Shown: piece after piece, positions 1-64,000 of the stretch
Layout: each line of letters starts with the position of its first letter
Numbering within the stretch: position 1 is the stretch's first letter
NCBI GenBank assembly: GCA_025094145.1
Contig: JALLLS010000015.1
Location: 124,001-188,000, forward strand
Direction of reading: 5' to 3'
Length of the DNA stretch: 64,000 nt
Origin: Spinellus fusiger
Lineage: Eukaryota; Mucoromycota; Mucoromycetes; Mucorales; Phycomycetaceae
Program-made: the position numbers and the translations under genes
The notes under the pieces: generated by a model
What the model saw: the letters and a program-made list of their open reading frames with translations, nothing else
Database searches by the model: none
What the model was told of the DNA's origin: nothing

Positions 1-790
1 ATTTTATTTATACAAACTGTCTACAATAATGATAATATATATATAGAATGTTGACTATCGAGTCTATCTTAAATATGTGTAGGCATTTAGGAAAAGTTAC
101 CTGTACAGTGCTTACGATACCAATTTGCATAAATTTAATTGGCCAATTCGCGTCTTTAGTTGGCCAATTCACAGTTCCTCTAAATAAATCCTTTTCCTAT
201 CTTCTTTCTTTTTGTTTCCCTCACGATTATTTCAAAGTGTATTTTTTTTTAAAAAATAATAATAATAATAATAATAATAAAATGAGCAAAAGAAATTTAT
301 ATAAAGATGGCTCGTTGTTATGCGATAAACAGTCTTTTCATGAATTCTTGATGGTGATGAAACTAATCTTTTCAAATATCATTCAACAGAAATTGCTTCC
401 TCAATTTCAAAGGTAGCCAATGAACAAAAAGAAGTAGTGGGAAGGGACATAGTTGTAGAACTATCAGACTTAATAGAGAAAAACTATAACAGAAAAAACC
501 TGAACGTATACAAAGGTAACTGGAAAAGGAAAGTCAGGACTGTTGCTAAGAAGATGGGTTACAAACTCCTTGAAGCAAACACAGATTGTCTCGATACATT
601 AAACTATGGAAGAAGAAAAAAAACGTCTGTCAGTTCATCAGTCAATAAATCGACCAACTCGAACCACAAGTTGGCCGACTCAGAAAAAAAGCTTGTTGTC
701 GATCTGTACAATAGCATTCCCACTTCTGGTGAATGGACGTTGTCTACAGGAGGAGTTGTTGACGATCAGATAAAACAATTAGCAAAAAAG
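1..790. repeat. Left arm of long inverted repeat
   Basis: This arm is the reverse complement of 3958-4747 (position x pairs with 4748-x). The two arms encode an identical 122-residue frame and share the first 117 residues of a second frame. The innermost ten bases differ by a single base. The window begins inside the arm, so it may be longer. Arms this similar imply a recent duplication-inversion or active homogenisation. Confidence 0.93.
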
Positions 791-893
791 TCAACATACG
801 AACACCCATTACACTCACCGATACTTGATCCAGATGGTTCTATTTGGAAGCAATATTTCACTATGGCAGAGTTAAATGAAATCAGACATTATA
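285..893 (+). pseudogene. N-terminal copy of a fungal orphan family (left arm)
   Basis: The open stretch at 437-919, plus in-frame codons upstream, gives a Lys-rich region and then segments GEWTLSTGG, TYEHPLHSPILD and KQYFTMAELNEI. These resemble the N-terminal half of a family of uncharacterised proteins that I associate with mucoralean genomes (from memory, not searched). Function is unknown. The frame runs past the inverted-repeat boundary near 790 and breaks near 893, where an unrelated gag-like frame on the other strand begins. No continuation to a C-terminal half is visible on this strand, so this is a truncated copy. Confidence 0.5.
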
Positions 894-1605
894 GGTCACC
901 ACAATTACCAAATCTTTGATTATAATTTTCTCTTGTGGATTTTCTAAAGTTTTGAAATCTTCCTCTAGATTGAAAATTTCCTCGAAAGGTGTTTCCTCCT
1001 CTTGCTGTTCCTCGGAGTGGTTGATCAAATCTTACTTTATGAACTTGCTCGACCGTTTCGGTAGAGATTGCCAAGATTTTGTCTGATTCTTTTTTAGTAA
1101 GATGTTTGATGCTTGCTGGGAGATAAACGGCTTTTGTTGCAATCTCTTTTGATTCTTGATCGATAGTTTTCGCATTTAAATATCCAAAAAAAAACCGCCA
1201 GTTGTCGACGAATGCATTGCCTTTCTCTGTGAGGCACTTGAGTTTTTTGTAAAGTTAAGTTGCTGATGTAGTTGTTTCTCCAAGTTTATCAGAGTGTCTG
1301 TAATAAGCGGCGATGACTTGATAGATGTCAACATTGTCTCTCTTGAGGCCGGCATGAAAACATTTGTTAATCGTTTCTGCAGACGTCCAGGTTCCTCATT
1401 GATATCGAGGGAGAGCTTTTTGGTACTTCTTGGGATGTTGATTGAGTTCAGTCTTGGAAGTGTTGTTCGTGTCTTTGACGATTTCCGCTAAAAGTTCAAA
1501 TTCTTTGTCATTGATGTCGTCTTCAATTCGAGTTCTTTGTCTAAATTCTTGATAGAGCTAGTTGATTTGCTCTTTTGATAGTGGGATTACATTGGATTCA
1601 TTCAT
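889..1605 (-). pseudogene. Retroelement gag-like relic
   Basis: Read on the minus strand from an ATG at 1605, the sequence encodes a gag-like polypeptide interrupted by several in-frame stops and at least one frameshift. Its last part (889-1074) is open and ends in a Gly/Arg/Phe-rich stretch (RGNFQSRGRFQNFR) followed by GNCGDL, which looks like the start of a CCHC zinc knuckle. The frame is cut off there by the junction with the orphan-family fragment. A Ty3-type gag or the ORF1 of a DIRS-like element are both possible. No protease, reverse transcriptase or recombinase is nearby, so the class is not decided. Confidence 0.45.
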
Positions 1606-2310
1606 AATTTGATACTACGATTACTTAGCTTAGAAAGTTATAAATAAGATAGATCATATTTCAAATTTTATTATATATTAACTTTTTCAAATAAGAAAGC
1701 GCGGCTCGAAGAGTCCTTTACCATATTTTTTGTTCTCTTTATGGCAACTGTACTGCCACAATCCAAAATTACCCACTATAATATTCTGAAGCTTATAAGA
1801 CTTGGGGTTAGAAGATAATTTTTATTTGTTAAGTGTAATATGGTATGATTTTATTCAATTAGTTTTTCCAGTGGTATTTATACTAAAGAGTTATATCTAT
1901 AAATACTAGTTTCCAGTAAGTTTGAATGATGCATTTGTAAGTGATGATTTTCTCGAGACCAGATTTTTCCTTAAATGTATCTTTCAAATTATTGGTCAAT
2001 CGGAGTTGGCCATTACTACACCCACACCTAAATATATTTATATTTAAATGATGATGTCTGTTAAGTACAGTAAATAAAAAAGAAGTTCCTTTTCACCTTA
2101 TTCTTTTTCTTTCTAAACATACTGTAGCTTTAATACTTGTGTCACCATGGGGCTAGTTGCAGAAGTTATCTCTAGTGGGTTTCTTGAATTAGAAATGTGA
2201 TGGTGAAAAGCATCAGCATGTTATGGTCTGGGGGTTGGGAATAGATAATCTCTATCTTGTGGTTATTTCTGTGAGTAAAAGCTTACTGCTTTGAAACCAA
2301 ATGAGATTTC

Positions 2311-2428
2311 AAGCATAATTTACAAGATATATTTAAATAAAAACGCGTTTAATACAAATTGTTAAATCAGGCATAATTTACAAGATAGCTTTAAATAAAA
2401 ACGCGTTTAATACATATTGTTAAATCAA
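2311..2428. repeat. Two-copy tandem repeat, about 58 bp
   Basis: Two adjacent copies starting near 2312 and 2370 share GCATAATTTACAAGATA and AAACGCGTTTAATACA with few differences. They lie in non-coding DNA downstream of the orphan gene's C-terminal exon. No function is apparent. Confidence 0.8.
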
Positions 2429-2452
2429 GTGAGACTTAATTCATTTAAAAAT

Positions 2453-4311
2453 TTAAGTAAAGACTAGCTGACTATCTAAAAATTGATTATCTTTATCAAG
2501 GAGTATAAGCTTTATTTGAATGAAAGCGCCAGATTTACAGCAAAAAGAGTAAGACAAAGATGGTGCAATGTTTAAATAATCAACAATAAGCTCCGTGTTT
2601 TTTCTGTCGTTCATAGGTTTATGAGCCATCTTCACTGCTTGTTTGCCTCTAAACGTAAGCTCCAGAAGAAGCAAGAAGTCAACAGCCATAGTCGCGACAG
2701 AGGACGGGAACTCAAATCTGACAGTTTTCGTGATTTGCAAAATATGCTGGCCGACAGGGACATCCATGATCACAAGCTTCATACATAGACCTAAGAAGTA
2801 GATTACTAAATTTATCTTTATTTATGTAATATGTTTAGCTTACCCATAACCAGAAACCCAATAGTCAAAATTTTGTTTGTTTTTCTAGGGTTCTTCTGCA
2901 CTAATAAAGATATCATATCTCTAAGAGTTTTAGGAAGCTTTGTAAGGCTGTCATCAAGATACTTGTCATCAGCTACCGTAGCGTCGTCTTTAAAAAGAAT
3001 GTCAAGTTTGGCACCAATGAGGAACTATTGTTATTGTTATTGATAAAAATAAAAATAAATCTATAGATACTTTTTCTGATGGATCAGAATAGAAAATATG
3101 AAATGATATATTCAACTGAAAATATTAGTAGAAGGATCTCTACCTATCATTAACCAAATTTACGACCATTAATTTTCCAATCTATCAGAAGTGAAAATTC
3201 TAATTCCTTGATTTGGAGTATTATCAAAACTAGTTAATTCTATCATTAGATTAAGGCTAATATCTACTGATTATTTTCTTCAATATAATAGACAATATTT
3301 CATTAGATACATCTTTATATCAATAAACACACCTTTTTCTATTATCTACCACAAAATAATATTTTATTTTTTCTGATAGTCAGAACATCAGATAAAATAT
3401 CTATAGATTCTTCGGTAAATCAATAGATTATTTTCTCATTTATATCAATAGCAATAGTTCTCCTCAGTGTTAATGCAATTGATTGGTGCTAATTATATTA
3501 GACATGTCTCTGTATTGACTCTGGATAAGACAAATAAAACAAGATCCCCAAGGAGGTTACCAACAACCTCATTAACAGCATGCATCGGAGATGTAGTTGT
3601 TGTAATCACAACGACAACAGTAACAGCCACAGACTGATTATTAGGTCGTCTCCTTTCTACAACGTAATTCATAGTTAAGATCTGGTATATTAGCTAGCAA
3701 TCAGTTAATCATTAATTGTATCTGATCTAAAAATACTAATCCTCATACTATTTTATTATCTGTTAAAATTATAACATTTTTTTTTTACTTACAAATAGAT
3801 ATATCCCAATATTATATAATCATTAACATACCCTTTGTATATCAATGATAGCAATATATACTCATTATATGATAATCATATTTTATTGTATACTATTATA
3901 AATTTATAAATTATTTTCATCTGAAAACTAATATTATATATAAAAACTAGATATACACTTCTTTGCTAATTGTTTTATCTGATCGTCAACAACTCCTCCT
4001 GTAGACAACGTCCATTCACCAGAAGTGGGAATGCTATTGTACAGATCGACAACAAGCTTTTTTTCTGAGTCGGCCAACTTGTGGTTCGAGTTGGTCGATT
4101 TATTGACTGATGAACTGACAGACGTTTTTTTTCTTCTTCCATAGTTTAATGTATCGAGACAATCTGTGTTTGCTTCAAGGAGTTTGTAACCCATCTTCTT
4201 AGCAACAGTCCTGACTTTCCTTTTCCAGTTACCTTTGTATACGTTCAGGTTTTTTCTGTTATAGTTTTTCTCTATTAAGTCTGATAGTTCTACAACTATG
4301 TCCCTTCCCAC
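2453..4311 (-). pseudogene. Orphan-family gene, probably disrupted
   Basis: On the minus strand the N-terminal frame (4311-3934) lies in the right repeat arm and loses homology to the left copy at 3958. Downstream, a first C-terminal block (about 3030-2840, with KLPKTLRDMISLL and KILTIGFLVMG) joins by a plausible GT-AG intron to 2782-2453 (LVIMDVPVGQH, KTVRFEFPSSVA, stop at 2453). Together these resemble the two halves of one mucoralean orphan family. The YEHP-like central segment kept in the left arm is missing here and is replaced by about 900 bp of very AT-rich sequence, so the gene is probably broken. Function is unknown; the family assignment is from memory of similar proteins. Confidence 0.45.
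3060..3957. other. AT-rich stretch inside the inverted-repeat loop
   Basis: About 900 bp, very AT-rich, with no convincing frame on either strand. It separates the N- and C-terminal parts of the orphan gene and may be degraded coding or inserted sequence. Confidence 0.5.
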
Positions 4312-4747
4312 TACTTCTTTTTGTTCATTGGCTACCTTTGAAATTGAGGAAGCAATTTCTGTTGAATGATATTTGAAAAGATTAGTTTCATCACCATCAA
4401 GAATTCATGAAAAGACTGTTTATCGCATAACAACGAGCCATCTTTATATAAATTTCTTTTGCTCATTTTATTATTATTATTATTATTATTATTTTTTAAA
4501 AAAAAATACACTTTGAAATAATCGTGAGGGAAACAAAAAGAAAGAAGATAGGAAAAGGATTTATTTAGAGGAACTGTGAATTGGCCAACTAAAGACGCGA
4601 ATTGGCCAATTAAATTTATGCAAATTGGTATCGTAAGCACTGTACAGGTAACTTTTCCTAAATGCCTACACATATTTAAGATAGACTCGATAGTCAACAT
4701 TCTATATATATATTATCATTATTGTAGACAGTTTGTATAAATAAAAT
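3958..4747. repeat. Right arm of long inverted repeat
   Basis: Reverse complement of 1-790. Its outer end is at 4747 and the actin stop codon is at 4758-4760, so the repeat supplies nearly all of the actin 3' flank. A run of TAAATAAAAT at the outer edge may provide polyadenylation signals. Confidence 0.93.
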
Positions 4748-4757
4748 ACTTTATAGC

Positions 4758-6034
4758 TTAGAAGCACCCTCTAAGGGCAATAGTAGGACCATACTCATCG
4801 TACTCTTTCTTAGTAATCCACATCTGCTGGAAGGTAGAAAGAGAAGCCAAAATGGATCCACCGATCCAAGTAGTGTATTTTCTCTCAGACGGAGCGATAA
4901 CTGTGACTCTGTTGGTATTAATAGCAAGAGCACTGACTTCCTTCTTTACACGGTCAGCTATTCCAGAATACATGGTATTGCCACCAGACAAGATAATGTT
5001 AGAGTACAAGTCTCTACGGACATCAATATCACATTTTTGGATAGAGTCATTGATGAGTTCATGGATACCTTTAGACTCAGTATTAACCATCATAGGCTGA
5101 AAAAGAATCTCAGGAGCACGGAAACTATCAAAGAAAGAAAGAGTGCACTTATAAATACCTTATATATATATATATATAGTTCTATAGAAGAAAAGTAACT
5201 TACCGTTCGCTACCAATCTTAATGACTTCACCATCAGGAAGTATGTAGCTCTTCTCAAAATCAGAAGATTGAGCAGCAGTTTGTAATTCTTGATTATAAT
5301 CAGAGGCAACATAGCACAACGTCTCCTTGATATTACAGACAATGTCAATTTCATCAGTAGTGGTGTAGGTGTGGCCACGCTTAGCCAACATGTGCACCAA
5401 GTGATTTGTCACATCACTACCTGCTATTTCCAACGTCATGGTGGTGCGGGGAAGAATATAGCCTTCGTAGACAGGAACGGCATGAGTGATACTATCACCA
5501 GAATATAGGACAACACCTGTAGTACGACCAGAGGCGTACAAAGTGAGTACAGGCTGTACAGACAAATAGGCAGCAGGCACATTGAATGTTTCGAACATAA
5601 TCTGTATCATCTTTTCACGCTCGGAATTTAGACTCAAGAGAGCATGTGTCAGAAGAACAGGGTACTTTTCGGGAGCCACATGCAATTCATTATGGAAGAT
5701 ATGGTGCCAGATCTTCTCCATGTCATCCCATTTATATATTATGCCAGATTCAATGGGGTATTTGAGAGCGAGAATCCCATGCTTGGCCTTGGCCTCCTCA
5801 CCAACATAGTAGCTATTTTTATCCATACCGACCATATCACCATAATTTTTGAGGTGGCCGACAATAGTGGGGAAGACCTATAACAAAAAGGTGTTATTAC
5901 ATACAGTAGAATAGTAGAATAGTAGAATAGTAGAGTAGTAGGTTGCTTACAGCACAGGGAGCATCGTCTCCAGCAAAACCAGCTTTGCATAACCTAGAAC
6001 CATGGTCAATAACAATGGCAGTGTTGTGAGCCAT
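4758..6034 (-). CDS. Divergent actin paralogue
   Basis: Three exons (6034-5951, 5877-5204, 5124-4758) with GT-AG introns give 374 residues, the normal actin length. Actin landmarks are clear: [57 protein letters not shown], and a terminal GCF in place of the usual KCF. The protein departs from conventional actin at the nucleotide site. Phosphate loop 1 reads DHGSRLC instead of DNGSGMC, and phosphate loop 2 reads LYSGDSITH instead of LDSGDGVTH, so the Asp normally at position 154 is Tyr. The Gln of loop [10 protein letters not shown] is kept. Filament formation with ordinary ATP turnover is therefore doubtful. It may be a specialised actin or a cap-forming relative. The start is the first ATG before the conserved N-terminus. 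Confidence 0.9.
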
Positions 6035-6200
6035 GTCTATTTTGTGTGTATGTGTGTGTATGTATGTGTGTGTGTGTTTTTCTTTATCAAAAAGAGATAA
6101 GCCCCATACACATAGAGACTTCTTATTTATACTTGTATGATGGCTAGGCTTGGTGATCCTTAGCTTGGATATACCAAGTTCCTTGTATTACACTCTTTTA

Positions 6201-6385
6201 TAGAATTATTGGACCAGAGTAAGAGTGATTTAGATGAGCCACAAATGAAGGTAGAAGAGAGATTTACGCCCTAAACAGTCATCAGTCTTTGGTATAGAAT
6301 ACCTTAAAACACTGTAGAGTTTTATAAACTATTATTACTGGCACTTTTTGGCTTATTCAAGTCACTCTTACTCTGGTCTATAGAT
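6201..6385. mobile_element. MITE-like hairpin
   Basis: Arms near 6211-6250 and 6345-6380 are inverted copies sharing GACCAGAGTAAGAGTGA and a following AATAAGCC/GATGAGCC. They enclose about 100 bp without coding potential. The size and structure fit a miniature inverted-repeat element upstream of the actin gene. Confidence 0.6.
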
Positions 6386-6459
6386 TTCTTGGATGTTAGC
6401 TCAACTGTCTCAGGAAAGAGTGTATAGCAGGCAGCGATCTGTGCCTGGATATTCTGCTA

Positions 6460-7050
6460 TGCCTTGATTGGCTAATGCGACTTTTCTCGGTTTAAATAGG
6501 CAAGAAAAGATATATTATAGCCTAATTAGGGGATTTGTAGAATAGGTGACGTCTCTCCACCTATTCGCATGAATGGCTGTGACGGAGGAAAAGAGTGTTG
6601 TTGCTAAAATAGCTAGAAGGAAGAAGGGTTTCAGGTGAAAAGAATATAAAATAGCAAAGTCTACAATTGAAATAAAAGAAGTTCATCTTATACCTTGGAT
6701 TCGGAATACAAGTAGTTTAAGCCAAAGGTCAAGTAGAGTTGTTGGTTCTTGTTCTGTTCCTGTTTGTTCACTTGTTTGTCCGTTTCGTTGGTTCTTCGTT
6801 AGGGAAGGTTACCTGTTTCTGTTCGTTGTAGTACCCAAGGCCCGCTACCAGAGGACCTCCCCCAGACCGTCGTTTCTATACTTTCTCGTAGCCTTAGAGA
6901 ATCGAGTTCCCCACTCCCCATACCAGAGCACCCCCTTATCTATCAATACAAGAACAGCCAGCCTTTCCTCGAGGTCCTGCGTGTCTCAAGGATTACCCTT
7001 TGCCCAAAAGCATACAGATTCAATACCTCATTATTATTTTGAATATTTCT
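6460..7050 (+). repeat. Diverged large inverted repeat, left copy
   Basis: The copy shares ordered blocks with the reverse complement of about 7530-8110: TGATTGGCTAAT, CACCTATTCGCAT, TTGGTTCTTGTTCTG versus TTGGATCTTGCTCTG, TTAGGGAAGGTT, and TCCTGCGTGTCTC. The blocks run in the same order for about 600 bp with substitutions and small indels, so these are old copies. No coding capacity is seen. Confidence 0.7.
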
Positions 7051-7529
7051 CTGACTATTTCTGGGGTTTTGAAGTAAGAAATGATGAGATATAATCAAAT
7101 ATCAAAATTCAAAAAGATAATCAAGAATCTTGTTGATGTCGTAAATATTATTATCATAATCGAAAGGATCACTCCTTTTGGAATTAGAACTCATTTATTA
7201 TCAAACTAAGGTGACTCTATCGAATATCAAGGGATGTCGATAGTTCATAGCGATTCGATAGTATATCCTCAAAACTAATGCTATTTTTTATTTTTATTTT
7301 ATTTAAAAAAAAAAAGAAAGTATAAAAGACATATTAATTCTATTCAATAAACAAGAGTTTAACTACACGTTCTACTGTTCCGTATACCTTTGGCCTAAAA
7401 AATCTAAAGATAATGTTAAACAATAAATTCAGTGACTGGGTTTAGATATTAGCTTTACTACTTCCTTTTATATCCAACTTTATACTTTTTAATTGCAAAG
7501 CCAATAGTTATTGCTAAAATAGGCAGATA

Positions 7530-8152
7530 TAATTTGTAATATGTACAGTTGGGCAACGGGATGACTCTGGAGACACGCAGGACATTGGGAGAAATCCAGC
7601 TGCTCTTGCAAGTGTATGGGATGGAGGGGGAGATCTTGTGTGGTGTATATGGGAAAATCGCTTCTCTACCGCTGCGAGAACTATGGTTGTGGCGGTCTGG
7701 AGGGGACACTCTGGAAGTAGGTCTGTAGGGATACGAGAGAACAGATAACGGCAACCTTCCCTAACGACGGACCAAAGAAAAGGACAAACAAAGAGAACAA
7801 ACAGAAACAGAGCAAGATCCAACAACTATACCTTTACCAAGGGTATAAACCACTCTTCTTGTGGACTCAAAGACTTGTGTTGACTTCTTTTTATTTAAAA
7901 TATGCAACTCGCTATTATATATATATTTCTTTTCTGCAACATTCCATTATTCTAGCTAGTTTTAGCAAATCCACATATTCTCTACTTTTCTACGGCCATC
8001 CATGCAAATAGGTGTTGCATTGTTGCCTATTCTACACACAGTTCATTTACACAGCGAACAGACCATTTCAAACATATTAGCCAATCAGTGCATCAACGGA
8101 ATTTAATATTTAGTGTATTTCCCTATATGTCCCAAAGATCTTTGGGTGTGTA
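7530..8152 (-). repeat. Diverged large inverted repeat, right copy, with TACACACC end
   Basis: Minus-strand partner of 6460-7050. Its outer end at 8152 reads TACACACCCAAAGAT on the minus strand. The following bases, including a GATTGGCTAAT block, match the 3' end of the element that starts at 24778. This ties the pair to the TACACACC repeat family. The minus-strand frames here (7458-7825) are not supported as genes. Confidence 0.65.
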
Positions 8153-8166
8153 TGTAATAAATTCAT

Positions 8167-10298
8167 TTATTTATAATCAGGTAGACATGCAGTTTTATTT
8201 CTTTGGTTGCTCTTGTGTCGTTTGAGAGCATCCAATCTAGTTCCATGATCAGTACAAGAAACAAAACAAAAACAAAACAAAAACACTATATTTACCTTGA
8301 GAAGCTCTTATTGCAGCCCATGCATCGAAAGGGTTTGTCTCCGTCATGGATCTTGACATGTCGTTTAAGATCATGGTTGCGACTAAAGGCAGCCTGACAC
8401 ACCTGACACATAAAGGGTCGGTCGTCTGTGTGGGTGCGTGAGTGGCTCTTGAGGTTGTAGAGTCTAGCAAATGTCTTTCCACAGCTAGGAAACAAGCAGG
8501 GATAGACGGTCTGTGTTTGGTTGTTCACTGTGGTCGTAATGGGGGCAGCTGAGGCATAGATCGACATGGCAGCCGACTGGGTTTCTGCCAGTGCAGGATC
8601 AGAGCGACGGCGCTTGAGACCAGAGCGAGAGCCAAAGGAGGACTGGAGGGAGTTGGATTGGGCAAGGGCATTGACAGCATGCACAGCTGCATTGACTGCA
8701 CTGTCACTGCCAGCAGGACCAAAAGGGTTGAGGAAAAAAGGGAGGTTGGAGTCTTGCTGAGTGAGCTGCTGGGCGTACACAGCCAAAGCAGCAGCATCTG
8801 AGAATTGGAAGGGTGTGGTGGTGCGAGAATGAAAAGGCATGGACTGTGGACTTGCTGCACTCGAAGTAGCATTGGAAGTTGTGGCTGCTGTTGCTGTTGC
8901 TGTTGCTGTTGTTGCTGTTGTTGTTGCTGTAGGAGGAGGCGCCGTGGCTGTGCCCAACAGTGCTTGTGATATAAGGGCTTCAATGGCTTCCTGGTTCCCT
9001 TCCCGTGCTTTCTCGGTAATCTTTTGTGCAATCATATTCCAGTCCGTTGTCTCAAACAGTCGAATGAACTTATCATCCATGTCCAGCTTCGTATCAGGCT
9101 TGGGAGAGGGATGAGAAGGAGGAGGAGGAGGAGTGCCTTCAATATCAACTTCTCTTTGTCTTTCCTTGTGCTCTTCCTTGTGTACTTGATCTTCATCCCG
9201 TATCTTATTCTGTAGCCATTCCCGGTCAAGGTACTTGGAAGCCAATGTGTTGTCCCACCGCTGCTTCAACTGCTTTCCTTTCCGTCCAGGAATCATACTG
9301 GCCACTTCCTTCCACCGTCCATAGCCAAACTTCTTTATGCCTGCCAGAAGAAGCTCATCTTCTTCCCGTGTCCATGTTCCTCTCTTGTAGGTTGTGTCGT
9401 CCAGCTCCATCTCAGCTGAGGATTGGGATAATCCAGGATAATTAGCAATCAGCATCACATTCCCGGAATCCCCCTCCAACTCATGCGATGTTCTTTTGTC
9501 TTTTGAACTCTGTGCTAATCCCAAGAGTTGTAGTGCAGTGGCAGCTGCCGCCTGTTCCATGAGTTCTGTACTCTCTTGTCCTTGCTGCTGACTTGTTGTA
9601 TGTGTGGACTGTGTGGACTGTGTAGTGTGTGTGGACTGTGTCGGCTGTGTAGTGTGTGTGGACTGTCCTTGTGTGTGTCCTTGACTTGAAGTGTGATGTT
9701 CATTCATTGACTGTTTATGAACAGAGAGAGAGTCTAAATATTAGATCCATGTCGATGACAGATACTTGCCTGCTTAAGCAGACAAGGCAGCTGCTACAAC
9801 ACCCACCATATCACTGTTTGCATTCTGCAACAACGCCGCTGTTAGGGCTGCACTGCTATTCCGTAGCTCATGAGTGTCATCTGTAGTGTCTGTAGTTGTA
9901 GCTCTAGTACCAGCACCAGCACCAACACTAGTACCAGTACCAACACCAGCACCAGCACTTGAATTAGTAGTAGTAGTAGAAGTAGTAGTAGTACTACTAC
10001 TACTAGCAGTGGCGGGAGTGGTGGTAGTGACGGGAGTGGTGGTAGCACTGGTGTTGGTGTTGGTGTTGGTACTAGTGTTGGTGGTGGTGCTGGTGCTGGT
10101 GCTGGTGCTGGTGCTGGCAGTGTGAATAGGAAAGGTGGCAGGATGAGTTGGGGGTGAGTAATGGTGAGTGGGTGAAGGCATCGCCATCACATCTAGCGTC
10201 GACCCTTCATCTGTACTGCTTGCTTTCAATAGCTGAGGTGCTGGTGCTAATGCGCCCGTACGACTGTGAGAAGAAACAAAGGAGTGAACGCGGGCCAT
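8167..10298 (-). CDS. Myb/SANT plus C2H2 zinc-finger transcription factor
   Basis: Three exons (10298-9807, 9710-8296, 8236-8167) give 658 residues. The first intron (96 bp, donor GTGGGT) is inferred because it joins an upstream Ser/Thr-rich frame in phase to the frame containing MNEHH at 9707. If that is wrong, the protein starts at 9707. The layout is: low-complexity N-terminus; one Myb-like repeat near residues 273-330 (KRGTWTREEDELLL, then GRKGKQLKQRWDN); further low-complexity sequence; three zinc fingers at about 567-650. Fingers 1 and 2 are C2H2 (GKTFARLYNLKSHSRTH, FSRNHDLKRHVKIH). The third is completed only across the last intron (SFSRLDALKRHK) and has a C2HC look, as in Crz1/Ace2-type factors. 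It is probably a nuclear DNA-binding regulator; the target is unknown. Confidence 0.85.
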
Positions 10299-10465
10299 GG
10301 GCTTTTATGCAACGGAGTTCTGGAAAGGAAAAACAAGAACAACCAAGCCTTTCCAAGCCTTTCCAAGCCTCGATTTTTTAAATAAACAGAGGCCAATCAT
10401 GTACGTCATAGAATGACATAAGCATCAACTGTGTTGACAGTATTTATTGATGGAAAAAAGGGCTC

Positions 10466-11517
10466 TCATTTGTTAATGTTTAGCAGTCTTTTAGGAAAAG
10501 CAGTCTCCATGACTTCTTCATCCGCAGGGATAGTGAGACTAGACCACGAACGGTAGGGACTGTTCATGCTGTTCATGCTGTCCTCACTGTCTGTGGCTGG
10601 CATGACAAGAGCAGGACGACTGTAAATATGTACATGGTGGGGAATAGAAATGGAGTTGTAGATGCGGTGGATGGGTATCTGTGGTAGGGGAGGAGAAAGG
10701 GGAAGTGACTGTAGGGGTGACTGTCTTTGTAGCTGCTCTTGAAGGAGAAAGAGGTGTCTTTGCTGTTCTTTATGGGCTACAAGAGCAGCAGCAGCAGCAG
10801 CTGCTGCTGCTGCTGCTCCTATTGTTGTAGGAGCAACAATAGGAGCAAAAGACCGTCCTGTCATGAGGTTCATTTTATGCTTCACCTGTGCTTTTATTTG
10901 CAAGGCCAGCAATTTGTCCCTGAGAGACTTGTTTCTCTTTTCCAGACACCGAATATAATCTACTGCCTTGAACAGGACAGTGCTCTTTGAATTATTGATA
11001 TTCTTAAGCGTAGGAATCATGTGAGTGAGGTCTTTGAACCCATTGCGGATGGTGTTGCGTCTTTTTTGCTCACTAAGAATGTGGTTGGCTCTCTTTTCCT
11101 CTTCTGTAAGGACATCCCGAGGCGAAAGAGTCTTGACGTCATTGCACTGTGGACTGATGGATGTTTCATGGCCATTCTCTTGCTCGCTACACTCTTCCAC
11201 CTGCATGAAGAAGCTATTGAGGAACTCACTAAAGGTATCCTGTTCTTTTTCATCCAACAGAGCTTGGGGTGGCATGGGGACTACTGATAAGGCATGGAAA
11301 TCTGGAAGGTGAGTTAGCCTTGAGTGGAGTGTGAATGTGAGTTACCTTGAAGAGAGAGGGGTTCCTGTAGACAGAAGAAGGGATTGGGATCAGTGCTGTT
11401 TGTGCTAGTTGTGCTAGTTGTGCTAGTTGTGCTAGTGGCACTGCTGAGACTAGAGAGACTGCCGAGACTGGGGGCCTTGTGAGGAACAGGCAAATCGAAC
11501 TCCATGGTGACAGTCAC
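10466..11517 (-). CDS. bHLH transcription factor
   Basis: Two exons (11517-11346, 11301-10466) with a 44-bp intron give 335 residues. A basic helix-loop-helix domain spans roughly residues 127-185. Its basic region (RANHILSEQKRRN) carries the His-Glu-Arg triad typical of proteins that read the CACGTG E-box. The second helix (STVLFKAVDYIRCLEKRN) runs on into a short leucine-zipper-like extension. The N-terminus is Ser/Thr-rich and the C-terminus has an alanine run and a Gln/Pro-rich tail. It resembles fungal Ino4/Max-like factors, but the specific orthologue cannot be fixed. The Myb-zinc-finger gene lies 167 bp downstream on the same strand. Confidence 0.88.
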
Positions 11518-12597
11518 TGATGCATAGAGAAAGACAGTAGAGAAACAAATACAAGTAACTCACAAGTAACAAGTACGGGGGAAGGAAGAGGAAGAGGAAG
11601 AGGAAGAGGAAGAGGAAGAGAGAGAAGGGAAGAGGGAAAGGAATAGCCAGGAATTCAGGTTACAAATGAGAATCGCCTTCTAAAAAGGGGGTCATTTAGT
11701 CACTGCAGTATGGCTTGATCTTTTCCATGGAGTGTTCCTGCACTGCAGTATTCCTGAGCAGAGAATAGAGAATAGATAGAATAGAGAATAGATAGAATAG
11801 ATAGAATAGAGAATAGAAATAGTAACAGAATAGAAATAGAATAAGCATAGAAATAGAATAAGCATAGAAATAGAATAAGCATAGAAATAGAATAAGCATA
11901 GAATAGAAATAGAATAGAAATAGAATAGAAATAGAATAATAAAGATCAACAGACTCCACTCGAGAAGAAAGAGCATCCGTCCATAGCAACCCACCCATAG
12001 CAACCCACCCATAGCTACCATTTCTTCTCCCTTAGCAACCCCCTAGCAACTAATAGAAAGACAAAAGGAGAAATTCAAAGAAAGAAAGAAAGAAAGAAAA
12101 CACTGACCCTAACACTTCAATTTCCCCACACTCCATCCACGGAAGGGCATTAGTTTGAATAGCACGAGGAGGTTCATGAATTCACAAGACGCATCGGAAT
12201 CTGAAATGGATGCTGAGCGAACGAAATGCGGGGAAGGGGTGATCTATTCCTTAGTGACTCTGCATAAACGTCTCCTGTGCATAAATACCGTCACACTTCC
12301 TTGGCTTGATTCTATCTCGTTTATTTACTGTGGATCCTACACTACAGATAAAAACAAAGTCACACCATCCACCCATCACTCGCAACTAGTAAAATGCAAC
12401 CTGTAAGATGCAACTTGTAAGATGCAGACATTCTGTTTTATTCTGTTTTTTGTTTTGTTTTGTTTTGTTTTATATGTTTATATTTATATTTGTATTTATA
12501 TAGATATAGATTCTTCAGCCTCACTACCCACTACCCACTGCACACTGCACACTGCACACTGCACACTACACATCTCTCTCCTTCTTGCCATCTGCAT
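11518..12597. other. Low-complexity intergenic region
   Basis: About 1.1 kb with stacked simple repeats: (GAAGAG)n near 11588-11625, an AGAATAG/AAATAGAATAAGCAT satellite at about 11757-11940, (GAAA)n near 12080, and CACTGCACA repeats near 12538-12568. Frames here are repeat-driven. It is the 5' flank of the bHLH gene and the 3' flank of the RNA-binding protein gene. Confidence 0.75.
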
Positions 12598-14321
12598 TTA
12601 CTCTTCGTATTTTGCAGACCCCGCCCCATCATTAGGATCTGTTGCATAGGCAGCTGCTGTTCCATGGTTAGCAGGTCGCTTGGGAGGATTACCACACCGG
12701 TCCTTTCCATAATTAATCTTGTAGTTATTGTAAGTCGGGTTCTGCTTGATGTTCCCCAATGCCTTCATGGCACTAGTAATACTAGTAAAGTTCACAAACG
12801 CACAACTCTTCTCTTTCAAGGTATTGATCAACTCAATCTCCCCAAACTCAGAAAAGTCTTCTCTCAGTTTCTCCTCTGTTACTGACTCCTCAATGCCACC
12901 CACATAGACATTACGAGACGCGCCTCCTTGCACCGCCATCACCACAGCTGATGGAATGCTGTTGGGCTTTCCCCATCCCACCTTCACTCGACGGCCCTTG
13001 ACTACCAGTCCTGTCGTGTTGGCGTGGTTGTACACAGCAATGGCAGCAGCAGCATCCACAAATGTCACAAAGGCAATATGCTTTTCTTGCAGATAGCGAA
13101 TCTGGTAGAGGACACCGCCTCGAATGGCATTGCACAGATCCTCGCAGGTTACCTCGGGAAGAATGCTGCCCACATAGAGGGTGCGCAGAGTGACATTGGA
13201 CCCCATGGGGCTGCAATAAGCTTGTGACATCATGGAGGAGTTCATGGAAGAGGCAGTATAGGGATCAAACCCAAATGCACCCTGGAAGGGGTTCTGGAAT
13301 CCAAACGCAGCGTACTGGGAGGACTGGGCATCGGTGGCACTGTTGTTGGCAGCCCCCATGGCCTTGGCATTGGCATACGCACACCGGTCCTTGCCATAGT
13401 TGACTCTTCGGTTGGCCCACTGTGGCTCGGAGGGGAGGGCATTGACACACTTGACAGCACAGGCAATGGTAGTAAAGTGGACAAAGGCAATGTTCTTGTC
13501 CCGCAGCAGCTTGATGTGCTCAATCTGGCCGTACTTTGAGAGATCTTGCTCGAGGGATTCTTCCGTGACGGAGCTGTCGAGGTTCCCAACATACACATTC
13601 CGAGTGGCCCCCAGATTGAGGGCTGCCTGGAGGGCTGTAGGAATACTGCTGGGTTTTCCCCACCCCACCCTCAGATCCGTGGTGTTGACTGACAGTTTCC
13701 GCTGGAGATGCTCCTGGTAAAAGGACTGTGCTGAGGCAGGCTCAACAAAAGTGAGAAAGGCACAGTTCTTCTCTGGGAGAATTTTGAAGGACTCCACTGT
13801 GCCTGTCTTGACGTGGTTCAGCACATCGGCGGGGGTGGCTTCCTTGGGGACATTGCCAAGGTAGATAGTGCGGCTGATGTCGGGCGGCGTAAGAGAGGGG
13901 GGGAAGGAGTAGTTGTAGGCTGGATTGGACACGGAGAACTGGTTGGCCATCATGGACTGGTTCAAGGACTGGTTCAAGGACTGGTTCATGGAGGAGGTCA
14001 TGGAAGGGTTCATGGAGGGATTGCTGCCGTAGCCAGACATACCATACATGGCTCCATTGGCAGCAGAGGCAAATTGGCCCAGCCCAGGGAAATTGGCTTG
14101 ACTAGAAGAAGTGGCTGAAAATTGGCTTCCCATACTTGAAGGATAAGAACTCATCAGTAAAGCAGAACTCATGCCATTATTCAGTCCTGCATAAGGATAC
14201 ATGTCCCTAACTATTAATACACGAGAGACAACCCCACTTACCCATACGACCCCTGTGTGAACCGCGGCTTTTTGTTCATGTCGCCCGCCGTCTGGCCCAT
14301 GTAATCACTTGTTCGCTTCAT
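12598..14321 (-). CDS. Four-RRM RNA-binding protein, Nrd1/Mrn1 type
   Basis: Two exons (14321-14242, 14206-12598) with a 35-bp intron give 562 residues starting MKRTSDYMGQ. After a Met/Ser/Asn-rich N-terminus come four RRMs at roughly 138-215, 225-300, 355-430 and 450-525. They show the RNP2/RNP1 pairs IYLGNV/CAFLTF, VYVGNL/IAFVHF, LYVGSI/IAFVTF and VYVGGI/CAFVNF. Each pair of RRMs is linked by a GWGKPSSIPTAL or GWGKPNSIPSAV segment, and the second RRM of each pair ends in NYGKDRC. This tandem design is characteristic of the S. pombe Nrd1 / S. cerevisiae Mrn1 family, which binds mRNA and acts in differentiation and stress granules. The gene is transcribed divergently from eIF1. Confidence 0.9.
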
Positions 14322-14853
14322 CTTTCATCTACAGCCAACATTAATACCCCAGAGAAAGAGAAGAAGAGAGAGAGGGGGGAAGGAGAGAGAGACTAGAGAG
14401 AAGGAGAGGGAATAATCGAGTGAAGAATACAAAGAACTAACATTCAAGCCAAGAAAGAGATAGAGAGAAGAAGAGCGAGAGAAGAAGAGCGAGAGATCCA
14501 CAAAGCGATGAAGAAGAGATATATGAGAGATAAATAAAAGAGTAGAAACAATCAAGTAGAATAAGCACAGGTGGACTAGACTACTTCTATCTGCATGAAG
14601 AGTAGAAAGACAGTAATGAACAAGACAGACGACTTACGGTCACTAACAGACACGAGTGAATATGAGTCTTCCTCAGTGGCATCTCACTTACATTCAGCGG
14701 TTGGAATAGTGTAAAAAAGGACACTTGGAGCACAGGAAACAGGGAGGTGGGAAGGTGAATGAAAAAGGGTGCGTCTTTCCAAAGCCACTTGCCTACGTCA
14801 TTTAAAAAGGGAGGTATCGCATTTCCGCCTCTTTTTATTTTTGATACTTCTCC
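14322..14853. promoter_or_regulatory. Divergent promoter region between the RRM gene and eIF1
   Basis: 532 bp separate the two start codons. The stretch is rich in GA/AG runs (GAGAGAGA, AGAAGAGCGAGA) on the side of the RRM gene. No reading frame is supported and no specific factor site can be assigned. Confidence 0.6.
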
Positions 14854-15276
14854 ATGGCCAATATTGACGATCTGAACGCTAACTTTGGTAGGTTGCAAGA
14901 GAGAAAGAAGAACACATAGACTGATGTTGTAGATCCCTTTGCTGATCTTGAGGAGGAAAATGCTCCCAAGGTGACCAATCACGTCCGTAAGTGGTTTCTG
15001 TAGGAGACACTGGGTATTGATCTCTTAGACTTGCGCATCCAACAAAGAAACGGAAGAAAGACTATTACAACCTTCCAGGGATTGCCCAAGGAATATGACA
15101 GCAAGAAGATATTGAAGGTGTTTACCAAGAAGTTTGCTTGCAGTGGTACTATTGTGGATGACGAAGATTTGGGCCAAGTACTGCAGTTATCGGGCGACCA
15201 ACGTACCAAGATTGCCGAGTTCCTTGTGACTGAGGAAATTGTAAAGAAGTCTGAGATTAAGATTCATGGTTTTTAA
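14854..15276 (+). CDS. SUI1: Translation initiation factor eIF1 (SUI1)
   Basis: Three exons (14854-14887, 14933-14986, 15029-15276) give 111 residues, the usual eIF1 length. The N-terminal FDPFADLEEE and the core segments HLRIQQRNGRKT, QGLPKEYDSKKILK, LQLSGDQRTKI and IKIHGF are diagnostic. eIF1 binds the 40S subunit near the P site and enforces AUG selection during scanning. Two internal acceptor choices were settled by frame: an earlier AG in intron 1 would give an immediate stop, and exon 2 ends at CGTCC before GTAAGT. Confidence 0.96.
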
Positions 15277-15605
15277 ATTGAATGAAAATATCAATGCCAT
15301 GCTGTTTGTTTGTTTGTTTATTTATTTATTTATATATTCCAAGAGAGAAGGGAGAGTATGAGTGTTTGTAGTGGTGTTTGCAGTGTGTTTGCAGTGTGTA
15401 GGCAGTGTGTAGGCAGTGTAAGAATAGACAGCAGGAGATCCTTCCCATCCTTCATTGGCTTCTTTGCCTACTGATCTTTGGGCACTGACACTGACTGCGC
15501 GTGACCTCATAAAGTGACGTCTCAAGGTGCACAGTGGTCCTTTTCTCTTACTCTCACTCTCTTTCCCTCTTTCCCTCTTTTCCTCTTTTCCTCTTTCTCT
15601 CACTC
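15277..15605. promoter_or_regulatory. Intergenic region, Rab5-type gene promoter
   Basis: 329 bp with a TTTG/TTTA run, TGCAGTGTG repeats and a CTCTTTCC pyrimidine tract immediately before the ATG at 15606. No gene is seen. Confidence 0.5.
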
Positions 15606-16644
15606 ATGACGACTCCATCTCGCACAGACACTGCCACCCCAGAACTCCTTTCTTCTGGACGCACAGCTGCTGACAGTCCAACGGTCACTGGCACCGACAG
15701 TCTATTCAATAGTAATAAGAAAGTAGTTCCTGTGAAGTTAGTGCTGCTAGGTAAATAGACTCGCTGCTTTACAATCCTTCTCATCTACTCTGTCCACTGT
15801 CCAGGGGAGTCTGCGGTGGGAAAGTCCAGTCTAGTCATCCGCTTTGTAGAAGGAGACTTTGTTGAGAACAGAGAACCCACCATTGGAGGTAAGCCAACTT
15901 GCTCACTCTAGGAATCCTCACACAATAGCTGCCTTTTCTACCCAGAAATGCCCCATTGAAGACCATACGATTAAGTTTGAGATATGGGATACAGCAGGCC
16001 AGGAGAGATTTCATTCGCTGGCTCCCATGTACTATCGTAATGCACAGGCAGCTGTGGTAGTGTATGATGTCACCAAAGCAGTAAGTAAGCCGGGTGTAGC
16101 CAGCAGCTGCCTCTTGCCCTTGGATCTAACCCATACACACCCCCTTTCTCTCTGATGGGTCAGGCTTCTCTTGATAAGGCCAAGACATGGATCAAGGAAC
16201 TCCAGAGACAGGCCAACTCCCAGATTGTCATTGCATTGATAGGCAATAAGCTGGACTTGGTCGCTGTGGAGGAGGAGACAGCCGAGAATGAGGAATCGGC
16301 AAGACAAGTCACTACAGAAGAAGCCTCTGCCTATGCGAATGAGACGGGACTGCTGTTTTTTGAGACAAGTGCCCGTACGGGTCTGAATGTGGAGAGAGTG
16401 TTTACTGAGATTGGTAAATACACATGCACTACACCCACCTACATTACACACAGATGGATAGATAGAAAGAAAGAGAAATAGAAAGAGGGCTTGTTAATCA
16501 CATGTTGTAGCCAAGAGCATTCCTATGGATTTCCTTATGTACAGTCGTCCTGGAGGAAGAGCAGGTGCCAGCAGTACCAATCCTCGCATTGATCTTATAC
16601 GTGAAGGAGTGAATCGCCAGGAGCCCTCGGGATGTGCCTGCTAA
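15606..16644 (+). CDS. VPS21: Rab5/Ypt51-type small GTPase
   Basis: Five exons (15606-15750, 15805-15888, 15929-16080, 16164-16413, 16511-16644) give 254 residues. All G motifs are present: the P-loop GESAVGKSS (split by intron 1), the switch-I threonine in [24 protein letters not shown] and ETSAR. The GAAFSTQKC segment after switch I and the C-terminal CAC prenylation end place it in the Rab5/Vps21 group, which controls endosome fusion. The N-terminal extension before VPVKLVLLG is long (about 40 residues, Ser/Thr-rich). An acidic insertion ([13 protein letters not shown]) follows NKLD. The next gene, FBP1, lies 756 bp downstream. Confidence 0.94.
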
Positions 16645-17400
16645 ATGTAATGTATTCTTTATCAACACAAGAAGAAGAAGCCTGCAGTTAGAACTATTCT
16701 TCTTTATCACTGTCCTTCTTTGTCACTGCTATTTATAGAGGGGAGAGCAAAGGCCAATGAGGCGTCCCATCCTCCGTCTTCCCCACATTTTTCACCCTCT
16801 TTCCATCTCCATCATCTCCATCTCCATCTCCATCTCCATTTCTTCACTCTTGTCTTTTTTATTATTTCTACATCAATTTTTATATACACATATACACCCA
16901 TCTTTCTCTCTCTAGATCTCTCTTTTTCATTGGCATGTTTCCTTTTGTGGTGTGGGATGCGGACATACACGGGTGAGTGAGGGGAGGGAGGAGAAATGTC
17001 AGGCCTAAATGTGCAAGTAGTGTGTGAATTCTTGACCCGTGCGGAGTCTTGTTTTACCCAGCTCATCCACATGGACGCCTAGAACCATGTGCGCTTCTCC
17101 TACCTCACCCGACATGAACAGTAGCAATAGATATATAAAACAACCACCGCTTCCCTCTCTCCCTAAAATAGACACCTCGTCATAGCTTTGCCTTGTTTCT
17201 ATTCCACCCACAGGCCCTGCTCTTTATTTGTTCCTTTGTAACCTCCAGAAGTATCGCCAAAAAAGAAAGAAAAAAGAAAAAAAGAAAAAAAGAAAAAACT
17301 TATAAAAAGGGAGACCTTCCTATTTCCTTCCAATTCATTGCATTTCCATCTCCATTTCCATTTCTCTTTCTTATTCTTATTCTCTCCACTTCTCCATCTC
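16645..17400. promoter_or_regulatory. Intergenic region upstream of FBP1
   Basis: About 750 bp of pyrimidine-rich sequence including CATCTC/CATTTC repeats near 16800-16850 and 17340-17400 and an AAAGAAAA run near 17260-17300. The frames are repeat-driven. No additional gene is supported. Confidence 0.55.
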
Positions 17401-18942
17401 ATGACAGATATCAAGTTTGACGCAATTAAAGTGGGCAAGGGAGAAGATCTTGTCACAATGACTCGCTGGGTTCTTTCTCAGCAACAGGTAAACGTGTTGT
17501 TTTTCTTTCTTTCTTATCCACAAGAGCAGCTCGCAGCAGAGGCCACGGGTGACCTGACGATTCTTTTGACGGCCATTCAATTCGGGTGCAAGTTTGTTGC
17601 TTCCAAGGTCAAACAGGCCGGGCTCATTAATTTGTAAGACCAAGCGACCCCACATATTAAAGAAGAAAAGAAAAGAAACCCTCCATGGTCTCTATTTTTA
17701 TATTAGAGAGTGGCATCAATACGCTTCCTTTGACAAGAACACTCACTCACTCACTCACTCACTCACCCATTCTTTTCTTTTGGGTTGGTATAGATTGGGA
17801 CTTACAGGAGCTGCTAATGTACAAGGAGAAGAAGTCAAGAAACTCGATGTATTGGCCAATGACATTTTCCGTAATGCACTCATTGCTTCAGGAAAGGCGT
17901 GTTTGCTGGTGTCTGAAGAAGATGAGAATGCCATGATCATCCAGAATCCTCACCAACGTGGCAAATACATTGTTACATTTGATCCTTTGGATGGTTCTTC
18001 CAACATTGATTGTGGTGTTTCCATTGGTACTATCTTTGGTATCTTCAAAGTGGTAGGTTGTGGAAATGCACAGATTAAATAGAAGAGGGAGGAAAGGGGA
18101 CACTCCATAATAGAACAATACCAACATCGACTCTTTCTTTCTTTCTTTCTTTAAAATAGAAAAACGAAGACAATCCAGACAGTTCAGACTTAATTCGTAG
18201 TGGAAGGGAGCTTGTGGCTGCTGGTTACTGCATGTACGGTTCTTACTGTGAAATGATCCTGGTAAGAGAACATAGCACCCACAAAAACAGCAGTAGCAGC
18301 AGTAGTACTTACACCAAGAACAACAGTCACTAGGCAGTGGTGTCAATGGATTTACTTTAGATCCTTCGATTGGAGAGTTCATTATGACCCATCCCAATGT
18401 AAGTTAGATCTTCCACAGTCAGGCGGGTGTTGGGTTGGAGGGAATGTAAGGACTGACGAACAGGTGAAAAATACCCTGTGTATTCTGTGTAGATTGTTAT
18501 TCCTCCAAAAGGCAAGATCTATTCCGTCAATGAGGGCAATTACAAGTACTTTGATGAGCCCTGTAAGAAATATGTCGACCATGTGAAGCAGAAATACACA
18601 GCTCGTTATGTGGGATCAATGGTGTCTGATGTGCATCGTACATTGCTCTATGGTAAGGACTTGGCTAGAGAGAGAGAGAACTGACAAGAGAACTGTTTCT
18701 GTCTTTTAGGCGGTATCTTTGGTTATCCTGCTGATTCCAAATCAAAGAAAGGAAAACTTAGAATCCTCTATGAAGTATTCCCAATGGCCTTTCTGATTGA
18801 ACAAGCAGGAGGAAGAGCCACCACCGGATTAAAGAATGCATTAGATATTGTTCCTGATCACATCCACGACCGGTCTGGTGTATGGCTAGGATCAAAAGAA
18901 GATGTTGAGGAGTTAGAGGCCTTTTACCAACAAGCACAATAA
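17401..18942 (+). CDS. FBP1: Fructose-1,6-bisphosphatase
   Basis: Seven exons (17401-17487, 17527-17633, 17794-18052, 18160-18261, 18327-18398, 18493-18652, 18710-18942) give 339 residues, the normal class I FBPase length. The signature [10 protein letters not shown] and the metal-site segment LVSEEDE are intact, and [44 protein letters not shown] and GGIFGYP are conserved. It hydrolyses fructose-1,6-bisphosphate in gluconeogenesis in the cytosol. The exon 2 acceptor could lie one codon later (GAGCAG), changing one Gln. The exon 5 acceptor is the CAACAG that keeps the frame. A regulatory N-terminal proline of the yeast type is not evident. Confidence 0.96.
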
Positions 18943-19549
18943 AAAGAAAAGAAAAAGATGGTGATGGTGATTTTGTACAGATCAACATTCTATGTGTATG
19001 TATAAGGTCACACATAGGATTTTGCAAGGAAGAAGAGAATAAGAGAATGGTAATGTAGACAGTATCTATCTACGGGTGTGTGTGTTGTTTTGTAAACAAA
19101 GAGACTACTTTTCTCAAGATGGATACAATGTTATAAAGTCATATCTATTTCTGCATGAGTGCTGTTATTTCGACCGCAAAATACTTCAGTTCCTATGTTT
19201 TTCACCCAAAAAAAGTACTTGTGTTTTTTACTATAGAGTTCATACTTGGAAATCATTGTTATACAATAATAAGTCTTCATGAAGCCCATCATACTCTTCC
19301 AAGTCCAAGGAAGTGGCTTCTACTTTAATATCTAAAAGATTTAACAAATTAAATAACATATATTTAAGAATTCATTCATAAATAACATACCATACCATAC
19401 CATACCATACGATCTTTTGCGTATCTCTTTTCAAATGACAAGCGCCTATTCCAGAAAGACTTGTCTATTCTGTAGTGTTGAAATCCCATACTCTACTTGC
19501 TTCTTACAGTCTTGGAAATTATAGAACTTCCCAAAACAAACGCTTATAG
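18943..19549. other. Intergenic stretch without recognisable gene
   Basis: AT-rich 3' flank of FBP1 with a short CATAC repeat at 19388-19412. The short frames here have no family features. Confidence 0.5.
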
Positions 19550-20830
19550 TTACTTTTGTCTTGGTTCTTCCACACCTTCATCAGTGAAATGTTCCTCCTT
19601 TATTTTGGCCTGTTTTCTTAATATTTCTGTGTTGTAGTTTTCAACAAATTCGCATCTCTTATGGAACTCATTTTCTCTTTCAATGTCTTTTTCTGTTTGC
19701 TCTTATGGATTCATAAATTCTACAATACGCAGTTCATATGTGAGAATAGAGAAATCGGGCAATCGTTGGTTGAAATCTGATCCAAGCAGAAAAGGCTGCT
19801 GCGAGCTACAGACCTTTTTTTTTTCAATTTTATGTGCGCAAGGTAATCCTAAAGTGGTGGTGAACACACTTATGCAGTGCTTCATTTTATGTCTGGGATC
19901 ATCACTCAGTTGATAAAGCCTGAACAAACAGGATCGGGAATACACCTTACAAAGAGCAAAAGTGGAGATTTTCGAAATTACTTTTGAAAACATATCAAAC
20001 TCACAAAGTCCATTCAAATATGCCCTGGCCGGTTTTTCGGATTCTAAAGCAAGTTATTAGGCTTGTTGACTTGAAACATTATCAATGTGCTCAAATACAA
20101 CACCTAGATCCTCAGTGCTAGTTCTTATCTCTAGTTTCATAAGAGAATGTGCACTTTCAACCCTAGAAGGTGTGGAGTCAAAGTGCAATACTTTGTCAGT
20201 CCAGGTAGATATAAATATATACAAACATACAGTTTTAGTTATCTTGAAATAATAATTATTTTTTCAAGTTAAATAAATGCAAGTGAACAAACCTTTCTTT
20301 GTAAATAAGCCATGTTGACTCTATATTCTGCATAAAGTTGCTTGGATCGCAAGGCTCTCCACTAATGTTAGTGCCCAGCTCTATCAACTTATTCTTGAAC
20401 TCTTTTAACCTTTTGTTGTAGTTCATTCTTATCAAAGAGTATTCAGTAAGAATAATTCATTTTCTTTGAATCCTGTCACTATTATTATTATTATTAATCC
20501 CAGGAAACCATTTTACAAGGCTGGATAAAACATTCATTGATATATGCCATCGATATAGTAAATGAGTAGACTGGGGAAGAACTTTTTACAATGCATTCAT
20601 CAGTACCAGATCATGATTTGTTACCGGAAAACTTTAAGTATATCATAGTACTGGTGGGCTATCATTCACGTCGGTTTCAGTTATTTCTTAAGTTGTATTT
20701 CTTCGATGTCTTGATTGACAAGGTTCATCTAATACTGGAGCTCCTGATTACGATTTGAAAAATCTTCATTAGTAGATAACTCTTCCATGTCAGACATGGT
20801 GGGATTATGCAATAGAGAAAAAAGAATATG
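19550..20830 (-). pseudogene. MULE/FAR1-type transposase relic
   Basis: Minus-strand segments follow the order of a MULE C-terminal half: STWLIYKE (near 20310), then across a probable intron WTDKVLHFDSTPSRVESAHSLMK (about 20205-20130), then a frame at 20017-19703 with CISVFTTTLGLPCAHKI, which resembles a SWIM-type zinc finger, then a charged tail ending at 19550. A possible N-terminal piece (MSDMEELSTNEDF) starts near 20798 and hits a stop within about 20 codons. The transposase core with its DDE residues is missing and several stops intervene, so this is an internally deleted relic. No terminal inverted repeats were found around it. Confidence 0.6.
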
Positions 20831-21551
20831 AACCAACAGTAACAAAGCTTAAAAAGAACTTTATTAGAATAAAACGACACCACTATGATATATTCACGTT
20901 TAATCTATTGTGCTACTAGCTAGATTGATGACTCTATCATTCGGTTCAGCGATGATTATCATTTAAAGACTCTACCGACAATACACCTCAAAATATTCTA
21001 CGGTCCAAATAACAGCACCCATAAAATAATAACATACAAATTGAATAAAAGAGAGTGAATTGTACGTTAACTAAATAAATACCTTTGAGCCTAATAAGCT
21101 ATGGACTACCCTATCATATCAATAATTGAATAGTAGCTGATACTATTGAATAGTGTTAAAGACTTTATTTCCCCTTTATTGTATTTCTATTTATTTTCTC
21201 TGAACCAATAAAAGGTCCAAGCCCTCTATTCCCTAGTGATCATTGGAGCCTCGGTTAACTAACTGATGTAAACCCATGCTACAGGTAAACCATCTAAAAA
21301 CATAATGAAGTGTATCTTGTTGGATTTTGTCATTAATAGATATTATAATGTCTAGTAGATAGAATACCAAGACACTATATAATGCTCGAGTGTATTCATT
21401 TTGCTGTAGGTGTTTAAATAAAGAATGTTTTCTGTAGTTTATAAAGTAATAGCAAATCATCTTAATCTGAGAAATCTCCCAAAGCTGAGATATACGAATG
21501 AAAGACCTCATTTGATATTTGCATAATGTGAACATCTTTATTTATTTCAAT
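20831..21551. other. AT-rich intergenic stretch
   Basis: About 700 bp between the MULE relic and the stop of the MCMBP gene. Nothing beyond short AT-rich frames is visible. Confidence 0.5.
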
Positions 21552-24500
21552 TTAAAACCCATCCGAGAAATTAGAATGGTTCGATTGTTTACTAATATAA
21601 AGGTTTGTAGAGTCACTATCATTATCATTATCATTATCATTATCATAATCATAATCATAATCATAATCATAATCATTATCATTATCATTATCATCATAAT
21701 CATCATCTGAGTCTGAGTCTGTAGGTGCTACTTCTTCGATCTCAAAATCAGCCACCGTATCATCATTATCAAAACCTGTCTTGGATAAACCTGTCTTGGA
21801 TAACGATTTAGAATTGTTGACTGGTGCTTTTGAAGATGAAGGAAGAGCTTGATTGTAGGTGCTCATTGCATTTAGCCTATCTCTTTTGTCTTGTATGTCC
21901 AAACTAGCCACTCTAGCCATAGCTTGTCCCTCTGGCCCCATAGAAAACTTCTTACGTATAGTAGGAAATATACTTTTGCCCAATTTAAGTTCTTCTTTTA
22001 TATGATCAAAGGTATTTTCACCTGATGTTCCTTCTGGAGTGGCTTTTTTCTCCATTTTAGCAGATTCGTTAGCATAATACTCCGATATTGATTCTCTCTT
22101 CTCATTCTCTCTTGCCATTTTCCTTAGACCTCTTATTAGGCTGTTTTCTGAATCGTTTGAATCTGAACCGTCTGGATCTAAACCGTCTGAATATGAGCCG
22201 TCTGAATCTGAACCGTCTGATGAAGACTCTTCCACTGGTGGCTCATCGTCTTCTTCTCCTAGTCTGTTTGCATCTTCTATATCCTTTTCTCTTTCCGCAT
22301 CTTCTATATCTTTAGCATTGAGCGTTCTCTGTTTTCTCTCCATCTCCATTGTCATGGCATGCTGGTAGTATTCTTTTGTCAGTGATTTTTTACCAAAAGA
22401 CACAGTGACTAATCGAGAAAGGGAAAGGCGTAAAGAAAGATCTTCTTCCGTGGGGAGAGCTGTATTGTTTGCTTCTGCTTCTTTACGTTCCTTGACAAAT
22501 TCATCTTGAATATACTATAGAAAATGTCAAAAATATCACTTGAGTATGGGTTTCTTTGTATCCATGTATGAAAGAGTCCATTTACCTTGGCCATTTCATC
22601 TGATATTTCATAATCAGCATACTTTGAAGCCTCGAGGAAAATTCTGAAATCTTGTATATCTTTAGAGGTGTGTAAAGGTACTTTCTTGTACTTGTTGCTG
22701 AATGTAGTAGCATCCGATTCTATACGTAAAACACAATGATGCTAGAGAACAGTGCCCCCTCTTGTGTAAGTACTGATTGTTTGATGTAAACCGGAGGTGT
22801 TGTTTACTTACAGGCAAAATTGATTTTCTCATAGAAATGGTAAACACGCTAAGATCCACGTCAAACTCAAATTCGTCAAAAGGAAACATGTATCTCAGAG
22901 ACTGTCTGTGCATAACATGCATCAAGGCTTGTATGTTACGAACACCTTGAGACATAAAGACGTATGAGTCGAGGGATCTTGGTGAAGAAAAAACAGATGA
23001 CTTACCAATTTTCTGTAAAATACCTTCACTTAACACTGTCTCGTCCAACAATAATAGTGTACCAGGCAATAGTTGAAGGATGCCTGCGTGTAGATTCTCA
23101 TTGATAGATTCAGGAGAGAAGGAAGAATTGTTAAAGACTTCAATATTCAAAGGCATTTCTACAAGAAGAGGAACTATGTTCTTAAGTATGTTCAATAACC
23201 ACATGCTGGATGGATCTTGCAAAGTATAGAGTACATTGCCATCATTAGATTTGATGGTGTGGATACTGCTGGTCTCAAAGTTGTAGAGATTGAGAGAGAA
23301 TTGGCCAATCTTTATATCATCCTTCTGTGCAGTTCTGATGAAATTTATTAAGAGCTCTCCAACCCAGAGTAGTACTTACATTCTTGATATCAACTGGAGC
23401 ATCATGTATTCTGAAGCTAACTTATCACCTCTGAATGCTGTGGAGAGATAGTCTATCAGTGAATCTCGAGTAGTGCTGGCTGATTTCAATACTCTCTTAG
23501 TATCTTGCTCAGTAAACATTTCGCTCTTTCCACTCATGGGCACTACAAAAATAGCATGAATGATAGGGATATCATCATACTGGCTGAGATTTCCATCCAT
23601 TAATTCATGTGTTTGTTTTTCAGCAGTTCTCTGTGCATGGTATAAATCTCTATCTTTTGAACGAAGTTTATTCAATCTGCTTGAAGAATCCGAGTCTTCA
23701 GTGTCAGGTTCATCCGAGAATGATATACTAGAAGCCCTGTCTGTATCGTCTGAGGTTTCAATGAATGATTCGTTCTGTTGTGTTGTTATATTTTCCTCTT
23801 CTTCTTCCTCTTCTTCTTCCTCCTCAGAAATGCTAGCCTTCATTGGGGGACTGAGAATACCAATCACCTCAACCATCTGGCCCACATTCAAACTGATTTC
23901 TGTATCATAGATCTTTACTACAGCCGAGACATGGGCTTTATGAGGGATGGGGTACTTCTTTATCATGGTAGCGTTGAGCATTTCTGAGGTCTCGTTTGTG
24001 TATAAGTTCTGGATGGTGGCTCTATTATCTATTCACCAATATTTATACAGACACTATTATGGTGTATGTCTGCTATGTCCATTTACCTGTAGATGCATAG
24101 GCTCTTGTTACCCATAGTGATTCTCCAGGTGGAGAAATGCAATAGGTACTGGTTCTATCACTGACATTTCTACTGGGAAAACGGCTGTCTAGTATTTTTT
24201 CCTATGAGCAAAGGATGAGATATAGAATAGCAACTAAAAGAATAGAATGAGCACCAATGCCATGGATACCCATCTATAAAAGACAATCTTACTCCAGGTG
24301 AAGGGATGTTTGTATACTTGTAGCATGCGAGCTTTTCACTGTGTGTCTGTGGATCAACCAATCTGTGGACGGCAACAAACATTTCTTGTCCAAGACCAGT
24401 GTCTTGCACCATACAACGAAAGCGAACCAGAGTGTCTTGGTTGAGACTTTCTGGATTGCTATCATTCATCGAAGGAATCTATACACCTTATTACGTTTAT

Positions 24501-24728
24501 ATTGAAGAATCATCAGGAGATTTCTCTTTTACGTACGGTCCTTCTATCTTCCAATGTCTTGAATATCTCCTGGAAGCCATTTCTAGCGCTGAAATCTATA
24601 GGGTCTTCACCAGACTTTACATAGCGCTCTACCAGTCTTCAGTGCCTATCAACACACCCCTACCTACCAAACAGTTCAGAAATCACCACAAAGGGGGAGT
24701 AGATCGCTTTTTGCTTTAAAGAAGACAT
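21552..24728 (-). CDS. MCMBP: MCM-binding protein homologue with acidic C-terminal tail
   Basis: Nine exons (24728-24668, 24628-24537, 24478-24293, 24201-24087, 24028-23380, 23334-23006, 22945-22812, 22741-22586, 22514-21552) give 894 residues. Landmarks include an N-terminal VRFRCMVQD after a conserved IPSMND turn, CISPPGESLWV, a LNVGQMVEVIGILSPP segment, LLLLDETVLSEG, and the terminal FLEASKYADYEISDEMAK ... SLTKEYYQHA block. MCMBP binds MCM subunits in the nucleus and helps unload or assemble the replicative helicase. It is longer than the roughly 640 residues of animal MCMBP: an acidic stretch (EEEEEEEEEEE) sits before the middle domain, and about 230 residues follow the usual C-terminus. 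Intron 1 is 39 bp; the 60-bp intron inside the LDET block is free of stops and was removed on homology. Confidence 0.85.
21618..21700. repeat. Hexanucleotide microsatellite inside the MCMBP tail
   Basis: (ATCATT)n and (ATCATA)n runs encode alternating Asp-Asn and Asp-Tyr dipeptides in the acidic tail. A multiple of six keeps the frame, so length changes should be tolerated. Confidence 0.85.
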
Positions 24729-25035
24729 GATTGTTTATCTCTGTTGGTAGATCAGTGACTTTTATTTATTTATTTATTACACACCTAAAGATTTTTGGGA
24801 TATAAAAGTAAATACACGGACAATAGAATAACACAATTTCTATAATTGGCTAATGTGTTTAAAAAAGGGTGTTTTTGCTGTCTAAATGAACTACTTCAAA
24901 CTCTGTCTGCCTATTCTAGCAATAGCTACACTATCTTCATAAAGTATTAGTGCATATTTGTGGAATAAAACAGTGTAGAAATGTAGTATGGTTCCAAAAA
25001 AGACATATGTGTATATTGATGTAGTGCAGTGATGA

Positions 25036-25412
25036 TTACACCGGATTCTTCTTTGATGTTTTGGTGGGTCGACTACCACTAGCCAAAGGCGACTCCTTTC
25101 TTTTGGTACCAACAGACTGTACTGTCTTGGATCGACAAAAGCATTTGGGTCGTTTGCCTTCTTCTCTTAGCCCAAAAAACGACCATGACAAAAGTTCAAT
25201 GTTGCTGCCATGTCCTGATTCCAAAAGTATTGAGAAATCATCTCATAAGAAACTCCAGCAGATTTGGTCATGATCTTCAAACATTGTTGGTTTTTGCACC
25301 TAAATAAATAATAATAATAATAATAATAATAGTAATAATAATAATAGTAATAGTAATAATAGTAATAATAATAATAGTAATAATAGTAATAATAATAATA
25401 GTAATAATAATA

Positions 25413-25490
<78 letters not shown>

Positions 25491-25716
25491 GTAATAATAA
25501 TAATAGTAGTAGTAATAATAGTAATAATAATAATAGTAATAGTAATAATAGTAATAATAATAATAGTAATAATAATAAACTTATTGGTCTTTTCTTTGAC
25601 TATCATATTTATAAGCTTTTTACCTTAAAAGACCATGACATGTCACTGTAGGATTCTTCTCTCTTCTGAAGGGTCTTGGGGTGTTGCACTTTCTTGAATT
25701 TATCAAGCTCACTGTT
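25036..25716 (-). pseudogene. Unknown coding remnant within the TIR element
   Basis: Exon A (25716-25624, open for 31 codons, with EESYSDMSWSFK) joins in phase across a long intron to exon B (from 25274, with MTKSAGVSYEMISQYFW and ATLNFCHGRFLG). Exon B hits a stop, while a second frame directly beside it continues with REEGKRPKCFCRSK and ends in a basic Ser/Lys-rich tail at 25036. The switch falls in a run of six T, so a one-base indel is likely. The intron is filled by a TAA/TAG microsatellite. I do not recognise the family. The upstream part is cut by the mariner insertion. Confidence 0.35.
25302..25582. repeat. Trinucleotide microsatellite (TAA/TAG)
   Basis: About 280 bp consisting almost only of AAT units interspersed with AGT units. 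It lies in the putative intron of the coding remnant. Confidence 0.95.
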
Positions 25717-25757
25717 CTTACAGGCAGGATATAGTACTAACTTATTTTAATAGATGA

Positions 25758-27400
25758 TACACTATTTTCACTTATTATTGTCGCACTTTTGGAAAAAAAC
25801 TTAGCGCACAAGTGGAAAAAAACTTGTCGCATTAATAAATTAAAAGATGGCGTATAAGTTGGATGCGACAAATGCGACATCAATGCTTTATTGTTAAAGA
25901 GGCTTCTCTTGTAAGTAATCCTCAAATCTATCGACAGAGTATTTGCAAAACCCTCTGAGGTCACCGAGAAGAACTTGGTTAGATGCATTGGCGATTCTAG
26001 ATGACAGTGTTTCTTCTTCCAAGAGTCTTTCTCTTTTTAACCTGCTTTTGCAAACAGACCAGAATTGCTCAATGGGATTCAACTCTGGTGAGTAAGGGGG
26101 AAGATAAACACACTTGTACCCACGGCCTTCAATGAAGCTTTTAATGTCTTCATTCATGTGGATGGGGGCGTTGTCCATAATCAAGTAATTATCCTTCAAA
26201 ACATCTGGAAAATTGTCCATGACATCCATTGTATCGCTCAAGAAATTAAGATAGTGGCCAGTAACAGTGCCTTTGCTTTGTTTTTGAGAAGGCCCACTAG
26301 ATCCAGCAGTTTTTCTCTTCTTTGAAACAGGCAACATTAGAGGCCGTCTTACTTTTATGTTGACAAGGCCTTGAGCAGATGTTGCTCCCATAATAATTGT
26401 TGTTTTGGCCCTCGTTCTTGGTACTTTTACTACTGCACAAGTACCTACTTTTGACCAAGCAAAAGTACGCTTCATGTTGATGTGGAATGCCGCCTCATCT
26501 ATAAAGACACAGTTGCTCATGTAGTCCATGTCTGTCTCCATCCATTTCTGTACCCACTCCTTTCAATTCTTGATCTTTTCAGGACTATTACGATCAACTG
26601 AATGAAAATGGGCTCTTTTCAGACTGATCTTACAATTTTTGGTGACAAAATTGTAGAGAGCTGTTTTCGATATCTCTAAATCAATAAAAGACGTTCTCAA
26701 ACTCTCCATCATTTGATCCAAGACTAAAGAGGGCTGATCGTCCAATAAATCGACTAAGAATCTTTTATGGCTTTCATCCAGTAGTGCTGGTCTACCAACT
26801 GGCCTTCCACTACCTTCTTTTCTGGCAATGAATGTCTGAGGATTCTGCTGATCGTTTGAGTACCATCGCTGAGCAGTGCGTGGGTGGATTTGAAGTTTCA
26901 GCGCAGCAGCTCTGACGCTCATACCCCTTTCATAAATCAATACAAACAACTGCTCTTTTTCGGAATCTTTGTAATGCCTGTGGATACCAGGAGCTCTGTT
27001 ATCCTCTTCCGTATTGACATCTCTGTCTACGGATTGTTGTACAGTTCTTCTTTCTGGCTTCTCGGGTGGTTTGAGGTCAAGGTACATCCCGAAATTTGTA
27101 ACCGTCTCAATGGGGTACGTCTCCTCGTCTACCTCCATCTCCACTACTGTAACGGCTATGCCTTCATCATTATAGATATTTCCTTGGCCGTCTTCGTGCA
27201 CAATGTTATTCATTTTTTAAGAAAAGTAAAATGTAAGAAAACCCCAAGTACTTAGAATACGCCAGTTTTAAATCTTTTACTATGCCAAATTTTAATTAAT
27301 TAATGCGACATATTTTATCCCATTAGTACGTCAAGTTTTAATTTATTAATGCGACATATTTTTCTCTAAAAGTGCGACAATAATAAGTGAAAATAGTGTA
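25758..27400 (-). mobile_element. Tc1/mariner-type element, near-complete
   Basis: Terminal inverted repeats of at least 33 bp begin TACACTATTTTCAC at both ends, with TA at each border as expected for TA target duplication. A subterminal unit GTCGCATTAATAAATTAAAA recurs at both ends. Length is 1643 bp. It encodes one transposase on the minus strand. The flanks belong to the TACACACC-family element, so this is a nested insertion. Confidence 0.93.
25894..27213 (-). pseudogene. DD34E transposase with one internal stop
   Basis: A single frame of 440 codons runs from ATG at 27213 to a stop at 25894, broken only by a TGA at 26565-26563 (codon 217). The N-terminal half has an acidic leader and a helix-turn-helix region (GMSVRAAALKLQIHPRTAQRWY) with the GRPVGRP linker. 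The C-terminal half carries the catalytic set: Asp in VFIDEAAFH, Asp in LIMDNAPIH and Glu in NPIEQFW, with 34 residues between the second and third, which places it in the Tc1-like DD34E group. Everything else looks intact. The copy is probably inactive unless the stop is read through or is a sequencing error. Confidence 0.9.
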
Positions 27401-27893
27401 TATGGCTTATTATTCTCAAGACAAATATGGAGTACAAGGTAAGCATACTATCTCTCTTGATTGAATTATTACTAATACACTCTTTTGATATTAGGCAAGT
27501 AAAGACTTTTTTCAAGTCAGTCTCATGTGGTCTTTTCTTTCTTATATACTGTCTAGGGTCTCTAAGGTATACTCCCAAGCATGGTTATCTATCTCCCAAG
27601 GATACAGTACAAGGCTTTTAGGGTATAGATTCTATTTCTATGAAGGAATCTACTTAGGCAGTAGCTATAGTCATACTATAGTATTAGCTATACTATTACA
27701 ATAAACAACTCTATTCATCAACACTATATTCTATTGATAATACAATTTGATAGTGAGGTATTCCACAAAAGGAAATAATAATCTAGATACTTGCAAACCT
27801 TTTGATTTTAAACACAGTCCCATAAGAGGTGCGTTTTGCGTATGTAACAGGGAGATATCACTGCTTAAAGGCCAAGAAATCTTTGGGTGTGTA

Positions 27894-28263
27894 GTAAGCC
27901 TTGGTTTATCAAGAAGAAAGATAATTGGGTACTTCAACGTATTAAGGCTTATAGAATAGTAGATCGTCTCTTTACTGCTATCACGTGTAAAGTATGTCTT
28001 TATCCTTGGTATCTGTGCCTGGGCCTTGTTCCTGCTCTAGGTGGGGTGATTTTGATTCAACTTTTATAGCAACCAATATATATTTGCAGCAAGTGGTTTG
28101 GAAGAATACAATTTACACTGATGAAGTTGGCTTAATATTTTTTCTTTCTTTTTTTGGGGTCTACCTTAAAAAAGAACTCTTAAGCTGACAGATATCCTTT
28201 TCTCTTTCTCTTTCTCCTTTCTCTTTTCTCTTTAGCCGGTGATCTGTATCTTTTATACCACCA
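27894..28263. promoter_or_regulatory. Flank upstream of the unknown coiled-coil gene
   Basis: About 370 bp between the TIR end at 27893 and the ATG at 28264. It contains a CTTTCT pyrimidine tract at 28196-28234 shortly before the start codon. No gene is visible. Confidence 0.45.
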
Positions 28264-29288
28264 ATGTACATCTCTGTGTCAGAACAAGACACCTCCAGGA
28301 CGAGTGTTTTAGGAGTCACAGAATTAACCATTGAAACTATTGTTGAGCACTATCACTATGATGCTGAATTGTTAAAGTACATCCTCATAGCCAAAACAGA
28401 AGATAAAGTAAGCATCTGAATACTGCTCTTATTGATTCGTGTGTTGATGTAGAGGAGAGCAGCAGAAGACATTCGCAGGGCAGAAGAAACCAGCCTAAGA
28501 GCCAAATGCATGGATCTGAAATTGTTGCAAAGACAGCAGATGTCAGAAGCCATGTCTTTACAGCTCTTTAAGCGGAATTCCATGGGTGGGGGTTCTCTTT
28601 CTCTTTTATACACGTTATTCTATCTATTCATTATTCATCATCAGAATCCATAGGGTCTGCCTCTGGGATGTTGGACAACTGCCCTTCTTTTGCAGGGAAA
28701 AAAGTCTCTCTTGATGCTCCTTCTACACCTGTGGGGTTGCATGGGTATGGATCCTCACCCTCACCCGAACTTCAAGAGATAACCTCGCCCTTTTCCTATA
28801 CAACATTTGAAAGACTCAATGCAGACCCTTTTATTTCTATGCCCTTTTCACCTGCACCTGAACCTAATTCTGAACCTAATTCTGAACACGAACACGTAGA
28901 TGGAAATGTAGATGTAAAAGTAGACGCTTCTTTGATAACAGAGGAATCCTACATACACGCTAATAGAACAGATAGCATTCCAAAAGCACCTAAAAAGAAC
29001 AGATCCACGCCGCCACCCTCCCCCCTGCCATTGGAAAAGTGCTTGGATCATGCTACTGTCATGGAAGCACTACGAGCCAAACTACGTCGATCCGCCTCTT
29101 ATTCCCCACACCCTACCCACACCACTCTCAACTCACTGAAGAATAGGTCACAAGCAGGTGTCCTTGTTTTGGACCTTAAGCATCCACGTCCCCTGCCTCC
29201 TACCAAGAAAATAGCCATGTCTTCTTGTGTATCCCTTGTGCTTTCTGTCTATCTTCCTGTAGAGAAGGAAAAGAAGAAGTGTGCCTAG
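28264..29288 (+). CDS. Uncharacterised protein with short coiled coil
   Basis: Three exons (28264-28407, 28453-28585, 28645-29288) give 306 residues. The N-terminal 48 residues contain ELTIETIVEHYHYDAELLKYILIAK. Exon 2 is strongly helical and charged (RRAAEDIRRAEETSLRAK, LKLLQRQQMSEAMSLQLF) and should form a short coiled coil. The rest is Ser/Pro-rich and probably disordered, with a basic LRAKLRRSASYSPH patch that could be a phosphosite region. I do not recognise the family and assign no function. The 3' end is uncertain because a GT-AG pair near 29220-29262 would change the last 20 residues. It is co-oriented with the MEA1-like gene 159 bp downstream. Confidence 0.65.
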
Positions 29289-29447
29289 AGGTGGAAGAGT
29301 GTCTAGGTCTTTTGTTGTAATTTCATATTGCCTTGTAAATATATCAGTATTTCTCCATAGAAATCTCCTTGTCCTCACTGGAGAATTGAAGTTCCGACAG
29401 AGAAGAAAGGGACTGCTCCTTTAGCTCTTTCTTTTGTCTGTCGTAGA

Positions 29448-30033
29448 ATGCAAGATTACGAACATGGTAAATAAGCCTGCAGTTGTGGGTCTAATGGGCT
29501 TTTAGATGAAGTGGAGGCATTTGCTCGACAGCTGGATGCAGGCAAGTGTTTTTGTCTTTCTGAGGAGGAGTGCTGATAATGTGCAGTCTGCCTGAATACA
29601 CCGCTGTCCTGGGAGAAAGAAGACTGTCACAGTGAGGCAGAGACAGGAGAGACAGGAGAGACAGGAGCACTATGGGGGTATACACCACTGCCACAAGAAG
29701 ACGACGACGACGACGATGAACAACAACAACAACAACACGTCATGCCTGTCATGCCTGTCATGCCTGTCATGACTCCCCCTGTTCTTCCAGCAGAAGAAAG
29801 AGTGTCCGCAGGTAGACAAGGGCGGTTGTGTTCTCCACTCATACAATACTAGATACACTGGCACTGATCAAGTCCATTATGGGAAATGTGACTTTATCAG
29901 AGAGTGCTGTACCTGGTAAGTCACTTTGGGTATCTCTTATAGGTTGTTGACTGTTTATCCAGCGTGGGCCAAAGTTCTTCCAGAGTCAATATGGCTTCCC
30001 TCCCTCTTATCTGCAGAGGAGACACCAGAATAA
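29448..30033 (+). CDS. Male-enhanced antigen 1 (MEA1)-like protein
   Basis: Five small exons (29448-29466, 29506-29541, 29587-29811, 29853-29915, 29963-30033) give 137 residues. Two regions match the animal MEA1 family: LWGYTPLPQEDDDD, corresponding to the GYSYQPLNQD region, and a C-terminal segment ending in TLALIKSIMGNVTL and SAVPAWAKVLPESIW, corresponding to the LVKRTMAGVSL / VPAWAREISDAQW region of human MEA1. The function of the family is poorly known. The middle holds Asp and Gln runs and three VMP repeats. Intron 1 is 39 bp and intron 2 uses a GC donor (GCAAGT). The gene was missed by simple frame calling because no exon is long. Confidence 0.75.
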
Positions 30034-30742
30034 AGGCTACTGTAGTGACTCTTTTTAAGCTGTGTTCTTTTCTGTCCAATAGAAACACTGCATTAGATAG
30101 ACTCAGTAGTGATACTTCCATAGCTCCTACCCATAGCTCCTACTCAGTCTACTGACTCCCTCGGCCTTTGGCGTGGGCTCAGGAGAAGACACGTCACATC
30201 AAGTCACGCATTCCACAAGATGTCTCCCTCCTATTTTATGCAGCCTTAGCATCGGAGGTAGCCATGGGATGGATTTTTGCTATGGAAAGAAAAAATTTCT
30301 TAAAGTGACTGTGCTGGATTCATACGCGCCTCTGATTGGTGACCCTAAAGTACACACGCGTCTCCCCTCACACACACTCCACAAAAACCCGCCAGCGCCT
30401 CCCCCCCACCCTCCCACTGCTCTCACACACAGGCTTCTTACACCGTACAGTCTTAATAATAAGCAATAATAATAAGCTATTTCCTTACTATTATTATTAT
30501 TATTATTATCCCACTAGTGAGTTGATTGTTAAGAAGAAATAAAATATATTTTTCTTTTTTTCTGCAGAGAGGTGGGCTATCTCTTTTGATCGGTTGGATC
30601 AAACTAGGCTCATCTTATCACCACGCGTCTCATCTAACTGATCACCTTTTCTCTCTTCTCTCTTCTTTCTTTTGGGGGTCAATAGATATAGCACACACTT
30701 ATTCAGTATAAGCATAGACGTCACCCCATAGAATCCCATAGT
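30034..30742. promoter_or_regulatory. Intergenic region between MEA1-like and NHP6-like genes
   Basis: About 700 bp, with an ATT/TTA run near 30459-30511. One short open stretch near 30200-30303 (ALASEVAMGWIF) has no start or splice context, so no gene is called. Confidence 0.5.
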
Positions 30743-31363
30743 ATGCCCAAAGACACTGGAAAAGTAAAGCGCACTTCCAAGGTGGTAGACGATGGCAAGA
30801 AGCGTCGTACCAAGAAAGACCCTGCTGCTCCCAAGCGTGGTTTGTCAGCCTACATGTTCTTCTCTCAGGACCAACGACAGGTGGTCAAGGAAGAGAACCC
30901 AGAAGCTGGTTTCGGTAAGGATACTTTATGTGCAGTCTAAACAAAAGAACACCCTTGCCTTGGTGATGCATTGGTTAGTTGGTTGGCTGGTTGGCTGGTT
31001 GGCTGGCTAACTGGTTGATGAGAGAAAAAGAGAATAAAAAGACAGAATCAATCAATAGACATGCTGACAATACGTCTGTAATAGGTCAAATTGGCAAGAT
31101 TCTCGGTGATAAATGGAAGAAGATGTCAGATGCTGAGAAAAAGGTAAGGCATAAGGCAGACAGATCCATAAAGAGGTCTTTGATTTACTCAACCATGCCA
31201 TGGCACTCTTGTATTCTAGCCTTACATTGAGAAGGCTGAGATTGACAAGAAGCGCTACGAAAGCGAAAAGGCCGCTGCTGTAAGTAGAAGGAGTCTATTT
31301 TCTGTTTCTTAGCAAAGAACTAATCTTTCTGCCTAGAATGATAAGCAGAGTGACGAAGAATAA
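30743..31363 (+). CDS. NHP6: NHP6-like HMG-box protein
   Basis: Four exons (30743-30914, 31085-31143, 31220-31279, 31337-31363) give 105 residues. A basic N-terminal arm ([22 protein letters not shown]) leads into one HMG box with DKWKKMS and [14 protein letters not shown], then an acidic SDEE end. This is the size and plan of Nhp6A/B, abundant non-specific DNA-bending proteins that work with FACT and at RNA polymerase III promoters. The gene converges on MTHFR. Confidence 0.95.
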
Positions 31364-31844
31364 TTACAATAAAAAGAGAAAGAAAAAGAAAGAAAGAAAG
31401 AAAAAGGTGATTTTCTTCCTTATAAACCTACTACTGAAGAACAGGAAGGAGTGCATGCCTTCAAACATAGGTTATAGATACATATTCAATAAGAGCACCT
31501 CACTTGTAGGAGCTTATGGCCAAGTAGTGATGAGAAGGATACTATGTGCAATAGATAGGATATACAGCCTGATGGCCACATTAGCCTGTATTTTATAGGG
31601 AGATCTTTTAATGTAGCTGCCGTTTGCTTTGTTCTATTCAACGAGAAAGAGGAGCCATTGCTTAAAAGAAAAAGAAAAAGTAGAATGGATGTCGTGTCTT
31701 TCTCATCATCAGCAGCATCAGCATCAGCATCAGCATCAGCATCAGTATCATCATCATCATAATAATAATAATAAAGGAGTCATAACATGCTATTCATTGA
31801 AATACAGATACAACATCTGCAGCTATGCCTTCTCTTCTCAAACC
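31364..31844. other. Convergent 3' intergenic region with simple repeats
   Basis: 481 bp between the stops of the NHP6-like and MTHFR genes. It includes (GAAA)n near 31375-31405 and (CAGCAT)n/(CATCAT)n/(AATAAT)n at 31712-31775. No gene is seen. Confidence 0.6.
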
Positions 31845-34310
31845 TCACTGTACAGAGGACTCCTCTTCTAAAGAAAGTATTATATCAAACAGACCGTCTG
31901 GCTGCTGAAAATCACTGTGAACTACATTCACAAGCCAATAAGTATCCCCAATATTCTGTAGAAGGCGTGCAGTTGGACTGTGGCGTGGGTATTGGTGATC
32001 CCATGCTGTCCATAGGGCATAGGCCTCCTCCTGATAATACATGTATCAGCCTTCTCTTCTTTCATTCTTCTAATCCATCTACCTTCCATGCTTCAAAGTT
32101 GGCTCTCTCAATCAACGTGGGCTGTACAATCTCCTTGCCTGGAAATACTCCCCACGTAACAGCATGTTGGGCCTCCGAGTCTGTTTCATTCGACAGTAGC
32201 TGACCCTAGACATGCAGACATGCAAACATATAAACATATAAACATGCAAACATATAAACACAGACACATATAAACAAAACACAGACAGAATCAGACTGCA
32301 TTGGCAGGCAGAAGAGAGTGACTGGACTTACAGAACGATTCATGGCATAGTAAGTGATGTTTGGGTCCTTGCTCAGGTGGTCTAGTAACGCATACACTTG
32401 TTGGTGGGAAACAAAAAACTCAATAAAGGCCTATTATGGAGAATGTGTAAGATCTGTGGCTCCATGTATGCTTGGGTGACCATTACCTTTTGATACACAT
32501 AGCCTCCTTTGGGACCCCATCCGTGAACACTGTCATCACTGGGAACACCATTAATGGCAGGTTGAGAACTCACTGTCCAATAGCCTCGATGGTTGATGTC
32601 TGTCAAACGCTGTTGAATGGTCGCTGTTTCTGTCTCAATGGCCTCCTCACACCAGGGTAGGCTGCTGAGTTGCCCAAGAATATAGCGTATAAACAGAGCA
32701 GTGATGTCTTTTGGTGTTTCTGGAGTGCCCCACTTTTCAACAGCGTCTGATGTCTATTCATAGGATAGAGGATAAGCAACATGGATGCTCCCTTTTCTTT
32801 TTTTTTTAATTGTTTGTATTCTTGGTTTCTATTGTTACCGGTTGTTTATGGCCTTGTCCAAATGTATTCTCACCAAAGGCTAGTCATTACACAAGGAATA
32901 TAGGGTCAAATAAACATCAAGTAAACACGTTGGGTGGATGGGTTCTATCTATAGTTACCTGGAGATCGAGCGTCACCATAACGACCATTAGGAAACTCAT
33001 CCCATTGCTCAGCTAGAGCAGCTTCTGTAGCACCACCCCAATACATTCTGGGATCCAGCAAGCCAGAGATCTGTTGGCTGAGTGAGATGAAAACACAGCA
33101 GAGGGTGTCTTACATGTGCATCCACTGTAGGCTTGTCCTGTGGTACCAATTCCAACTGCTGAAGAACAAGGCGTGTAGAACGCTCAAGATTAAGTGTAGA
33201 GAGATGGAAGGCTGTAATGTTGTGATATGTGTAGAGCTCTGTGATAATATCCACTACCAACTGAATACCCAGTGCCCTTACTTTTTGGTCATCAGACTAG
33301 AGATGCAATGAGTTCTTTTCTTCCTCTTACTCTAGGAACATCACTATGAAGAGTACCTTGACTTCTTCTAATGCATTCAGAATGGAAGAGGGCACTTTCA
33401 TTCTACACAAGTTCATCATGCGACGGAAGATCTGGTAGGTTGGAATGGGCATAATACCAGGAATAATAGGAACATGGATACCTAATAGTAGATGAGAAAT
33501 AGGAAAGATGCTCGATCATGGATCCTAATTGACCCATACATCCTTCACTTTACCTGCTTCTCTGCAATCACTAGCCCACTGTGCAAATTGACTCGCATCG
33601 TAAAACAGTTGGGTCAGAATAAAATCAGCACCAGCATTCACTTTTTCCTTCAGATATATCATATCTTCTGCTTTGGAATGACTATCCACATGTCCCTCAG
33701 GATAACCTGCCACCCCAATACAAAAGTAATCGCCGTGTCTTTCACGGATATACTTTACTAGATCCACAGCATGACTGAATCCATTGTTACAGGGTGTCCA
33801 GTACTCCTGGTCACGCGGCACATCTCCACGAAGAGCTAATATATTCTGTATGCCTGCCTTCTTTGCTGACTATTATACAATATACAATATACAATATACA
33901 GTATAAATTCAAAGTATAAACAGCATTCATTGGAATAAGGTGCTATTCTCTGATAAGAACTCCTCAACTACCTGCAATGCTTCGTCTATCTTCTCTCTTT
34001 CCATATTGGTACACGTCAAATGCATCAATGTCTCTAAACCGTTCATGGTCTGTGCTGTAGAACATATTTCCAATGTACGTTCCTCTGTAGATCCACCTGC
34101 TCCCCATGTGCACGACACAAACAATGGATCCAGTGGTGCCATACGGTCTATACGGTCCAACAAATTGGCAAGACCCTGTTCTAAAAGTCACTCTTTTTCT
34201 CTCTCTATTGGATTGACTGTTACCTGTACTGTTTTTGGAGGAAAGTACTCGAATGAATAGCTTATCCGCTTATGCTTCTGCGCTGTCTGTAGTTTTTGGG
34301 TAATCTTCAT
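31845..34310 (-). CDS. MET13: Methylenetetrahydrofolate reductase
   Basis: Eleven exons (34310-34224, 34175-33972, 33869-33554, 33481-33357, 33296-33114, 33070-32959, 32879-32839, 32753-32487, 32430-32332, 32205-32083, 32030-31845) give 580 residues. The catalytic barrel shows [46 protein letters not shown] and FILTQLFYD, and GIMPIPTYQ is conserved. The C-terminal regulatory domain carries [56 protein letters not shown] and NVVHSDF. It reduces 5,10-methylene- to 5-methyl-THF to supply methyl groups for methionine. Yeasts have two paralogues (MET12, MET13); which one this matches cannot be settled by eye. The segment around exon 6's start is less conserved than its surroundings. Confidence 0.95.
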
Positions 34311-35115
34311 AGTGCTGAATAATAAAACAAGAACGCTTGGAGAAACAGCTCGGGAAAAGATATACTTCTTGACTAAGAGGAGAGACTGCTTTTTCGGAGA
34401 TGGAGGTGGTTCCGGTCATCTATCCACCATGAGATGCTTGTGCAAACTGATCTTTGTAAATCATTTCTTTTTTGAACCCAGAATGACTTCACTTGCAGGC
34501 TCTACTTTGCTATGATAATAACTCTATGGATGCATTGAAAAGTGCCTCACACACCAATATAATATCAGCCTAAAACCCTGTTTTATTTTATTTTATTTTA
34601 TCAGATACCCTTTTCTATTCAATCCAAAAAGAAAAAAGAAAAAGAAAAAACTCAACTAGATCTATAGCAAGACTATAGAGGAGCCAGTAAGAAGGCCTAT
34701 CTGTACTCGTTGTTTCTACCTACCAGAGTAATGGCCTGCTCTTATTATTTGAAAATATTCTTTCTTTCTTTTGGTATTTAACTAAAGGGTTTTGAGATGA
34801 GAAAAACCAATACTTAAAGCAATAGATTTTCCTCAAGACATCCATGCTCTTTTCGGAGTCCAAATCACTTTGCTTTATGCACAACCATTCATCACGCATA
34901 CACCTAAGACTGCTTCATAAGAGGTCATTAGTATGATTGAACTTATTTCTAGACTCATTCCTTTGATAAATAACCTTTATTTAATTTAACTAAGAAAAAC
35001 TTCTTAATTTGATTTCTGATATTTCTTATTGAGGGTACACATGGGCTCATTGAAGCCTTTTACATTAATATCTATACCAGTCATTAAAAGAGACTTTTAA
35101 TACCACCACACATCA
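34311..35115. other. Intergenic region upstream of MTHFR
   Basis: About 800 bp, AT-rich. It includes a TTTTA repeat near 34580 and purine runs near 34630. No gene is seen. It merges into transposon debris. Confidence 0.5.
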
Positions 35116-35660
35116 TTGAGATGTCAAAGATCACAGCTCATTCTGTTATTAAACAAATTGCATAAACAAATAGTCCAACACCAAGAAAACGACCTGGGGT
35201 ACCTAATAATAATAATAATAATAGATGAAAGAACCTCTACACACCTTGAGCGACTCATTAGAGATAATCCATCTGTGTCTTACACACAATTGTAATCTAA
35301 ATTAGAAACCATGGATGCCATTGTATCTAGATAGACATTTATCACTTGCCTTAAGAATACAGGCTTTAATTTTTTACTATGCTACTCATAAGCCTCGATT
35401 ATCAAAAGAACATACGAAGAAAAAATTACGTTGGACTAAAGATCACATAGATTAGACAAACGACCATTGGAAAGTATTGTAGGGTTGGATGAGTCTTGTT
35501 TTAGCTTGACAGGAAGTGATGAAAGGGTGAGAGTCTTGTGCAAAGTCAGAGAGCACTATGAAAGAAGACATAGTGTACCAACAGTGAAGTAGAGTAACAG
35601 TGAGGTCATGACTTGAGGCTGTTCTTGGGCAGGCGGTTTTGGCCTATTGGCCTATTGGCT
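35116..35660 (+). pseudogene. Degraded Tc1-like transposase
   Basis: Broken frames on the plus strand keep the order of a Tc1 transposase. An HTH-like part with RKRPGVP (a degraded GRP linker) comes first. It is followed by segments resembling LRWTKDHI and NDHWK, then DESCFSLTGSDERVRV, which matches the first catalytic Asp region (WSDES) of the Tc1 family. Multiple stops interrupt it, and the second and third catalytic residues were not found. A TTTTTTCTTTT run follows at about 35660. Confidence 0.6.
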
Positions 35661-37600
35661 TTTTTCTTTTTTTTTTCTTTTTTTTGGTTTCCATGTAGTG
35701 TTTACAATATCTTGTCCTTTTTACATAAATTTAAAAAACCAAAGTCGTTCGAAAGCCAATGATGTGTGGCTGTATTTACAAGAAGAGTAGACTTTCTCGT
35801 AAAATATACTTTCTTTAATAATAGAGAACTTAGTTATCTCTCTTCTTTTCTTCTTATCTCGGTTAGCTGACAGACTATCTCTCTGAGAATCACTCCCTAA
35901 CCTTTCTCTCAAATAATTTCTAGGTTAACAGAAATAACTACAGTGTCAATAATGTCTTTCTTATTGTAATACTTCAGGGATTTTCTTATGATCTGTGTTG
36001 TATTATGCTGAATTGTTTGGATGTCCAGATAAGACTGTTTTTTTTAATAAATAAATAAAAAGGAGTCAAAGATCTTTAACTAGATCACAGCTAACACCAG
36101 GACAAGATAACAGTAGCAAAATGCATTAAGCAAAAGGTAGGTATGCTATCTAAATCTCATACTATAGATAACAACTCCAGGAGCTAGACATTATTCAAGT
36201 GGTAGACCCGATATTCAGCAATAAGAAAATATAAGATAGACAGCTACGGTTTAGTATTCAATACACTCTAGCTTACAGCTTTGTTCTACAGTAGAATATA
36301 TATCAACCAAATGGTGCCGTCATTCTCAATGACACGATAGAAAGATAATAAGATACATCAAATGGCGTTGGGATTGTGTCCAGTTGACCGTTCTAAAGCT
36401 GAGGTTTATATGCTGCTGAGTCTGTTTAAACTCAATTGAATAAAGTCATCAAGAATGATGAAACCACATAAACAATTGAATAGTAGTTGGGAGATGCTCT
36501 GATGATGTGTACCAGAATAGACTCTACCAATCACTAAGCAACTTGCCAATGGCTTCTATGCTGTCTTATTGAGAATTTCTTCTTTATGCATTGAGATTGC
36601 CAACTATGTGTTCAAGAGATTCATTTAGCTATAGCAATAATAGTAATAATAAAAAGTAAGAAAACTAGAAATGAAGTCTAGATTTCGATATAACTGACTT
36701 CTGCCTTTTCTCACATTATCTTATGAAGAGAAGCTCTCATAAGGTGGTTATCAGACTCATATACTAACAATATATACAACAACCAAATAAATAGAAATAC
36801 TTTGAACTTAATATTGATGAACTATCTCATTAATAATATATATAAAGAGATCAGGGATGAACAATACATATAATATTATAATTTTCGGTCACACAAAGTA
36901 ATAAGTTCCAGAAAAAGTAGATAGTACAGTTTCTACTGAAGATATCAACGTGACCATTTGGCTGATTGATAAACATAATAGCTCAAAGAAGAAAGGGAAA
37001 AAAGATGATAGCAGATAAATATCAGTGTTAATAGTAAGTGAATTCAGAGTAGAGGTTATTCAAAAGAATAAATTAAGAAAATGAAAAACTTGAAAATAAT
37101 TTAGGGGCAAATACAATATATACTATCTACATTATACATTATACATTATACATTATACATTATACATTAGAAAATACTTTTATATTTACATATCATATTT
37201 TTTTAGCCAACTATTAATATAAATAATATTATGTATTATACATAATATATAATAGTTGTTTTTTTATACATACATACATATGCTTATAAAAGAGATAATA
37301 GACACAAAAAAGACTGTTATTTACATTACTTTCTTTTGGTCACTTTATATTACAAGCTCAGGGGTGTATAGTTTTATATGATTATTGTTAACTATATTAT
37401 GATTGTAAATATGCTTATGGAATTAGTTAGCTTTATTTTTCAAGCCATTAGATGTTCTTATTATGTTTTAAAAGTAAAAAATAGTGCACTATGACATGTG
37501 CTAGATGCACACCTTTGTTAGATGGACTACCGGTTAAGATAATATTCAAGTTTTGCTATAAAATATCTACAGAATCCTTGAAGATCACTCTACAAGACTT
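35661..37600. other. AT-rich gene-free stretch
   Basis: Nearly 2 kb without a supportable gene. It contains a heptanucleotide satellite (CATTATA)n at about 37130-37168 and many short AT-rich frames. It is probably old mobile DNA. Confidence 0.55.
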
Positions 37601-38852
37601 ATTTGTAAGTATATGCTTTTTTTTATTGTTTTTTCTTCCAATAGTCTACCTCTTCTAAGTTTACTCTTACAGACCAAAAATGCTCGAATAGATTGAATTC
37701 TGGAGAGTATGGAGACAGTTACACACATTTGTAACCACGGCTTACACGATACTTATGAATATTCTCATATTTGTGGATAGAAGCACTATCCATTACCAGA
37801 TAATGTCCATAAAAGTATTCACAAAGATCTATGCTAACTATAACACTGCTATACAATTAAAGCAATTCCCGGTAACTGTGATGTTATTGCACTTTTTTTT
37901 GCCTTTGATACACTTGCCCTCTTTCTCTTCGGATGGAGCCGATACTCACAACATCAAAAGGAGATGTATCACCTATGATGATGACAGTCCTTGTCTTTGT
38001 TCGGAGCACCTTTACAATTACATGGCCTCGTTCTCTGGATCATGGGAAGCTCCTCATCAGATTTATATGGAAAGCAGCTTCGTCAGTAAATACACAGTTG
38101 TATAATTTATATCTGTCTCCAGCCATATTTTTAACCCACTGATGATAGTGCTCTATCTTCTTAGAACTATTCCAACCCCCTGTTAGTATTGTTCAATCTT
38201 CTCAGGACATCTTATCTCAACAGGTTGTAAATGCGCTTTACTTGAAATTAATCTTGCATTTTTGCCTGACAAACTTATAGAAAGCATTTTTAGAGATCTG
38301 AAGATCCCCAAACCTTTCAGTAAAAATGCTAAACATGGCATCAAGCCCAACAAAGACGGTGTTTTTGTCCGCCCACTGCATCATAAACTCCTTGTGCTCA
38401 TCTGTTAGCACTGGAGGCCTACCGACTGGTCTTCCACTACCAGATGATCTCTGATTAGCCTCCTTGGGGTCTTTGGTGTTTTTCGCCACCCAACCCTGTG
38501 CTGTACGCACATTGATATCAAGTTTAAGAGCGGCAGCCTGGGCGCTCATTCCCTTCTCTTCGACAAGAAAGAAAAAGTACTCTTTTTCAACATTCTTGTA
38601 ATGCTTGTAGGTGATTTTTTTATTCTTCTTTGGCTCTTTGGTAGATGGTTCGCTTTTCTCATTGGTTTTTTTCTCGTTTTGTGTAAAAGCAGTGTAGATG
38701 TCAAAGTTTGTAACATCTTCAAGTATATACATTTCGTCGTCGTCGTCTTCCATCTGACTGTCCGCCTGACCTTCTTCCAGATTATTCTCCATCTTGTTTC
38801 CTTCACTGTCATATTGGCTTCCCAAACCATCTTCGTAAATGAAATTATCCAT
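37600..38852 (-). pseudogene. Degraded mariner-type transposase, relative of the 25758 element
   Basis: The N-terminal half (38852-38238) is open for 204 codons. It parallels the transposase at 27213, with a similar acidic leader, KGMSAQAAALKLDINVRTAQGW and SGRPVGRPPVL. The DDE half is shattered: around 38105-37660 one can read YTTV/VFTDEAAFHIN, LVMDSASIHKYE and SRGYKCV separated by stops and frameshifts. This is an older copy of the same or a sister family. Clear terminal repeats could not be located. Confidence 0.75.
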
Positions 38853-39805
38853 ATCTTTTTGATGAACTTGAAGAAAGGGCCAGAAAAGGCGCTAAAATTT
38901 CTTTATTAAATGTGTGACTTATTTATTTGAGTGTGCAAATCTTTTTGTTAAATAAGTGAATAATTTTTTAATTATGACAAGTTTGACTACAGCAGTCTAA
39001 AAGATAGTACAAAGGATATGCATTTAGTTAAGCTATATTTTGTACAATAATAAAAATCCTATGTATTCAAAAACTGTCTATATTTATATATCTTCTTCCG
39101 GGTATAACTAATACAAGACGAATGACTCAATAGCATTATCTTTTAAGATGTATAAGTAATAATTTTTCCTTAAAGAATCTCAGGGAACAGAATATTCTCT
39201 TATTTGCAATTGTATTTAATATCAAACCTTTTTTATATACCATTAACAAAAGTTCTTTATGCAAAAAGAGTGCCTTATAAATATATATTTGTATTTACAA
39301 AAAATATATTTCTCAAAAAAAAAGTTTTTATTTTTTTTTACTTTTTCCTAACTACTTTTATAGTATTTATCTTCTTGGTAGGCTAAAGAACGTATCGATT
39401 GGCATGGTGATGGGTAAACAGTGGGGTGGGCTAATTAATATATAAGTAGAAGGCCAAGTGATACCTGCTGATTCATACCTTTTCATTACTTTGAATAGAA
39501 TCAACTTTATCTGTTTAATTTACTTCAATAAATGTGTCTTTCAACAATACACACAAATTAATGTTGTTTTGAAATCCTTGATTTCAGTCAAAGAGGTTAT
39601 AAAAAATGAAGATATCTTGAAATTTGAGCATAGGTGCCATATATAGCTACTTGCTTTCTATCAGCTTATGTAAATTATAATGTCTTCCTTGCATTTGCTG
39701 ATGTTGCTAGGTTTATTCAATATGGCACTGCTAGTTCTGATATTCATTAATCGCTGAAGCAACAGTGTTGCTATCGGCATTTATGACTTCAAATGTACTA
39801 CAGTT
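38853..39805. other. AT-rich gene-free stretch
   Basis: About 950 bp between the transposase relic and the LINE fragment. Only short frames in AT-rich sequence are visible; nothing is recognised. Confidence 0.5.
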
Positions 39806-40611
39806 CAAAGTATTTTTTATTTGTGGGTGTTGATTGCTATTCGCGCATTGGGCATGTTAGCCACCCTATGAGAACTTTTGAAAAAATAGAATAAGCATTA
39901 AAACACTTCAAATACGAAAGTGAAAAAAAAAGAATGCAAATGAATGGGAAACAGAAGGACCGAGAAATACAAAACCTCAGATGAGGGAAAAATGATGAAA
40001 AATGAGAAATGATGGTAAAATGAGAATTATGAATAGACATCCAAAAGGCCATAAAGTCAGCAAGGAAACCAGGACACCAAAAAGATAACCGTCATCCTGT
40101 GGTAATCTGAAATCCAACGAGGGATACTTAGAGCAACTCGGACAATCTTGAGAATATATGTAGCAACTACACTAGCAGCTTCTGGCTTTGCTAAACGGGT
40201 TAAGAATGGGTGGTAGAGGAGAGATCGGAGGAGAAGTGAGGATACAGCGTCTGTTGCTGCAGGAGTCTTTGCACTCTATGGCGGCGTTGGCGTTCCCGCT
40301 CAACACACCCATCAGCAGCCTCAATGAGCAGGCTACCAGCTGATGGCTCTACCTTAAAGTCTCGAGTAGACGTGGCTCGATCAATGGCTTGCAGCAGTAT
40401 TAACAAACTGGGCCAAAGGTCTCGCCATTTAACAAAAGACTTAACCGTGCGCGGCGGAAGATTTAGACAATAGTCAATTGGATGAATGTCTTGTGGTGGT
40501 GCAGGAACTAAGAAGAACAAGAACGTGGAGCGTTCATGGTCAACAAATGTGCAAGTGAGAAAGTGGTCCCGATTGGCAGATGGGTGGCCACATTGGCAAG
40601 GTGGACTTGTG
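39806..40611 (-). mobile_element. LINE 3' end fragment, minus orientation
   Basis: On the minus strand this piece encodes the last part of a LINE polyprotein. It starts within the CxC zinc-like motif (CQCGHPSANRDHFLTC) and continues through FFLVPAPPQDIHPIDY and DGCVERERQRRHRVQ to a stop at 40200. A roughly 400-bp 3' tail runs to about 39806. The sequence is nearly identical to 42540-43341 in the opposite orientation (coordinates sum to 83147). The 5' truncation falls at the TA border of the Tc1 element at 40612. Confidence 0.85.
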
Positions 40612-41942
40612 TACAGTGGGCTAGCAAAAAAATTGGCATTTTTTTAGAGATCCGATATATTTCATATCTTACAGAGACACTTGTAGCAGTTTTCTTCCTT
40701 TCTTTTTAATAAAAGTATATCCATATTTAATTTACAATGCAACCAACAGACGATCAAAAACTTACCATTGTTAATTTTCGACAAGCAAATATGAAAGTAA
40801 AAGAAATAGCTGAAAGAACTGGAGTAAAGCTGCGAACAATTTATAATGTTCTAAATCAACAAAAGATAAGAGGAACTACCAAACGCCAAGAAGGTTCAGG
40901 AAGACCCAAAATATTCAATGAAAGAGGAATACGACACCTTCTGGACGTTTTTGGCAAGAATAGACGATTGACCTCAAGTGAGATAGTTGCAGCAATACCC
41001 GAAGAATGCAGCAAGCACACTGTTAGACGTGTACTGCATGAAGAGGGTATATTTAGCAGTGGCAAAGAAGAAACATTTTTTGAATGAAACACATCAAGAA
41101 AAAAGACTCAAGTTTGCCAAAGAACATCTCCACTGGACCATTGACATGTGGAAAAAAGTTATACGGACTGACGAAAGTAGTTTCGAAATTGGCAAGAACA
41201 GTCGAGTGGTTCACGTTTGGCATAAGGATGGAGAAGCTTACAAAAAAGATTGTCTTGCTCCCACATCCAAGAGTAGAAGATCCTCAGTTATGGTCTGGGG
41301 AGCCATTCGTCACGGTGAAAAGTCAGAACTAGTGATGCTTGAGAAGGATGAACGAAAGGCTGTTGATTTTGTCAAGAAAGTCTATGAAGAGTCATTGCTA
41401 CGTTTCTAGGGTCTAGAGTGCCACTTGATATTGATGGAAGATGGAGCACCCACTCACAAAAGTATTGTAGCAAGTGATTGAAAAATGGAGAGAGGAATCG
41501 ATAGTTTGGAGTGGCCTGATCAATCACTCGATCTGAACCCCATTGAAAACCTTTGGATACAGACAAAAGACAAGGTTCAGGAGAGATGCAATGGTACTGT
41601 CAAGACAGACAAGTTCAAAAATATTATACAAGAAGCCTGGGATTCCTTTGAGCTAAAAACATGGAGTTCTTTGATTGAGACAATGCCAGCACGAATGCAA
41701 GAAGTCATCAAGAACAAGGGTGGGAGTACCCATTATTAAAGCTATATTTTTAATAATTTTTTATAAGTAAATGTAAAAATAAATTACATATACATATTCT
41801 ATAGCCTTTCTTTAACATAATATGAGCTTTATTACAGTAGAAAATACGTTTTATTTCTCTTGATACAGGAAAAACACTGTATTGATGATATGAAATCAAT
41901 CGGATTTTTTCAAATTGCCAATTTTTTTGCTACCCCACTGTA
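40612..41942 (+). mobile_element. Tc1-like element at the centre of a LINE palindrome
   Basis: The ends are inverted repeats starting TACAGTGGG(C/G)TAGCAA and continuing with AAAAAATTGGCA, with TA at each border (40612-40613 and 41941-41942). The element is 1331 bp. It differs in TIR and protein from the 25758 element, so at least two Tc1/mariner families are present. Confidence 0.9.
40737..41739 (+). pseudogene. Tc1-like transposase, frameshifted
   Basis: The first frame (40737-41087) holds the HTH region (MKVKEIAERTGVKLRTIYNV) and a GSGRPK linker. A second frame carries WKKVIRTDESSFEIG with the first catalytic Asp and VMVWGAI, ending at 41409. A third gives LMEDGAPTHKS (second Asp; the preceding context is altered) and then SLDLNPIENLW with the third acidic residue, running to a stop at 41739. 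Two frameshifts and at least one stop inactivate it. The order and spacing match Tc1 transposases of about 340 residues. Confidence 0.85.
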
Positions 41943-43341
41943 CACACCCAAAAGATTACAGCAGCCCTAAGAGCGTATACTGTTTTTGTTCGGCCTATCC
42001 TTGAGTATGGGTTGGCTATTTGTAATGTCAATAGACTAGGCATTCGCCCGCTACAAATCTGTCAGTCTGCTTGTCTCAGACTTTGTCTTGCTAGATCTGC
42101 TACTGCTAGGTTTGGAACGATCCAGGTTGCCCAATTAGCTGCCCTCCCTAACATATACTCTCGTTTTCTTTATCTGCAAGCCAAATTTGTTGAGCGCGCA
42201 GCTACCCTTCCTGAAGACACCCTCCTCTGGTGCCTTGTCCCGCAGCTTGAAGCACCCCAGAGTAAAGCCAGATGGATTAAGCTACGTGGCAATGTACTCT
42301 GGCAAAATGCTCAAAGAATAGGACGGGCTCACAACCCTCCTAAATATCCATTAAAAGTAGCTTATCTTGAACGTCTTCAAAGTGAAATTACTAGTCTAGT
42401 ACGTGGCAAGAATCCGCTGGTGACGGTAGCCCGTGGACTATGTAGACCTGTTTGGGATCCAATCCTTCTACTACCGTGCACGCGCAAAGAAAGACATCGT
42501 CTACTAAAATGGAGGATTGCTTGGTTACCACCAACACCTTCAGTTCCTTGCCAATGTGGCCACCCATCTGCCAATCGGGACCACTTTCTCACTTGCACAT
42601 TTGTTGACCATGAACGCTCCACGTTCTTGTTCTTCTTAGTTCCTGCACCACCACAAGACGTTCATCCAATTGACTATTGTCTAAATCTTCTGCCGCGCAC
42701 GGTTAAGTCTTTTGTTAAATGGCGAGACCTTTGGCCCAGTTTGTTAATACTGCTGCAAGCCATTGATCGAGCCACGTCTACTCGAGACTTTAAGGTAGAG
42801 CCATCAGCTGGTAGCCTGCTCATTGAGGCTGCTGATGGGTGTGTTGAGCGGGAACGCCAACGCCGCCATAGAGTGCAAAGACTCCTGCAGCAACAGACGC
42901 TGTATCCTCACTTCTCCTCCGATCTCTCCTCTACCACCCATTCTTAACCCGTTTAGCAAAGCCAGAAGCTGCTAGTGTAGTTGCTGTATTTGTGTCCTCA
43001 GGATTGTCCGAGTTGCTCTAAGTATCCCTCGTTGGATTTCGAATCGCCACAGGATGACGGTTATCTTTTTGGTGTCCTGGTTTCCTTGCTGACTCTATGG
43101 CCTTTTGGATGTCTATTCATAATTCTCATTTTACCATCATTTCCACTCATTTTCATTATTTTCCCCTCATTTCGAGGTTTTATACTCTCTTTTCTTTCTG
43201 TTTCCCATTCATTTGCATTATTTTTTTCACTTTTGTATTTGAAGTGTTTATATGTTTATTCTTATTTTTTCCAAAAGTTCTCATAGGGTGGCTGACATGC
43301 CCAATGCGCGAATAGCAAACCACACCCAAAAAATAAAAAAA
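41943..43341 (+). mobile_element. LINE 3' half, plus orientation
   Basis: An open frame from 41943 to the stop at 42947 encodes the C-terminal third of a non-LTR retrotransposon polyprotein. ITAALRAYTVFVRPILEYG is typical of the region after the reverse-transcriptase core in L1-clade elements. The frame continues to a CQCGHPSANRDHFLTC zinc-like motif and a basic C-terminus. A roughly 390-bp 3' tail ends near 43341. The 5' part, including endonuclease and RT catalytic motifs, is missing; the copy starts at the Tc1 border. From about 42540 onward it forms an inverted repeat with 39806-40611. Confidence 0.85.
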
Positions 43342-43353
43342 TACTTTGAACTG

Positions 43354-43400
43354 TACACACCCAAAGATTTCCTGGCCTTTAAGCGGTGATACAGTGAGAA
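43354..43400 (+). repeat. TACACACC-family 5' end, isolated
   Basis: TACACACCCAAAGATTTCC followed by TGGCCTTTAAGCGG matches the 5' ends at 27893, 44942, 51637 and 63733. It directly follows the LINE tail. Homology fades within about 50 bp, so it is a fragment. Confidence 0.75.
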
Positions 43401-44152
43401 CGGTAAATTTTGTCACTTTGAGGAAATTAAATGTCCGTAACCAAAAAATAAATGCCACTTTACCAAAAATTAATGACACTGCCAAAAATTAATGACACTC
43501 TGCCAAAAATAATTGTCCCAAAAAACAAATCCATTTGTCCCTTTATGTCTAACATTTTGCCCTTTTAAAGCAAGAGAAAGGTGTCAATAGGTTAAATCAA
43601 ATTGACCCAAAAAATCATGCCCATTTTTTTACTCCAAAACAATTAGAATGGAGTTTTATTATAACGTTGAATGGTCAGCAAAATATATTGGTTGAGCAGT
43701 AAAATGTTTTTATTATCAATACAAATGCTATAGTCAATACAATAAAAAATGTACACTTTTGATATTTAGTGAGTTGTAAGATTTAATTTATTTCACCAAG
43801 TACCATTTACAGTACCTTTAGCGCCAATTGGCGGTTTGTGGTTGGTTTAATCAGCGGTTTGTCCTATCCCCCATCAAATGGCGATTTTGCCTTGCTAAAT
43901 ACCAATGTTACCAGAAGAAATGCTAAAAATATCATACATCATCCTTAGTATAAACGAATATTTCGTTAATTTTTCTCATATTTTATGATTACATTTTATA
44001 AGTTGTATTTTACATTTTACACTTTGCACTTTATATTTTACCATTATGTATTATCCAGATACTTTGTTTCCCTCTCAAAAAAAAAGAATTAGTATGCTTA
44101 GGCTCAACATAAGACCAACCTGGACCAACCTTTTTTTCTTAAATGTCAATAG
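43401..44152. other. Gene-free stretch with short tandem repeats
   Basis: Contains three or four units of CCAAAAATTAATGACACT at about 43440-43510 and otherwise AT-rich sequence. No gene is supported. Confidence 0.5.
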
Positions 44153-44836
44153 CACGAAAGCACGCTATATGTATTTTTTAACGAAGAATTTACAAATGAA
44201 AACTCTGAAAAACTCAAAGAAGACCTTGAAAAACTTTGTGGGTTGGAGATTTGCTATACCGATGACCCCAATAAGCCCATGCTCCAAACTAAGCTAAAAG
44301 TAAATGGTTTTCCATCCTACTACCATCGATACAAAGATGACCTCCCAAAATCAACCAATCTTCAAGAACAAATTATTATAAGTAAGTGATAAAGAAGAGT
44401 GTTTTGTTATGTATTAATTTAACGACTTTACTAGATAACCAAAGACAACTTATCCAATACCTGAACAAAGTATATCGATCTGGCCAGCCGGTGGATAGTG
44501 ACATTTACGAACAAAAGCAAATATCAATGAATCAGATTTACTCAGAAACTGTTGTAATTACTGATCTATTTGATGAGAAAACACAGAGATCATTTTCTAC
44601 ATGGTGCGGCACAGCCAAGTTAGATCTAACGCTTGCTGACCAAACCTGCAAAATTCAAAAAAACGATGTCTCCAAAACCAAGATAAGATACCGCCCCCTT
44701 TGGATTCTAAAAAGCACACATCGAGGTATATTATACTAGTTAGTAAAACTGATACTTTCATACCTTTGATTTTCATGTTTTTTTCTTTTTTACTGTAGAA
44801 TCAGTAGCTACACACCAGGAGGTCTTTAGGATATAA
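44153..44836 (+). pseudogene. Unknown multi-exon gene fragment truncated by a TIR end
   Basis: Three frames join in phase through consensus GT-AG introns (44153-44381, 44435-44725, 44799-44836) into 185 codons with no start. Exon A includes ENSEKLKEDLEKLCGLEICY and VNGFPSYYHRYKDD. Exon B includes LIQYLNKVYRSGQPVDSD, TVVITDLFDEKTQRSF and KIRYRPLWIL. Coding character is convincing (charged, few repeats, good splice sites) but I recognise no family. The last exon reads out through TACACACCAGGAGG at 44809 and stops 28 bases into the TIR sequence, so the original 3' part was replaced by a repeat end. It could be a host gene fragment or part of another mobile element. Confidence 0.45.
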
Positions 44837-44941
44837 AAGGAAATAGTCGAAATACAATTGTTTAGAAATGACAAATCGATTTGAAAAGGAGCAAAAAAAG
44901 TGAAATATATTCATGTTAGCTCTTAAATAAAGATTATTATG
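44809..44941 (-). repeat. TACACACC-family 3' end, truncated
   Basis: 133 bp matching the 3' terminal region at 49915-50045 (GGATATAAAAG, ATAGTCGA, ACAATTGTTTA, TCTTAAATAAAGATTATTATG). It is cut exactly where the next family member begins at 44942. Confidence 0.85.
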
Positions 44942-46929
44942 TACACACCAGGAGATTTTTCTGGCCTTTAAGCGAGGATATCTCCTTTCTTTTACGTCTA
45001 AAATTTTCTTGCCTTTTATGGAACTGCATTTAAAACGAAAGGTTTGTGGATATCAAAAATAATATTTCCTTTTGTGGATACCTCAATATCAAATTGTATT
45101 ATCAGTAAAATATATTGTTTATTGTCGTCTTTGATCTTAGATATCAAAGGAATCCGGCCAGTTAACGTGTGGTTAAACTCTGCTCTTTATTCATTCAAAT
45201 GTACACTTCTTTTATACTTATTTTCTCTTAATATTCTACTACTATAAGATATGATGTCAGGTATACATTTGCTGATATGCTGCGAGAGTGTCAATGACAA
45301 TGCTTTGTAGTATTCTGTGTTGCTCACGCATCACTACTACCTTTCGTCATTTTCCTTTTTAGTTGCTCAGGGATACAAATGACGAAACATCCATTTTTGG
45401 AAAGCAGTCTTACGACATTATGAATAAAATTGTTTATTATAATAATGTAGCTAATACTATACTATTACTATAGCTACTGCTGCTCTAGGCGTATTAATTC
45501 ATAGCAATAGAATCCACACCCTAAAAGTCTTATACCTTGTTCTTGGGAGATAGATAAATATGCTCAGGAGTATACCCTAGACACCCTAGACACCTTAGAC
45601 AGTATAGAAGGAAGAATAGACCACCTGAGACTGACTTGAGAAAGAGTCTTAACTTATCTAATAACAGAAGAGTGTATTAGTAATAATCCAATCAAGAGAG
45701 ATAAATGTATAGATATTGGGTCTCTAGCAGGGACTACAAAATAGAGGTTTGGATACAAAGGCTAGTCTGGGGAAATCAAAGAGGGTACATGAACAGGAAC
45801 ACAACACACGATTTGAGCACAACGGGTAACTAGGCAACTGTTCTTTAAGGAATTCTTTTTCTTTCTAGAATGTTGTTGTAGTCTGCATTACTTTGGTGGT
45901 TCTGATCAAGCAAATGACTTGTGAAAATTCGTATTGTTCTCTTCTGTTTGGATATTAATACCTGCTAATTATACTGTCTGTTGTTCTTTATAACTTCCAT
46001 CCTCTTTAACTTGTTTGCCTTTGTCTGGCATATAAACCAACAGCTGTGATATGGTGAGTGTTTGTGTATGTTTATTATGTCTGACATGTTAGTCAGTTTC
46101 TATTGTATATGATTTTACTATAATAAACCCAGTGAATCCGTTACAAAGGCAAAGGCAAGAAGAAGGTGCCAGTGCAAGGGTAATACGAAATACATAGAGA
46201 GTGCATTAATACATCTCGAACTCATTATTTTTACTATTATTTTATTATTAAAAGGGGGTATTGGCACCTAAAAGGATTGGGGTACAATCCTACCAAGCTG
46301 CCAGTCGTTGCTTATGGCACAGGAATAAAGGTAAAAGATGGTGCCAAGTTTAAAGGTCATCGTGTTGGTTTGACGAGAGTTTTATATCAATCATTGAAAA
46401 AGAGACAAAAAGATGGAGATCTTCTTCTGGTTGATGTTGATGAGTTCCGAACATCGAGAGTAAACATGATTGTCCTCTTACCCAATATGAAAGGCTCTTC
46501 TAACAGTTACTCTGTTTTATTTTTTGTTCTCGAGATCTGCCACACTTATAACACAAATATCCTCACCAAAGTATTAGTGAATTTCAACAGTATCCACGCT
46601 TGCCAAGATTATGGAATTGTTTGGAACAGAGATGTGAATGCATCAAAGAATATCTATACAATTGCAGAAGTGGTCTTAAAGAGTCACCACCGACCAGTTC
46701 CATTCTGTAGAAAAGAATAGATATTCTTATTTGTATTCATATTATATATCACCATATCGAAGGTGGTTTCCTATGGGATTCAGATATCTACAGGTAAATC
46801 TACATAATAATCTTTATTTAAGAACATGAATACATCTTAATTTATTTTTGCTCCTCAAATCAATGTGTCATTTCTTAAACAATTGTATCTCGACTATTTT
46901 TTTATATCCTAAATATCTCCTGGTGTGTA
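44942..46929 (+). mobile_element. TACACACC-family element carrying a Fanzor-like fragment, plus copy
   Basis: The 5' end (TACACACCAGGAGATTTTTC, TGGCCTTTAAGCGAGG) is at 44942 and the 3' end (AAATATCTCCTGGTGTGTA) at 46929, so both termini are inverted repeats with TA borders. Length is 1988 bp. From about 45418 on it is the near-exact inverted partner of 49915-51426 (coordinates sum to 96844). A segment of about 300 bp (45117-45417) is absent from the partner. The Fanzor/TnpB-like fragment lies near the 3' end. Confidence 0.85.
46258..46720 (+). pseudogene. Fanzor/TnpB-like nuclease C-terminal fragment, plus copy
   Basis: The open frame carries LPVVAYGTGIKVKDG, KGHRVGLTRVLYQSLKKR, LLVDVDEFRTSRV and GIVWNRDVNASKNIY. 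The order VDEFRTSR(V) then WNRDVNA(S)(K)N matches the zinc-ribbon and RuvC-III region of Fanzor proteins, the eukaryotic relatives of TnpB that act as RNA-guided DNA nucleases. The last acidic RuvC residue (Asp in RDVNA) is kept. The zinc ribbon is damaged: the first cysteine pair is replaced by a frameshifted stretch, and the later one reads ACQDY instead of CxxC. RuvC-I, RuvC-II and the N-terminal domains are absent or unrecognisable. The TTG at 46277 is not a credible start. It is non-functional as it stands. Confidence 0.7.
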
Positions 46930-47295
46930 AGAGCAGAAGCACACACAACAAAACACGTTCCGTTGAAGCGTCATGAGATAAAAATAGGTTCTGACTTGGC
47001 AGGGACACGGAAAATAATACGTGGCCATGAACAGTTTATATTTATATATACATTTGTACATTTTATACAAATATGTCTATAGATGTAGATGGGTAGGTCA
47101 CAGGATGTCCTTGGGCTTGAACGCGTTTTGCCGTAACCATGGTTTCTATTTTTAGAGAAAAAGACAGGTTCACTCACTGTCTTGAATCACGTGCCATGGA
47201 GTTTATAGTCCTCGATTTTCTCTGATCCTTCTGCTATATAATTCATCCTTAACAAGAGGTCCTATTGTACTGCAAAAACAAACAGACAAGTGAGA
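46930..47295. promoter_or_regulatory. Upstream region of the CaMK gene
   Basis: 366 bp between the TIR end and the kinase ATG; no coding frame. The transposon end therefore lies within probable promoter distance of the kinase. Confidence 0.5.
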
Positions 47296-48865
<1,570 letters not shown>

Positions 48866-49914
48866 AAGGTAGACCTTACAAGTTTGATCTTTCTATTTTA
48901 CATTGGCGGGTATATTCATGTTATTGTTGTGTAGTTGAAACATTCTTAGAAGTCCACAGTTATGAACCACCAAAGCAATTCATGTTATCTAAGAAAAATA
49001 GTGCATGGCCAAACTACTTTTGTATTCTATGGATTTATACCTTTGACATTTATGTGTAAGAATATTATCTATTATTATTTTGTATCTTTCTATTTAGACA
49101 CTTACCAAATATATTTGTATACACACCAAAAAAAAGATTATCAGAATATCGTATAATATGATGTATCCATGAGATCATTGCATGTGTTACAGCCAACTGT
49201 GTAGATTCTGATTCTGATTCTTATTATTTTTAAAGTAATAATAATAGAGAAGATAGAGTCTACTCCTAATCTTTATGATGTGAGTGTCTTGGCAAAATAA
49301 AGACTGATATACTTTATAAAGAACTATGCTAGTATGGTTATTATTTGTTTCATTGTGTTAAAACAGTGTTATTAGGATGCCCTTGGATCCAAGACAATAA
49401 ATATTTGTTTTTGTAGTATAGCATGTATCTTATTCTATAGATCAACCAATAAAGATTTCAATCTATACTAGTCTGAATATATATTATCTATTGCACTTAT
49501 ATAACAAGCTGATTCTAATACCCTGTTTTGGCTCCTGAGAATATGAAGATCGAAGAAGAGAAATATGTCTCCTGTAGCAACTCCTAAATAAAGACGATCT
49601 CAGGTGCATAGAATAGAGTAGATTGCACGGTATATATTTATGTGTAGTGTTATGAATACATACACCTAGAGGTATGTTTTCATTCAATTATATACCCACT
49701 CTTTTCTCCTGTGCAGCATAGTGATCGTACTATAAGTGACTCTTTATTCTATGAGTAAATCGAAAAAGATAGACCAGAAAAATGAAAATGGAAAATAAGG
49801 GGCGAAGAATAAAAAAAAAGTGTGAATCATGATATTCTATATATCTTCTATTCATTGCCATATCTGCTATATCTTCAAGTATTGTTTATTATTATTAAAA
49901 ATCATATAATCACC
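48866..49914. other. AT-rich intergenic stretch
   Basis: About 1 kb from the kinase stop to the inner end of the second Fanzor-bearing element. AT-rich with no supported gene. Confidence 0.5.
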
Positions 49915-51637
49915 TACACACCAGGAGATATTTAGGATATAAAAAAATAGTCGAGATACAATTGTTTAAGAAATGACACATTGATTTGAGGAGCAAAAAT
50001 AAATTAAGATGTATTCATGTTCTTAAATAAAGATTATTATGTAGATTTACCTGTAGATATCTGAATCCCATAGGAAACCACCTTCGATATGGTGATATAT
50101 AATATGAATACAAATAAGAATATCTATTCTTTTCTACAGAATGGAACTGGTCGGTGGTGACTCTTTAAGACCACTTCTGCAATTGTATAGATATTCTTTG
50201 ATGCATTCACATCTCTGTTCCAAACAATTCCATAATCTTGGCAAGCGTGGATACTGTTGAAATTCACTAATACTTTGGTGAGGATATTTGTGTTATAAGT
50301 GTGGCAGATCTCGAGAACAAAAAATAAAACAGAGTAACTGTTAGAAGAGCCTTTCATATTGGGTAAGAGGACAATCATGTTTACTCTCGATGTTCGGAAC
50401 TCATCAACATCAACCAGAAGAAGATCTCCATCTTTTTGTCTCTTTTTCAATGATTGATATAAAACTCTCGTCAAACCAACACGATGACCTTTAAACTTGG
50501 CACCATCTTTTACCTTTATTCCTGTGCCATAAGCAACGACTGGCAGCTTGGTAGGATTGTACCCCAATCCTTTTAGGTGCCAATACCCCCCTTTTAATAA
50601 TAAAATAATAGTAAAAATAATGAGTTCGAGATGTATTAATGCACTCTCTATGTATTTCGTATTACCCTTGCACTGGCACCTTCTTCTTGCCTTTGCCTTT
50701 GTAACGGATTCACTGGGTTTATTATAGTAAAATCATATACAATAGAAACTGACTAACATGTCAGACATAATAAACATACACAAACACTCACCATATCACA
50801 GCTGTTGGTTTATATGCCAGACAAAGGCAAACAAGTTAAAGAGGATGGAAGTTATAAAGAACAACAGACAGTATAATTAGCAGGTATTAATATCCAAACA
50901 GAAGAGAACAATACGAATTTTCACAAGTCATTTGCTTGATCAGAACCACCAAAGTAATGCAGACTACAACAACATTCTAGAAAGAAAAAGAATTCCTTAA
51001 AGAACAGTTGCCTAGTTACCCGTTGTGCTCAAATCGTGTGTTGTGTTCCTGTTCATGTACCCTCTTTGATTTCCCCAGACTAGCCTTTGTATCCAAACCT
51101 CTATTTTGTAGTCCCTGCTAGAGACCCAATATCTATACATTTATCTCTCTTGATTGGATTATTACTAATACACTCTTCTGTTATTAGATAAGTTAAGACT
51201 CTTTCTCAAGTCAGTCTCAGGTGGTCTATTCTTCCTTCTATACTGTCTAAGGTGTCTAGGGTGTCTAGGGTATACTCCTGAGCATATTTATCTATCTCCC
51301 AAGAACAAGGTATAAGACTTTTAGGGTGTGGATTCTATTGCTATGAATTAATACGCCTAGAGCAGCAGTAGCTATAGTAATAGTATAATATTAGCTACAT
51401 TATTACTCGCTATATTATTACAATAAACAATTTTATCCATCAATAATTTTATTCATAAACACTATATTTTACTGATAATACAATTTGATATTGAGATATT
51501 CCACAAAAGGAAATAATTATTTAGATACTTGCAAACCTTTTGATTTTAAACACAGAAACATAAAACGCAAGAAAATTTTAGACGTAAAAGGAAGGAGATA
51601 TCCTCGCTTAAAAGCCAGAAAAATCTCCTGGTGTGTA
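49915..51637 (-). mobile_element. TACACACC-family element carrying a Fanzor-like fragment, minus copy
   Basis: The 3' end is at 49915 (TACACACCAGGAGATATTT) and the 5' end at 51637 (AAATCTCCTGGTGTGTA), each with TA. Length is 1723 bp. It is the inverted twin of 44942-46929 without that copy's extra segment near its 5' end. The 147-codon Fanzor-like frame is identical at the protein level in both. Confidence 0.88.
50124..50586 (-). pseudogene. Fanzor/TnpB-like nuclease C-terminal fragment, minus copy
   Basis: Exact protein-level copy of the fragment at 46258-46720 in the opposite direction, including the damaged zinc-ribbon part and the WNRDVNASKN motif. Because the same defects occur in both, the lesions predate the duplication. 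Neither copy can supply its own active nuclease. If the TIR element moved recently, the enzyme came from elsewhere, or the pair arose by segmental inversion rather than transposition. Confidence 0.7.
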
Positions 51638-51912
51638 GACTGTATTAGGGTGACACATGGGACGGTCATGGAAGTGTGTCCTATAAAAGAACACTTCTTG
51701 CTGTCGTTGTATTTAAACACGTGACAGACTGATCCCAGACTCAGCCCAAGAGCAGAAGTATGATGGACGCTCACTGGCTCTCATCTCTCCATTGCTGTGT
51801 GCAAAAGTAAGGCTCTTCTTCTCATGTCCAAGGTTAATACTAAACAGGAGCCTAGGGATTTCTTCTTCTTCTTTATTCTATTGAATAGTATATCCCATCT
51901 ACTACTTCTACA

Positions 51913-52020
51913 ATGATAACAGACAACCAACTTGCTTTTATTGCTAATTCGTTAGGCGTGATGACCATGGCGCTTATTGTTGTTTATCATTATGTCTCTG
52001 TGAACAGCAAGTCACACTAA
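51913..52020 (+). CDS. OST4: Oligosaccharyltransferase subunit OST4 (microprotein)
   Basis: A single 35-residue frame starts MITDNQLAFIANSLGV and ends VYHYVSVNSKSH. The MITD-QLA-ANxLGV start and the LIVVYHYV end are the hallmarks of OST4, which animal and fungal proteins share at 35-40 residues. OST4 is a one-pass ER membrane protein that holds Stt3 and Ost3/6 together in the N-glycosylation complex. The hydrophobic span covers about residues 9-28. It lies 275 bp from the TIR end at 51637 and 331 bp upstream of the MINDY gene on the same strand. Confidence 0.95.
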   Translation: MITDNQLAFIANSLGVMTMALIVVYHYVSVNSKSH

Positions 52021-52351
52021 ACACTTTGCTGTGGAGGTGTGGAAGGAGTGGTATGAGTGTAGCTGTCCAAGGCTGTCTCTCTTCTTTTCTCTCTCTCTCT
52101 CTATGAATTCAAGCGGAAACAGGCCACAATTCTACGCGTCAAGCTATGAATAATAAAATCATATACATATCTACATCTACACATTTATATAAATGTAGAT
52201 AGATACACCTAGATGTGTGTTTCCTTACCCTTAATAATAAACTGAGCCGTAGTGTCAAATAGGAAATTATATTTCCAATGCTAGTCACCCAAGCCAAGGC
52301 TCGTTATTATGCACTTGTTCTCTTCTTTCTCCCTCATTACGCTACTCCCTC
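52021..52351. promoter_or_regulatory. Intergenic region between OST4 and MINDY
   Basis: 331 bp with a CT-rich run near 52076-52100 and AT-rich sequence. No gene is seen. Confidence 0.5.
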
Positions 52352-54304
52352 ATGAACACATCTTCAGAAATAGTAAACAAGTCAAAGGATAACAGACAGG
52401 AGCACCCCATGAGTGTAGAACCTCCATCTCCTCTCCCAGCACCACTGTTGAAGTCTGCTCATGTAGAAACAGACAAACTATGTAGCAGTCCGGTGGATGC
52501 ACTGAATACAACAGAACACTCTAGTCCGGTAGACTCTATAGGCCCAGGAGACTCCATAGACCCAGGAGAGAAAGAAACTCAGTCTAGGCCACAGCACATT
52601 CTTCCTGCACAAGAGTATCTTGTAAAGACAATCGACTGGTATCATCATGAAAGAAAAGAACGCAGTGTCTTGAGAATAGTAACTCAGAATGGTATGCAAT
52701 AGACCCCAGAGAAAGAGAAAGAAAGAGAATACTCACTCTCTTTTGTTTTCATATGGGTAGAGAATGGACCATGCCCTTTAGTAGCTATATGCAAGTAAAT
52801 GTTCATAGAAAGAGGTACAAGATGGAGACTAACTCTAGGGATCAACAGGTAATGTATTGTTGCTTAGGGAACAGATGGATATTCTTCCGCCTGACAGAGA
52901 GAGAGTAACATTTGAATATCTTGTGGAAAGACTGGGGGATTATCTGTTAAGTCATGGACCTCCTGAACAACAAAGAGAGTCCATGCATGACTCATTGAGT
53001 CGTTTGGAATGCATGACTTTGATTGAGAAAGAGGAACCAGCTGCAAAAGAGCCTATTCTTTCTTCTGCATCCCCCAATCCGCTTGAAAAGGACACTTCAG
53101 ATCCTGATGGTGTACGATCTTCAATTGCAGACGACGTGCTCAATTACCGCTACCATCTTGATACTGCCCTTTCTCTGCTGCCTAATCTTCAAGTGGGACT
53201 CGGTAAGAAACAGATCAGGATACGGGCCATGGAGTAACTATTGGTGTAGATGTCAATGTTGGATTTTCATTCATTCGTGATTTTGAGGCTACAGCAGAAC
53301 TGGCTCTGTTTGATCTTTTTGATGTGGATCTTGTGCATGGTTGGATAGCAGACCCTCAGGTACGCATGTCTGCTTGAAGAAGGGTGATGTTGAACAAAGA
53401 TATCTTAGGACGAAAGTACCTATAATGTAGTGAAAGCATGTGGCTCTTATAATGCCATAGTGGACTGTGTTGTTCATGGAGATGAGTTGAGTAGTCAACA
53501 CGATCCCTCTCAGTCCACACCACCCACACAGCATGCCGAACGCAGTATTACAAAAGGTAAGTGTAGGACTGGGAGAACAACAAGGACTCACTGGCCATGA
53601 AAACAGGGCTTATTGCTTCTGCATTCCTGCAAGACACAGCAACACAGTTAACTTACTACGGACTTGAGCTTCTGGTGGACTCTTTGCCTAGGAATAAGCT
53701 ATGTGTGCTATTTCGTAACAACCATGCAAGTCGATAGAGAGAGAGAGAGAGAGAGAGAAAGGAAGCGTCTGACCCACTCTTTTAATAGTTCTCCACTCTC
53801 TACAAACATCCAGAAACAGAAGGGCTGTATACTCTAGTGACAGACTCGGGTCTAGTCAAAGAACGGTCTTTTGTATGGGAGAGCCTTGCTGATATTGATC
53901 AGGGGGCTTCTGAATTCTTTGATGGTTTCTTCAAGAAGCCTTCTCTTGGAGGGCAAAACCAAACAAGCAGCAGAGAAGAAAGTGATTTAGAGTAAGCGCT
54001 TCTGAACAATTCTCTTGTATTGATGTTTAGTCTTGCCATTGCACTTTCTCTTCAAACATATCCAACGGTTGGTACTGTGGGTAAGTGAGAGAGAGAGAGA
54101 AAAGAGAAAAAAAAGAGGATTGTCGTAACCATGTATATTTATGCGTTCTTCTTAGGACCTGACTCTTCTTTGGGCAATACTCGTACAGAACAGATTGCTA
54201 TTGAGAATGGAAAGGAATCTATCCACACCAAGCGTATGAGTCGGATAAGTTCGAATTCAATTGAATCTACCAAGAAAAGGCGAGATCATTGTATAGTATC
54301 CTGA
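52352..54304 (+). CDS. MINDY-family (FAM63) deubiquitinase
   Basis: Nine exons (52352-52691, 52761-52790, 52849-53202, 53250-53359, 53409-53556, 53607-53725, 53789-53991, 54031-54080, 54156-54304) give 500 residues. The catalytic cysteine is Cys118 in QNENGPCPL, and the catalytic histidine is His367 in FRNNHFSTLYKH. LDVNVGFSFIRDFE and FDVDLVHGWIAD are family segments. A ubiquitin-interacting-type motif (ESDLDLAIALSLQ) follows near residue 435, as in MINDY1/2, which trim long K48-linked ubiquitin chains. The N-terminus is Ser/Pro-rich. Two introns use GC donors: after ...GTAGCTATAT (GCAAGT) and after the catalytic His codon (GCAAGT). With GT donors neither junction gives the conserved reading. 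Confidence 0.93.
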
Positions 54305-55316
54305 GTGCTCATTACCAGTGATAGTCACCAGTGATGGCTACCAGTGGTGAGTAATTCATAGAAAGAGTGGGTAATGATCAATGGACTGACGATGGAAGGT
54401 CAATAGGTTTATTTTATTAGATAACTCACTCTTATTAGCCACTCATTAGTCACTCTTATTAGTCACTCTTCTATTGGTACTTGTCTTATGAATTAGACAG
54501 AAATAGACCCCATCTGATATCTCTCTTTCCCTTTTCTTCTTTCTTATTCACATATCCTTTAATAATGACCACTTGATCACTGCCACTTATCATCTAATAC
54601 TTTATAGTAGGTCTTATTATGTTTTATTATAATAAACATTGCAGTTTTGTCTCACAATGGCGTAATATAAAGTGAAATACAGGTCGCTGTAGTGTTGTGT
54701 CTGTGCTTGTCTCTGTATCCATCCATCCGACATCTGGCATGAATTTCAAGTCTTTGTAACCTTTGAAATTGCTTGAATAAGTATAAGTGCAGCTATTTTC
54801 TATCTTTTTCCTATTCATTAGAGTGACAGAAAAGGAGAAGTGATTTATGCAGAATAAGGGCATTGACTTTTAAACAGAAAGCTGGATAAGAATGCCTTGA
54901 TTCGTAATCACTGTTTCCATTTTGAATTGGCTCCAGTTTGAAGACAAAAAGATGAGGAGGGAAAACAGGGAGAAAAGAGAAAGATCATGTCTCTATTAAA
55001 CTCCTGAATCCTAATGTGAGTGATCTCCTCTGTCACAAACCTCCTTAAGCACGCGCTGTGTTCTCTCTCTCTTCAATTGAACAAGTGACTGGAGTGATAA
55101 GAACCCTGACATTGGAAGAGATGGAGAATAAATATAGATACATATAAAAAAGGAGAAATCTCAAAGCATACGAGTGACATTGGATTTCCCTCTAACATCT
55201 CTGTCATTTTATTCACACATCTCCCTTTCTAATTGCTATTAATTCATGAACTAGTCAACACCATTGGCACTACCCTTTATCTTCTTTATTACAACAAGGT
55301 TATGACATCACTGATC
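54305..55316. other. Intergenic stretch
   Basis: About 1 kb. A 78-codon minus-strand frame (54863-54627) has no recognisable domain or splice partner and is not called. The sequence nearest 55317 is a plausible promoter for the G-alpha gene. Confidence 0.5.
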
Positions 55317-56801
55317 ATGGGTGTATGTGCCTCATCAGAAGAACGTGAAAGTAAACAACGCAGCGTACAGATAGACCGCCAATTGGAGCAAGATTTTATA
55401 CGACAAAAGAATGAATTAAAGATACTGCTTCTCGGTAACCCATTCAGTAATTTCCGTATCTTATATAGTTTAATAAAGGCAGTGGTGAATCTGGAAAATC
55501 AACGGTTGTGAAGCAGATGAAGATTATACATCAGAATGGCTACACATCAGAAGAACTACAACTGTGGAGACCTGTCATTCTCAAAAATAGCATTGACTCT
55601 ATCAAAGATGTCCTAAAATCAGCCGACAAATTAGAATTAGAGTTTGAGAATCCCAATGCAAAGGTAGTGTTGCTGTTCTCCTATGAAAATGAAAATAAAA
55701 TAGATGTATACAGATGTATATACAAATATTTATTTATATACATAAATATACATAAATATACATACATACATACACAAAGAAAGAATCTTGCTGACAGTCT
55801 CTGTACTTTGTTAGGAGGCAATAGCTACCATTGACAGCTATGTATTCCCAACAAGAGATCCATGTCCAATGATCCCAGAAGCCGTAGCCAATGCCATATC
55901 ACTATTATGGAACGACAAGAACATGCCTGACTGTATTGAGTGTGGCACAAGTCGATTCTACATCATGGATTCTGCTTCCTAGTTCGTAATGCAACCCACT
56001 TGAGAAACTAACCCTAATGCAAACCAATGATGTGTATAGTTTCCTTGGTCAAGTGGCTCGTATCACACACACAGACTACTTACCCGACGAAAAGGATGTT
56101 CTTTATGCAAGACTCAAAACAACCGGTATCATTGAGAATCATTTCAGAATGGGTCGTCTTAATTTACAGTAAGCATCTCTTTGTTGTACAATGGATTCAT
56201 TTGCTAGTGTGTTTGATGTGGGTGGACAGCGTTCAGAGCGTAAAAAATGGATTCACTGTTTTGAGGCAGTTACATCTATTATTTTTTGTGTTGCATTGAG
56301 TGAATATGACCAAGTACTTCAAGAAGAATCCAGACAGGTAAAGTTTGGTGTACAGAATGTGTTACTGAGTGAGGGATTTCATGTTCAAAAGAACCGAATG
56401 ATGGAGAGCCTGGTACTGTTCGAATCTGTTATCAATTCACGTTGGTTTGTTCGAACGTCTGTCATCTTATTCCTCAACAAGATGGATCTGTTTCGTGAAA
56501 AGTTTACTAGAGTACCACTTGAGCATTATTTCCCAGATTATACAGGGGGTGATGATTTAGTAAAGGGTACAAAGTACATTCTTCATCGATTTAACCAGGC
56601 AAATCGTATTAAGCTTAAGGTTTATCCACAGTAACTATCAACCTAATGTGATACTACAGACCTTCTAATTCTTTGGTATCCTCTTTCTATTTTATAGTAT
56701 AACACAGGCAATAAACACAGAAAGGGTAGGTTGCTTTGTATTTTGTAAAGATGTCTATCCAGTATACTTATTGTTTTGATGCTTGTTCCTAGATAAAGTA
56801 A
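55317..56801 (+). CDS. Heterotrimeric G-protein alpha subunit, short C-terminus
   Basis: Eight exons (55317-55434, 55479-55663, 55815-55981, 56040-56168, 56208-56337, 56392-56630, 56698-56725, 56793-56801) give 334 residues. MGVCASS offers an N-myristoylation Gly2 and a palmitoylatable Cys4. The P-loop GSGESGKST, the switch-I Arg181 in YARLKTTG, the switch-[15 protein letters not shown] (Gln207) and FLNKMDLF are intact. The apparent stop after DSAS vanishes once the intron with donor GTTCGT is removed (DSASYFLGQV). The usual TCAT loop reads [10 protein letters not shown], and the model ends two residues later, lacking the alpha-5 helix that contacts receptors. I found no frame restoring it within the next 150 bp. 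An earlier in-frame ATG at 55302 is less likely because it would bury the MGxC signal. Confidence 0.9.
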
Positions 56802-57255
56802 TGTACCGGCACCTAGAATTGTGGATTAACCTGGTTGTATGTCTAGGCTTGTGTTTATGGTACTGGAAGAGACTCTGCTAAAAATATCCCTCAATCAATC
56901 TGGCCTTTTGTGATCTTATTGTATCAAGGTCCTACTTAATATCCGTAACAAACATATCTGTTCAGCATGCACACACACACACACACACATAATCTCTCTC
57001 TCTATTCATCTCTCTACTCATCTCTCTATGTGTATATATCTATATTACATATAACCTATTACATACTCTATACTACATGTATACACAATAACAACAACAA
57101 TAACACATAGTCTAAACCTACAAACAACAATAACACCTCTCCCCTTTTATCGTGCAATGCCACTGAGATGGGTAAGATCAAAACTCAAGCAATAATGAGA
57201 AGATAAAGGGAGCAATGACTAGACAGGATAAAAAGGCAAAAGGACAGACATCTTC
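56802..57255. other. Convergent 3' intergenic region
   Basis: 454 bp between the G-alpha stop and the MAPKK stop. It has an (AC)n run at 56970-56988 followed by CTCT repeats and an ACAACAATAACA repeat. No gene is supported. Confidence 0.55.
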
Positions 57256-57696
57256 TCATGTCCAATTCCAGACTTCTTTTAGCCAGGAATCCAAGGATTT
57301 TGTGGGATCAGCCCATGTCTTGATAAATGCATGTTCCAGCATAGTCTCTGGGCTGGGTCTCTCTTGAGGATCCTTGATCAAACTAAGATAGGGGTTTGAG
57401 CCTTTTACTGGCTTACTTGAAGCCTCTTACCACTTTGCAATGAAATCCCTGCACAGCTCTGATCGCTCTGGTCCTAGATTTGGCATGGGTTGATGCACAA
57501 TAAAGTCTAGGAGTTCAAAGATAGAGAGGTGGGATTGTCCAGGAGGTGGCAGTGCTGGTCCATTCTGAGCTACTTCAATGATAGTGAGGCCAAGAGACCA
57601 AATATCAGACCGAACAGAATAAGTGCCCCCCTTGATGCGTTCAGGCTATTCAATACAGACAATGAGTGCTGTTTCTCTTTTTCTTTTCTTGTTCTT

Positions 57697-57727
<31 letters not shown>

Positions 57728-59059
57728 TGTGTGTGTGTGGGTCTTTATCATGGATCTTCCTGCTACTTACTGCCATATAATATTGTGTGCCTGTGAATGT
57801 CTGTGCCATGGAATTGATTAATTCACCCGAGACACCTAAATCACACAACCTGATTTCACCATTTCTTGTCATTAAAATATTAGAAGGCTTGATATCTGCC
57901 ACTGTAATGAGTCTTCCACGCCACATAAGAACAGTGTATTACCTCGGTGAATAACATTTTGGGAATGTAAATAAATCAGTCCCTTGCACACCTATACAAG
58001 GCTATAAGGTTCTGTCCAGCTTGCTTCACCATGCTACAAGAACTTACTGCTTCGGCTATCTTTGCTAGTACAGTTTCTCCAATGAGTCCATGCATATCAC
58101 GTGCTCTCTTATAGATGTCTTCGAGGCTTCCACCTTCACAGTATTCCATACAAATAGCAATTGTCGTGTCACCATCATCGAGGAAAGCACCATAGAATGC
58201 AACAATATGAGGTGAACCACAGGTCCTTAGAAAGGAGAGTTCTCTCAATATTTGTCGTTGTAGCTGCGGGTCTGGATCGACAGTAATAGTCTAGAGCGTG
58301 ATGTGTTGAGTTTTTATTTCTCTTGTTCGTGTATAAATGTAGAATTGTATAAATGTAGAATTGTAAAGACGTGTGGATATTTACAAATGTGTGGATATGT
58401 AAATGTACAAAGGTGTATCTGTGTTTGTATGTAAATGTGTAAATGTATAAGCGTATAAACATACCCAGTCATACCTATACAAATACCTACAACTACATCT
58501 ACATACCACTGTATAGTGTAGAACTGTCTATTTATCTATTTATCTATCTATTTATCTATCTATTTATCTATCTATTTATCTACCTATCCACCTATTTATC
58601 TACCTATCCACCTATCTACTTATGTGTGCGTGCTGCACAGAAGAGGGTATAAATACATAGAGAGGTGGAGAGATAGACAGAAGAGAGAATACACTCTATA
58701 TAGCCTACCTTTTTTGCCATTATTATGCCAGTCGGAATATAGCGCACCTTCCACACTGTACCTGCCGCACCTTCACCTAACTTTTGTATATTCTCAAAAT
58801 CACTTGGTTTGAGCTCAATATCATCCTTGGCTTCTTCTGGTGTAGTGTCTTGTGTGGTGTGTCCACTGTCTGTGGTATGAGGAAGAAAGCTGCCTGACTT
58901 GTTGTTGCTGACAATACGCACAAGATCTTCTCTCCAGTTGGTGCCTGTTGATGTCGAAGGCTTCAGCAGTGGTTCGTGATGGTCAGTGTCTTCTGAAGGC
59001 GTAACATTCAAGTCCAAACGAAGACCCGACCGATTCTTAAGTCTTCCAATTTGTGCCAT
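57256..59059 (-). CDS. MAP kinase kinase, MKK1/2 (cell-wall integrity) type
   Basis: Six exons (59059-58709, 58290-58048, 57991-57943, 57895-57771, 57645-57431, 57382-57256) give 369 residues. Kinase motifs: [11 protein letters not shown], Lys117 in IMAKK, VIHRDIKPSN (Asp215), the DLG motif at 233-235, and MAPERI after the activation loop. The loop [18 protein letters not shown] keeps the S-xxx-T pair (Ser243, Thr247) that MAPKKKs phosphorylate. FTGTxxYMAPERI with [18 protein letters not shown] is closest to yeast Mkk1/Mkk2 and S. pombe Pek1, which activate the Slt2/Pmk1 MAPK. The N-terminal docking region is basic ([15 protein letters not shown], a D-site-like motif). Intron 1 (418 bp) contains TATTTATC repeats. 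Confidence 0.94.
58520..58612. repeat. TATTTATC/TATC microsatellite in MAPKK intron 1
   Basis: About 90 bp of TATTTATCTATC units with late CACC interruptions, inside the first intron of the MAPKK gene. Confidence 0.9.
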
Positions 59060-59932
59060 GGGTTTTCTCTTTTCCTTTTTTTTTTCTTTTTTTTCCGCTT
59101 TCCTATGCCAAAGTGTAAAGTGCTATAATACTGCAAAGAGAAAAGGAAGAATGCTAGAATAGTCTATAATTTTGAGTGGAGTTGAAGAAGAAAAGAAAGA
59201 TCCAATGATTGGCCTTCTCCAAAAGAGTTGAATTGTTCTGTCACTCACTGTTTGCTCCCCAACGAAAAGAAAGACAGGAATATGAGGTGAGGTGTTTTTT
59301 GGGAGGTGTTTTTATGAGGGCAATTCTTGGTATTCATGTTATTGTTCTTTCTATAAATATATGTCATTTAGAATACTATTTTAAAAAAAAAAAAAGGTAC
59401 TATTTTATAGGCATTCTACCATCACCCAAATACCGCCTTGTTAACGCCATGCAAGTGTCAGTCTATTTTTATTCAGGCAATAATGACTATTCTTAGTCTT
59501 TTATTTTTTATTTTTTTTTATTTTCACGAGGGCAGCTGTAATGTTTTTATTTTTCATCTTATACTCTTTCCAGTGACAGGTTTTCTACTGGAAAAAAAAC
59601 ATACACCCACCCACACACACACATATATATATATATATACATATACACCTTTTTCAATTTGATATAGTTGCATTGGAAGCACTTATTCTCTCATAAAAGG
59701 GCATTGATCATGAAAACACTTTTTTATTTTCCCTCTTATAAGCTGAATCGGTGTGAAAATAGATCAATAAGCCTGTGTGGAGGCAAATAATAGGAATGAA
59801 GAATGAAAAGACCAGGCCTATCAGTTCGTGGTCCGGGCATTGTTTTATAAAGTCCGACCCGGTCACTGTGCAATATCCATCAACGACTGCTTCAAACACG
59901 GGCTCTTCCTTTCTCCCAAGGTCTATTGAAAG
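59060..59932. promoter_or_regulatory. Divergent promoter region between MAPKK and eL37
   Basis: About 870 bp with T-rich runs next to the MAPKK start and an (AT)n/(AC)n run near 59610-59645. The CCTTTCTC pyrimidine stretch just before the eL37 start is typical of ribosomal protein genes. No gene is seen. Confidence 0.5.
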
Positions 59933-60527
59933 ATGGTAAGGCTGTCTTCATATTAGTGTTTCTATTTGTGGAGATGGATCCATCCATCCATAGATCCATG
60001 GATGGATCTGTAGAAACATGGATAGATAGACAGACAGATAGATAGATGGATGAAAAAAGATAAAGAAAAAAAAAGACGATGATTATCAACCTATCACTAC
60101 ACCACCACTGACCTACTACCACTTTTGTACAGAGTAAGGGTACTTCCTCGTTCGGTAAGCGCCACACCAAGTCCCACACACTCTGCCGTCGTTGCGGTAG
60201 ACGTTCTTTCCACAACCAAAAGAAGACTTGTGCTCAGTGTGGTTACCCTGCTGCCAAGATCAGATCTTGTAAGTGAATGCTGTTATTTGCAGACAGGACG
60301 CTGTTTCTTATCCTGTGTTTGATAGTCCAATGGTCTGAAAAGGGTAAGCGCAGAAAGACTACCGGTACTGGTCGCATGCGTCACTTGAAGGAGGTGCACC
60401 GTCGCTTCAAAAACGGTTTCCGTGAAGGTAAGAGATAGCAGTCACTAGTTGAAAAAAGGACGTTCACTTATATTTCTGTTTAGGTACTCAAGCTACCAAG
60501 CAAGTCAAGCCTGCTGCCACTGCTTAA
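59933..60527 (+). CDS. RPL37: Ribosomal protein eL37
   Basis: Four exons (59933-59935, 60133-60268, 60326-60427, 60484-60527) give 94 residues. Exon 1 consists of the ATG codon alone, followed directly by GTAAGG. The protein reads [22 protein letters not shown], then CAQCG (a C-x2-C-x14-C-x2-C zinc site), [20 protein letters not shown] and a short Ala/Thr/Lys tail. This matches eL37 across its full length. It is a zinc-binding protein of the large ribosomal subunit. Confidence 0.96.
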
Positions 60528-61416
60528 GTTGAAGTGTTCATAGAGCAATTTATTGTTTCCATCACTCTTCTCACAGTGCATCAATAAAATATACATATAA
60601 AAAAGAAGGAGAAAATACTACACTATAGAATTTGATAAGAGAATAAGCATAGAGAAGTGTGTGTATGTGTGTGTGTTGATTTCCAAGCTGTTCCGTGCCT
60701 TGCCCTTGAAGACCAGAGAACCGGTGATATATAAAAGAGACAGTGTGTACACTGGCAGTGGTTTGAATACCATAGGACACACCAGGACTCAAATAGATAT
60801 TGTTTTCTAAGCAAGCCCACCCTTTATGTAGAGATATTTATGGAGATATTTATGTAGGGTGCCTATAGTGGCTGAAGAAGAAGATTCTGACTGTGTAAGC
60901 ACAGATGAGTTTAGATGGTTAAATATCATGGTGCAACACAACCAGAAGCCACTTGAGAATGAACAAGTAGGATTGACCTTGTTGCATCGTACATCAATGT
61001 TCTCCTAAAAGAGACAGCTATAGATTGAAGGGTGCGTCCGTTCATTCATAGGGTTTATAGAGTCAATAGAGCAATTAAAGTCTACAGAGTCAATAAGGTT
61101 TCTATAGCGTAATTAAAATCTTCAAGTAATAGAGTCAATAAGATCAAACAAATGGCACAGCTTTAATTCTTCTTCCAATAAGAGGCACAAGAATACTTCT
61201 TAGAAGGGATTGATAACTAGGCTGACAATAAGATATCTATGGGTCTCGTGTACCCTGGCTGACTATAGATTGTGCTTCTTTCTGGTACTCTGACTTCTAC
61301 AGAACCACACAAGTTAAAAAGAAAGGTCTTTGGTTTATTTATATTACAGGGACTGATTATTTCTCTGTTTTTGTTTTATATTAACTCCAATCCATGATAG
61401 TTTCCTTATAGCCCGT
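60528..61416. other. Intergenic stretch upstream of the fungal regulator
   Basis: About 890 bp. It has a GT-rich run at 60655-60677 and repeated AGAGTCAATA units at about 61058-61145. A possible 3' splice site (CCTTATAG) lies just before the ATG at 61417, so an upstream non-coding or small coding exon cannot be excluded. Confidence 0.5.
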
Positions 61417-63264
61417 ATGTATTTCCCCGACTCAAATGCCAAGCACTCCCACATACCTACACCTCAGGCCTCACCTATCCATGGGCCTTATCTACCCTCA
61501 ACCACTGACATGGACACTGACATGGACGATCTACAATTGTATTGCCCTGATTATACTGTTAGTGTTGAATTACGCTCCTTCACTGATCTCAAGACACTCG
61601 TACACTTTCCACAACCTAATACTTTGTACAAACATGGCGACAATCCTACACCAGAAGAGTCTCCTGTCTCTACCTATGGAAAGAAGCGTAGACTCGATAA
61701 AAAACATTTAAAACAACTCCAGTTTAGCTACACAGCCATGGACAGACCCACTGGGAAGATTTCTAATGTAAATATTCCTGCCTCTATTCGAAACACTATC
61801 GAGAACTCCCACATGCTTGACATACTTATGAACCGCGCAGTGTCACACTGGTGCTGCATTGGATTTAAGGTGGCTCCGTTACAGATAGAGGCTATCCGAG
61901 ATTGGCACACCACACCCCTTCCTATTGTCTACTGTGTCGCAGCTATTAGTCTTGTCACATTTATCGATCGTAGAGATGAAAGTCACTTTGCAGGATTAAA
62001 TCCTTCCCAGAAAAAGAACTCCTCTTTATATGCCAAAGCAGCAGCCATGGTTTTCTATGAGAAGGCAAGACTACACATGGAGGATATTATGTTTGAAGAC
62101 CGACTAAAGCCTGATATTTTACAGTGCTATTTTTGCCTTAGTTATGTATCTAACCTTCTAAGACTGGCTGACCAGCAGCGTGCATGGGCTCATATGGCCT
62201 CCCTGGCACTGATTCAAAGTGCGAGTGATATCAAAGGTGGGAAAAAGGTAGATGAATCAACAATGCTTTGTTGGTACCGCTGGTATTACATTGATGTCTG
62301 GATGAGCTTAACACGCAATACAAAGTGTCTACTCCCTGATGATCTCCCTCTGCCTTTTCTGGAGGGGTACGGGGATCTACTCCACACACCAAATCAACAA
62401 GATATTGCTTTACAAAATAGGCATACAGAAAAGGCATTTGACTGCCTAAGTCTCTACCAGCTAGGTGGCATGGCAAAATACATGCGCCGCTTTGTTCATG
62501 CCTTAAGGTCAGGAGATTTGTTTGACATTTCGCTTCATGGGGCAGAAGTTCATCTCTCTCCCTCGCCACTCTACCACGGACTCAATAACGAAGTCCAGGG
62601 GTGGTACGAGCATCAGCCCCATGCTTCCCAAGTGAGGCCTAGTTTCAAAGTGGCACAAAACTCACCCAGTGCCATCTTCTGTCCTCGTATTGATATCCAC
62701 ACCCACCTGTGCTACCACTCGATGCGTCTTGTCATTCTCTATCAGTTTTTTCAGCCAGAGAAACAGATCTCCCTACATGTCTTGATAGATTGTCTAGAGA
62801 CAAACTTAACGATTCTACAGGCCCTTCAACATTTACGCGAAATTGGCTGCGATCAGAGCACCTACCATATTATGTTTTTTGCTGTCCATAACGCAGCCAA
62901 ACACATCTACCAATACACTCAGACAAATCCTTCCATGTCCTTTTTGTTGCCTTTTGCAAAAGAACAGTTACATATGAACCTTAGTATTATTTGCGGCACA
63001 TTTGCATATGAAAATGATATATTCATGCTACAGAATTATGTGGAAATATTCGAACAGGATTTAAATATGGGGATCCCAATCAGTCACAAAATAGACAAAA
63101 CGCGTGCTTTTCCACAAAAGATGGTGTTTCGACTCGAGTCTCAGATGAATTACTTGAGCCGCCGGTCTAAACAACATACTCCTCTACCTACTTATGTCTC
63201 TAGTAAGCAGGCAAAGGGAACCATGGGTCGATGGAAAGAGCGTATCAAAGTGCCTCCAACCTAG
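61417..63264 (+). CDS. Fungal-specific transcription factor-domain protein without visible DNA-binding domain
   Basis: A single exon encodes 615 residues. The first 120 are Pro/Ser/Asp-rich and include a basic KKRRLDKKHLKQLQFSY patch. From about 130 on, the helical pattern matches the middle homology region of zinc-cluster factors: HWCCIGFKVAP, AAAMVFYEKARLHMED, QCYFCLSYVSNLLRLADQQRAW and WYRWYYIDVWMSL. It is rich in Tyr, His and Trp in its second half. No Zn(II)2Cys6 cluster is found in the protein or in the 90 bp upstream. It could be a regulator that lost or never had the cluster, or one whose cluster is on an unseen upstream exon. It stops 468 bp before the final TIR copy. Confidence 0.8.
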   Translation: MYFPDSNAKHSHIPTPQASPIHGPYLPSTTDMDTDMDDLQLYCPDYTVSVELRSFTDLKTLVHFPQPNTLYKHGDNPTPEESPVSTYGKKRRLDKKHLKQLQFSYTAMDRPTGKISNVNIPASIRNTIENSHMLDILMNRAVSHWCCIGFKVAPLQIEAIRDWHTTPLPIVYCVAAISLVTFIDRRDESHFAGLNPSQKKNSSLYAKAAAMVFYEKARLHMEDIMFEDRLKPDILQCYFCLSYVSNLLRLADQQRAWAHMASLALIQSASDIKGGKKVDESTMLCWYRWYYIDVWMSLTRNTKCLLPDDLPLPFLEGYGDLLHTPNQQDIALQNRHTEKAFDCLSLYQLGGMAKYMRRFVHALRSGDLFDISLHGAEVHLSPSPLYHGLNNEVQGWYEHQPHASQVRPSFKVAQNSPSAIFCPRIDIHTHLCYHSMRLVILYQFFQPEKQISLHVLIDCLETNLTILQALQHLREIGCDQSTYHIMFFAVHNAAKHIYQYTQTNPSMSFLLPFAKEQLHMNLSIICGTFAYENDIFMLQNYVEIFEQDLNMGIPISHKIDKTRAFPQKMVFRLESQMNYLSRRSKQHTPLPTYVSSKQAKGTMGRWKERIKVPPT

Positions 63265-63732
63265 TAGAAAGAGATTCAGCTTTATCTTATAATGTTATAA
63301 ACAAACTATCTCATAGAAATAGAAATAGATCACTTGGCCGTGTGTCTGTGTGTATCCACAAGAAGGATGATGTGTTGTAATACTATATTATAATGACATT
63401 AGTATAAATAAAATAAAGTTGTCTTTACAACGGTAAAAGAATATCATGCATAATGCATAATTCTCTTTAAAAGAAATCATTTTTTTAAAATAAAAATAAA
63501 ATAAAAAAAGTACAAGTGAATTGTGTGTGTGTGTGTGTACAATTTATGTTCATTTTAACTTCTTTTTTCTCATTCACTTGATAAGATGTGTTGTTTCTAA
63601 TCAATTGAGAGAGTTGAGCAGTAATGATATAATCTTCTCTTTGTGTTTGTGTCATTGATCTACTTCAATGATATATTACCTTTTTATATTATTTTCTCTC
63701 ACAATGTTACTTTCCAAAGTCCATTGATGTTC
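63265..63732. other. 3' flank of the regulator gene
   Basis: 468 bp, AT-rich, with a (GT)n run at about 63521-63538. No gene is visible. Confidence 0.5.
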
Positions 63733-64000
63733 TACACACCAGGAGATTATTCTGGCCTTTAAGCGATGATATCTCCTTTTATGTCACAATTAGAAATGAC
63801 CTTTTACGGAACTGTGTTTGAAATCAAAGGGTTTGTAGGTATCTATATTATTATTTCCTTTTATGGATACTTCACTATCAAATTATATTATCAATAGAAT
63901 ATAGTGTTTACGAATAAAATTGTTTATTGTAATAGTATAGATAATACTATAGTATGATTATAGCTACTGCCCAAGCGCATTCCCTCATAGCAATAGAATC
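63733..64000 (+). mobile_element. TACACACC-family element, 5' end (runs off the window)
   Basis: TACACACCAGGAGATTATTC with TGGCCTTTAAGCGATG marks the 5' end. The following 250 bp match the 5' sub-terminal region at 51637-51370 and 27893-27640 (ATGGATACTTC, ATCAAATTATATTATCA, ATAGCTACTG, ATAGCAATAGAATC). The rest lies outside the window. Confidence 0.85.

Follow-up and report, generated by a model that had tools for sequence, protein, structure and literature searches.

Fanzor genes in fungal transposons (PMC3627910) and gene conversion between inverted arms (PMC3723533 and PMC5490193) are already known, as far as the portions of these sources considered here extend. The former include the Fanzor1 elements of Mucorales (ROr-4, PBl-3, and MCi-4) and the mariner-type Fanzor1 element PUl-4 (Bao and Jurka 2013, PMC3627910). 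Here, we describe a pair of inverted transposon copies in a window of Spinellus fusiger DNA, i.e., the whole stretch of 64,000 nucleotides analyzed (C57:124001-188000), which lies in a 536-kb contig (C57) of a 38.1-Mb assembly of 197 contigs. Like the Mucorales elements in the part of PMC3627910 considered, the Spinellus elements are TIR transposons with a Fanzor-like gene and, apparently, without a transposase, and they end in TA, as does PUl-4, for which the same part reports Fanzor1 as the sole product and TA duplications at the flanks. Unlike the Spinellus copies, which are TA-ended, degenerate, and members of an abundant family, the Mucorales elements described there are MuDr elements with 9-bp duplications. 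The Fanzor ghost loci of Spizellomyces, in the portion of PMC10432273 considered, similarly retain an element end without a working protein, but they keep the omega RNA, whereas no conserved RNA fold was found at the Spinellus right ends. As to the arrangement of the copies, human Y palindrome P6 has near-identical inverted arms kept alike by conversion, as is proposed here, with a mean tract of 2,068 bp (compared with 0.4 to 2 kb here), although P6 is one large chromosomal palindrome and the Spinellus pairs are many short, dispersed fungal transposon pairs (PMC3723533, in part). In the parthenogenetic animals Folsomia and Adineta, the prevailing orientation of within-scaffold blocks is likewise inverted (in Folsomia, 11 of 15), with gene conversion discussed, but these are collinear gene blocks with a wide Ks range rather than transposon copies of 1 to 2 kb (PMC5490193, in part). 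In the open-licence papers searched, neither this element nor homogenised inverted pairs of transposons in Mucorales were described. To that extent, what is new here is the number of short, homogenised inverted pairs of transposon copies dispersed over the genome of a mucoralean fungus.

The two elements occupy positions 44942-46929 (+; arm 1, 1,988 bp) and 49915-51637 (-; arm 2, 1,723 bp) of the window. Their TACACACC...GGTGTGTA ends lie exactly at 44942/46929 and 49915/51637, the termini of both arms reading TACACACCAGGAG / CTCCTGGTGTGTA (with exact TACACACCAGGAG at both ends of arm 1), and the sequence outside differs between the arms. The preliminary description of this DNA, made from the letters alone, was therefore right to report two complete TIR elements in opposite orientation; the distance of 4.7 kb that it gave has to be replaced, with the inner ends 2,985 bp apart and an outer span of 6,696 bp. 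The spacer (46930-49914; 2,985 bp), for which no second copy was found in a self-comparison of the window, holds a CaMK/CDPK-like protein kinase gene of several exons (47290-48865, +), also reported previously, with PF00069 matches in four exon-like frames and with CaMK1/CDPK as the nearest solved chains in the PDB when one kinase exon was searched. Six exact 13-mer TIR ends occur in the window, and 10 matches were found at up to two mismatches versus 1.07 expected, which excludes chance. Genome-wide, exact copies of the 13-mer number 1,016 (509 forward and 507 reverse) versus one for a reversed control, so the TIR family is abundant. With the whole element as query, 1,838 first-look candidates were obtained, and among the best 40, which were scored, copies other than the pair were 85 to 92% identical over the right 1.2 kb. 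At loci with family ends the outermost element bases are TA, with varied bases beyond; together with the TIRs, this fits a Tc1/mariner-type TIR transposon, TA being either a target duplication or part of the TIR. The only longer TIR-bounded stretch scanned (L078, G000:C4:85993-90041; 4.05 kb) gave no transposase match, the two separate element ends in it enclosing a gene for a peptidase M49. DDE_3 transposase genes occur elsewhere in the genome, and the window itself contains a DDE_3 fragment in a 222-codon open frame (26014-26244, -; C57:150014-150244), a minisatellite with 9-, 12-, and 15-bp steps (25244-25645), and two more left-end pieces of the same TIR family (27449-27894 and 63733-64000). 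Moreover, an inverted right-end fragment of another family copy (44809-44941, -; 133 bp) abuts the left TIR of arm 1; it is 85% identical to the right ends of the arms and up to 96% identical to those of other copies, and its break falls precisely on the TA at the start of arm 1, with no reciprocal half seen after 46929.

Both elements contain the same broken gene, recognized previously as a 147-codon frame and located at 46277-46720 (+) in arm 1 and 50124-50567 (-) in arm 2. A tblastn comparison with P0001, the NCBI gene model of a sister copy, and an exon join resolved the arm 1 copy into a putative degenerate Fanzor/TnpB exon with VDEFRTSRV, which includes a RuvC-II-type glutamate (46257-46505, +), a GT..AG stretch of 72 nt that is likely an intron and is skipped by the P0001 model (46506-46577, +), and a putative degenerate Fanzor exon with the RuvC-III motif WNRDVNASKN and a PF07282 match (46578-46720, +). 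Because the 147-codon frame reads through these 72 nt, it is evidently not a natural exon; the frame stays open after the exon join. The frame matches PF07282 with an E value of 2.2e-5 and a score of 25.0 bits, narrowly missing the 26.3-bit cut-off, while P0001 reaches 27.9 bits, and of the 150 genome matches scored among 457 candidates, 3 fall below the cut-off and the best attains 37.3 bits. This HMM check, with relatives above the cut-off elsewhere in the genome, supports the proposed kinship of the arms' gene fragment with TnpB/Fanzor. As to the Fanzor subtype, the PDB comparison was weak (best LaTranC, E 0.0016; SpuFz1, E 0.3), and NCBIfam guided_TnpB scored far below its cut-off. In addition to VDEFRT and WNRDVNASKN, P0001 contains within residues 1 to 127 the sequence GVDLGRKHIFAA, which we take to be the RuvC-I motif, reading DLG instead of DPG. 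No match to these residues was found in the arms by tblastn, and the arms align only from residue 128 on. In Fanzor proteins, the rearranged RuvC-II glutamate precedes the first cysteine of the zinc finger by six residues (PMC10711439); in the arms, the glutamate of VDEFRTSRV is present, the cysteine expected after it is absent, and the second knuckle reads CQDY. Of the zinc-ribbon/RuvC-III signature claimed previously, the RuvC-III-type WNRDVNASKN and the PF07282 match hold, but the zinc-ribbon cysteines are missing or broken. The Fanzor of the arms thus appears to be a relic of the family and not a working member, and because neither frame retains RuvC-I or the zinc-ribbon cysteines, it is predicted to have had no part in the homogenisation of these two copies. 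The genome-wide search for fuller copies confirmed an abundant family but yielded no unbroken full-length gene in the longer copies read (2.4 to 2.5 kb). P0001 also matches open frames of up to 376 codons in C164, C13, C179, and C127 (frame extents only), and a working Fanzor may exist elsewhere in the genome. An omega RNA at the element 3' end found no support: among the 240-bp right ends of 28 copies, aligned and folded, one of 31 predicted pairs had a two-sided change and one short hairpin was kept, five single folds had energies equal to those of shuffles (z -0.03 to 0.65), and an Rfam search of the right ends returned 0 matches.

End-to-end alignment of the arms revealed a mosaic, with 51 events in 1,720 aligned bases, of which the inner 1,489 account for 2 and the outer 231 for 49. 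The homogenised tract (45440-46929, + in arm 1; 49915-51405, - in arm 2) departs from identity at a single mismatch and a single gap over 1,491 columns, while the outer left ends differ by ∼20 to 21%; none of 2,000 permutations reached this clustering (Fisher 1.6e-42). A 315-bp segment (45123-45437, +) is present in arm 1 only, being absent from arm 2 and from the related loci L008 and L009, with partial matches of 75 to 86% in C141 (L063) and L081. Near-identity therefore gives way abruptly to family-level divergence within homologous sequence, as it does in gene-converted inverted repeats. The near-perfect palindrome reported in the preliminary description is real over the tract but does not extend to the outer ends, which are ∼20% apart, or to the one-sided 315-bp segment, and the "identical lesions" adduced there are not independent evidence because the whole tract is common to both arms. 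The suggestions of a mobile composite and of a fold-back structure found no support, since at most of 30 loci there is a single element that carries each kind of end once, and the pair's own outer ends differ by about one-fifth. A recent segmental duplication does not fit either, because the four flanks outside the elements share nothing in the self-comparison. The spacer may have been inverted by crossing-over, but this would not make the arms identical. Regarding direction, arm 2 stays collinear with L008 (89.3%) and L009 (88.2%) for 497 bp spanning the junction, whereas in arm 1 a long left-end form gives way to the shared tract at the junction; we therefore infer, with moderate confidence, that arm 2 was the likely donor and arm 1 the likely recipient.

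The preliminary description overlooked the mosaic and also the recurrence of near-identical inverted pairs in the genome. In a sample of 55 copies chosen for their similarity or domain score (including the window pair and omitting L051-L053, which equal L001-L003, and L058-L059, overlapping loci of the near-identical inverted C117b pair), exact shared tracts of at least 300 bp were found in 7 of 37 same-contig pairs versus 6 of 1,448 cross-contig pairs (p 5e-9), and in 6 of 36 same-contig pairs without the window pair (p 1e-7). With 20 inverted and 17 direct among these 37 pairs, the background orientation is even. Twenty same-contig pairs (16 inverted and 4 direct) were then compared in DNA, comprising 19 of the 20 equal-score clusters (the direct trio C176:567998/574035/609114 being left out) and C115, with nearly equal scores. 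Tracts of 435 to 2,020 bp with no more than two events were present in 18 of the 20; in C68 and C187 they reached no more than 91 and 272 bp. Since equal scores across the right part of the gene were the basis of selection, tracts located there are favoured. The differences were significantly clustered in 13 of the 20, including C57 (p 0.04 or less), while six showed no more than one event over the aligned stretch, too few for the test, and C68 was not significant. Differing sequence flanks the tract on both sides in C2 and C119, and differing ends appear in C117a and C157 in a looser alignment and are trimmed in a stricter one. C131a, C131b, and C117b are near-identical over all aligned sequence, and homogenisation in the cross-contig pair C30/C169 equals that of the local pairs. 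Two other arrangements were seen: an inverted Fanzor pair at G000:C172:95944-111375 whose matches recur at 13,270-bp spacing, as if tandemly duplicated, and three equal-score copies of the C112 half-element (G000:C112:243832, 300360, and 304829), two of them inverted 4.5 kb apart.

Same-contig clusters of the Fanzor family with equal E value and bits were inverted in 15 cases and direct in 5 among the matches listed (p 0.04), or 15 versus 6 (p 0.08) when the near-tie C35 is counted (a direct pair with equal bits and E values of 7.0e-6 and 7.1e-6); the inverted bias within this family alone is weak. Equal-score clusters of DDE_3 mariner transposases were inverted in 12 cases and direct in 1 among the matches listed, and both families together show an inverted excess of 27 versus 6 (two-sided binomial p 0.0003; 27 versus 7 and p 0.0008 with C35). 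These counts were made by eye in the best 150 candidates of 457, 1,003, and 1,544, an equal score not being proven identity, and the tallies leave out the mixed clusters C172 and C167, the mixed C112 trio, and two clusters with unequal E values, C35 (direct) and C115 (inverted). Two of the 12 inverted DDE_3 pairs were checked in DNA; C124 is identical at 495 of 495 positions, and C150 is 98.6% identical over 1,590 with a tandem-repeat tail. Within 100 kb in the 55-copy sample, tracts of at least 150 bp occurred in 7 of 12 inverted and 2 of 8 direct pairs (p 0.20). No same-contig equal-score pairs were found for RVT_1 (best 150 of 477) or Pkinase (best 124 of 440), which are weak controls, as both families hold few near-identical copies at all.

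In the self-comparison of the window, the three best-matching repeat pairs are each inverted, namely, the arms, 1-791/3957-4747, and 39799-40601/42546-43355. The second pair is 99.87% identical with 3.2 kb between its copies and extends, at 99.2%, left beyond the window to C57:123404, taking in the 3' part of an actin gene (4758-5342, - in the right copy). Of the actin profile, the left copy covers positions 231-410 alone and the right one also 29-277; an actin 3' part and 791 bp downstream of it are thus present twice, inverted, and host DNA can take part in inverted near-identical pairs. The third pair, presumably LINE-like, is 94.3% identical, with 2 differences in the inner ∼440 bp and ∼58 in the outer 400; its 311-codon frame gave no Pfam match. 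Part of its spacer is filled by a Tc1/mariner-like element (∼40602-41940; Pfam matches below cut-off).

We consider it probable (roughly 0.58) that 1.5 kb of one old degenerate copy was overwritten from its inverted neighbour by ectopic gene conversion. A double-strand break in the copy at 44942-46929 would have been repaired by copying from that at 49915-51637, with the conversion tract extending to the inner TIR, where homology stops, and the same event may have occurred in many other neighbouring pairs. Between direct repeats, conversion would compete with deletion of the intervening DNA, whereas inverted repeats would only convert or flip DNA; inverted pairs would then accumulate because direct pairs are also lost by deletion. 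Some observations count against conversion: the cut fragment 44809-44941, without its other half beyond 46929, is unexplained by a simple event, C30/C169 is equally homogenised across contigs, the actin pair is a piece of host gene and not two transposon copies, and C131a, C131b, and C117b resemble the outcome of local transposition. Recent cut-and-paste transposition to nearby sites would give identical copies, the ends of which would later be overwritten by conversion or crossing-over with third copies, and the enrichment of near-identical pairs on the same contig and the near-identity of C131a from TIR to TIR, and nearly so of C117a, between unrelated flanks agree with this. Such overwriting, however, needs donors younger than the pair, and no sequence reaching 99% turned up for the outer end of arm 2 (95% in the best 40 of 1,367 candidates) or for the diverged half of C112:43867 (best 96%), although for the outer end of arm 1, searched within the whole element only (90% in the best 40 of 1,838), a closer source and a younger donor may exist. 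The tracts of C2 and C119, bordered on both sides by differing sequence, also speak against local transposition, which we regard as unlikely, and we know of no orientation bias of local hops.

Replication template switching, by which short stretches would be copied inverted nearby and the transposons and the actin fragment would merely be the DNA copied, was kept as an alternative because the actin pair involves host DNA, and it would account for locality and inversion together. Against it, the shared sequence ends at the TIR in C57, C117a, and C131a, and homology persists through the non-identical part of C57 and C117a, so that the two element copies would predate homogenisation; the best 124 of 440 kinase matches, moreover, contain no same-contig equal-score pair. 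We judge template switching to be quite improbable. Still less credible, and indeed very improbable, is an assembly or polishing artefact in which one copy was written from reads of the other: identical stretches are the expected product of collapse, but the arms retain 2 differences and a 315-bp difference in length, their flanks within the 536-kb contig are unrelated, other scored copies remain resolved at 85 to 92%, such pairs are lacking among the RVT_1 and kinase matches listed, and collapse would not favour inverted pairs.

Beyond the proposed ectopic gene conversion at this locus, a standing regime of the genome can be suggested tentatively, as a somewhat doubtful extension, in which repair copies between mirror-image repeats 2 to 70 kb apart, across unrelated transposon families and pieces of host genes, and many near-perfect hairpin loci persist that could feed RNA silencing if transcribed through. 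If conversion between inverted neighbours is indeed common, dating transposons by copy identity would mislead here, considering that near-identical pairs may be old rewritten copies rather than new insertions. Moreover, this fungus would offer many natural loci for measuring orientation- and distance-dependent gene conversion, and the role of inverted transposon pairs as hairpin sources for RNA interference would become testable.
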